This document shows positions 1 through 38,732 of a stretch of 38,732 nucleotides of DNA, piece after piece. Positions within the stretch are counted from its first letter, which is position 1, and each line of letters opens with the position of its first letter. Position numbers and translations under genes: made by a program. The stretch spans positions 1-38,732 of the forward strand of contig CACWZA010000027.1 in NCBI GenBank assembly GCA_902765215.1, given 5' to 3'. Under the pieces are notes generated by a model. That model searched no databases, was not told the DNA's origin, and saw nothing but the letters and a program-made list of their open reading frames with translations. This DNA is from an uncultured bacterium (GTDB taxonomy: Bacteria > Cyanobacteriota > Vampirovibrionia > Gastranaerophilales > Gastranaerophilaceae).

Positions 1-8
1 CCCCTCCC

Positions 9-99
9 TACCCTCCCCCTATGTAAAGGGGGAGGGAGTAGTTGTAGAAATCTTTGATTTCTTACAAATACGGGTGAGGGTTAATTATACATTTACCCC
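9..99 (+). repeat. 91-bp hairpin repeat, left copy (inverted relative to right end)
   Basis: Positions 9-99 match the reverse complement of 38642-38732 with one mismatch (A at 37). The repeat holds two hairpins: a perfect 9-bp stem CCCTCCCCC/GGGGGAGGG at 11-19 and 28-36, and TTGTAGAAATC paired with GATTTC-TACAA at about 43-67 with a one-base bulge. The similarity stops sharply at 100, in the intergenic DNA before the antiporter gene. It has no coding capacity. It is probably a dispersed intergenic repeat that ended assembly at both sides. Confidence 0.9.
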
Positions 100-113
100 A
101 AAACAATAATTTA

Positions 114-142
114 TTTACAAATCCTGCTAATTATTATACAAT
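114..142 (+). promoter_or_regulatory. Predicted sigma70-type promoter of the antiporter gene
   Basis: A -35 box TTTACA at 114-119 and a -10 box TACAAT at 137-142 are separated by 17 bp. Transcription would start near 149, giving a short leader before the ATG at 177. No clear Shine-Dalgarno is visible apart from a weak GGGAAC at about 161. Confidence 0.45.
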
Positions 143-176
143 CGTAAACGTGTTAGATTAGGGAACAACTAAAACC

Positions 177-1496
177 ATGAGTAAAATCAATACAACTGAC
201 TCTGATCAATGGAGAGAGTCCAGTTTTAAAGCATTAATACCGTTTATTGTATTTGTCTTTTTCTACTTCGGATTCTCTATTGCGACAAAAGATTTTTCCA
301 AAGTACCGATGACGGTTGCTTTTATAATATCTTCTGCCGTTGCACTAATACTGAACCACAAAGAAAAATTAAACAAAAAGATAGAAGTGTTTGCAAAAGG
401 AATGGGGAACAAGGACATTATGATTATGTGTCTTGTCTTTATTTTGGCAGGTGCATTTGCAGCAACAGCAAAAGAAATAGGAGGGGTTGTTTCAGCAGTA
501 TCAATAGCGGAACACTTTATTCCGCCAAGTTTTATGATATCGGGATTATTTGTAATATCCGCCCTGATATCATTATCAATCGGGACTTCCTGTGGTACGA
601 TTGCAGCACTTGTTCCTATTGCGGTAACCCTTTCCCAAACATTTGGGTTTAATCCGTCAATTGTGCTCGGGGCAACTGTCGGGGGTGCTATGTTTGGGGA
701 TAACATATCTCTGATATCAGATACAACTATTGCCTCAACAAGAACCCAAAATGTTGATATGAGAGATAAGATGCTTTACAGCTTGAGAATTGTAATAGTT
801 CCCGCACTTGTATGCGTTGTTCTCTATATGCTCCCTATGTTTGCACATATAACGGTTTCAACTATCCAACCGATAGTAAACCTTGATGCTTATATAAAAA
901 TATTCCCGTATGTGTTGCTTCTTGTACTCGGTGTAGCAGGTGTAAATGTAATGTTCTTACTACTTATCGGAACCATTCTGAACACCATAATCGGAATTTA
1001 TTACGGTATATTTGATATATTCGGCGCTTTTACCTGCATTGGTGACGGTACGGTCAGCATGGCAAACACTCTTATCGTTGCAATGCTTGCCGGCGGACTA
1101 TTGAAAATGGTCAGATATAACGGCGGGATAACTTATATCATAAAAGAAACCCAACACCTGATTACGAGCAAAAAGACCTGTGAAATCGGTATCTGTATCC
1201 TTGTCGGGATAATAAACCTGTTCACGGCAAACAACACAGTTGCTATTATAACTGCAGGCCCGATTGCAAAAGAAATTTCAATGAGATACGGTGTTAACCC
1301 GAAACGAACAGCAAGTTTACTTGATACAACCTCCTGCTTCATTCAGGGGTTGATACCTTACGGAGCGCAAATACTTATCGCAACGGGACTGGCTTCAGCA
1401 ATAGGAGCAAGTTCATTTACCGTTATGAAAGGGTTGTTCTACCCCGCTCTGTTAGGAGTCGGAATTGCAACCTCCGTTGCACTAACAAAGAAATAA
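177..1496 (+). CDS. nhaC: Na+/H+ antiporter, NhaC family
   Basis: A 439-residue polytopic membrane protein with about ten hydrophobic segments spread over its length. The central stretch GGAMFGDNISLISDTT followed by IASTRTQ is the conserved core of NhaC/MleN-type antiporters (Na_H_antiporter family). Further upstream, SIGTSCGTIAALVPIA is a typical glycine-rich re-entrant/helix-break region. The family exchanges cytoplasmic Na+ for H+, or in some members malate/lactate with Na+ and H+. The exact substrate cannot be read from the sequence. The gene stands alone between the terminal repeat and a strong terminator, and faces a convergent orphan gene. The start at 177 is the only reasonable ATG, although the ribosome site is weak. 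Confidence 0.88.
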   Translation: MSKINTTDSDQWRESSFKALIPFIVFVFFYFGFSIATKDFSKVPMTVAFIISSAVALILNHKEKLNKKIEVFAKGMGNKDIMIMCLVFILAGAFAATAKEIGGVVSAVSIAEHFIPPSFMISGLFVISALISLSIGTSCGTIAALVPIAVTLSQTFGFNPSIVLGATVGGAMFGDNISLISDTTIASTRTQNVDMRDKMLYSLRIVIVPALVCVVLYMLPMFAHITVSTIQPIVNLDAYIKIFPYVLLLVLGVAGVNVMFLLLIGTILNTIIGIYYGIFDIFGAFTCIGDGTVSMANTLIVAMLAGGLLKMVRYNGGITYIIKETQHLITSKKTCEIGICILVGIINLFTANNTVAIITAGPIAKEISMRYGVNPKRTASLLDTTSCFIQGLIPYGAQILIATGLASAIGASSFTVMKGLFYPALLGVGIATSVALTKK

Positions 1497-1528
1497 AAAA
1501 ACTCGGTTATTTCTAACCGAGTTTTTTT
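1497..1528 (+). terminator. Intrinsic terminator, probably bidirectional
   Basis: AACTCGGTTA and TAACCGAGTT form a 10-bp stem around TTTC, with A-runs before and T-runs after. It starts directly after the nhaC stop and lies 17 bp from the stop of the convergent gene at 1545, so it can serve both. Confidence 0.93.
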
Positions 1529-1544
1529 GACTGTTAATCTATTA

Positions 1545-2750
1545 CTAATCACGACGGCGCTTAATGCTGTTATTATTGTAGGTCTGATCCTTATCAATAA
1601 AATCACCGCCGCCATAGATAGTTCTGTGTGGAGCAAATTGGCTTGCACGATCTTTCACTAGAGCCTTTTTCATTGCACCCCAATATTCTTTAACGGCTTC
1701 TTTAGACGGCAACTCACCACGGGCTATATCACCATGCGCCCTTGACAATGAAGCCGCATCATCTCCGGAAACATAATCACCGTCACTATCTCTGTCAACC
1801 AAAGAAGTCGCTAAGACGCTTTCAGGTGAAGTTTTTGCGGTATGCGCCAACTGATACAAAAATTCCGTATCTTTTAAAGCCTGAGCACTTGTTCTGCCCA
1901 TATTACCCGCATACAACATCTCAGATACGGCAACATCAACCAGGTGTGACATTACTTTTGATTGTTTACCGTTTTTATCGTTCAAGCCAAAGTCATTGTA
2001 GGCATTTTTAACCCAGTAAATCATTTCTTTATCTTTATAATTACCGTCATGAACCTGATCCATATATACAGATTCATTGTCACCAAATGCCAGTCTGGTT
2101 TTGATAACATTTCTTTCACTGCTGTCACAGGCTGCTTCAAGAGCTTTTTTCTCCTGCTGAGTCAAACCTTGTGCTGCTTCGTCGTACGATTTATTACCGT
2201 TTAAGACATCTTTCAAAGCACTCAAAACATTTCTTTCTGACTGAGTCATATTCTTTTCAGTCAACTGAAGTCCGATACGACCTGCCATATCCTCTAAAGC
2301 GATAGAAACATCACCTGAGAAATCAGTAAAGTTCTTATTTGCAGTTGCGTTTAAAAATCTCATACTGCTTGTGTTCAATGCCTTATAGAAGTTTACGACA
2401 ATTTTTTCCTGATCAGGAGTAAACTGAACATTTGAAGAATCCAAAGTCATCAGCAAATCACTGTAATCATCACCATAATAAACATCATTAAACTGATCAA
2501 TTGTTTTTGCGTTATTAAACTTTGTTGTTAAACTTTTGATTGCAGCAACATCTTCCTGAGATAAAGGTTCTTTTTTTGAACCGAATCCGTCGCCGATATC
2601 ACCATCATTAAATCCGTATCCGAATGCACCTTGTTGTCTGCCGCGTGTACCTGAAACCTGTTCGCTTTCACCACTTTGATACAATAGCGGGTCTGTACCT
2701 TTTGGTGCTCCTGCTCCTGAAACTGAACCGCCATCAAAAAACTTTGCCAT
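1545..2750 (-). CDS. Orphan protein with an EF-hand-like Asp-rich loop
   Basis: 401 residues, unrecognised. The start is set at 2750 because GGAGAG lies 8 bases upstream of that ATG; an in-frame ATG at 2777 has no ribosome site and would cover this Shine-Dalgarno. The N-terminus is glycine/serine-rich and low in complexity (GGSVSGAGAPKG), then largely helical and charged. At about residues 319-332 sits DRDSDGDYVSGDDA, a spacing like a Ca2+-binding EF-hand/dockerin loop (D-x-D-x-D-G). The tail is basic (KRRRD). There is no signal peptide or membrane segment. It is the first of three neighbouring minus-strand orphan genes, each with its own terminator. Function unknown; a structural or secreted effector-like role is only a guess. 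Confidence 0.75.
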   Translation of the reverse strand: MAKFFDGGSVSGAGAPKGTDPLLYQSGESEQVSGTRGRQQGAFGYGFNDGDIGDGFGSKKEPLSQEDVAAIKSLTTKFNNAKTIDQFNDVYYGDDYSDLLMTLDSSNVQFTPDQEKIVVNFYKALNTSSMRFLNATANKNFTDFSGDVSIALEDMAGRIGLQLTEKNMTQSERNVLSALKDVLNGNKSYDEAAQGLTQQEKKALEAACDSSERNVIKTRLAFGDNESVYMDQVHDGNYKDKEMIYWVKNAYNDFGLNDKNGKQSKVMSHLVDVAVSEMLYAGNMGRTSAQALKDTEFLYQLAHTAKTSPESVLATSLVDRDSDGDYVSGDDAASLSRAHGDIARGELPSKEAVKEYWGAMKKALVKDRASQFAPHRTIYGGGDFIDKDQTYNNNSIKRRRD

Positions 2751-2824
2751 TTTACTACTCTCCTTTTTTAACTTCACAATATAACTAAATAAAGTAATAT
2801 AGTTTTCCCTGATTTCAGCAAATT

Positions 2825-2850
2825 CAAAAAATGTTACATTTGTAACATTT
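2825..2850 (-). terminator. Intrinsic terminator of the 286-aa orphan gene
   Basis: Read on the minus strand, AAATGTTAC and GTAACATTT form a 9-10 bp AT-rich stem followed by TTTTTT. It lies 31 bp past the stop codon at 2881. Confidence 0.7.
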
Positions 2851-2880
2851 CAAAAAAAAGCACAGTTATACCCTGCAGAA

Positions 2881-3741
2881 TTATGCTTTTATAGACATAA
2901 CACTTCTTTCGGTTCTGCCTAAAATCTTTCTTGATGTACTAGAAAGGGAATCATCGATTATTGTTTCTTTAACTGATTTTGAAACTTCTTTTCCAACATT
3001 GTTAGAAAGTCCGTACATACCAACACCAACGATTCCGCCGACAGTACCTGAAACAAAAGCAGAAGATGCTGTTCTCATTGCAAGTTCTTCAAAGTTGAAG
3101 TATTTGTCATCATCAAGCATTACATCAGTCATATAACTTGCTGAACCTGCCATTGCACCACATTCTGCACCACAGACAGCACCGTTTCTGACTGCTAATG
3201 ATAACTTACCTGCTTTGATACCAACACCAACACCTGATGCAACTGCACTGGTTGCACCTGTAACGGCGCCTGAGATAGCGTCCTTAGTCATTTGTTTAGC
3301 ATCGAACTCATCACCTTTAATCTTATTGGTGAATCTGTCAATCAGTTTGATACCTGTTTTCAATACTGCACCGACAGGAGCACCTATTAACAATGCTGCT
3401 GCCCAGCCCACAGGCCCTGATGCCAAACATGTTGCAACAGCGATAGCACCGATACCTGTTGCAATATTCGCACCTAAATCAGTCATATTATCTTGTTTTT
3501 TATCAAATTTTTCTATATACTCTACTGCTTCATCAAATGAAATTAATCCAAGTTTATATTTATCTAACATAGATTTGCAGTCAGATTCACTTATTCCCGA
3601 ATTAAACAGCTCTTTTACTCCATTCCAGGCATTACCGATTATTCCCTGCTTTGCCTGAACAGAAGCAAATTTTGCATTTAAAGCACTTAATCCTGCTTTA
3701 TCAGCACCGCTATTGAAATTTTGGGTAATTGCTTCTACCAT
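2881..3741 (-). CDS. Orphan protein with Gly/Ala-rich hydrophobic segments
   Basis: 286 residues, unrecognised. The first ~90 residues are helical and polar. A long hydrophobic Gly/Ala-rich stretch follows at about 90-130 (GANIATGIGAIAVATCLASG, then GPVGWAAALLIGAPVGAVL). Two more small-residue-rich stretches lie at about 155-205 and 225-250, with GxxxG spacing (glycine-zipper-like). This pattern suits membrane insertion or pore-like bundles, as in some toxins and phage tail or effector proteins, but no family motif is visible. The start at 3741 has only a weak AGG upstream. It sits between two other orphan genes and ends in its own terminator. Confidence 0.72.
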   Translation of the reverse strand: MVEAITQNFNSGADKAGLSALNAKFASVQAKQGIIGNAWNGVKELFNSGISESDCKSMLDKYKLGLISFDEAVEYIEKFDKKQDNMTDLGANIATGIGAIAVATCLASGPVGWAAALLIGAPVGAVLKTGIKLIDRFTNKIKGDEFDAKQMTKDAISGAVTGATSAVASGVGVGIKAGKLSLAVRNGAVCGAECGAMAGSASYMTDVMLDDDKYFNFEELAMRTASSAFVSGTVGGIVGVGMYGLSNNVGKEVSKSVKETIIDDSLSSTSRKILGRTERSVMSIKA

Positions 3742-3840
3742 ACTAACTACATAACCTATAAATTAAATACACACACTAATAAAAAGTATTCTTTTTCAGT
3801 AAAATTGCTTTTTTATCCATGTTTGTTACAAAACATTACA

Positions 3841-3873
3841 AAAAAAATGCCCGCTTTTAAGCAGGCATTTTCT
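3841..3873 (-). terminator. Intrinsic terminator of the 96-aa gene
   Basis: AATGCC-C-GCTT and AAGC-A-GGCATT form a stem with one mismatch. On the minus strand it is followed by seven T. It sits about 20 bp past the stop codon at 3892. Confidence 0.85.
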
Positions 3874-3891
3874 TATTTATATTCATTATGA

Positions 3892-4182
3892 TTATGCTTT
3901 GTAATCAAGTTTTGCGCCGGTAGGCATTGAATCTGAAACAAATTCCGCATCTGCAGCTGATTTTTCAGCAATTGGTGCATACGGACTTGTGTATGCTGCT
4001 TCAGCTCTTTCATATTTAGGGAATGTTGCCTTATCGAGTTTCTTTAAAGCAGCTTCCAGTTCTTCCGGTGAATACACTTTTGCAGGATTTGTATATTCCC
4101 ATTTTTCTATTTGTTTAACGCCGGTTTTAATACCTTTGTTGAGCATTTCTTCCCTGCCGGTGAAACTAATCTTATTAATCAT
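3892..4182 (-). CDS. Small orphan protein with N-terminal ISFTG motif
   Basis: 96 residues, unrecognised. A good ribosome site (AAAGGAG, 8 bases before the ATG) and a dedicated terminator argue for a real gene. The protein opens MINKISFTGREEM. Short proteins starting with an aliphatic-x-F-x-G motif recur in this window (28438 and 28891 have QFG and AFCG variants). The rest is helical and charged, with 'SPEELEAALKKLDKA' in the middle. There is no signal peptide and no cysteine. Function unknown. Confidence 0.75.
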   Translation of the reverse strand: MINKISFTGREEMLNKGIKTGVKQIEKWEYTNPAKVYSPEELEAALKKLDKATFPKYERAEAAYTSPYAPIAEKSAADAEFVSDSMPTGAKLDYKA

Positions 4183-4354
4183 TTCATTTTCTCCTTTAAT
4201 TATCCTATATTTAACCTAAAAACCATAAATTAATATTTTGCTAGTGCCAGAATTAAAGTTTACAATAATTAATATTTTTTGTCCAGTAATAAAATAATAA
4301 ATCATGCCTCAAAATCAATTGAAATAAAAAATCCTTTGTAATATACTGATAGTG

Positions 4355-4378
4355 TATAATCAACACTTAAATATGGAG
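4355..4378 (+). promoter_or_regulatory. -10 box and Shine-Dalgarno of pckA
   Basis: TATAAT at 4355-4360 has no good -35 hexamer at normal spacing. GGAG at 4375-4378 sits 8 bases before the pckA ATG. The leader would be about 20 nt. Confidence 0.5.
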
Positions 4379-4386
4379 AAAATTTT

Positions 4387-5982
4387 ATGGAAACTTACGG
4401 AATTGAAAAATTAGGAATTAATCCTTCTGTAGCTTATCGTAACTTAACTCCTGCTCAATTAACGGAAGCAGCATTAAGACGCGGAGAAGGAAAATTATCA
4501 AAGACAGGTGCACTTGTTGTAACTACAGGTAAATACACAGGTCGTTCACCTAAGGATAAATTTATCGTTGATACTCAAGGTATTCACGACGAAATCGCTT
4601 GGGGTAATGTTAACAGACCTATCAGCAGAGAAGCATTTAACTCTATCAAAGAAAAAATGATTAACTACCTCAACGGTAAAGAAGTATTTATCTTTGACGG
4701 TTTTGCAGGTGCTGATAAAACTTATACTCAAAAATTCAGAGTTATTAACGAATTGGCAAGCCAAAATATGTTTATTCACCAATTGTTAATCAGACCAACT
4801 GCAGAAGAATTAGCAAACTACGGTGAAGCAGATTTCACAATCATTTGTGCACCGGGCTTCAAATGTGATCCTGCTGTTGACGGTACAAACTCTGAAGCTT
4901 GTATCGCTATCGACTACGAAGCACATACAATCATTATTGCAGGTTCTCAATATGCAGGCGAAATCAAGAAATCAGTTTTCGCTACTATGAACTATGTAAT
5001 GACTAAGAAAAATGTATTACCTATGCACTGTTCAGCAAATATGGATCCTGAAACTCACGAAACAGCTGTATTCTTCGGTCTTTCAGGTACAGGTAAAACA
5101 ACTTTGTCAGCAGACCCTAGCCGTAAGTTAATCGGTGACGATGAACACGGTTGGTCACCTGACGGTGTATTCAACTTTGAAGGCGGTTGCTATGCTAAAT
5201 GTATCAACCTTACAGAAGAAAACGAACCTGATATCTACAACGCTATCAAGTTTGGTGCATTAGTTGAAAATGTTATTATGAACGACGAAACAAGAGAATT
5301 AGATTTCTTTGACGGTTCATTAACAGAAAATACCCGTGTAGGTTACCCTGTTGATTACATCAACAACTCAGCTATCCCTTCAATGGGCGGTATTCCAAAA
5401 GTTGTTGTATTCCTTACAGCAGATGCTTTCGGTGTTCTTCCTCCAATCTCAAGATTAGACAAGAATGCTGCTATGTATCACTTCGTAACAGGGTTTACTT
5501 CAAAATTAGCAGGTACAGAACGTGGTATCACAGAACCTGTTCCTACTTTCTCAACATTATTCGGCGAACCGTTCATGCCAATGGATGCTTCAGTTTACGC
5601 TAAAATGCTGGGTGACAAATTAGACAAATACGGCACTAAAGTTTACTTAGTAAACACAGGATGGGCAGGCGGTTCTGCATCATCAGGTGCTAAGAGAATG
5701 AAATTATCTTACACAAGAGCAATGGTTTCAGCTGCTCTTAACGGTTCATTCGACAATGTAGAATTTAAACATCACGACATCTTCAATGTTGATTATCCTA
5801 CATCTTGTCCGAATGTTCCTGCAGAAATGCTTGATGCAAGAGGTTTATGGGCAGATAAGAATGCTTATGACGAAGCTGCTAACAAGCTGGCTCAAATGTT
5901 TGCTGATAACTTCTCTAAGAAGTATCCAAACATGCCTGCTGAAATCACAAATGCAGGTCCTAAACCATTAAGCAGAGTGTAA
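4387..5982 (+). CDS. pckA: Phosphoenolpyruvate carboxykinase (ATP)
   Basis: 531 residues, the usual length for ATP-dependent PEPCK. It interconverts oxaloacetate + ATP and PEP + CO2 + ADP in the cytosol. Visible motifs: GKYTGRSPKDKFIV near residue 50 (substrate Arg loop), the kinase-1a P-loop GLSGTGKT at 231-238, the metal-binding DDEHGW segment just after, and the adenine-side region NNSAIPSMGGIPK. In a fermenter the enzyme may run in either direction: gluconeogenic, or CO2-fixing towards C4 acids with ATP gain. PPDK at 9995-12655 works on the same node. The codon use is even and typical of a highly expressed gene. GGAG precedes the ATG, and a strong terminator follows. Confidence 0.97.
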   Translation: METYGIEKLGINPSVAYRNLTPAQLTEAALRRGEGKLSKTGALVVTTGKYTGRSPKDKFIVDTQGIHDEIAWGNVNRPISREAFNSIKEKMINYLNGKEVFIFDGFAGADKTYTQKFRVINELASQNMFIHQLLIRPTAEELANYGEADFTIICAPGFKCDPAVDGTNSEACIAIDYEAHTIIIAGSQYAGEIKKSVFATMNYVMTKKNVLPMHCSANMDPETHETAVFFGLSGTGKTTLSADPSRKLIGDDEHGWSPDGVFNFEGGCYAKCINLTEENEPDIYNAIKFGALVENVIMNDETRELDFFDGSLTENTRVGYPVDYINNSAIPSMGGIPKVVVFLTADAFGVLPPISRLDKNAAMYHFVTGFTSKLAGTERGITEPVPTFSTLFGEPFMPMDASVYAKMLGDKLDKYGTKVYLVNTGWAGGSASSGAKRMKLSYTRAMVSAALNGSFDNVEFKHHDIFNVDYPTSCPNVPAEMLDARGLWADKNAYDEAANKLAQMFADNFSKKYPNMPAEITNAGPKPLSRV

Positions 5983-5998
5983 TAACACAGTTATTTAA

Positions 5999-6034
5999 CG
6001 AAAAAGCCTTTGGATAATCCAAAGGCTTTTTTTA
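5999..6034 (+). terminator. Strong intrinsic terminator after pckA, bidirectional
   Basis: AAAAAGCCTTTGG and CCAAAGGCTTTTT form a long stem around ATAAT, flanked by A- and T-runs. It serves pckA and probably the convergent dehydrogenase ending at 6045. Confidence 0.95.
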
Positions 6035-6044
6035 TTATACTTTT

Positions 6045-7088
6045 TTATAATAATTCGGGCTTAATCAGGAATTTTATAGCTTTACCTGCGATATGCTGTT
6101 TCATAGCAAACTCAACATCTTTTAACGGTAAAGTATCTGTTATAAGTTTTTCAACCTCAACCTCACCTGAGCTGATATAATCAAGTGCTTGTCTGAAATA
6201 TTTAGGAGTATGGTGAAATACGCTCATCAGTTTAATATCACCATAATGCATCTTGGTCGTATCAAAGGTTACGGTAGAACCTGACTTACAGCCGCCAAAG
6301 AAATGCACCGTACCGCCCGGACGCACACAAGAAAATATGCGTTCCCAGATTTCAGGCAGACCGACACACTCTATTGCAACATCAAGCCCTCGTTTTTCTT
6401 CTGTATATTCTTTAAATATCTTTTCAGGGTTTTGATATTTACCTAAATCAATAATTTCATCAGCGTGAGCAAACTCATCAGCCATTTTTAATTTCAGCGG
6501 GTTTCTGCCCGCAACTATTACTTTAGCACCTTTTAACTTGGCAAGTCTTGCAAACATCAGACCGATAGGACCAATCCCGATAATACCTACTGTCTGTCCG
6601 GGTTTAATATCTGTTCTTTCCGCCCCGTGAACAACATTTGCAAGCGGCTCACAAAAAGCTGCCTTATCAAAACTCAGATTTTCAGGAAGAATCAAAGTGT
6701 TCTTCTTAACTATTCTTTCAGGAACAACAATATATTCAGCGTATGCACCGTTAAGCAAATCAAGATTTTCGCAGAGATTATACTCTTCTCTTTTACAGAA
6801 GAAACACTCTCCGCAAGGAGCAGAATTAGCACAGACAACCCTGTCACCGACTTTAACATTGTCAACACCATCGCCGACTTTTTCAACAACTCCGGCAAAC
6901 TCGTGTCCAAACCCGGACGGGATAGATTTTATAAGAACAGGATGGCCGCGCCTGTAGGTTTTAACATCAGTACCACAAGTCAGGGCTGATTTGATTTTAA
7001 CAAGAATTTCCCCTTTTGCCAATGGTTTTATACTGACATTTTCATCATATTTTATATTTTCCGGCCCATAGTATAATACTGCTCTCAT
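6045..7088 (-). CDS. Zinc-dependent medium-chain alcohol/polyol dehydrogenase
   Basis: 347 residues, normal for the MDR (sorbitol/threonine dehydrogenase-like) superfamily. The N-terminal GroES-like domain carries the catalytic zinc region (CGTDVKTYRRGHP, then GHEFAGVVEKVGDGV) and the structural zinc loop CGECFFCKREEYNLC. The Rossmann motif GIIGIGPIGLMFARLAK binds NAD(P). Catalytic Cys and the GHE pair are present, so the enzyme should be active; the substrate is not readable. It lies 9 bp downstream of a paralogue, and its ribosome site AAGGATTAC overlaps that gene's stop, which implies translational coupling. The pair may act in one pathway, such as successive sugar-alcohol steps. Confidence 0.87.
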   Translation of the reverse strand: MRAVLYYGPENIKYDENVSIKPLAKGEILVKIKSALTCGTDVKTYRRGHPVLIKSIPSGFGHEFAGVVEKVGDGVDNVKVGDRVVCANSAPCGECFFCKREEYNLCENLDLLNGAYAEYIVVPERIVKKNTLILPENLSFDKAAFCEPLANVVHGAERTDIKPGQTVGIIGIGPIGLMFARLAKLKGAKVIVAGRNPLKLKMADEFAHADEIIDLGKYQNPEKIFKEYTEEKRGLDVAIECVGLPEIWERIFSCVRPGGTVHFFGGCKSGSTVTFDTTKMHYGDIKLMSVFHHTPKYFRQALDYISSGEVEVEKLITDTLPLKDVEFAMKQHIAGKAIKFLIKPELL

Positions 7089-7097
7089 ATGTAATCC

Positions 7098-8105
7098 TTA
7101 AAATCTGATGTATGCTTTCATAATCTTGTTAGAAACGGTATCGTCAAACGCTTCCTGTATTCTGTCTAAAGTATAGACAGTTGAAAGGTTTTTAACATTT
7201 ACTTCACCGTTTGTAAGTAACTGAAGTGATATTTCCAAATCCTGAGGTTTAGGGGAATAACTGCCTAATACTGTGAGTTCCTTATAATAAATATCATTGT
7301 TGTTATATGCTGCATTATTTGGAGTGCTTGAGAATACCAAAATCTTACCGCCAAGTCTGACAGACTCCAGTGCAACAGGGATAGCCGCATCAGCGCCTGA
7401 TGTCATAAATACACAATCAACCCCGATATCACCCGTATGCGAATAAATGTGGTTATGAACAAACTCTAAATCAGAAGAATTAAAAGCATTAATCCCCAAA
7501 TTATTAGCCTTAGCAATTCTGTCAGGCATAATATCACAGCCGTGAACGGTCATACCAAAGGCTCTCAAAGCCTGTCCCATCAATAAACCGATTGTTCCCA
7601 AACCTACGACTAAAACATTTGATAACGGAGACAAAGCAGCACGTTTAACCGCTCTGACGCAGCAACCGAGAGGTTCATAGAAAGAAACTTCCTCGTTAGA
7701 TAGGTTTCTTGGTTTCAAATGAGTAACATAGTGAAGGTGTTCATCACTCAGGAACACATACTCACTAAATCCGCCCGGTTCAATATTTGTTTCCTTAAAG
7801 TGGTCACACATTGAATAACTTTTTCCTCTGCAGTATGCACACTTAAAGCAAGGGATGTGATGTGATGCGACAACCGTATCACCAACTTTGAACCCTGAAT
7901 TTGAATTTATTTCAACAATCTGTGCAACAATTTCGTGCCCTAACACAGTTCCGTTGTTCGAAATATGTTCTCTGAACTTAACTATATCCGAACCGCAAAG
8001 ACCACAACCGAGAACCTTTACAATAGCCCCCATTCTGTCGCCTAATGTAATAGTTTCTCTTTCTGCAACAACAATTTTATTATTATTAATTTCTGCTACT
8101 CTCAT
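7098..8105 (-). CDS. Zinc-dependent medium-chain dehydrogenase, first gene of the pair
   Basis: 335 residues, MDR superfamily. It has the catalytic Cys (CGLCGSDIVKF), GHEIVAQIVEI, the structural zinc loop CFKCAYCRGKSYSMC and the Rossmann motif GLGTIGLLMGQALR. The protein is clearly diverged from its neighbour at 6045-7088, so this is an old paralogue or two functionally different partners. The ribosome site GAAGGGG lies 8 bases before the ATG. The two genes form a two-gene operon that ends at the pckA-side terminator. The substrate is unknown; threonine, sorbitol or other polyol dehydrogenation are family options. Confidence 0.87.
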   Translation of the reverse strand: MRVAEINNNKIVVAERETITLGDRMGAIVKVLGCGLCGSDIVKFREHISNNGTVLGHEIVAQIVEINSNSGFKVGDTVVASHHIPCFKCAYCRGKSYSMCDHFKETNIEPGGFSEYVFLSDEHLHYVTHLKPRNLSNEEVSFYEPLGCCVRAVKRAALSPLSNVLVVGLGTIGLLMGQALRAFGMTVHGCDIMPDRIAKANNLGINAFNSSDLEFVHNHIYSHTGDIGVDCVFMTSGADAAIPVALESVRLGGKILVFSSTPNNAAYNNNDIYYKELTVLGSYSPKPQDLEISLQLLTNGEVNVKNLSTVYTLDRIQEAFDDTVSNKIMKAYIRF

Positions 8106-8181
8106 ATAAAACCCCTTCTTCTGTTTATTTAATTATAGCAAAAAATACAACAAAGGGCATTTTTTAACCATACCGTAATAT

Positions 8182-8730
8182 TTAGAGAAGATTCAGAGGC
8201 GGAAGCAATACAGAAGAAACATGTTTGCGTATCGGAGACCTGTACGGCTTATGCTCAGATACATAGCAGGTTTTCTCAAGCACATGTCCTTTTTCATCCT
8301 TTTTTACTTCAACAAAATAAGGTTTATTCTTCTTAGGAGTATAATCGTATGTTTTTTGAGGGGTTGTCTTATGGACAAATCTTACGACATCTGTATATTT
8401 TGTAACCCCGATATCAGGATCAGATGTTGTTCCTTTTTTATAATGTCTTGAAATAGATTTTAACTTACCTACATAATCAACATAAATTTCCGAAACATCA
8501 CGGCCGTCACCGAAAACATGCTGAACCACAAGCCCTTCATCTTTATCTGATGTGATGAATACAAAATTAGCATCTTTTGTTTTATAAATTCTTTTCCCCG
8601 GACTAGCAGCGAGGTCATGCCCAACTGCATCCATATTGAGCTTTATTTTTTTGAGGCAGTCCTTTGCACTTGGTACCTTTAAACCAAGACAAATCATCAG
8701 ATTTTTCGTAAGTTTCTTAAATGAATTCAT
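8182..8730 (-). CDS. Orphan protein, ~182 aa
   Basis: Unrecognised. The reading frame can be extended to a TTG at 8859, but an AGGA ribosome site lies 6 bases before the ATG at 8730. The upstream 130 bp are very AT-rich with ATATATAAT-like promoter sequence, so 8730 is preferred. The protein is basic and beta-rich in its second half (YFVEVKKDEKGHVLEKT). A stretch near residue 50 reads RIYKTKDANFVFITSD, weakly like RVYQTDNARFQLFN in the gene at 9428, so the two may be distant relatives. It is divergent from the gene at 8912 and shares a short promoter region with it. Confidence 0.65.
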   Translation of the reverse strand: MNSFKKLTKNLMICLGLKVPSAKDCLKKIKLNMDAVGHDLAASPGKRIYKTKDANFVFITSDKDEGLVVQHVFGDGRDVSEIYVDYVGKLKSISRHYKKGTTSDPDIGVTKYTDVVRFVHKTTPQKTYDYTPKKNKPYFVEVKKDEKGHVLEKTCYVSEHKPYRSPIRKHVSSVLLPPLNLL

Positions 8731-8911
8731 AGTTGTTCCTGTTGATACTTGGTAAGAAAATACATGAGAAAAAATAATTTTGCTACTTTTTGTATTTTTA
8801 TTACAAAAATTTTTATCCTTATATTTAAACATTGTAAATTTTTCATAAAAAATACGCAAAATTATATATTATGAGTTTTATACCATACATAAAACTAATC
8901 AGGAGTAACAG

Positions 8912-9415
8912 ATGAATATTTCAGGAACATTTAACGGTATTTATAACAAAACAAAACTTTCAATGCTGTCAGGCGAGAAAGTAAAGGAAGTTACTGAATT
9001 GTGTGATGATATTGCAAAAAATACTTCATACAAGAATATAAAAATTGATGTTAAAGACAGAAATAATGTAAGGGTTATCGGAAGTAAGGAAAACAGTCAA
9101 AATTCTTTGACTATTGATATGGATTTTGCGAATAATATCCAAAACCAAGTTGAAAAGACAAAAGGTTATGTTTTTACAATTATTCACCCTTATAGAGAGT
9201 CTGTACAGGAAATCAGAGGGACTATTGACGGTGTTATGAAACGCGCCAGAACAACAAACATTGAGAAGAATAAAGAAGGAACAAGTTTCGTTAAAACGAT
9301 AGATTATCAAAACTTTATAAGCGGGAACTCTTTCCGACGCGAAGAAACTCCTGACGGAGTAACTTTCTATCGAAATGTTAATGGTGATTTTATTAAAATG
9401 TTTACTAAAAAATAA
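8912..9415 (+). CDS. Orphan protein, 167 aa
   Basis: Unrecognised and soluble, rich in Asn, Lys and Asp. AGGAG lies 6 bases before the ATG. The opening MNISGTFNGIYNK loosely fits the F-x-G N-terminal pattern of other orphan proteins in the window. The C-terminus (FRREETPDGVTFYRNVNGDF) suggests a beta-hairpin. It is followed after 12 bp by a second orphan gene with its own GGAAGG ribosome site, so the two form a small operon closed by the terminator at 9901. Confidence 0.7.
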   Translation: MNISGTFNGIYNKTKLSMLSGEKVKEVTELCDDIAKNTSYKNIKIDVKDRNNVRVIGSKENSQNSLTIDMDFANNIQNQVEKTKGYVFTIIHPYRESVQEIRGTIDGVMKRARTTNIEKNKEGTSFVKTIDYQNFISGNSFRREETPDGVTFYRNVNGDFIKMFTKK

Positions 9416-9427
9416 GGAAGGAAAAAT

Positions 9428-9889
9428 ATGATTAATCCAATACAAAATATACATGATTACTACAAATACGGAAAAAAGGTTTATGAATCAGCAAACGGGA
9501 ATGTTATTCGCAAAAAAGTTACAAAATCGTTATTCAGCAATTTTGATTCTGATATAGAAACGACAAAGACTGTTCTAAATAAGAATAATAAAGTTGTAAA
9601 AAGTCTGAACAGACGAGTTTATCAAACTGATAACGCAAGATTTCAACTCTTTAATGCCGAATATTATAACGAACTCGGTGAAAAAATATTAGGGAAATCC
9701 GTAAGCAAAGAATATGAAATTTCAAAAGGTGAAAAGAAAATAATCGATAACACAAAAGCACCTTGGGACTACACAATGGAAAAATTACCTAACGGAAAAA
9801 CTAAATATGAAATATTGTATCCGGAGGTTACAACAATTAAAAACGGTGAAGTTCATACCTCACAAAAAAATAAAACATATATTGCATAA
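9428..9889 (+). CDS. Orphan protein, 153 aa
   Basis: Unrecognised, basic, without signal peptide or membrane segment. The ribosome site AAGGAAGG lies just upstream. The sequence alternates short beta-like stretches with charged turns; the region RVYQTDNARFQLF resembles RIYKTKDANFVFI in the divergent neighbour at 8182. It is the last gene of a two-gene operon and ends 12 bp before a terminator. The three orphan genes from 8182 to 9889 may be a fast-evolving lineage-specific family. Confidence 0.7.
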   Translation: MINPIQNIHDYYKYGKKVYESANGNVIRKKVTKSLFSNFDSDIETTKTVLNKNNKVVKSLNRRVYQTDNARFQLFNAEYYNELGEKILGKSVSKEYEISKGEKKIIDNTKAPWDYTMEKLPNGKTKYEILYPEVTTIKNGEVHTSQKNKTYIA

Positions 9890-9900
9890 TATATAATATA

Positions 9901-9939
9901 AAAAAGAGAGGCTGTATCGAATGATACAACCTCTCTTTT
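9901..9939 (+). terminator. Intrinsic terminator
   Basis: AAAAGAGAGG-C-TGTATC and GATACA-A-CCTCTCTTTT form a long stem around GAAT with one internal mismatch. It closes the 8912-9889 operon and may also act on ppdK from the other side. Confidence 0.92.
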
Positions 9940-9994
9940 AGCTTATATAGGATTAGTAAATTTGAGATATTACTCCAATTTACCCCATTAACCT

Positions 9995-12655
9995 CTATAC
10001 ATTAGCAAGTTTCTTGCTTTCAATAACAGCTTGTGCAGCAGCAAGTCTTGCTTGCGGAACTCTGAACGGTGAGCAAGATACATAGTTCAAACCGATTCTG
10101 TGAGCATATTTAACAGAATCAGGGTCACCACCGTGTTCACCACAAATACCGCCAACTAAGTTAGAATTTACTAACTTACCTTCGTTGATAGAAAGTTCAA
10201 TCAATCTGCCAACACCGTTTTCATCTAATGTGATGAATGGGTTAGAAGGTAAGATTTTTTGTTCTACATAGTTCTTTAAGAACTTACCTTCAGCGTCGTC
10301 TCTTGAGTAACCAAATGTCATTTGAGTCAAGTCATTTGTACCGTAAGAGAAGAACTCAGCTTCAGTTGCGATTTCCTTAGCAGTTAATGCTGCACGAGGA
10401 ATTTCAATCATTGTACCAAATTTGTATTCAAGTTTGATACCTTTTTCCTGCATAACTTGTTCAGCAACAGCAACCAAAGTAGCCTTAGCTGTCTTAAGTT
10501 CGTTGATATGACCAATCAAAGGAATCATAATCCAAGGTTGGATGTGATGACCTTCCTTAGTCAAATCACAGCAAGCTTCGAAGATTGCTCTAACCTGCAT
10601 TTCGTTGATTTCAGGATAAGTAAGACCTAAACGGCAACCTCTCAAGCCCATCATTGGGTTAGACTCAGAAAGGTTTTCAACGATTTCTAACATTTTTTCG
10701 TCTTCTGAATAGTCTTGACCTAAAGCACGCTTTGTAGCAACCTTTTCAATCAATTCTATCTTAGAAGGTAAGAATTCATGTAAAGGCGGATCTAAAAGAC
10801 GAACTGTCAAAGGTTTGTCGCCTAATGCTTTGAACATTGAATAGAAGTCTGAATATTGCATAGGTAACAAGTGATCCAAAGCATCTTTACGAGCTTCTTT
10901 AGTACCTGCAATAATCATTTTTTGTACCCAAGGTAATCTGTCAGGGTCCATGAACATGTGTTCTGTTCTGCAAAGACCAACACCTTCAGCACCAAACTTC
11001 AATGCGTTTTCAATATCTTTAGGAGTATCAGCGTTTGCTTCAACTTTTAATTGTTTAATTTCGTTAACCCAGCCGAAGAATGTAGCGAAGTCAGAATCGA
11101 TACCAGCTTCAACAAGCTCAATAGCGCCTTCCATAACTTCACCTGTACCACCATCAAGAGAGATGATGTCGTTCTTGTGGAATACAGTTCCGTCAGAACA
11201 AGTAATTGTTTCGTTAGCAAGGTCAATCTTAAGGTCTTCACAACCTGAAACGCAAGGTTTACCCATACCTTTAGCAACAACTGCTGCGTGAGATGTAGCA
11301 CCGCCTCTTAATGTAAGAACACCTTGAGAAACTGCCATACCGTGAATATCATCAGGGCAAGTTTCAATTCTTACCAAGATAACTTTTTCACCTGCTTCAC
11401 CTCTTTGTGCTGCTTCTTCAGTATCGAATACAATCTTACCTACAGCAGCACCAGGAGATGCGTTTACACCCTTAGAAACTTTGTGAGAGTGTTTAACTGC
11501 TGCAGGGTTGAAGCAAGGAAGTAATACTTGGTAAACTGAATAAGGGTCTACCTGCATAATTGCTTCTTCCTTAGAAATGATACCTTCGTTGAACATATCA
11601 ACTGCAATTTTGATAGCAGCCTTAGCAGTTCTCTTACCGTTTCTTGTTTGAAGAATCCATAATTTACCTCTTTCAACGGTAAATTCCATATCTTGTACAT
11701 CGTGATAACCTTTTTCAAGTTGTTTAGCGATGTCAACATATTGACGATAGATGTCAGGCATATCTGTTTCCAATTCAGCAATTTGTTTTGGAGTTCTGAT
11801 ACCTGCAACAACGTCTTCACCTTGAGCGTTTACAAGGTATTCACCGTAGAATTTGTTTTCACCTGTAGCAGGGTTTCTTGTGAATGAAACACCTGTTGCA
11901 CAATCGTTACCCATATTACCGAATACCATTGTTTGAACGTTAACAGCAGTACCGTAATTGTGGTCGATTTTGTTCATATTTCTGTAAGCAACAGCTCTAG
12001 GAATGTTCCAAGATCTGAATACTGCTTCAATTGCTTCTTGCAATTGAATGTATGGATCTTGCGGGAATTCTTTACCTGTTACTTCTTTAATTGTTTGTTT
12101 GTAGATAGGAATCAAAGACTTCCAGCCTTCAGCAGAGATTTGTGTATCTTCTGTAACACCTTCTCTTGCTTTAACTTTTTCAACTTCTGATTCGAAGTAT
12201 TTTTGTCTGTCCATTTCCCAAGCAACAGAACCAAACATAGTTAAGAATCTTCTGTATGAGTCATAGCAGAAACGAGGATTTTGAGTTAAAGCAACCATTG
12301 CTTCAACTGTTTCATCGTTTAAACCTAAGTTTAAGATAGTTTCCATCATACCAGGCATAGAAACTCTAGCCCCTGAACGAACAGAAACTAACAATGGATT
12401 AGTTTTGTCGCCGAACTTTTTGCCTGCCTGAGCTTCAACTTCTTTTAAATAATATTTAACTTCGTCCATCAAACCTTCCGGCATTTTGTTACCGTTGTTG
12501 ATGTATTCCATACAAGTTTCTGTAGTGATAGTTAATCCCGGAGGAACAGGAAGACCTAAGTTAGTCATTTCTGCAAGGTTAGCACCTTTACCACCTAAGA
12601 GATTACGCATATCAGCTTTGCCTTCTCTAAAAAGCCAAACTCTTTTTTCTGCCAT
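9995..12655 (-). CDS. ppdK: Pyruvate, phosphate dikinase
   Basis: 886 residues, the normal PPDK length. It interconverts pyruvate + ATP + Pi and PEP + AMP + PPi. The N-terminal ATP-grasp domain starts with LLGGKGANLAEMTNLGLPVP. The swivelling phosphohistidine domain carries GGATSHAAVVAKGMGKP, with the catalytic His at residue 456, matching His455 of the Clostridium symbiosum enzyme. The C-terminal PEP/pyruvate barrel has GLCRTEHMF, FSYGTNDLTQMTFGYSRDD and ICGEHGGDP with the catalytic Cys. Together with pckA it lets the cell move between pyruvate, PEP and oxaloacetate. In PPi-linked fermenters PPDK often replaces pyruvate kinase in glycolysis. AAAGGAG precedes the ATG. Transcription is monocistronic. 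Confidence 0.97.
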   Translation of the reverse strand: MAEKRVWLFREGKADMRNLLGGKGANLAEMTNLGLPVPPGLTITTETCMEYINNGNKMPEGLMDEVKYYLKEVEAQAGKKFGDKTNPLLVSVRSGARVSMPGMMETILNLGLNDETVEAMVALTQNPRFCYDSYRRFLTMFGSVAWEMDRQKYFESEVEKVKAREGVTEDTQISAEGWKSLIPIYKQTIKEVTGKEFPQDPYIQLQEAIEAVFRSWNIPRAVAYRNMNKIDHNYGTAVNVQTMVFGNMGNDCATGVSFTRNPATGENKFYGEYLVNAQGEDVVAGIRTPKQIAELETDMPDIYRQYVDIAKQLEKGYHDVQDMEFTVERGKLWILQTRNGKRTAKAAIKIAVDMFNEGIISKEEAIMQVDPYSVYQVLLPCFNPAAVKHSHKVSKGVNASPGAAVGKIVFDTEEAAQRGEAGEKVILVRIETCPDDIHGMAVSQGVLTLRGGATSHAAVVAKGMGKPCVSGCEDLKIDLANETITCSDGTVFHKNDIISLDGGTGEVMEGAIELVEAGIDSDFATFFGWVNEIKQLKVEANADTPKDIENALKFGAEGVGLCRTEHMFMDPDRLPWVQKMIIAGTKEARKDALDHLLPMQYSDFYSMFKALGDKPLTVRLLDPPLHEFLPSKIELIEKVATKRALGQDYSEDEKMLEIVENLSESNPMMGLRGCRLGLTYPEINEMQVRAIFEACCDLTKEGHHIQPWIMIPLIGHINELKTAKATLVAVAEQVMQEKGIKLEYKFGTMIEIPRAALTAKEIATEAEFFSYGTNDLTQMTFGYSRDDAEGKFLKNYVEQKILPSNPFITLDENGVGRLIELSINEGKLVNSNLVGGICGEHGGDPDSVKYAHRIGLNYVSCSPFRVPQARLAAAQAVIESKKLANV

Positions 12656-12790
12656 AATTTGTTTTCTCCTTTATTTTAATTCGACATATTTTTAAATATG
12701 TGCTCTAACTTTCTGTTTTATCAATAAAATCATACCATGAACATATTGAATAGCAAGCATTTGAGGGGGATAAAATCTTCATATTTTATC

Positions 12791-12808
12791 TGTGCTATAA
12801 TTTTAGTA
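12791..12808 (+). promoter_or_regulatory. Extended -10 promoter next to the start codon
   Basis: TGC directly precedes TATAAT (12796-12801), an extended -10. The ATG starts at 12808, 7 bases past the -10 box, which is where transcription would begin. No Shine-Dalgarno is present. The mRNA is therefore predicted to be leaderless. Confidence 0.5.
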
Positions 12809-14244
12809 TGCAAACATTTATTTTAGGGATAGCAATATTAATCTTTGGGTACCTTATTTACTCAAGATATGTTGAAAGCCAGCTAGTAACAACAGATGAA
12901 AAAACTCCGGCCGTTAAAGTCAATGACGGGGTAGACTATATTCCGCTTTCGGAAAAGAAAAACATGCTTATCCATCTTTTGAATATTGCAGGACTCGGCC
13001 CTTTGCTCGGAGCAATTCAGGGAATTTTATTCGGCCCGATTGCGTTTATTATAATTCCGCTCGGATGTATTCTTATGGGCGGCGTTCACGATTATTTTTC
13101 CGGAATGCTGTCTGTTAAAAATAACGGAGCTCAAATAACCGAACTTATCAGAAAATATTTGGGAAACACTTTTTATAAAATATTTTTGATTATTGTATCA
13201 GTATTACTGCTTCTTTTAACAACAGTATTTATATACACCTCGGGCGACTTAATCGCAGATAAATTCTTCGGGCTTACTGAATATAGCATTACAAATCCGA
13301 TACTGATTATTATTTACTTTTTTATTGCTCTGTATTTTATTGTTGCTACACTGTTTCCGATTGATAAAATAATAGGCAGGTTTTATCCGATTTTCGGACT
13401 GCTTCTTATTATCGGTACAGGGTTAATATTTGCAGGATTTATTACAAACGGCATAACATTGCAAAACCTTGATATACACCATCTCAACACACACCCGCAG
13501 GGTTTTCACATTTTGCCGATATTCTTTATAACAGTTAGCTGCGGTTTACTGTCAGGGTTTCACTCAACCCAGTCAACTATAATTTCAAGAACAATTGCGT
13601 CTGAAAAATCAGGCAAAAAAATCTTCTACGGAATGATGTGCGTTGAATCTCTAATAACAATGATTTGGGCAGCAGGAGCAATGCATGTTTACTCTCACAA
13701 CTTAGTTGCAAACAATCTTATCGGAAAAGTAAATGTATTGAACACTATTTCTGACACTTTTGTCCTGCCAGTTCTGACATTTGTTGTAACAATTGCAATT
13801 GTTGTATTGCCTGTAACATCAGGCGGTACTGCTTTCAGAGGGTTAAGAATGATTATAGCGGAAGCACTTAATCTTAGTCAGATAAAAATGATAAACAGAC
13901 TGAAAATTGTTATCCCGTCAGCACTTTTGATGATTGGAATACTCATTTGGGCAAAAACAAACTCGGACGGCTTTTTCTTAATTTGGAGATATTTTAATCT
14001 CGTTAACCAAATGATTGCAATTCCAACCTTCCTCTACTCAACAGTTTATCTGTATAAAAATAAGAAAAACTATTGGATAACCCTCCTTCCGGGTATGTTC
14101 TATATATTTATAACCGCATTCTTTATCCTTAATTCTGAAATCGGGTTCAACTTCGGGTACAGATTATCTGAAATTCTTGCAATCATTGTCGTTGCAATCA
14201 GCCTTATTTATATGAAACTAACCCGACTCAAAGCGGATAAATAA
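12808..14244 (+). CDS. cstA: CstA-family (carbon starvation) membrane transporter
   Basis: 478 residues with about a dozen membrane segments. The N-terminal block IAGLGPLLGAIQGILFGP followed by GGVHDYFSGMLSVKNNG is diagnostic for the CstA family, and SGFHSTQSTIISRTIASE is the second conserved block. It is shorter than E. coli CstA (about 700 residues), like many bacterial short-form members. Family members import peptides or pyruvate. Because it is divergent from ppdK across a 152-bp region, a role in pyruvate traffic is plausible, but this is inference. The start has no ribosome site and sits 7 bases after an extended -10 box. Confidence 0.88.
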   Translation: MQTFILGIAILIFGYLIYSRYVESQLVTTDEKTPAVKVNDGVDYIPLSEKKNMLIHLLNIAGLGPLLGAIQGILFGPIAFIIIPLGCILMGGVHDYFSGMLSVKNNGAQITELIRKYLGNTFYKIFLIIVSVLLLLLTTVFIYTSGDLIADKFFGLTEYSITNPILIIIYFFIALYFIVATLFPIDKIIGRFYPIFGLLLIIGTGLIFAGFITNGITLQNLDIHHLNTHPQGFHILPIFFITVSCGLLSGFHSTQSTIISRTIASEKSGKKIFYGMMCVESLITMIWAAGAMHVYSHNLVANNLIGKVNVLNTISDTFVLPVLTFVVTIAIVVLPVTSGGTAFRGLRMIIAEALNLSQIKMINRLKIVIPSALLMIGILIWAKTNSDGFFLIWRYFNLVNQMIAIPTFLYSTVYLYKNKKNYWITLLPGMFYIFITAFFILNSEIGFNFGYRLSEILAIIVVAISLIYMKLTRLKADK

Positions 14245-14252
14245 AATAATAC

Positions 14253-14281
14253 TTGATATTTTAGTATGGTTATGTGATAAT
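14253..14281 (+). promoter_or_regulatory. Promoter of tRNA-Met
   Basis: TTGATA at 14253-14258 and GATAAT at 14276-14281 have a 17-bp spacer, with TG one base before the -10 box. The start point would be near 14288, about 40 bp before the mature tRNA. Confidence 0.6.
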
Positions 14282-14329
14282 AAGTTCCGTTGGATATTCC
14301 AATGACAATTGAATAAGTTTAAAACAGAT

Positions 14330-14403
14330 GGCAAGGTAGCTCAGTTGGTGAGAGCGCACGGCTCATACCCGTGAGGTCGAGAGTTCGAATCTCTCCCTTG
14401 CTA
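14330..14403 (+). tRNA. tRNA-Met (CAT), elongator type
   Basis: A full cloverleaf. The acceptor strand GGCAAGG pairs with CCTTGCT (one G-U end pair). The D arm contains AGCTCAGTTGGTGAGAGC, the anticodon stem CACGG/CCGTG encloses CTCATAC, and the T arm is GAGAG-TTCGAAT-CTCTC. Discriminator A; CCA is not encoded. The closed G1-pair and the anticodon-arm sequence fit elongator Met rather than initiator; tRNA-Ile2 (lysidine-modified CAT) is a less likely alternative. A hairpin terminator follows at once. Its 3' part is copied several times downstream. Confidence 0.96.
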
Positions 14404-14441
14404 ATAAAAAAGAGATAGATTTTTCTATCTCTTTTTTATTT
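14388..14441 (+). repeat. 54-bp direct repeat, left copy (tRNA-Met 3' end + terminator)
   Basis: The last 16 bases of tRNA-Met and the complete terminator up to 14441 recur in the same orientation at 26489-26543 with a single one-base indel. A direct repeat of a tRNA 3' end flanking a block of DNA is the classical footprint of site-specific integration, so this may be an attL. Confidence 0.85.
14404..14438 (+). terminator. Terminator of tRNA-Met
   Basis: AAAAAAGAGATAGA (14406-14419) and TCTATCTCTTTTTT (14424-14437) form a perfect 14-bp stem around TTTT. The same hairpin is repeated at about 26507-26540. Confidence 0.93.
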
Positions 14442-14543
14442 GTAACGGGTATGATGAGAACTCTGTTTAGAGTTCGAGCGACCTGTGAGCAGAGTGCGAA
14501 GGTCTTTTCTTTAGAAGAAACGAAGTTTCTGAAAAGAAAAACC

Positions 14544-14585
14544 ACTCTGCCGAATAAAACAATTAGCTATTGTTTTATGAGAGGT
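14544..14585 (-). repeat. Hairpin mini-element, copy 1 (reversed)
   Basis: Read on the minus strand it starts ACCTCTCA, continues with ATAAAACAAT paired to ATTGTTTTAT, and ends TTCGGCAGAGT. This matches the consensus CCTCTCA-hairpin-(G)TTCGGCAGAGT of the other copies. Confidence 0.75.
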
Positions 14586-14672
14586 AAATGTTTAACGCGA
14601 ACAGGTCAAGACCAAGACAATCTCTCCCTTGCTATTTTTGTTTGCCTCACACATTATCAACAGAGTTCGAAT

Positions 14673-14714
14673 CCCTCTCACAAGACAATAATTAATTGTC
14701 TTGTTCGGCAGAGT
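14673..14714 (+). repeat. Hairpin mini-element, copy 2
   Basis: CCCTCTC, then ACAAGACAAT/ATTGTCTTGT with loop AATTA, then TCGGCAGAGT. It interrupts a tRNA-Met 3' end: GAGTTCGAATC lies before it and CTTGCTATTTTTGTTT after it, and the uninterrupted version of these flanks exists at 14827-14855. Confidence 0.78.
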
Positions 14715-14767
14715 CTTGCTATTTTTGTTTATTTACCTCACGAGTAATCGCCGCCCGCTGCACGGCT

Positions 14768-14812
14768 CCCCTCTCTCTAAAACGATACTTAATCGTTTTA
14801 GTTCGGCAGTGT
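14768..14812 (+). repeat. Hairpin mini-element, copy 3
   Basis: CCCTCTCTC, then TAAAACGAT/ATCGTTTTA, then GTTCGGCAGTGT. It sits exactly between GCACGGCTC and CCGTGAGGTCG, the two strands of the tRNA-Met anticodon arm, as if inserted in the anticodon loop. Confidence 0.78.
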
Positions 14813-14847
14813 CCGTGAGGTCGAGAGTTCGAATCTCTCCCTTGCTA
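14813..14847 (+). pseudogene. Duplicated 3' half of tRNA-Met
   Basis: 35 bases identical to 14369-14403 of the intact tRNA: the anticodon 3' strand, variable loop, T arm and acceptor 3' strand. The 5' half is missing, so it cannot make a tRNA. It is followed by ATTTTTGTTTGCCTCA instead of the terminator. Confidence 0.9.
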
Positions 14848-14886
14848 TTTTTGTTTGCCTCAGCACATTATTAACCGAGTTCGAAT

Positions 14887-14928
14887 CCCTCTCACAAGAC
14901 AATAATTAATTGTCTTGTTCGGCAGAGT
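14887..14928 (+). repeat. Hairpin mini-element, copy 4
   Basis: Identical in its hairpin to copy 2 (ACAAGACAAT/ATTGTCTTGT) and in the same tRNA-3'-end context, as expected from the tandem duplication of the 210-bp unit. Confidence 0.78.
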
Positions 14929-14978
14929 CTTGCTATTTTTGTTTGCCTCACGAGTAATCGCCGTTCGCTGCACGGCTC

Positions 14979-15022
14979 CCCTCTCACAAAAACGATACTT
15001 AATCGTTTTTGTTCGGCAGAGT
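14979..15022 (+). repeat. Hairpin mini-element, copy 5
   Basis: CCTCTCAC, then AAAAACGAT/ATCGTTTTT, then GTTCGGCAGAGT. Like copy 3 it lies between GCACGGCTC and CCGTGAGGTCG. The hairpin arms differ from copy 3 at positions that are matched on both sides, so the pairing is kept. Confidence 0.78.
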
Positions 15023-15060
15023 CCGTGAGGTCGCGAGTTCGAGCCTCGTCGTTCCCGCCA
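15023..15060 (+). pseudogene. 3' half of a second tRNA with encoded CCA
   Basis: CCGTGAGGTCG, then T arm GCGAG-TTCGAGC-CTCGT, then acceptor strand CGTTCCC, discriminator G and CCA. The sequence fits a tRNA 3' half whose acceptor 5' strand would read GGGAACG; no such 5' half is present. Unlike tRNA-Met at 14330, CCA is encoded, which suggests a different (possibly phage or foreign) source. A terminator follows at 15151. Confidence 0.65.
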
Positions 15061-15150
15061 TTATTATTGAGTTTTAGACTTTTGATTTTTTAAAAGAATA
15101 CAAAATTGTTCTAAAATTGTTCCAAGAGAATTTTTTTGTGCTAGAACTCG

Positions 15151-15180
15151 AAAAAAAGACCTGTTTACAGGTCTTTTTTA
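15151..15180 (+). terminator. Intrinsic terminator after the tRNA fragment
   Basis: AAAAAGACCTG and CAGGTCTTTTT form an 11-bp stem around TTTA. No gene ends just upstream, so it probably belonged to the tRNA whose 3' half lies at 15023-15060. Between them (about 15101-15121) AAAATTGTTC occurs twice in tandem, a possible recombinase arm site. Confidence 0.85.
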
Positions 15181-15228
15181 TCGAGTAAATATTAAATTAT
15201 ACTATGTAGTGTTTAAGGAGAATTATTT

Positions 15229-15663
15229 ATGAATAACAAAAATAAACTTGAGTACATCGCTAATAAGTTTTTCTGTGCCGCTTTTTCTTTAGCTAATTAT
15301 AGTGGAACAAGGGGCAATGCTTTGGCGGATTTATTTGATTCCCCTTTTCTTTTTATGTTAAAGCCGGGGTTAGAATATCAGTTTGTTCCTGAAGATCTTG
15401 TAGAACATTTTAAAACTCTTGAAACAGAGATGAACATACTTGAAAAAAGACTTGAGAAAGAACGGCTAAAATTAATAGAAAAATTCCCGAGCCTTAAGAG
15501 AGATATAAATGCCAAAACAAGAATGTCAACTATTGCAGCAAAATTAAGACAGGGGGAAAGGACACTAAACATCATTAATAGTATTTGTTTTATTGCATTT
15601 GGACTGTGGGCATTAAAAGATAAAGATATATCTGATATAAACTTTGTGTCTATGATAGATTAA
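15229..15663 (+). CDS. Small orphan protein with a central coiled coil
   Basis: 144 residues, unrecognised. AAGGAG lies 8 bases before the ATG. The middle (LETEMNILEKRLEKERLKL, about residues 64-82) is a heptad-like charged helix. A hydrophobic stretch near residue 116 (IINSICFIAFGLWAL) could be one membrane helix near the C-terminus. It lies between a decayed tRNA fragment and an integrase remnant, typical ground for island-borne accessory genes. Function unknown. Confidence 0.68.
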   Translation: MNNKNKLEYIANKFFCAAFSLANYSGTRGNALADLFDSPFLFMLKPGLEYQFVPEDLVEHFKTLETEMNILEKRLEKERLKLIEKFPSLKRDINAKTRMSTIAAKLRQGERTLNIINSICFIAFGLWALKDKDISDINFVSMID

Positions 15664-15665
15664 TC

Positions 15666-15795
15666 TTAAGCCATAAATACATTATCCAGCATTTCGCTAA
15701 CAATATGACTTGTGTTATCGACATCAATATATATATCACTTGTCGTTGAACTTTTGTTGTGTCTTAATATTTTTTGTCCTAATTTTGTTATATAA
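15666..15795 (-). pseudogene. C-terminal remnant of a tyrosine recombinase (integrase)
   Basis: Translating the minus strand up to the stop at 15666-15668 gives about 40 residues including KLGQKILRHNKSSTTSDIY and then IDVDNTSHIVSEMLDNVF. This is the usual end of phage/ICE integrases: an LRH(K/N)..STT.DIY block carrying the box II His region and the nucleophilic Tyr. Everything upstream (the Arg boxes and N-terminal domains) is gone; the frame runs into the start region of the racemase gene. There is no start codon, so it is a fossil. Too short for automated gene finders. Identification rests on motif recognition only. Confidence 0.62.
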
Positions 15796-15816
15796 TATCC
15801 TAATAAAGGAGAAAAA

Positions 15817-16500
15817 ATGAAAACAATTGGCATTATTGGTGGTATGAGTTGGGAAAGTACGATAGAATACTATCGAATAATAAATGAATTAGTTAATAAA
15901 AAACTATCAGGTTTACATAGTGCAAAATTGCTTATTGAGAGTTATGATTTTGAAGATATAGAAAAATTACAATCATGTGAAAACTGGGAAGAACTAACAA
16001 AAATACTAATTCATTCTGCTAAAAAATTAGAAAAAGCAGGAGCTGACTATATTGCGATTGCAACAAACACTATGCACCTTGTAGCAGAAGAAGTACAAAA
16101 AAATATTTCAATCCCCATTATTCATATAGCAGAAGCTGCTGCAAATTATATTAAAGATAAAAATATTGGTACTGTTGCATTGTTTGGCACGATATATACC
16201 ATGACAAAACCTTTTTATAAAGATAAGCTTAAAGAATTGGGAATTAATGTGATTATTCCTGATGCTCAACAGCAAAGTACTATTAATATAATCATATATG
16301 ATGAATTATGCAAAGGGATAATAAAAGAAACTTCCCGCGAAAAAATCATTGATATTATGAAAGACTGTATAAACAAAGGTGCAAAAGGCGTGGTATTGGG
16401 ATGCACTGAACTTCCAAATATTATTAAAAATGCAGACATTGAAATTATTAATACAACCGAAGTTCATTGTAGAGAAATTGTTAAAAGAATATTGGATTAA
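15817..16500 (+). CDS. Aspartate/glutamate racemase family amino-acid racemase
   Basis: 227 residues, two-domain Asp/Glu racemase fold, PLP-independent. It opens with IGIIGGMSWESTIEYYR, the hallmark of the RacX/YgeA branch. The first catalytic position is Thr83 (ATNTMH), where classic aspartate racemases have Cys; the second is Cys196 (LGCTELP). E. coli YgeA, a broad-spectrum racemase, has the same Thr/Cys arrangement, so the product may make D-amino acids from several L-amino acids (cell wall or signalling use). AAAGGAG precedes the ATG. The ribosome site overlaps the integrase remnant on the other strand, so the gene may have arrived with, or next to, the element. Confidence 0.9.
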   Translation: MKTIGIIGGMSWESTIEYYRIINELVNKKLSGLHSAKLLIESYDFEDIEKLQSCENWEELTKILIHSAKKLEKAGADYIAIATNTMHLVAEEVQKNISIPIIHIAEAAANYIKDKNIGTVALFGTIYTMTKPFYKDKLKELGINVIIPDAQQQSTINIIIYDELCKGIIKETSREKIIDIMKDCINKGAKGVVLGCTELPNIIKNADIEIINTTEVHCREIVKRILD

Positions 16501-16852
16501 AATAAACAATTATTGTTGGTACGGTATTATTTTAAATTTGATAATTTAAAATAATCAATATCTTTGTTAAAATTATCAAACCAAATGTTCATTTACGGCG
16601 AGCCTCGTTCCTCCATTGGCTCATTCTGTAAAGTCACGGTTTAAAAATTTTTTTGATGCAAAACAATACTTAATTGTTTTGTCAGACCTCTATATCGTGA
16701 TATATTTCCCGATTATGAATTTAATCGTGACAGTTTGTCCTTGTTTATAAAATCTTAATATCCCTTTATTTATAATAATATTGACAGAAAATTTTGTGCG
16801 TAATACAATTTTAATTAAGGAATAAAATCACTATTTAAAAAGGAGATATATT
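16501..16852 (+). promoter_or_regulatory. 352-bp intergenic region before adhE
   Basis: No gene is visible. Contents: TTATTTTAAAT/ATTTAAAATAA hairpin at 16527-16553 (a perfect 11-bp stem, without a T-run); GAGCC/GGCTC around a segment resembling the CCA-bearing tRNA tail (16600-16622); a CAAAACAAT-ACTT-ATTGTTTTG hairpin at 16659-16681 related to the mini-elements but without the GGCAGAG tail; a near-palindrome TATATC-GT-GATATA at 16691-16704; a second ATCGTGA at 16724-16730, 30 bp from the first; then the promoter at 16781-16809. Confidence 0.7.
16781..16809 (+). promoter_or_regulatory. Strong sigma70-type promoter of adhE
   Basis: Consensus -35 TTGACA (16781-16786), a 17-bp spacer, and -10 TACAAT (16804-16809). 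Transcription would start near 16816. AAAGGAG at about 16839-16845 serves the ATG at 16853. Confidence 0.8.
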
Positions 16853-19534
16853 ATGCCAAAAGTATTGGAAAAGAAAGAAAAGAAAAATTCAAAATCAACT
16901 GGAGTGGTAAAAAATGAAAAGAAAGGCGCTAAATTAACCGGTTTAGTTGATAGTGTAGAAGCCTTAAATGATTTATTAGACAGAGTGAAAAAAGCTCAGG
17001 AAGAATATTCAAAATTTTCTCAGGAAGATGTAGACAGAATTTTCAAAGCTGCTGCTACTGCTGCAGATAAAATGAGAATCCCTCTTGCAAGAATGGCTGT
17101 AGAAGATACAGGCATGGGCGTTCTTGAAGATAAAATTATAAAGAACCACTTCGCATCTGAATATATTTATAACAAGCATAAAGGTGCAAAAACTTGCGGT
17201 ATTATTAGAACTGACAAAGAAAATGGTATTAAAATTGTTGCTGAACCTCTCGGTATTTTAGCAGGTATTATTCCTACAACTAACCCGACTTCAACAGCCA
17301 TTTTTAAATCTTTAATAGCATTAAAAACAAGAAATGCTATTGTATTTTCACCACACCCGCGTGCAACTAAATCTACTATAGAAGCTGCTAAAGTTGTTCT
17401 TGAAGCCGCAGTTGAAGCAGGCGCTCCAAAAGATATTATCGGCTGGATTGATACTCCGTCTATGGAATTATCAGATGCTTTATTGCACCACCCAAATATT
17501 GCTTGTATTTTAGCAACAGGCGGCCCCGGTATGGTTAAAGCATCTTATTCATCAGGAAAACCTGCATTAGGTGTTGGCCCCGGTAATACGGCGGCTGTTA
17601 TTGATGAAACTGCTGATATCAGAATGGCTGTATCTTCTATTCTTATGTCTAAAACTTTTGATAATGGTATGATTTGTGCTTCAGAACAATCTGTTATCGT
17701 TGTTGATGATATTTATGAAGAAGTTAAAAAAGAATTTATCTATCGTGGGGCATATCTTGTTAAAAAAGAAGATGAAAAGAAAATGGTAGACCTTCCGTTT
17801 ATCGATCCTGCCAGAGGAACTGCTCACCCTGCAATTGTAGGTCAGCCGGCTCACAAAATTGCAGAACTTGCAGGATTTTCTATCCCTGAAGATTCAAAAA
17901 TTCTTCTTTGCGAAAGAGCAAAACTTGACTGGAACGATCCGTTCTCAAGAGAAAAATTATCACCGATTTTAACTATGTATAAAGCTAAGTCTTTTGAAGA
18001 AGCAGCTGATATGGCATACGAATTGGTATTAAAAGGCGGAGCCGGTCATACATCCGTTCTTTATACAGACGAAAGAAAATCTGAAAGAATCAATGCTTAC
18101 GCTGAAAAAATGCCGTCTTGCAGAATTTTAATTAACTCACCATCTTCACAGGGTGGTATAGGTGATTTATTCAACTTTAAACTTGAACCGTCATTGTCTT
18201 TAGGTTGCGGTTCTTGGGGCGGTAACGCAGTATCAGGAAATATTGGTGTAGAACATTTATTGAATTATAAAACTGTAGCTGAAAGGAGAGAAAATATGTT
18301 ATGGTTCAAAGTTCCTCCGAAAGTTTATTTCAAGAGAGGTTGTTTAGATTTGGCTCTTAGAGAATTAAAGGGTAAAAAGAGAGCATTTATCGTAACAGAC
18401 CGATTCTTATTCAATTCGGGTGCAGTTGAAAATATTACTAAGGTATTAGATGAAATCGGTATTGACCATCAGGTGTTCTTTGATGTTAAACCTGATCCTA
18501 CAATTGCAACAGTGAAACAGGCAATGGAAATTGTTAAACCGTACGAACCTGATGTAATTATTGCGTTAGGCGGCGGTTCTCCGATGGACGCAGGTAAAAT
18601 TATCTGGTTATTATATGAACAACCTGATACAAACTTTGCCGACATCTCTATGAGATTTATGGATATCAGAAAGAGAATTTGTCAAATTCCTGATTTAGGA
18701 CAAAAGGCTACAATGGTTTGTATCCCTACAACATCAGGTACAGGTTCTGAAGTTACTCCGTTCTCAATTATTACGGATGAAAAAACTCATTACAAATACG
18801 CAATCGCAGATTATGCTTTAACACCTAACATTGCAATTGTTGACCCGAACTTCGTTGACGGCATGCCAAAAGGTTTAACTGCTGCATCAGGTATTGACGC
18901 ACTTGTTCACTCCCTCGAAGCGTATGTATCTTGTATGGCAACAAACTTTACTAATTCAAATGCTTTAGAAGCAACAAAATTAGTATTTAAGTATTTGGCT
19001 CGTTCATACAAAGAAGGTGCTAATGATCCGATTGCCAGAGAAAAAATGCATTATGCGGCAACTATTGCAGGTATGTCATTTGCAAACGCATTCTTAGGTT
19101 TGTGTCACTCAATGGCTCACAAACTTGGTGCTATGTATAACATTCCGCACGGTGTTGCTAACGCACTTCTTATAAGACAAATCATCAAATTCAATGCGGT
19201 AGATAAACCGACTAAACAGGCTATATTCCCGCAATACAAGTTCCCTTGTGCCAAGACTAAATACGGTCAAATCGCTGATGAAATTGGCTTGGGCGGTAAG
19301 AATGATGATGAAAAGGTTGAATTATTGATTAAAGCAGTTGATGAACTTATGACAGAAATCAACTTACCGAAATCAATTAAAGAATTCGGTGTTAAGGAAG
19401 ATGAGTTTATGGCTAACTTGGATATACTTGTTGAAAGAGCATTTGACGACCAATGTACAGGTGCTAACCCAAGATATCCTCTTATGAGCGAAATCAAGAA
19501 AATTTTCCTTGATGCATACGAAGGAATAGTATAG
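16853..19534 (+). CDS. adhE: Bifunctional acetaldehyde-CoA/alcohol dehydrogenase
   Basis: 893 residues. AdhE reduces acetyl-CoA to acetaldehyde and then ethanol, oxidising two NADH; the family forms cytosolic spirosomes. The N-terminal aldehyde dehydrogenase domain shows PLGILAGIIPTTNPTSTAIFK and the catalytic Cys275 (NGMICASEQ). The linker is followed by the iron-ADH domain (from about 490) with GGGSPMDAGK, DALVHSLEAY and GLCHSMAHKLGAMYNIPHG, which supply the Asp and His iron ligands. Compared with E. coli (catalytic Cys246) there is an extra lysine-rich N-terminus of about 29 residues (KEKKNSKSTGVVKNEKKG). Translation from 16853 is supported by AAAGGAG. It is probably the main NADH sink, and rex follows directly. 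Confidence 0.97.
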   Translation: MPKVLEKKEKKNSKSTGVVKNEKKGAKLTGLVDSVEALNDLLDRVKKAQEEYSKFSQEDVDRIFKAAATAADKMRIPLARMAVEDTGMGVLEDKIIKNHFASEYIYNKHKGAKTCGIIRTDKENGIKIVAEPLGILAGIIPTTNPTSTAIFKSLIALKTRNAIVFSPHPRATKSTIEAAKVVLEAAVEAGAPKDIIGWIDTPSMELSDALLHHPNIACILATGGPGMVKASYSSGKPALGVGPGNTAAVIDETADIRMAVSSILMSKTFDNGMICASEQSVIVVDDIYEEVKKEFIYRGAYLVKKEDEKKMVDLPFIDPARGTAHPAIVGQPAHKIAELAGFSIPEDSKILLCERAKLDWNDPFSREKLSPILTMYKAKSFEEAADMAYELVLKGGAGHTSVLYTDERKSERINAYAEKMPSCRILINSPSSQGGIGDLFNFKLEPSLSLGCGSWGGNAVSGNIGVEHLLNYKTVAERRENMLWFKVPPKVYFKRGCLDLALRELKGKKRAFIVTDRFLFNSGAVENITKVLDEIGIDHQVFFDVKPDPTIATVKQAMEIVKPYEPDVIIALGGGSPMDAGKIIWLLYEQPDTNFADISMRFMDIRKRICQIPDLGQKATMVCIPTTSGTGSEVTPFSIITDEKTHYKYAIADYALTPNIAIVDPNFVDGMPKGLTAASGIDALVHSLEAYVSCMATNFTNSNALEATKLVFKYLARSYKEGANDPIAREKMHYAATIAGMSFANAFLGLCHSMAHKLGAMYNIPHGVANALLIRQIIKFNAVDKPTKQAIFPQYKFPCAKTKYGQIADEIGLGGKNDDEKVELLIKAVDELMTEINLPKSIKEFGVKEDEFMANLDILVERAFDDQCTGANPRYPLMSEIKKIFLDAYEGIV

Positions 19535-19611
19535 AAACGGATTTTGTCTAAATTGGTTCAGGGGCTCTGCTCTGCCAAACTCTTGCAGAGCCCTTAGCCG
19601 TTTCTTTTTTT
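19535..19611 (+). terminator. Two-part terminator after adhE
   Basis: The outer stem GAAACGG/CCGTTTC and inner stem GGGCTCTGC (19562-19570)/GCAGAGCCC (19584-19592) are followed by TTTTTTT. The loop contains CTCTGCCAAAC, one base off the reverse complement of the mini-element tail GTTCGGCAGAG, so part of it may derive from that repeat family. Confidence 0.85.
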
Positions 19612-19649
19612 AGAAAAATTTTGTATAATAAAAAATATAGGATTAAAAA

Positions 19650-20264
19650 ATGAATATTCCTGAAAAGGTTATAAACAGATTAACAATGTATCATTTTATA
19701 CTTGAAGATATGAGAGAAGATGAAAAATATGTTTCAAGCACAAAGTTTGCTAATCTTTTGGACATAGACAATTCTCAGGTAAGAAAAGATTTAAAATATA
19801 TTGATAATCAGGGTAAATGCAGAGTAGGATATGAGGTAAAAGAACTAAAACGCAAAATAGAAGAATGTTTGGGGTTTAAAAAGACAAAAGATGTTTTTGT
19901 TATAGGTGCAGGGAATTTAGGCACAGCTCTTGCCAAGTATGACGGTTTTAAAGATTACGGTTTAAATGTTCTTGCAATGTTTGATAAAGATCCTAAAAAA
20001 ATCGGAATAACTATTAACGGAAAAGAGGTTTTTGATATTTCAAGAGTCGGAAATTTAGCTTCACGGCTCGGTGTGGAAGTCGCTATATTGACAGTCCCGA
20101 GAGAATATGCTCAGGGTACGGCAAATTATTTGGCGGGGGCAGGTATTAAATATATCTGGAATTTTACAACTTGCGTACTTGATTTGCCAAAAGATGTAAA
20201 AGTTTGGAACGAAAATTTAATAAGCAGTTTTTTACAATTCACAGTTAAAGATAAGGAAAATTAA
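19650..20264 (+). CDS. rex: Redox-sensing transcriptional repressor Rex
   Basis: 204 residues, normal for Rex. An N-terminal winged helix (about 1-75; VSSTKFANLLDIDNSQVRKD is the recognition region) is followed by a Rossmann domain with GAGNLG at 86-91 for NADH/NAD+. Rex leaves DNA when NADH rises and so induces fermentative genes. It sits between adhE and the hydrogenase genes, which are its typical targets. TATAAT at 19624-19629 is a likely -10 box; the ribosome site (AGGAT) is moderate. The stop is one base from the next ATG, so it probably heads the operon 19650-26373. I could not find a convincing full Rex palindrome near adhE. Confidence 0.95.
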   Translation: MNIPEKVINRLTMYHFILEDMREDEKYVSSTKFANLLDIDNSQVRKDLKYIDNQGKCRVGYEVKELKRKIEECLGFKKTKDVFVIGAGNLGTALAKYDGFKDYGLNVLAMFDKDPKKIGITINGKEVFDISRVGNLASRLGVEVAILTVPREYAQGTANYLAGAGIKYIWNFTTCVLDLPKDVKVWNENLISSFLQFTVKDKEN

Positions 20265-20265
20265 C

Positions 20266-20520
20266 ATGACAACAGAAATAAAAATATGTATGGGAAGTGC
20301 ATGTTTTGCAAAAGGTAATCAGGAAAATCTTGAATACATAAAAGAATATATTGAAGAAAATAATCTTGACTCAGAAATTACGATTACAGGTGCTTTATGT
20401 GAGAATAAGTGTTCTGAAGGTCCAAGAATTATAATAAATGACAAAGAATATACAAATGTTACAAGAGAACAAATTAAAGAAGTATTGGATTCGTACAAAA
20501 AAATAATTGAAATGAACTAA
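20266..20520 (+). CDS. Thioredoxin-fold [2Fe-2S] protein, NuoE-like (first copy)
   Basis: 84 residues. The cysteine pattern is C-x4-C (CMGSAC, residues 8 and 13) and C-x3-C (CENKC, 45 and 49), the ligand set of thioredoxin-like [2Fe-2S] ferredoxins such as the NuoE C-terminal domain. It likely passes electrons to or from the sensory hydrogenase encoded next. AAGGAAAA precedes the ATG, and the gene follows rex by 1 bp. A homologous small protein precedes the second hydrogenase (23459), so each hydrogenase appears to have its own small partner. Such proteins occur in hfs/hyd-type [FeFe] hydrogenase loci. Confidence 0.87.
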   Translation: MTTEIKICMGSACFAKGNQENLEYIKEYIEENNLDSEITITGALCENKCSEGPRIIINDKEYTNVTREQIKEVLDSYKKIIEMN

Positions 20521-20549
20521 GTGTTTACTAAATATTAATGGAGTGTTAT

Positions 20550-22289
20550 ATGGAAAAGCAATATCCTGTTTATACTTTGAAAAATGAGTGTAATGACTGT
20601 TATAAGTGTATTAGAGGTTGTCATATCAAGGCTATCAGAATACAACAAGGTTCTGCATCAGTTATTAATGAAAAATGTATCGCCTGCGGACATTGTGTCC
20701 AGATTTGTCCTGCGGGAGCCAAAAGAGTCAGAAACGACATTGATATTGTTAAAACACTTATGCTTGCAGGCAAAAAAGTATATGTTTCACTTGCTCCAAG
20801 TTGGGCAGGGGTTTACAATATTCCCAAAGAAAAAATGATAGCAGTTCTGAAGAAACTTGGTTTTGAGGGGGTTTCCGAAACAGCATTAGGGGCTCAAGAG
20901 GTTTCTATTCAAACCGCTAAAATGTTGAATGAAGCAGATAAAGGGCTATTTATATCCTCAGCCTGTCCCGTTATTGATGATTATGTAAGACTTTACAAAT
21001 CTGAATTTGCCAAATGTATAACCCCTGTTGCTTCACCTGCTTTAACACATTGTGCGTTATTAAAAGATATGTTGGGTGAAGATATAAAAGTTGTATTTAT
21101 AGGACCATGTATTGCAAAGAAAAATGAAGCGGATGAACATCCTGATTTAATGAGTGCCGCTTTAACATTTGACGAATTAAACTATTGGATAAAAGAAGAA
21201 TTTATTGATATTAAAAATGTTGAAATTTCCGAATCCTGCAAATTTGTACCGGAAAGTTCTTATGAAGGGGCATTATATCCATTAGAAGGCGGAATGAATG
21301 AAACAATAAAAAGAGTAGGTATCGATAAAAATGATGTTACATTTATTGCGGTAAGTTCACTCGAAGATTTTGATAAATCATTGCAAAATATAAGCCCTGA
21401 CAAAGTAGAGAATAAAATTTTTGTCGAAGCATTAGGCTGTTCAGGCGGATGTATAAACGGGCCTTGTCTGTCCAGTGAAAAATCAAGAATACTTATTACC
21501 TCTGATATTTATGCAAAAACTCAATACAGAGATAATGTACCAAAAGAGCCTAGAAAAGTTGTTGAAATGGAATATTCACCAAAACCTGTTGAAAAATTAG
21601 AATATTCAATGGAGCAAGTATCCAATGCGCTCAAAAAAATAAGCAAACATTCTGAGGATGATGAATTAAATTGTTCGGGTTGTGGTTATTCAAGCTGCAG
21701 AGAATTTGTAAATGCGTTAATTGCAGGTGATGCAGAAACTTCTCAATGTGTATCTTATATGAGAAAAATTGCAGTAAGAAAAGCAGCCGCTATGTTGAGA
21801 TGTATGCCGTCAGCCGTTGTAATCGTTGATTCTAATCTGGAAATAGTCGAGGCAAATGATTCATTTGAGCACATGTTCTTATCGGAAGAAATGTATGAAG
21901 TATTTTCTTCCCGTCAAAACGGTATGACAGGCGCTTGTATTGACAGAATTGTTACTTTCCCTGAACTTTTCAAATCTGCTTTGGATACGGGAAAAGATGT
22001 TCATCAGGAGCATTATGCAATAAATGACAGACTTTACGACATAAGTATATTTACAATTGAAGATAATGAACTTGTCGGTGCTGTTATATCTGATGTAACA
22101 AAATCTGAAATGGACAGAAGCAAGATTGCACAGAAAGCAAGAGAAGTTATTACGAAGAATATTGCTACCGTACAGGAAATTGCAAGTTTACTCGGTGAAC
22201 ACATGGTTGAAACAGAATTGCTTCTGGATTCTATTGCAGAAGGTTATGAGGGAACAAATAAGGGTGTAAACGAAGGGGATAAGAAGTAA
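20550..22289 (+). CDS. hydS: Sensory [FeFe] hydrogenase with PAS domain (HydS type)
   Basis: 579 residues from the ATG at 20550; an upstream ATG at 20538 is rejected because it overlaps the GGAG ribosome site. Order: a two-[4Fe-4S] ferredoxin domain (CNDCYKCIRGC and CIACGHCVQIC, residues 10-60); the H-cluster domain with SSACP (136-139 + P), GPCIAKKNEA (Cys187) and GCSGGC (296-301); a [4Fe-4S] motif CSGCGYSSC (375-383) plus a later Cys; and a PAS domain (about 415-520). In productive enzymes the first motif is TSCCP; here the proton-relay Cys is Ala, as in sensory group-C enzymes, so low turnover and an H2/redox-sensing role are expected. The stop overlaps the ATG of the phosphatase gene, which is probably its output partner. 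Confidence 0.88.
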   Translation: MEKQYPVYTLKNECNDCYKCIRGCHIKAIRIQQGSASVINEKCIACGHCVQICPAGAKRVRNDIDIVKTLMLAGKKVYVSLAPSWAGVYNIPKEKMIAVLKKLGFEGVSETALGAQEVSIQTAKMLNEADKGLFISSACPVIDDYVRLYKSEFAKCITPVASPALTHCALLKDMLGEDIKVVFIGPCIAKKNEADEHPDLMSAALTFDELNYWIKEEFIDIKNVEISESCKFVPESSYEGALYPLEGGMNETIKRVGIDKNDVTFIAVSSLEDFDKSLQNISPDKVENKIFVEALGCSGGCINGPCLSSEKSRILITSDIYAKTQYRDNVPKEPRKVVEMEYSPKPVEKLEYSMEQVSNALKKISKHSEDDELNCSGCGYSSCREFVNALIAGDAETSQCVSYMRKIAVRKAAAMLRCMPSAVVIVDSNLEIVEANDSFEHMFLSEEMYEVFSSRQNGMTGACIDRIVTFPELFKSALDTGKDVHQEHYAINDRLYDISIFTIEDNELVGAVISDVTKSEMDRSKIAQKAREVITKNIATVQEIASLLGEHMVETELLLDSIAEGYEGTNKGVNEGDKK

Positions 22290-23446
22290 TGTTCATTGAT
22301 ATAGCTTGTTCTCAAAAGAAGAAATATAACCAAAATGCTTATGGCGATTATTTTGCATCAAATCGTTTCCCTAATATGAATCGTATTGTTGCTGTTCTTT
22401 CCGATGGTCTGGGGAGCGGAATAAAGGCAAATATTCTTGCCTGTATGACTTCAACAATGCTTTTAAAATTTATGGAAAACCATTCTGATATAGAAAAATC
22501 ATGCGAGATTATTATGAACTCGCTGCCTGTCTGTAAAGTAAGAGGAATCAGTTATTCAACATTTTCTGCTATTGATTGTTTTGATGACGGGAATGCAAAA
22601 ATAGTAGAAGAAGGAAATCCTGATTTTATATGGATACGAGGTGGAGAAGTATTAAAACCTGAATATCAATCAATCCAATCAAAAGATTTTAAAAATCGTA
22701 AAATGAAAGTTTATAATATTAAACTTGAAAAATATGACAGGGTTATATTTTGCTCCGACGGTGCAACACAGGTTGCAATGGGTTCTAAGCGGTATCCTCT
22801 CGGACTTGAAAGAAGTGGTTTGATAAAGATTATTCTTGAAAAACTTGAGCAGGAGCCTGAAATATCATCAAAGAATTTAAGCGAATATCTTGTAAAACAA
22901 ATTGAACTTATAGCTCCAAACAGGGAATTAAAAGATGATACTTCAATATTGTCAATATATTGTCGTGATCCCAGAGAATCTTTAATTTTCACAGGGCCTC
23001 CTTTTCATGGAGAAAAGGATAATTATTATGCAAAAACATTTATGGAGTTTAAAGGTAAAAAAGCAATTTCCGGCGGAACAACCGCTAATATTATATCCAG
23101 AGAGTTAAATATTCCAGTTATTGCCAAACTTTCAATGAATTCCGGTAAACTTCCGGGATTATCGGAAATGGAAGGTGTTGATTTGGTAACAGAAGGTATA
23201 TTAACTCTTACTAAAACACTTGAATATCTGGAAAACGGTAATGCGGAAGAAAACGCGGCAAAAACGCTAATGGATTTTTTATTAGACAGTGATGTGATAA
23301 ACTTTCTTGTAGGTGCTCAAATGAATAAAGCACATTACGATCCTAATCTGCCTATTGAAATCGAAATAAGAAAAAATATTATAAAACAAATGGCTAAAGT
23401 ATTGGAAGAAAAATATCTAAAAAAAGTTAATGTACAATTTGTATAA
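22289..23446 (+). CDS. SpoIIE-type PP2C serine phosphatase linked to HydS
   Basis: 385 residues. The first ~230 form a SpoIIE/RsbU-like PP2C phosphatase: VLSDGLGSG with metal Asp39, FCSDGAT with Asp157, and LKDDTSI with Asp216/217. The last ~150 residues (from TGPPFHGEKDNYYAK) are an extra domain that I do not recognise. The ATG overlaps the stop of hydS (TAATG), so translation is coupled. In related [FeFe] hydrogenase loci a PP2C of this kind sits beside the PAS-containing hydrogenase, suggesting a hydrogen-to-phosphatase relay. Neither an anti-sigma nor an anti-anti-sigma partner is in the window, so the target is unknown. Confidence 0.85.
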   Translation: MFIDIACSQKKKYNQNAYGDYFASNRFPNMNRIVAVLSDGLGSGIKANILACMTSTMLLKFMENHSDIEKSCEIIMNSLPVCKVRGISYSTFSAIDCFDDGNAKIVEEGNPDFIWIRGGEVLKPEYQSIQSKDFKNRKMKVYNIKLEKYDRVIFCSDGATQVAMGSKRYPLGLERSGLIKIILEKLEQEPEISSKNLSEYLVKQIELIAPNRELKDDTSILSIYCRDPRESLIFTGPPFHGEKDNYYAKTFMEFKGKKAISGGTTANIISRELNIPVIAKLSMNSGKLPGLSEMEGVDLVTEGILTLTKTLEYLENGNAEENAAKTLMDFLLDSDVINFLVGAQMNKAHYDPNLPIEIEIRKNIIKQMAKVLEEKYLKKVNVQFV

Positions 23447-23458
23447 AGGAGTTTAAAT

Positions 23459-23716
23459 ATGGCAAAAGTAGAAGTGAAAGTATGTTTAGGAACAACCTGT
23501 TTTGTTATGGGCGGGAGTAATTTACAGGAATTAAACGAAATTATCCCTCAAAAATACGGAGATAAGGTTGAACTTAATGCGGCAAATTGTTTAGGTCTGT
23601 GTTCTATTAACTGGGAATATTCTAAGGCACCTTATGTGAAAGTTAATGAAGCAGTCGTATCGGAAGCAACTGTTGAAAAAGTATTAGAAGAGATTGATAA
23701 ACAGTTAGGAAATTAA
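23459..23716 (+). CDS. Thioredoxin-fold [2Fe-2S] protein, NuoE-like (second copy)
   Basis: 85 residues with C-x4-C (CLGTTC, 9 and 14) and C-x3-C (CLGLC, 44 and 48), binding one [2Fe-2S] cluster. Similar in plan to the protein at 20266-20520 but diverged. AAAGGAG precedes the ATG. The gene is 2 bp from the hydrogenase gene downstream and is probably its electron-transfer partner. Confidence 0.87.
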   Translation: MAKVEVKVCLGTTCFVMGGSNLQELNEIIPQKYGDKVELNAANCLGLCSINWEYSKAPYVKVNEAVVSEATVEKVLEEIDKQLGN

Positions 23717-23718
23717 TT

Positions 23719-25170
23719 ATGAATAATATGGGGCAAGTAATACACTTAAAGAAAGAAATTTTAGTAAGAATAATCAAAGCATTTTTGTCTGATGATTTTG
23801 AGCGACAGGCAAGGCTGATACCTTACGATATGCGTCCAAAAGGAATGGAAGTTCCGTACAGGTGTTGTGTTTATAAAGAACGCGCCATTATAAAAGACAG
23901 AACTATTGCAGGACTTGGATTCCCTATTGAAGAAGATGATGAAACCGTATCACTTTCTGATTATGCAAAGCAGGCAATGGAAAGAACGCAAATCAGCGAT
24001 AAAAATCTTACTGTTCTTCAAACTGCGTGTAAAGGTTGTTCTACAAACAGGATTTATGTTACGGATTTATGTCAGGGGTGTGTTGCCCGTCCTTGTCAAT
24101 CTACATGTAAATTCGGAGCAATCTCTATTATCAATGGCAGGTCTGTAATAGATGATTCAAAATGCAAAAAATGTCAAATGTGTATTAATGCTTGTCCTTA
24201 TAATGCAATAGTAAAAATCTCTGTTCCGTGTGAAGATTCTTGCCCTGTCGGAGCAATAAAAAAAGATGAAACGGGGTTTGCAAGTATTGATTATGATAAA
24301 TGTATAAACTGCGGAAGATGCACAGCAGCTTGTCCGTTTGGTGCAGTACACGAAAGAAGCCAGATTATTGATATATTGAAAGCGATTAAATCAGATAAAA
24401 AAGTTATTGCTATGGTAGCACCTTCAATAATCGGACAGTTTCCGGGGAATATTTATCAATTAAAGACTGCAATAATAAATACCGGATTTGATGATGTTTA
24501 TGAAGTTGCACAGGGTGCTGATGTCACGGCAAATACGGAGGCAAAAGAGTTTACGGAAAGAATGGAAGAAGGCCAAAACTTTATGACAACATCCTGCTGT
24601 GCGGGGTATAATCAATTAATCAAAAAACATCTTCCTGAGATAAAACCGTTTGTATCCGATACAAAAACTCCTCTGTTCTATACGGCTGAAATTGTGAGAA
24701 AAGAACACCCTGATGCAATTACGGTTTTTGTAAGTCCTTGTGTAGCAAAACGCGCTGAGGGTTTTGATAATCCTAATGTTGATTTTGTTATGAACTACGA
24801 AGAACTGGGTGCATTATTTGTTGCAAAGAAAATTCAAATTTTGGATTTAGACGAAGGGAAATATACAGTTGAAGCCTCAAAGCAGGCACGCAATTTCGGA
24901 TATTCAGGCGGGGTTGCAGAATCTGTAAAAAAATCTCTTAAAGATGAAGATTCTGTTAAGCCTTGTATAATAAACGGATTAAATAAAGACAGCATAAAAC
25001 AGTTAAAGAAATATGCAGCAAGCGGAGTTTGTGAAGGCTGTAATCTGGTTGAAGTTATGTGTTGTGAAGGTGGTTGTATTGGCGGTAATGCAACAATAAA
25101 TAATCAAAAAACAGCCAAAAAGTTAATTGATAATTTCACTCAAAATAGTGAAGATATTTCTAAAATATAG
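23719..25170 (+). CDS. hydA: [FeFe] hydrogenase, group-B-like
   Basis: 483 residues. Makes or oxidises H2 in the cytosol, probably with ferredoxin. The N-terminal half holds many cysteines for [4Fe-4S] clusters: CKGC, CQGCVARPCQSTC, CKKCQMCINAC, CEDSC and CINCGRCTAAC. The H-cluster motifs are TTSCCAGYN (Cys293/294), SPCVAKRAEG (Cys341) and MCCEGGCIGG (Cys448-453). Both Cys of the first motif are kept, so catalysis is expected, unlike in HydS. The Pro after Cys-Cys is replaced by Ala, and the third motif has CEGGC rather than CPGGC, as in group B. HydE/F/G maturases are not in this window and must be elsewhere. Confidence 0.9.
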   Translation: MNNMGQVIHLKKEILVRIIKAFLSDDFERQARLIPYDMRPKGMEVPYRCCVYKERAIIKDRTIAGLGFPIEEDDETVSLSDYAKQAMERTQISDKNLTVLQTACKGCSTNRIYVTDLCQGCVARPCQSTCKFGAISIINGRSVIDDSKCKKCQMCINACPYNAIVKISVPCEDSCPVGAIKKDETGFASIDYDKCINCGRCTAACPFGAVHERSQIIDILKAIKSDKKVIAMVAPSIIGQFPGNIYQLKTAIINTGFDDVYEVAQGADVTANTEAKEFTERMEEGQNFMTTSCCAGYNQLIKKHLPEIKPFVSDTKTPLFYTAEIVRKEHPDAITVFVSPCVAKRAEGFDNPNVDFVMNYEELGALFVAKKIQILDLDEGKYTVEASKQARNFGYSGGVAESVKKSLKDEDSVKPCIINGLNKDSIKQLKKYAASGVCEGCNLVEVMCCEGGCIGGNATINNQKTAKKLIDNFTQNSEDISKI

Positions 25171-25179
25171 GAGGATATT

Positions 25180-26373
25180 ATGATTAATTGGGAAAATGAT
25201 TTAAACATTAATGAAGTCAGAGAAATCAGAACAAGAACAACTGTTTATTTCGGTTGTGGTGCTATTCAAAAGATAAATGATATTGCGCATATTTATGCAG
25301 AACGCGGAATAAACAAAGTCGTTGTTATGTCAGGCAGAAATGCATATAAATCAACAGGCGCTTGGGATGTTGTTGAAAAAGCTTTAAAAGAAAATAAAAT
25401 TGAATACATCAATTATGATAAAGTTACACCAAACCCGACAACCGATGCTATTGATGAAGCAACCGCATTAGCCCGTGATTTTGGCGCAAAAGCAGTTATT
25501 ACAATAGGCGGTGGTTCACCGACTGATGCGGGAAAATCGGTTGCAATACTTCTAAAATACCCGAATGAAACAGGAAGCGGTTTGTATGAATTTAAATTCA
25601 CACCAACAGAAGCAGTTCCTATTGTTGCAATTAATTTAACTCACGGAACAGGAAGTGAAACCAACAGATTTGCAGTTGCAACAATATTAGAAAAAAATTA
25701 TAAACCTGCTATTGCTTACGATTGTATTTATCCTGAGTTTGCTATTGATGATCCTAATTTAATGACAGGATTATCTCCAAAACAAACAAGATATGTTTCA
25801 ATAGATGCAGTTAATCACGTTATAGAGGCAGCAACATCAAAAGTTGCTTCACCATATTCGGTTACACTTGCAAGACAAGTAATTGAACTAGTCGGAAAAT
25901 ATCTGCCAAAAGCAATTCAAAATCCTGCGGATAAGGAAGCAAGATACTATCTGTGTTATGCGGCTTTAATGGGCGGAGTTTGCTTTGATAACGGATTATT
26001 ACATTATACTCACGCACTTGAACACCCATTGAGTGCTATGAAACCTGATTTTTCACATGGTTTAGGATTGGCTATTTTACTTCCTGCCGTTATTAAAAAT
26101 ATTTATTCTGCCAAAGCAGAAACTTTGCAATATATACTTGAACCTATTCTCAAAGATACTACAGATGCTCAAAAAACAGCAGAAGGCGTTTATGAATGGC
26201 TTAAATCAGTTGATGTTCCAAACAAACTAAAAGATGAAGGTTTTAGTGAAGCTGATGTTGAAAAATTAACAGAACTGGCGTTTACTACACCATCATTAGA
26301 CGGTTTATTGGGAATAGCACCAACAAAAGCAACAAAAGAAGCGGTATCTGCTATTTATAGAGAGTCATTATAG
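25180..26373 (+). CDS. Iron-containing alcohol dehydrogenase
   Basis: 397 residues, group III (iron) ADH. GGGSPTDAGKS binds NAD(P)+. The metal ligands fit Asp209, His213 (DAVNH), His278 and His293, with the catalytic His at 282 (EHPLSA), by analogy with FucO. It probably reduces acetaldehyde or another aldehyde to the alcohol. AGGAGG, a very strong ribosome site, lies 5 bases before the ATG. It is the last gene of the rex-hydrogenase operon, so together with AdhE there are two ethanol-forming enzymes around the H2 module. The terminator at 26395 closes the unit. Confidence 0.93.
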   Translation: MINWENDLNINEVREIRTRTTVYFGCGAIQKINDIAHIYAERGINKVVVMSGRNAYKSTGAWDVVEKALKENKIEYINYDKVTPNPTTDAIDEATALARDFGAKAVITIGGGSPTDAGKSVAILLKYPNETGSGLYEFKFTPTEAVPIVAINLTHGTGSETNRFAVATILEKNYKPAIAYDCIYPEFAIDDPNLMTGLSPKQTRYVSIDAVNHVIEAATSKVASPYSVTLARQVIELVGKYLPKAIQNPADKEARYYLCYAALMGGVCFDNGLLHYTHALEHPLSAMKPDFSHGLGLAILLPAVIKNIYSAKAETLQYILEPILKDTTDAQKTAEGVYEWLKSVDVPNKLKDEGFSEADVEKLTELAFTTPSLDGLLGIAPTKATKEAVSAIYRESL

Positions 26374-26394
26374 TACATTTAATTCTTAAATCCG

Positions 26395-26435
26395 AATAAA
26401 AGCTGAGAATTTTACTCAAACTCTCAGCTTTTATT
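26395..26435 (+). terminator. Terminator of the rex-hydrogenase-ADH operon
   Basis: AATAAAAGCTGAGA and TCTCAGCTTTTATT form a perfect 14-bp stem around a 13-base loop. Confidence 0.92.
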
Positions 26436-26442
26436 ATGTGTT

Positions 26443-26505
26443 TTATTGTTTTATGAGAGGTAAATGTTTAACGCGAACAGGTCAAGACAATCTCTCCCTT
26501 GCTAA
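26443..26505 (+). repeat. Second copy of the 14568-14635 composite repeat
   Basis: From about 26446 on, the sequence matches 14571-14635: half a reversed mini-element (TTGTTTTATGAGAGGT), GTTTAACGCGAACAGGTC, and the tRNA-Met 3' end. The only notable change is a missing 6-bp repeat (AAGACC) in this copy. At 14635 the tRNA end runs into ATTTTTG; here it runs into the real tRNA-Met terminator. Confidence 0.88.
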
Positions 26506-26543
26506 TAAAAAAGAGATAGATTTTTTCTATCTCTTTTTTATTT
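26489..26543 (+). repeat. 55-bp direct repeat, right copy (tRNA-Met 3' end + terminator)
   Basis: Same sequence as 14388-14441 with one extra T in the hairpin loop. It would be the attR of the putative island. The hairpin still looks like a working terminator, though no intact tRNA precedes it. Confidence 0.87.
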
Positions 26544-26565
26544 CAAACACTCCCCATCCCAACCA

Positions 26566-26604
26566 CCTCTCACAAACGATACTTAATCGTTTGCTCGGCA
26601 GAGT
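26566..26604 (+). repeat. Hairpin mini-element, copy 6
   Basis: CCTCTCA, then CAAACGAT-ACTT-AATCGTTTG, then CTCGGCAGAGT. It is the shortest full copy and lies just outside the right direct repeat. The rest of the region, 26605-26727, shows no gene I can support. Confidence 0.75.
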
Positions 26605-26727
26605 CCAACTCGGGGAAGGAGCTGTTGTTATTGAGTTTCACGAAATATACAACAGCGAAAGGGGAGCATAAATCAAGTCGCACCTTTCACAGTAAAAAAT
26701 AATTTACCCCATCCCTCTCTCAAACTT

Positions 26728-27525
26728 CTAATCAATCTCAGCAATAGGATAAATCGTTTTATAGAGTTTTACCAACTCCAAATCTATATCAGCATAACAA
26801 GCGGTTTCTTCACTTCCCCCATCCGATACAACCTCTGTCGTCGGCGATACAATCATAGATCTTCCTATGCATCGGTTATCCCACTGGTTACATGTAACAA
26901 CATAAACAAGATTATCAAATGCCCTTGTTCTATTCATAGCAACCCACATATCCTGTGCTGATTTCAACATAGCACTATCAGAAAACACTTCCTGTGATAC
27001 AAGCCATGCAGTCGGAAGTACAATCATTTCTGCACCCATCTTGGCAAGTTCTTTATAATACAACGGGTAACGGATATCATAACATATCCCGATTCCGACT
27101 CTGCCGAAATCAAAATCAACAACCACAGGTCTGTCACCTGCGGTTATTCTGTCGCCCTCTGTTCCGCCCATATAATTGTATAAATGTATTTTGCGGTACT
27201 TATCAATAACCTTGCCGTTCCTGTCAATAATGAAAGATGTGTTATACAATTTGTCCTGCGACTTTTCTATAACAGTACCCGCAACGATATTAGTGTTATA
27301 TTTCTTCGCCAGTTCACATACCGACTTTATTGTTTCCCCACCATTTTCATCCTCGGGTGAGTTCAAAAACGACTCATGGTCTATCCCCGTTGAAAAGAAT
27401 TCAGGCAAAACAACCAAATCTAATTTCTTGTCAGAACTTTTTTCAAGATAGTCAGCAACCTTTGAAATGTTAATATCCTTCTTTCCCAAAGTCGGTTTCA
27501 ACTGTATATTTAATATTCCTGTCAT
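26728..27525 (-). CDS. Carbon-nitrogen hydrolase (nitrilase superfamily amidase)
   Basis: 265 residues. The catalytic triad is complete: Glu42 (LPEFF), Lys112 (YRKIHLY) and Cys148 (GICYDIRYP). The superfamily cleaves amides or nitriles; this length and the single-domain plan fit omega-amidase or N-carbamoyl/deaminated-glutathione amidase branches. The substrate cannot be decided. GAGGG lies 7 bases before the ATG. The gene stands alone on the minus strand, with its 3' end facing the repeat region. Confidence 0.9.
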   Translation of the reverse strand: MTGILNIQLKPTLGKKDINISKVADYLEKSSDKKLDLVVLPEFFSTGIDHESFLNSPEDENGGETIKSVCELAKKYNTNIVAGTVIEKSQDKLYNTSFIIDRNGKVIDKYRKIHLYNYMGGTEGDRITAGDRPVVVDFDFGRVGIGICYDIRYPLYYKELAKMGAEMIVLPTAWLVSQEVFSDSAMLKSAQDMWVAMNRTRAFDNLVYVVTCNQWDNRCIGRSMIVSPTTEVVSDGGSEETACYADIDLELVKLYKTIYPIAEID

Positions 27526-27570
27526 AATAAGCCCTCACTATGACAATTATAATACATAATAATTTAGCAA

Positions 27571-28365
27571 TCATCTGGGAATAATAAAAGGCGAATGGCC
27601 TTCCTGAAGCATTTTGTGTTTTTTATGCTCTTCCACTAAATACTTGTAATTTGTTACATACCTCATATTAATTTTTGGCATATTAGTTCTCAGGGTATAA
27701 TCTATTGATTTTTTATACAGTTCAGGATTATTTCCGGAAAATTCATAATCTTCCGCAGCATTTACACTATAAGTTACAAATTCTCGTTCAAGCCTTTTCT
27801 TTTCTGTTCTGTTCGAATACCAGTTCTTTAAGCCTTTTGTTTCTGATTTTTGTGTCGGTTTCCTGTAAACAAGAGAAAACTCGCCTACATCATCTATTGC
27901 TATTATCTGGCTAATATTATAATTTTTCATACAACAAATATCATTGTAACTGAGAGGATAATTTATCGGATGTCCGTGCATTATTGCAGTATTTTCAGCA
28001 TCAAATTCTACTTCTTTCAGTGCGGCTATATTACAACTTTTTGCATCACCTTTAAATTCTGCAATTACCTTATTTTGTTTAGTATCCATAACAACAATAT
28101 GTTCATAATTTTGTTTATTTCCGTCTAAACATCTTTTTCTTGCATAAGCAAACATTTCTTTTGTGCTTTTAAACTCTTTCTTCAACGGTTCTACATAATT
28201 TGGGGCTTTCTTTAATATTAATACTCTGTTTTGCTCTGACATTATTTCAGAACCCGTTTTAGCAATATTATCAGCAATTTTCTCCAAAGAAGCATCCTTC
28301 AGCGATGTTTCTTTAGCAACATTAAATATTTTGTTTAAATAGCTAAAACCCACACTTACTTTCAT
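27571..28365 (-). CDS. Orphan protein with a JAMM-like HxHP...S..D motif
   Basis: 264 residues. Most of it is unfamiliar, but residues 128-142 read IMHGHPINYPLSYND: His130, His132, Ser139 and Asp142, close to the zinc-binding H-x-H-x7-S-x2-D of JAB1/MPN/Mov34 and RadC-type proteins (here x6). A Glu upstream (Glu103) could be the fourth catalytic residue. If real, it is a zinc peptidase or isopeptidase, or a toxin-like relative. The C-terminal ~90 residues are basic and helical. No good ribosome site precedes the ATG at 28365. The N-terminus lacks a signal peptide. Confidence 0.7.
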   Translation of the reverse strand: MKVSVGFSYLNKIFNVAKETSLKDASLEKIADNIAKTGSEIMSEQNRVLILKKAPNYVEPLKKEFKSTKEMFAYARKRCLDGNKQNYEHIVVMDTKQNKVIAEFKGDAKSCNIAALKEVEFDAENTAIMHGHPINYPLSYNDICCMKNYNISQIIAIDDVGEFSLVYRKPTQKSETKGLKNWYSNRTEKKRLEREFVTYSVNAAEDYEFSGNNPELYKKSIDYTLRTNMPKINMRYVTNYKYLVEEHKKHKMLQEGHSPFIIPR

Positions 28366-28437
28366 ACTTTTTTAAAGAAAAAAAGTATTTGAAAATTGCC
28401 CCGGTTTAATTATTTATTAATATATTTTAATAAATAA

Positions 28438-28779
28438 TTAAGATCTTACGCGTGATTTTTTCTTAGCGAGATAATCAACATAGTCAGCGGCTTTTTTTAT
28501 AACCCCGTAAGCAGATGTAAACAACCCTTCTTTAAAGGTTTCTTCACCAACTGTCGCTCTCAGATATGTCATTTGAGTATTAGAACCGGCTCTTGTAAAT
28601 ACCCCCGTATACAAACGGATATTTGGTCTTTTATTGCTTTGATCAGCGATTATTTTGTTAACTTCCTCAATCTTCTTTGGCGGTATTGCCCTGTTCATAT
28701 AAGCTATTGCTTTTTCTGATGCCAGAAATGCACCGAATTGCGGTTGATAAGTTTGTGAATTAATGTTGGTGACTCTCAT
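28438..28779 (-). CDS. Small orphan protein with N-terminal QFG motif
   Basis: 113 residues, basic C-terminus (KKKSRVRS). It opens MRVTNINSQTYQPQFGAF, another short disordered lead ending in P-x-F-G, as in other orphan genes of this window. GGGGG lies about 7 bases before the ATG. Otherwise unrecognised, mostly helical, no cysteines. Confidence 0.72.
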   Translation of the reverse strand: MRVTNINSQTYQPQFGAFLASEKAIAYMNRAIPPKKIEEVNKIIADQSNKRPNIRLYTGVFTRAGSNTQMTYLRATVGEETFKEGLFTSAYGVIKKAADYVDYLAKKKSRVRS

Positions 28780-28851
28780 ATAATACCCCCATATAAGTTA
28801 TGGTTAACTCCTAGTAATGTTTTATCCTAAACATAAACAAACTGCAACATT

Positions 28852-28881
28852 TTGGCAAAAATTTTCTGTTACGGGTATTAA
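28852..28881 (+). promoter_or_regulatory. Predicted promoter next to the start codon at 28891
   Basis: TTGGCA at 28852-28857, 18-bp spacer, TATTAA at 28876-28881. Transcription would start at about 28888-28891, at the ATG itself, and no Shine-Dalgarno is visible, so the mRNA may be leaderless. Confidence 0.35.
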
Positions 28882-28890
28882 ACTATTATC

Positions 28891-30558
28891 ATGTTAGGGA
28901 TTAACTCAAGAATAACCACAAGTTATCAAAAACTCGTTCAGCCGGCAACTATTTCCCGTCCTGCTTTTTGCGGAACAGATAAATCTTCTTGCGACCGGTT
29001 TGAAAGCCCTAACTACAAAAAGATTACAATTTTTAACCCCTACACAATGGAAATGTGCTCTGACGAAGTCTATTTCAACAGAAAAACAGCACACAAGGTT
29101 ATGCTTGAAACGAAGGATAAACAAGGGGAAAAACACCTCTCAATACTTGAATATGATCCTTATACGGAAGGCACACTAAAGGATAAAAAGACAGGAAAAG
29201 ATATAAATACCGTTATATTAAAATATGAAAACCCTGAGGACAAAAACCAATTCACTTATCATATTATGTCCGAGGATCTGTCAAAAGAATACGGTTACAT
29301 CTGCCTCTCTAAACATAACGGGGAACCAAAACCAAACACATGCGAACACGAAAATACATTTTTCAAATACATAAAAAAACATCTGTCAGCATCAGAGCCG
29401 CAGCACAGACAAAATCTGTACAAGGACTATGAGAATTTTGGAATAGAAGGGGAAAGAATAGAAATCGAACATATCCAAAACCTTTATCCAAAAGAGGTTT
29501 CAGGAGCAGGGAAAATTGCTGACAAACTTGCCGTAAAATATTGCTACGACACCCAAAAAACAACACCTAACATTGTTTTTTATTCAATGCACAATTCACA
29601 CATTGAAAACTACAAGCGGGGAAACAGATTTTTACCTTTGGATAAAGACTCTAAAACAGCGGAAAAATTCAGAAGGAAATACGGTACTGACGACCCTAAC
29701 ACAATAATGGAAACATTGATCAATAAGAAAAAACTGACTAAATCGGAAACAAAATCGTGGGGCGATTTGGCGATGTATATGCCGAGCAACATAGTAAAAG
29801 AACATTCAGAGAAATACAATCACATCAATATGAAGATTGAAAACCCGTTCAAATCAGGCAGTTATTACTCATCCGATTTGCACATTGATATGTCCAAGGA
29901 AAGAATCTTCACTTTAAAAAACGACTCTAACATGGAAATAACACTCAAATATGACCCCAAAATGAAAGGACACTTAGTCGACAAAACAACCGGCGAACCG
30001 CTGGAAACCTACATACTAAAAGTCAATGACGATGACTACATCGGGGAAGATGCATTTGTATTTATGTCCACAGACCTCAAAAATGAATACGGTTTTGTTG
30101 AACTTGACCGTGAATATGAGGACTGTATGGGTGATTTGGAATGTGATTACCCCGAACAGGGAATAAGAGGGGACAAATTAGTTGTTGCCTATCTGCTAAA
30201 TAAAGATAAGTGTAAAGTTGGCGGAGTCGGAAAACTCGCCGACAGAGTGGCTGTGCAGTATTGCAAAGAACACAACATCAACCCGAGATGCATAGTTTCA
30301 CACGCAGCAGAAGGCTCACATGTCGCTCACTATAAGAGAGGGAAAAGATTTATCCCGCCAACAAAAGGGGACGAGGATTACAAAATACTAAAAAAACGAT
30401 ACGGCGAAACGAACCCTAACAAAATATTAAAAAGACTGATAAAAGAATCCGAACACAACAATGAGCCTGTTAATATCAAAGGCTGGGGCGAACTCGACCT
30501 TGTTATGTTCCTGCCAAAAGAGATTATTGACAAATATTCAGAAGAAGGGATTGTATAA
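28891..30558 (+). CDS. Orphan protein with two tandem ~240-residue repeats
   Basis: 555 residues, unrecognised. After a lead ending in RPAFCGTD come two related halves offset by 240 residues: AGKIADKLAVKYC (about 207-219) matches VGKLADRVAVQYC (447-459), and YKRGNRFLP (from 241) matches YKRGKRFIP (from 481). Both halves end in a W-G-(D/E)-L...P-x-x-I-x-x-x-(H/Y)-S-E motif. The K-L-A-x-x-(V/L)-A-V-x-Y-C stretch after a G-x-G-K turn recalls the acetyl-CoA-binding loop of GNAT acetyltransferases, but this is only a hint. No signal peptide. Possibly a duplicated enzyme or effector-like protein. Confidence 0.75.
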   Translation: MLGINSRITTSYQKLVQPATISRPAFCGTDKSSCDRFESPNYKKITIFNPYTMEMCSDEVYFNRKTAHKVMLETKDKQGEKHLSILEYDPYTEGTLKDKKTGKDINTVILKYENPEDKNQFTYHIMSEDLSKEYGYICLSKHNGEPKPNTCEHENTFFKYIKKHLSASEPQHRQNLYKDYENFGIEGERIEIEHIQNLYPKEVSGAGKIADKLAVKYCYDTQKTTPNIVFYSMHNSHIENYKRGNRFLPLDKDSKTAEKFRRKYGTDDPNTIMETLINKKKLTKSETKSWGDLAMYMPSNIVKEHSEKYNHINMKIENPFKSGSYYSSDLHIDMSKERIFTLKNDSNMEITLKYDPKMKGHLVDKTTGEPLETYILKVNDDDYIGEDAFVFMSTDLKNEYGFVELDREYEDCMGDLECDYPEQGIRGDKLVVAYLLNKDKCKVGGVGKLADRVAVQYCKEHNINPRCIVSHAAEGSHVAHYKRGKRFIPPTKGDEDYKILKKRYGETNPNKILKRLIKESEHNNEPVNIKGWGELDLVMFLPKEIIDKYSEEGIV

Positions 30559-30628
30559 CTTAAACATAATTCAATTTTTAAATTATTGTTTTTGTACTAT
30601 AATCAAACAAGAGGGAGAATATAAGACT

Positions 30629-31648
30629 ATGACAACTATAGATTGGGCAAACTTAGGATTTGGGTACATTAAAACAGACTACCGTTATGTTTCAAACTTT
30701 AAAAACGGCAAATGGGACGACGGAGTAATAACAACAGATGAGAAAATAGTACTTAATGAAAGTGCCTGTGTGCTTCAATACGCACAAACATGTTTTGAAG
30801 GTTTGAAAGCGTACAGAACTGCTGACAACAAAGTGGTTTGTTTCAGACCTGATTTAAATGCCCAACGAATGGAAGAAAGCTGCAAAAGACTGGAAATGCC
30901 TGTTTTCCCTCAGGAAAGATTTATTTCCGCTATCGTTGAAACAGTCAAAAAGAATATTGACTTCGTTCCTCCGTACGGTTCAGGGGCAACACTCTATATC
31001 AGACCGTATATGTTCGGAATGAACCCAGTTATGGGTGTAAAACCTGCTGATGAGTATCAGTTCAGAATCTTTACCTCACCTGTAGGGCCGTATTTCAAAG
31101 GCGGAGCAAAACCTATTACCCTCAGAGTGCCTGATTTTGACAGAGCCGCACCGAAGGGAACAGGACATGTTAAAGCAGGGCTTAACTATGCTATGAGTTT
31201 GCACGCTATTGTTGATGCTCACAATCAGGGATATAACGAAAATATGTATTTAGACTCCGCTACAAGAACCAAAATTGAAGAAACAGGCGGCGCAAACATC
31301 ATATTTGTTACAAAGGATAACACCGTTGTAACCCCGAAATCATCAACAATTCTGCCTTCTATCACAAGACGGTCTCTGATGTATGTTGCAGAACACTATC
31401 TGAACCTTAAAACAGAACAAAGAGAAATCCATGTTGAAGAACTGAAAGATTTTAAAGAATGTGCACTGTGCGGAACAGCCGCAGTATTATCCCCTGTCGG
31501 CAAAGTCGTTGACCACGGAAACGAAATTTGTTTCCCTGCAGGCATGGACAAAATGGGCGATATAACACAAAAATTATATGATACACTTACAGGCATTCAG
31601 ATGGGCAGAATTGATGCTCCTGAAGGCTGGATAAAAGTTATTGCATAA
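30629..31648 (+). CDS. ilvE: Branched-chain amino-acid aminotransferase
   Basis: 339 residues from the ATG at 30629. The frame opens earlier at 30461, but that part overlaps the previous gene and lacks a ribosome site, whereas GAGGGAG lies 11 bases before 30629 and TATAAT at 30598-30603. PLP class IV fold: QTCFEGLKAYR, RPYMFGMNP, GTGHVKAGLNYA (with the PLP Lys) and the PLP-phosphate region IEETGGANIIFV. It transfers amino groups between Leu/Ile/Val and 2-oxoglutarate, serving biosynthesis or degradation. The length and sequence fit the eukaryote-like (BCAT type II) subgroup. Confidence 0.95.
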   Translation: MTTIDWANLGFGYIKTDYRYVSNFKNGKWDDGVITTDEKIVLNESACVLQYAQTCFEGLKAYRTADNKVVCFRPDLNAQRMEESCKRLEMPVFPQERFISAIVETVKKNIDFVPPYGSGATLYIRPYMFGMNPVMGVKPADEYQFRIFTSPVGPYFKGGAKPITLRVPDFDRAAPKGTGHVKAGLNYAMSLHAIVDAHNQGYNENMYLDSATRTKIEETGGANIIFVTKDNTVVTPKSSTILPSITRRSLMYVAEHYLNLKTEQREIHVEELKDFKECALCGTAAVLSPVGKVVDHGNEICFPAGMDKMGDITQKLYDTLTGIQMGRIDAPEGWIKVIA

Positions 31649-31749
31649 TATTCCCCATATTGCCTTATTGTCTAATTGTACAAAATATGTTAGTATAATA
31701 ATCTGGTGTTTATTATTAGGAATTTATTTTATTTATGGAGGGCTTTTTT

Positions 31750-32379
31750 ATGAAAGAACTGTTAAAAAAGTGTTTCGTTGAATTTATCGGAACATTTTTC
31801 TTGGTATTAACTGTCGGCTTAACAGCATGCGGAGCACACGCAACACCTATGGCACCAATCGCAATTGGTATTATACTTGCGGTAATGGTTTACGCAGGCG
31901 GTTATGTATCAGGCGGACACTATAACCCTGCCGTATCTTTAGCGGCAGCAATCAGAGGGGCATTAGACTGGAAAGATATTATCCCTTACTGGTTTGCACA
32001 ACTGCTTGCAGGCGGGGTAGCAGCACTCACAGTATTACACTTTACGGAAGTTGCACCTGCTCCTGAAGCAGATTTGTGCCTGTGCTGTCTTATTCTGTTT
32101 GAATTTCTCTTCACTTTTGCTCTTTGCTATGTTGTTCTTCATACTGCAACATCAAAAGAAACAGAAGGAAATTCTTACTTCGGGTTTGCAATCGGTGCAA
32201 CCGTAATGGTTGGCGCATTTGCATCTGCAGGAATCTGCTATGGTGCTTTCAACCCTGCTGTTGCATTAGGACTTCTCACTATGTCCGCAGCATCAGCTAA
32301 AATTATCGGCATCACTGCTCTTACTAACATAATTGCAGGTGCCGCTGCTGCAGGAGTTTACAAACTTACGGAAAAATAA
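31750..32379 (+). CDS. Aquaporin / MIP-family channel with NPAV second motif
   Basis: 209 residues, six membrane segments. The two half-helix motifs are HYNPAVS (about residue 62) and AFNPAVA (about 164). In most aquaporins the second is NPAR, whose Arg forms the selectivity filter; here Val replaces it, so selectivity for water may be altered or widened to other small solutes or gases. The frame extends to an ATG at 31735, but GGAGGG lies 7-8 bases before 31750, so that ATG is chosen. TATAAT at 31694-31699 is a likely -10 box. A hairpin terminator follows. Confidence 0.92.
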   Translation: MKELLKKCFVEFIGTFFLVLTVGLTACGAHATPMAPIAIGIILAVMVYAGGYVSGGHYNPAVSLAAAIRGALDWKDIIPYWFAQLLAGGVAALTVLHFTEVAPAPEADLCLCCLILFEFLFTFALCYVVLHTATSKETEGNSYFGFAIGATVMVGAFASAGICYGAFNPAVALGLLTMSAASAKIIGITALTNIIAGAAAAGVYKLTEK

Positions 32380-32411
32380 TCTTTCAGTTGTTTTAGCTGA
32401 ATTATGATATG

Positions 32412-32445
32412 GGACGGGTTTGACAATCGTCAGGCCCGTTTCCTT
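32412..32445 (+). terminator. Terminator after the aquaporin gene
   Basis: ACGGGTTTGAC and GTCAGGCCCGT pair over 11 positions with two G-U pairs around AATC, followed by TTTCCTTTATT. Confidence 0.78.
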
Positions 32446-32461
32446 TATTAATACTTCACTA

Positions 32462-32489
32462 TTTACAAAATCAGAAAAACTGATAGAAT
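32462..32489 (+). promoter_or_regulatory. Promoter next to the start codon at 32496
   Basis: TTTACA at 32462-32467, 16-bp spacer, TAGAAT at 32484-32489. The ATG begins 7 bases after the -10 box, at the expected transcription start, with no Shine-Dalgarno. A leaderless mRNA is predicted. Confidence 0.45.
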
Positions 32490-32495
32490 ATAGAT

Positions 32496-32759
32496 ATGAA
32501 GAAATTTGTTTTATTTTTATCATTAATCAGTTTATCACTATCGTCAACGGCTTTTGCTATATACGATTTCTGCGAATCGCCTGCAGATTACAACACTTTC
32601 CCGCAGGCTTATGATGTCAGAACCGAATATTGGACGGACATTCCTAACTATAATTCCAACGACATTAAATTTGAAAACATGAAAAACGAAAATCCGGTTT
32701 TTCCGTTCAATAAGAAAAAGCAAAAACAAGACCAACAAAAAAATGAACCTGAAAAATAG
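32496..32759 (+). CDS. Small secreted protein
   Basis: 87 residues, unrecognised. A clear signal peptide: basic start MKKF, hydrophobic core LFLSLISLSLSSTAFA, with cleavage likely after AFA. The mature part (about 66 residues) has one Cys, an aromatic N-terminal half (YWTDIPNYN) and a Lys/Gln-rich disordered tail (KKKQKQDQQKNEPEK). It may be periplasmic or exported. The next gene, for a PilZ protein, starts 56 bp downstream and may have its own promoter. Confidence 0.72.
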   Translation: MKKFVLFLSLISLSLSSTAFAIYDFCESPADYNTFPQAYDVRTEYWTDIPNYNSNDIKFENMKNENPVFPFNKKKQKQDQQKNEPEK

Positions 32760-32815
32760 GTTATAACATGCCATAAATACTTTATCTTTACTGATTTTTC
32801 GGTTAGAATATAATT

Positions 32816-33412
32816 ATGAATTTGCTTGGAGAAAAACAAAAAACCAAAATTGTATCAGAGTCGGGTTTTGACACTCTTGATGCGGATTGTCAGATAAAAA
32901 AATTCTCAACCACAAAACTTGTATTGCAACTTTCTCCAAACCAAAAGAATGATTTTACTGATTTTAATGTCGGATATGAACTTGATGTAAAGGTATTTAC
33001 ACCAAAAGGAATACTTATTTTTAAATCATCAGTTCTAAAAATTAACTCAGGTAATGAGATGGAAATTTCATACAACGAGAAGGAAACAAGGCTGGAGGAT
33101 ACACGCCAAAACCCGCGTTATCAGTCTAATTGTCCGATAACAATCTTCCGTCCTCTGAACGGAAATATTGAATCACATTTGATTGATATTAGTGTACGCG
33201 GACTGAGATTCTATTCGGAAGTTCCGTTAGATGTTAATTCAGAATTTGAAATAATGTTGAATTTATCGGATACTATTGGTAAAATAATACTTACGGGACG
33301 AGTTCTCGATAAAAACGGATTACCTGAGGGGGTGCACCGTATGATTATTGAAAACATATCCTACTCTGACAGACAAAAATTAGTTGATTATTGTATGTCA
33401 CTTGCAAAATAG
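32816..33412 (+). CDS. PilZ-domain c-di-GMP receptor, YcgR-like
   Basis: 198 residues in two parts. The N-terminal ~90 residues form a beta-rich domain like the YcgR N-terminal (PilZN) domain. The C-terminal PilZ domain begins at RQNPR (97-101), the R-x3-R loop that clamps cyclic-di-GMP, and has DISVRG at 124-129 (D-x-S-x2-G). Both binding motifs are intact. YcgR-like proteins modulate motility, surface attachment or polysaccharide output; no flagellar or pilus gene is nearby. The ATG lacks a ribosome site and lies 6 bases after a TAGAAT -10-like box (32804-32809), again suggesting leaderless start. The TPR gene follows by 21 bp, so they may be cotranscribed. Confidence 0.87.
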   Translation: MNLLGEKQKTKIVSESGFDTLDADCQIKKFSTTKLVLQLSPNQKNDFTDFNVGYELDVKVFTPKGILIFKSSVLKINSGNEMEISYNEKETRLEDTRQNPRYQSNCPITIFRPLNGNIESHLIDISVRGLRFYSEVPLDVNSEFEIMLNLSDTIGKIILTGRVLDKNGLPEGVHRMIIENISYSDRQKLVDYCMSLAK

Positions 33413-33433
33413 ATTTATAACAAGGAAACCACA

Positions 33434-35023
33434 ATGAATAATACTATTGAAAATGAATCAGAAGAAAATAGCAGACGTCAGGATAAAGTAAAAAAAGCAA
33501 TCGAAAAATGTCAGCTTGATTTACAAAAAGAACCTAACAACGCAAAATTACATATAAGACTCGGTGATCTTTATATGGATTGGCATCTTGATATCTTTAA
33601 TTCATGCCAGTATATAGACGAGGCTATTACTGAATATCAGTGTGCGCTTGAAACTGCTATTGATTCTTATGAAATTTTCTATAAAATCGGTAAAGCACAG
33701 TTCTATAAAGGTGATTTGGATAAGGCAATCAATTACCTGAATATGGCTATCGAACAAAACAGCGAATATTCGGATGCTTACTATGTTTTAGCAGAAACCT
33801 ATACAAGAAAAGCATATTTCTTTGAAGCAATTCAGGCAGCAAAACAGGCTGTAAAATATAAGAAGTTCCGCAACTCAAGAGCACACTTCTTACTCCACAA
33901 ACTGTATCAGGCTTCTGCCTTCAAAAACTTTAAGGTTGGTTGTCAGGCAAAATTTGAACATATTCTTTCAATTTTGACCTTCTTATTTGACGGAAACGCA
34001 ATAAAGGCAGCGTTAAGAACCATTTCTTATTTGCAGTTCATGCCTGTACTCTTCCTTGCGTTTTACTATATTCAGCTGAGAAGAATTGATACGGCAATAG
34101 AATTGTACATAAAAACTATTGATAAAGCACCGGGATTTGTTCCGTTATATTGTCTGCTTGGGGATGCTTACCTTGCAATGGGACATTTTGAAGATGCAAT
34201 AACGGAATACAAAATGGCTATCTGGCTTGATAGTCTGAATATCCCTGCATACAGACATTTAAGTCAGGCATACGAAGAACAGGGTGACTACGACAGAGCG
34301 ATAGAAACATACCAAAAACTCATTTCTATCATGCCGACCGTACCTGATTTTCATTCAAATCTGGCAAACCTCTATTACATAAAAGGCGAATTTAAACTTG
34401 CTGTTGCACAATATCAGACAGCAATCACCCTTAACCCTAACAAACGCTGGACAAGTATTATTGCCCAAACACTGGGGTTTGTATATCAGGAAAACCAAAA
34501 CGATTTGGATGCGGCAATCTGTGCTTACCAAAACGCATACACAATGACTCCTGAGGATATTGATATTTATATCAACTTAGGTAGCGCTTTTTACGATAAA
34601 GAGGACTATGACAACGCATTATCTGTTTACAGAAAAGCATTAGAACTCGATCCTACAAACGCAAAAATTCACTGTAACCTTGCCTTCCTTCACTGGGGTA
34701 AAGGAAACACAAACGAAGCTATTAAAGAATACGAATTATCCATCAAATATGATGAAATGTATGATATTGCATACAATAACCTTGGGGTTATTTATCTTGA
34801 CGATTTAGGCAGAGTTCAAAAGGCAATAGAACTCTTCAGAAAATCTGCTGAATGTAACCCTAACTATGCTTTAGCACACTTCAACTTAGCAAGAGCAATC
34901 ACAATCGTCGGGGATAAGATTGAGGCAGCTAAACTTTATCAGATAGCACAGGATATAAACAAGGTAACAAACGAAATAGATCCGCAGGATATTGTGGATA
35001 AGATTAACGGATTATTCTCTTAG
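33434..35023 (+). CDS. TPR-repeat protein
   Basis: 529 residues made almost wholly of tetratricopeptide repeats, about nine to eleven 34-residue units. Clear examples: YKIGKAQFYKGDLDKAINYL (about 76), YCLLGDAYLAMGHFEDAITE (about 238), and LDPTNAKIHCNLAFLHWGKG (about 408). A highly charged ~20-residue lead has no signal peptide. TPR arrays bind partner proteins. Adjacent to a PilZ c-di-GMP receptor, it may be a scaffold of the same pathway, but this is inference. AAGGA lies upstream of the ATG, and 18 bp separate it from the ACT gene. Confidence 0.88.
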   Translation: MNNTIENESEENSRRQDKVKKAIEKCQLDLQKEPNNAKLHIRLGDLYMDWHLDIFNSCQYIDEAITEYQCALETAIDSYEIFYKIGKAQFYKGDLDKAINYLNMAIEQNSEYSDAYYVLAETYTRKAYFFEAIQAAKQAVKYKKFRNSRAHFLLHKLYQASAFKNFKVGCQAKFEHILSILTFLFDGNAIKAALRTISYLQFMPVLFLAFYYIQLRRIDTAIELYIKTIDKAPGFVPLYCLLGDAYLAMGHFEDAITEYKMAIWLDSLNIPAYRHLSQAYEEQGDYDRAIETYQKLISIMPTVPDFHSNLANLYYIKGEFKLAVAQYQTAITLNPNKRWTSIIAQTLGFVYQENQNDLDAAICAYQNAYTMTPEDIDIYINLGSAFYDKEDYDNALSVYRKALELDPTNAKIHCNLAFLHWGKGNTNEAIKEYELSIKYDEMYDIAYNNLGVIYLDDLGRVQKAIELFRKSAECNPNYALAHFNLARAITIVGDKIEAAKLYQIAQDINKVTNEIDPQDIVDKINGLFS

Positions 35024-35041
35024 GGGCAGGGGTAAATTATA

Positions 35042-35326
35042 ATGGAAACAAGCGATAAAATCATAATAACAGTTTCAGGCGCAGACAAAGTAGGTATCGT
35101 TGCAAAAGTGGCAACCCTGCTTGCCGAATGTCAGGTTAACATAGAAGATATCAAACAAACCCTTATGCAGGGACACTTTGTTATGTTTATGCTTTGCAGT
35201 ATGGCAAAGGCAAACAAATCATTAAAAGAGTTTCAGGTACTCCTGAAAGAAGAATGTAACAAAATGGGTATGGAAGCATGGGTTCAAAGAAAAGAAATCT
35301 TTGATAATATGCACACAGTTGGCTAA
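35042..35326 (+). CDS. ACT-domain regulatory protein (UPF0237-like)
   Basis: 94 residues, a single ACT domain: IITVSGADKVGIVAKVATLL is the ligand-binding beta-alpha start, and NIEDIKQTLMQGHFVMFML the second strand-helix. Small ACT proteins of this type are thought to bind amino acids; none has an enzymatic motif. The ribosome site (AGGGGCAGGGG) is purine-rich. Its stop codon is immediately followed by the stop codon of the convergent FkbM gene, with no base between (35326/35327). No terminator is visible there. Confidence 0.87.
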   Translation: METSDKIIITVSGADKVGIVAKVATLLAECQVNIEDIKQTLMQGHFVMFMLCSMAKANKSLKEFQVLLKEECNKMGMEAWVQRKEIFDNMHTVG

Positions 35327-36082
35327 CTATTTGCGAACGACTCTTATAAAACCTACATTTGCACCTAATTTCTCGTTAAACCACACAAAACCGTACTTAT
35401 CTAATATATCGGTTATTTGGGTATAACCTTTAAGATGCCATTCTATAAACAAAGCAGAAACCTTTGAAAGAAGCCCTGATTTATCCAGCTCATTCATACA
35501 AATATATTCTGCCCCCTCAATATCCATTTTTAAAACAATCGGGTTATCAGGATGAGAGTTAATAATCTCCCTTAAAAGGTCTGACGATTTCTTCAGTTCA
35601 ATCGTTGCCTGATGAACTTTATCAGGTTTCCTCACCTCAGCAAACTCGGGAACAACCGTATTTAATGCAGACAAATTCATATCATCAATTTCGCCCGTCA
35701 CAAGTGACATATTTTTATTAAACCACCCGTAAGGGTACAACTTTATCTTATCTTTCAGTTCAGGATTAAGTATTAAGTTTTTTTCAGCAGTTTTATAAAC
35801 ATCAGGGAACGGCTCATAAGCATACACCTGCTTAACCTTATCATTTGATGCCGCAAACAGGGCAGAATCAGCAATATTTGCCCCAACATCAACAAATATG
35901 GCATCATTAAGCCCGCTAAATTCGTAATCACGACGACCGAATACCTCGAAAAAGCCAATCATATTGACTATCTTTGAAAACTTTATACCATCAACAATAT
36001 AGCAGTCGTCTAAGTCATCCCACTCTAACGGGATACTAACTTGAAAAACTGCACCTCTGTGTCTGTCTTGAGTATCAGGCAT
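35327..36082 (-). CDS. FkbM-family methyltransferase
   Basis: 251 residues. SAM-binding motif I is FVDVGANIADSALFAA, the acidic motif II region is YAYEPFPDVYKTAEKN, and VLKMDIEGAEY is the FkbM-specific motif. Members methylate sugars or polyketide and peptide hydroxyl groups, often in surface glycan clusters. AGGGG lies 6 bases before the ATG, and the gene is 22 bp downstream of accC, so it is probably read from the efp-acc transcript, although its function looks unrelated. No other glycan gene is near. Confidence 0.88.
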   Translation of the reverse strand: MPDTQDRHRGAVFQVSIPLEWDDLDDCYIVDGIKFSKIVNMIGFFEVFGRRDYEFSGLNDAIFVDVGANIADSALFAASNDKVKQVYAYEPFPDVYKTAEKNLILNPELKDKIKLYPYGWFNKNMSLVTGEIDDMNLSALNTVVPEFAEVRKPDKVHQATIELKKSSDLLREIINSHPDNPIVLKMDIEGAEYICMNELDKSGLLSKVSALFIEWHLKGYTQITDILDKYGFVWFNEKLGANVGFIRVVRK

Positions 36083-36104
36083 AAATTCCCCTAAAATTCA
36101 GATA

Positions 36105-37457
36105 TTACTGTTCACTTTTTCTTTTATAATAGTCTTCTATAAAGCCTGTATTGAATTTACCGCTTATGAATACTTCATCTTCAATAATATCCTGATGGAA
36201 AGGGATTGTTGTACAAATTCCCGTGATAACATATTCCTTCAGCGCCTGATACATTCTTCTTCTTGCCTCAGTTCTTGTTTCGCCCCAGCAGATAAGTTTC
36301 CCTATCATTGAATCGTAATAAGGCGGAATTGAATACCCCGGATAAACATGAGAATCAACTCTTATTCCGAACCCGCCAGGAGCAAAGTATCCGTCAATCT
36401 TACCCGGACAAGGCATAAAATCTTTTTCAGGGTTTTCTGCATTGATACGACATTCAATAGCATGACCTCTCAACTGAATATCGTCCTGAGTATAACTCAA
36501 TTTTTCACCTGCAGCAACTCTTATCTGTTCACGAACAATATCAACTCTTGATATCATTTCAGTAACACAATGTTCCACCTGAACACGGGTATTCATTTCC
36601 ATAAAATACCATTTACCGTCGTGATCAAGTAAAAATTCACAAGTACCTGCACCTTCGTAATTGATTGCTTTCGCCGCACGAACAGCCGCAGCACCCATTT
36701 CTTTTCTTGTACTTTCATCAATCGCAGGTGATGGTGCTTCTTCTAACAGTTTTTGGTGTCGTCTTTGGATAGAACAATCTCTTTCGCCCAAGTGAATAAC
36801 ATTACCAAAACTGTCACCTAATACCTGAACCTCAATATGTCTTGGGTTTTCCAAAAACTTTTCAGCATAAACATCAGGGTTACCAAAGAAACTTTGAGCT
36901 TCCTGCTGACAAAGATTGAGGTTAGATTCAACATCTTCATCCGAACGGCAGACTCTCATACCTTTTCCGCCACCGCCTGCTGTAGCTTTAAGTATAATCG
37001 GATAGCCTACTTTGTTACCAAACTCCATTACTTCTTCAGGAGTTTTAACAATACCCGTCCCCGGAGTAACAGGAACATTATTTTCTATCATTGTCTTACG
37101 GGCAGTAGCCTTGTCGCCCATTTTCTTCATAGCATCAGATGTAGGGCCGATAAACTTTATACCACTTTGTTCACACAATTCGGCAAAATCAGCTCTTTCA
37201 GATAAAAAGCCATATCCCGGGTGAATTGCATCAGCGCCCGAAACTTCCGCAACTGCCATAATTCTGCTTATATCCAAATAACTTTCGCTGCTTGGGGCAG
37301 GCCCTATACAATATGCGTCCGTTGCCAATCTGACATGCAAAGATTGCGCATCAGCCTGTGAATAAATCGCAACTGTCGGTATTCCTAACTCACGGCAAGC
37401 TCTTATAACTCTTACCGCAATCTCTCCTCTGTTTGCTACTAATACTTTTTTTAACAT
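36105..37457 (-). CDS. accC: Acetyl-CoA carboxylase, biotin carboxylase subunit
   Basis: 450 residues from the ATG at 37457, preferred over an in-frame ATG at 37481 because AGGATAGGG lies directly upstream and the earlier ATG lies in a terminator-like hairpin. ATP-grasp enzyme that carboxylates biotin on AccB: GYGFLSERADFAE, the Gly-rich ATP loop KATAGGGGKGMR, HIEVQVLGD, the ERDCSIQRRHQK catalytic region and FMEMNTRVQVEH with the catalytic Glu/Arg. First committed step of fatty-acid synthesis. accA and accD are not in this window. Confidence 0.97.
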   Translation of the reverse strand: MLKKVLVANRGEIAVRVIRACRELGIPTVAIYSQADAQSLHVRLATDAYCIGPAPSSESYLDISRIMAVAEVSGADAIHPGYGFLSERADFAELCEQSGIKFIGPTSDAMKKMGDKATARKTMIENNVPVTPGTGIVKTPEEVMEFGNKVGYPIILKATAGGGGKGMRVCRSDEDVESNLNLCQQEAQSFFGNPDVYAEKFLENPRHIEVQVLGDSFGNVIHLGERDCSIQRRHQKLLEEAPSPAIDESTRKEMGAAAVRAAKAINYEGAGTCEFLLDHDGKWYFMEMNTRVQVEHCVTEMISRVDIVREQIRVAAGEKLSYTQDDIQLRGHAIECRINAENPEKDFMPCPGKIDGYFAPGGFGIRVDSHVYPGYSIPPYYDSMIGKLICWGETRTEARRRMYQALKEYVITGICTTIPFHQDIIEDEVFISGKFNTGFIEDYYKRKSEQ

Positions 37458-37480
37458 TTCCCTATCCTTTATTTTCGGCA

Positions 37481-37515
37481 TAAAAAAGGGCAGCCTAAAA
37501 GACTACCCTTTTTAA
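37481..37515 (-). terminator. Hairpin between accB and accC (terminator or attenuator)
   Basis: On the minus strand AAAAAGGGTAGTC and GGCTGCCCTTTTT pair over 13 positions (three G-U) around a TTTTA loop, followed by T residues, 3 bp past the accB stop. Because accC starts only 24 bp further and no separate promoter is obvious, it may be a leaky terminator setting the AccB:AccC ratio. Confidence 0.75.
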
Positions 37516-37517
37516 AA

Positions 37518-37970
37518 TTATTCTACATACATCAACGGCTGACCGTATTCAACAGGTTCACCGTCTGATACGCATATTTCTACAATCTTACCTGAGAACT
37601 CAGATTCGATTTCATTCATCATCTTCATTGCTTCTATAATACATACAATATCACCGGCTGAAACAGTATCACCCAATTTTACAAAAGGTTCTGCATCAGG
37701 CGACGGTTTGCTGTAAAAAGTACCTACCATTGGTGAAACTATGGCATTACCTTTCTTTGCTTCCTGCTTCGTTTCACCTGAAACAGACGGAGTCTGAACA
37801 GGAGCTGCAACAGGAGCAGAAGCAGCGACAGGAACACCTGCACTAATTACTTCAGGTAAGTCTTTTCTTATTGTAATTGCTTGTTCACCATCTTCCAATG
37901 ATATTTCAGTAAGTTCGTTATCAGCAATAATTTTTGCTAATTTTTCTATATATTCAGTTTCAAATTTCAT
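37518..37970 (-). CDS. accB: Biotin carboxyl carrier protein of acetyl-CoA carboxylase
   Basis: 150 residues, normal for BCCP. An N-terminal ~45-residue domain, a Pro/Ala/Val-rich flexible linker ([16 protein letters not shown]), then the biotinyl domain with the biotinylation site [10 protein letters not shown]; the Lys in AMKM carries biotin. The ribosome site AAGGAT lies 5 bases before the ATG. It is 20 bp downstream of efp; efp-accB neighbourhood is common in cyanobacteria. A hairpin follows before accC. Confidence 0.96.
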
Positions 37971-37990
37971 ATTTATCCTTTCAGCAAAGT

Positions 37991-38548
37991 TTATACTCTG
38001 TCTAAATATTCATTAGAACGGGTATCGACTCTGATTACATCTCCGTTTGATACAAAGAACGGTACATTAACAACAGCACCTGTTTCAAGTGTTGCAGGTT
38101 TAGTGCCGCCTTGTGCAGTATTACCCTTTTCTGCAGGAGGAGTATCAACAACTTCTAATTCAACGTGAGCAGGAATATCTACCCCGATGATACTTCCATC
38201 ATGCATAAGCACTTGTACTATCATATTTTCTTTCAGATATTTAATACCTGAACCGATTTGTGCTTCAGATAACTGCATTTGTTCATAAGATTCGTTATCC
38301 ATCATAACGAAGTCTTTACCTTCTTTATATAAGTATTGCATTTCGCGTCTGTCTAAAGTAGCCTTTGCAACTTTTTCACCGGCTCTGAATGTTTTTTCAA
38401 CAACCTGACCTGTTTCTACGTTCTTAAGTTTAGAACGAACAAAAGCTGCACCTTTACCCGGTTTTACGTGTAAAAATTCAACTACTGACCAAAGTCCGTT
38501 GTCTAATTGTAATGTCAAACCTGTTTTAAAATCGTTTACAGAAATCAT
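37991..38548 (-). CDS. efp: Translation elongation factor P
   Basis: 185 residues in three beta-barrel domains. The tip loop [13 protein letters not shown] holds Lys residues, where EF-P is modified or acts to relieve ribosome stalling at polyproline. The C-terminus has the conserved domain III ([24 protein letters not shown]). AAGGAG lies 6 bases before the ATG. TATAAT on the minus strand at 38571-38576 is a likely -10 box. It is the first gene of efp-accB-accC-FkbM. Confidence 0.97.
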
Positions 38549-38641
38549 ATAAGCTCCTTATTTTATTATGATTATACTTCTTTTTCTCAAATGATAACAT
38601 AAAAGCATTATTTTTCAAAATTCTTAGTAAACAATTGTTTA

Positions 38642-38732
38642 GGGGTAAATGTATAATTAACCCTCACCCGTATTTGTAAGAAATCAAAGATTTCTACAAC
38701 TACACCCTCCCCCTTTACATAGGGGGAGGGTA
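38642..38732 (-). repeat. 91-bp hairpin repeat, right copy
   Basis: Reverse complement of 9-99 with one mismatch (position 38704). It lies between the efp promoter region and the window end, and the similarity ends at 38641. The two copies face each other across the whole window. Confidence 0.9.

Follow-up and report, generated by a model that had tools for sequence, protein, structure and literature searches.

In the window analyzed here, that is, the whole 38,732-nucleotide stretch, which is the entire contig C27 of a 2.15-Mb genome (97% complete, 47 contigs), we consider it moderately probable that the region at the tRNA-Met gene is an array of RtT-like repeats carrying inserts from a small set of palindromic modules, one of which, the hairpin F4, is spreading or being exchanged as a folded DNA strand. 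Every unit would derive from the end of the tRNA itself, copied in part and with one arm opened, the loop of that arm being swapped for an insert from the module set; F4 is the shortest of these modules. Longer units also have, beside the opened arm, that arm copied in inverted orientation, and so fold as a three-way junction. The modules are common to different tRNA genes and to both tRNA and non-tRNA palindromes, and their stems stay paired while the sequence changes. The reading that suits F4 best is that of a DNA hairpin module that can be exchanged or is mobile. What is new relative to the RtT repeats of E. coli is that the arrays are present at numerous tRNA genes and vary between species of the order Gastranaerophilales, a group of gut bacteria.

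Organization of the array at the tRNA-Met gene

Six F4 copies were detected in the window, as shown in Table 1, and the elements named in a first-pass annotation of this DNA, namely the intact tRNA-Met, its arm strands and the hairpins, were recovered at their places. The two strands of the anticodon arm, GCACGGCTC (14356-14364, 14760-14768 and 14970-14978) and CCGTGAGGTCG (14369-14379, 14813-14823 and 15023-15033), enclose F4 copies 3 and 5, where CTC is retained and ATAC is lost, indicating a replacement inside the anticodon loop; the location proposed earlier was right, and since loop bases are replaced, these are not clean insertions. Copies 2 and 4 stand after GAGTTCGAATC and before CTTGCTA, in place of TCTCC of the T-arm/acceptor strand, and uninterrupted AATCTCTCCCTTGCTA is present at 14388-14403, 14619-14634 and 14832-14847, so the same element does interrupt a tRNA 3′ end of which an uninterrupted version exists, again by replacing bases rather than by inserting cleanly. 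The first-pass annotation had overlooked the opposite-strand F4 at 14544-14584, the F4 at 26566-26604, the tRNA-Met 3′ end at 26489-26504 and the tRNA-Asp end of the last unit.

Table 1. Positions of the tRNA-Met gene, its fragments and the palindromic inserts in the window.
Feature	Position	Strand	Remarks
Intact tRNA-Met(CAT), source of the fragments	14329..14404	+	ARAGORN; Rfam RF00005, 72.6 bits
Terminator-like hairpin 3′ of tRNA-Met	14405..14441	+	Inverted repeat; a near-identical one follows the tRNA 3′ fragment 26489-26504
Inverted T-arm copy, small hairpin and direct T-arm 5′ half (GATGAGAACTC...GAGTTCGA)	14453..14477	+	RtT-like start of T-arm unit
Insert family F5 (GCGACCTGTGAGC...AACAGGTCAAGAC) with nested F4	14478..14612	+	
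F4 copy 1	14544..14584	+	Nested in F5, canonical orientation
tRNA-Met 3′ fragment from T-loop start	14619..14634	+	Closes the F5 unit
T-arm fragment GAGTTCGAATC / F4 copy 2 / CTTGCTA	14663..14721	+	
F4 copy 2	14674..14714	-	
Anticodon-arm unit: inverted copy (CACGAG..GCCG), GCACGGCTC, F4 copy 3, CCGTGAGGTCG... to tRNA-Met 3′ end	14739..14847	+	
F4 copy 3	14770..14812	-	In place of anticodon-loop ATAC
T-arm fragment interrupted by F4 copy 4	14877..14935	+	
F4 copy 4	14888..14928	-	
Second anticodon-arm unit with F4 copy 5	14949..15060	+	tRNA end reads as tRNA-Met/tRNA-Asp chimera
F4 copy 5	14980..15022	-	
Truncated F4/F5 end and tRNA-Met 3′ fragment	26447..26504	+	12 kb downstream
F4 copy 6	26566..26604	-	In dispersed CTCCCC-type palindrome without tRNA sequence

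A stretch of 98 bp (14515-14612) is 100% identical to C33:40847-40944 in the tRNA-Leu array, and this identity between the two arrays ends within a few bases of the T-loop junction. In the region 15023-15057, 35 of 35 bases are identical to C1:101355-101389 at the tRNA-Asp gene; the final unit thus closes with the 3′ end of tRNA-Asp and is a chimera of two tRNA genes. The tRNA-Met 3′ fragment at 26489-26504, together with a near-copy of the terminator, lies past adhE and hydrogenase-like genes, and the tRNA-Met array looks as if it had been split by insertion or rearrangement. The Rfam scan of the window returned only the tRNA above the gathering score, and that of 14 loci returned, beyond tRNA and RNase P, sub-threshold matches only. 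A sub-threshold whalefall-1 RNA match (34.4 bits, gathering score 37) lies on the minus strand of L070 (1429-1500), just upstream of tRNA-His.

Abundance and distribution of F4

F4 is a hairpin of 39-43 bp (typically about 41 bases) with the form ACTCTGCCGA-stem-GAGAGG; on the strand that starts with ACTCTGCC, it consists of ACTCTGCCGA, GAGAGG and, between the two, a stem of 9-12 bp closed by a short loop. The pattern ACTCTGCCGN{14,34}GAGAGG gave 26 matches in this genome versus none when read backwards, so the matches are not due to chance. At least 25 F4 copies were counted in the 2.15-Mb genome and the pattern was present in 59 of the 98 genomes searched, with the backwards control at zero in each, which agrees with the dispersed family suspected beforehand. 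Most members of the host's family carry it, as do some genomes in two other families of the order, and it is absent from all 17 genomes that belong to the class but not to the order. Of the 25 placed copies, 18 have a tRNA gene within 600 bp, where 2.4% would be expected (binomial p = 2e-24), and 17 are directly contiguous with 7 or more exact nucleotides of the nearby tRNA, bearing out the supposed preference for tRNA-derived sequence; other F4 copies sit in dispersed palindromes or are nested within another insert family. Relative to the tRNA, F4 was found on either strand. Its ends are identical across many genera, many different tRNAs and unrelated palindromes, an invariance that is in itself no evidence, the ends being fixed by the search pattern.

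Database loci with F4 come from records labelled Candidatus Gastranaerophilales, Melainabacteria or gut MAGs, and also from Fusobacterium sp. CAG:439, uncultured Acinetobacter RUG672 and Cyanobacteria bacterium SIG29, which are probably the same group under other labels. F4 was also located between structural (baseplate-like) genes in one tailed-phage contig (L206, IMGVR_UViG_3300011008_000426). A loose-pattern search of IMG/VR gave one convincing F4 among the 80 matches listed, two stricter F4 patterns gave no matches there, and BLAST against phages returned no matches. The plasmid BLAST returned a single plasmid-collection record, in which the only 34 matching bases are the tRNA-Asp end. At the ends of C19, C38 and C21 (L083, L084 and L085), a non-tRNA multi-hairpin repeat was observed, with the order CCCTCCCCCTATGTAAAGGGGGAG-F4-TAAGTTGTAGAAATC...GATTTCTTACAA.

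Repeats of tRNA fragments across the genome

The element had been described as a hairpin lying in tRNA fragments, which is correct, except that F4 forms a single module within a larger repeated unit, built from the tRNA's own ends copied in tandem and in inverted orientation. Fragments of the 3′ end were found downstream of their own tRNA at 18 of the 39 tRNA genes (26 copies) and fragments of the 5′ end upstream at 8 of the 39 (12 copies); about half of the genome's tRNA genes have such fragments. The reversed-sequence control gave none in this genome, and none was found at the 27 tRNA genes sampled from the F4-free relatives G064 and G085. The 3′ copies mostly begin in or just after the T loop, and the 5′ copies mostly halt at tRNA position 11-12 and resume at about position 16-17. 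Where F4 sits in these partial copies, it stands in place of 4-8 loop bases, in the D arm, the anticodon arm or the T arm. The inspected tRNA copies carry a palindromic insert, with at least five insert types other than F4.

Longer units contain the opened tRNA copy and an inverted copy of the same tRNA end without an insert, and with the two side by side the longer unit folds as a three-way junction; the inverted copy is absent from some short upstream units. The three-way-junction fold is common to E. coli RtT and the tRNA-Tyr, tRNA-Pro and tRNA-Lys units, and the minimum-energy fold of the tRNA-Glu unit is a different one. The pattern GATGAGAA...GTTCGA occurs at 4 sites in this genome, all of them at tRNA units. 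Units are mostly 90-250 bp long and gene-free, and L106 holds four tandem, near-identical 90-bp repeats. Downstream of tRNA-Pro(cgg), L429 carries tandem repeats of about 50 bp that end in GTCATCCCGAT, the tRNA 3′ end, without a hairpin module.

The genomes are draft MAGs in which several contigs end in arrays, so that the copy numbers given are lower bounds and assembly errors may affect the edges of the arrays. Seven contigs of this genome (G000 C15, C16, C19, C21, C22, C32 and C38) start or stop inside F4/tRNA or F4 palindrome repeats, and the assembly appears to break at F4/tRNA arrays. The flanks of tRNA genes and the ends of MAG contigs are accordingly places where annotation can be misled.

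Pairing and covariation of the F4 stems

Elements without a recognisable stem were filtered out, leaving 138 of 154 F4 elements. Their stems vary freely and yet covary nearly perfectly, with 123 two-sided versus 4 one-sided changes in two alignments, in line with the compensatory arms reported from the window. In alignment A2 (31 distinct 41-mers), 7 of the 10 inner pairs changed on both sides, with 63 two-sided versus 1 one-sided changes, and in alignment A3 (29 distinct 45-mers), 8 of the 12 pairs did so, with 60 versus 3. None of 500 shuffles reached so high a covariation score, and slid pairings collapse. On the ACTCTGCC strand of the 138 elements, the non-Watson-Crick positions are mostly G·A or A·G, often in tandem, plus one G·G position, and G·T pairs are rare, 19 being counted versus 7 A·C pairs. 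This mismatch pattern suggests that one strand folds, and that it does so as DNA more than as RNA, since G·U intermediates are normally more frequent in RNA helices. Clean pairs could also be expected from hairpin-templated correction. F4 thus offers a natural case of a hairpin that is kept paired during sequence drift, apparently at the DNA level. Folded as single-stranded DNA, copy 2 has a z-score of -3.4, copy 5 with its flanks has a folding z-score of -4.2, and those of full units vary from -4.2 to -0.2.

Occupied and empty sites

The earlier expectation that empty and occupied sites can be compared was borne out both within this genome and between species. Insert F5 lacks F4 in C33 at 44.5 kb, in C15 and in G001, and contains it in the window and in C33 at 40.8 kb; by alignment, the occupied form has lost about eight bases compared with the empty one. 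Upstream of tRNA-Pro(tgg), there are two F4 units here, one with a different stem in G001 and none in G004. tRNA-Pro(cgg) has several units here versus none upstream in G003, and at tRNA-Phe, F4 is present here, in G003 and in G004, and not at the G001 locus. Congeners therefore differ in the number and kind of insert at the same tRNA, and occupied and empty sites exist; with one genome per species, these are differences between species in which gain is not separable from loss. The gene neighbouring tRNA-Met in the window is not beside tRNA-Met in the congeners found, and no clean orthologous empty site was obtained there. A single local scrambling event, with copies confined to this place, no empty sites and no compensatory changes, does not describe these results.

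Of the mobile miniature element put forward earlier, the dispersal stands and ordinary transposition is not supported: bases are replaced, no target-site duplication was seen around F4 (occupied sites lose 4-8 bases), and no enzyme could be linked to it. No F4 transposition event was observed among these genomes, each of which represents one species.

Comparison with known repeats and palindromes

The closest likeness was found in E. coli, where the RtT repeats of tyrT/tyrV (Rfam RF00391) comprise three tandem units of about 178 bp, each ending in the tRNA-Tyr 3′ end. Their order is an inverted T-arm/acceptor (GGGGAAGGAT), the junction GATGAGAA, a small hairpin, GGTTCGA, a palindromic insert, and AATCC... 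of tRNA-Tyr, and they fold as a three-way junction. The Gastranaerophilales tRNA-Tyr, tRNA-Pro and tRNA-Lys units fold likewise, and the T-arm units of this order have the RtT-like form GGTGGATGAGAACC...GGTTCGA-insert-AATCCACC. In the Gastranaerophilales tRNA-Tyr unit, the element order and the junction GGATGAGAA...GGTTCGA are as in E. coli RtT, and in both the outer stem is made of the tRNA end and its inverted copy. However, the insert sequences differ, roughly half of the tRNA genes of this genome are affected instead of one locus, D-arm and anticodon-arm versions exist, a common F4 module with variable stems is present, and the arrays vary between species of one genus. The RtT covariance model had no match in this genome at E ≤ 10, so the likeness is one of architecture and not of sequence membership. 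The first-pass view that no named family has this structure is consequently half right, the architecture being that of the tyrT RtT repeats and the RtT model remaining unmatched.

Of 5,426 E. coli genomes, 4,680 contain RtT. Its description as a repeat derived from a tRNA, with an rtT RNA, dates back decades, and we know of no accepted origin for these tandem units that follow tRNA-Tyr in E. coli. With this architecture found at numerous tRNA genes throughout a bacterial family, and differing inserts at the same gene in sister species, that origin becomes testable by comparison.

Other small palindromes resemble F4 in part. REP/RAYT palindromes are likewise short, dispersed and extragenic; F4, unlike them, has no conserved stem sequence, no GTAG foot and no RAYT link. 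Integron attC sites share conserved ends, a variable paired middle and a bulged, strand-asymmetric hairpin, an analogy only, for the units, unlike integron cassettes, are mostly gene-free and no integron integrase accompanies them. As for an insertion sequence or MITE, empty orthologous or paralogous sites were found here, and target-site duplications were not. Mitochondrial GC clusters and double-hairpin elements, which are thought to move without an enzyme of their own, are also small palindromes and are set beside F4 by description, although their hosts and those of F4 are unrelated organisms. Topical literature searches found no description of these tRNA-fragment/F4 repeats. In the parts consulted of PMC9897764, tRNA fragments are treated only as integration or CRISPR debris.

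Possible origins of the repeats

A functional structured RNA, in which the units would be transcribed together with the tRNA and selection would act on F4 as an interchangeable RNA hairpin, along the lines put forward for E. coli rtT RNA, seems rather unlikely to us. The layout is the same as that of the RtT sRNA locus, the units lie in likely leaders and trailers and fold stably, and the recurring tandem G·A motif is also at home in RNA; however, there are hardly any G·U intermediates (4 one-sided versus 123 two-sided changes), F4 occurs in both orientations with respect to the tRNA and also turns up in palindromes other than tRNA-derived ones and in a phage, its presence at a given tRNA varies among congeners, and the genome holds no match to the RtT covariance model. 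We hold it to be improbable that nothing moves at all, i.e., that replication slippage and template switching at tRNA hairpins duplicate or invert tRNA ends while quasi-palindrome correction keeps the arms perfect. Tandem near-identical units such as those of L106, the inverted tRNA copies and the arms with Watson-Crick pairs only would all follow from it, but F4 with the same ends recurs across many genera, beside many different tRNAs and within unrelated palindromes, and local scrambling cannot supply an insert common to all these sites.

That the arrays are scars of site-specific integration, attL/attR remnants of tRNA-using tyrosine-recombinase elements accreted in tandem, is highly improbable, even though the 3′ fragments start in the T loop, a classical attachment sublocation in tRNA genes, and two island-type integrases lie beside tRNA genes. 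Most units are short (90-250 bp) and free of genes, att sites do not usually involve D-arm copies or 5′ copies upstream, none of the integrases could be tied to F4, and a covarying hairpin is not what att cores predict. REP elements moved by RAYT, a Y1 transposase, are largely refuted and retain hardly any probability: Y1 transposases were found in 21 of 58 genomes searched, this one included, but RAYT genes are flanked by their own GTAG palindromes and not by F4, and the F4-rich G016 and G027 yielded no Y1 transposase.

F4 would spread or be exchanged as one folded strand of DNA, the one reading ACTCTGCC...GAGAGG, by a route that may be replication template switching at hairpins or a structure-recognising host recombinase. 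The arms of the tRNA would act as hairpins on single-stranded DNA and would be favoured because they are hairpins; the tRNA end would be duplicated and its loop exchanged for a module. Only events that leave one intact tRNA would survive, so that debris would pile up as tandem flanking copies outside the gene. Within an array, copy number can rise by tandem duplication alone. A broader version, which we offer tentatively as possible rather than probable, is that one strand of DNA, once folded, is recognised by its shape (conserved ends, a bulge and any paired stem) and enters hairpin loops, chiefly those of tRNA-gene copies, genome-wide in Gastranaerophilales and by a form of recombination with no element-encoded enzyme, and that E. 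coli RtT is a relic of the same process.

Candidate enzymes

Four tyrosine recombinases were detected in the genome, two of them XerC/XerD-like and two ordinary island-type integrases. An integron was rejected, as none of the four PF00589 proteins reached the TIGR02249 integron-integrase cut-off. RAYT was likewise rejected as the mover of F4, given its own GTAG REPs and its poor co-occurrence with F4. Among the genome's tyrosine recombinases and the RAYTs examined, no transposase or recombinase could be linked to F4. The loci L128-L139 contain RAYT-type Y1 transposase genes, many of which have their own GTAG palindromes (e.g., GTAGTAGGGTGCGATGTTTCGCACC), with the palindrome sequence differing from gene to gene.
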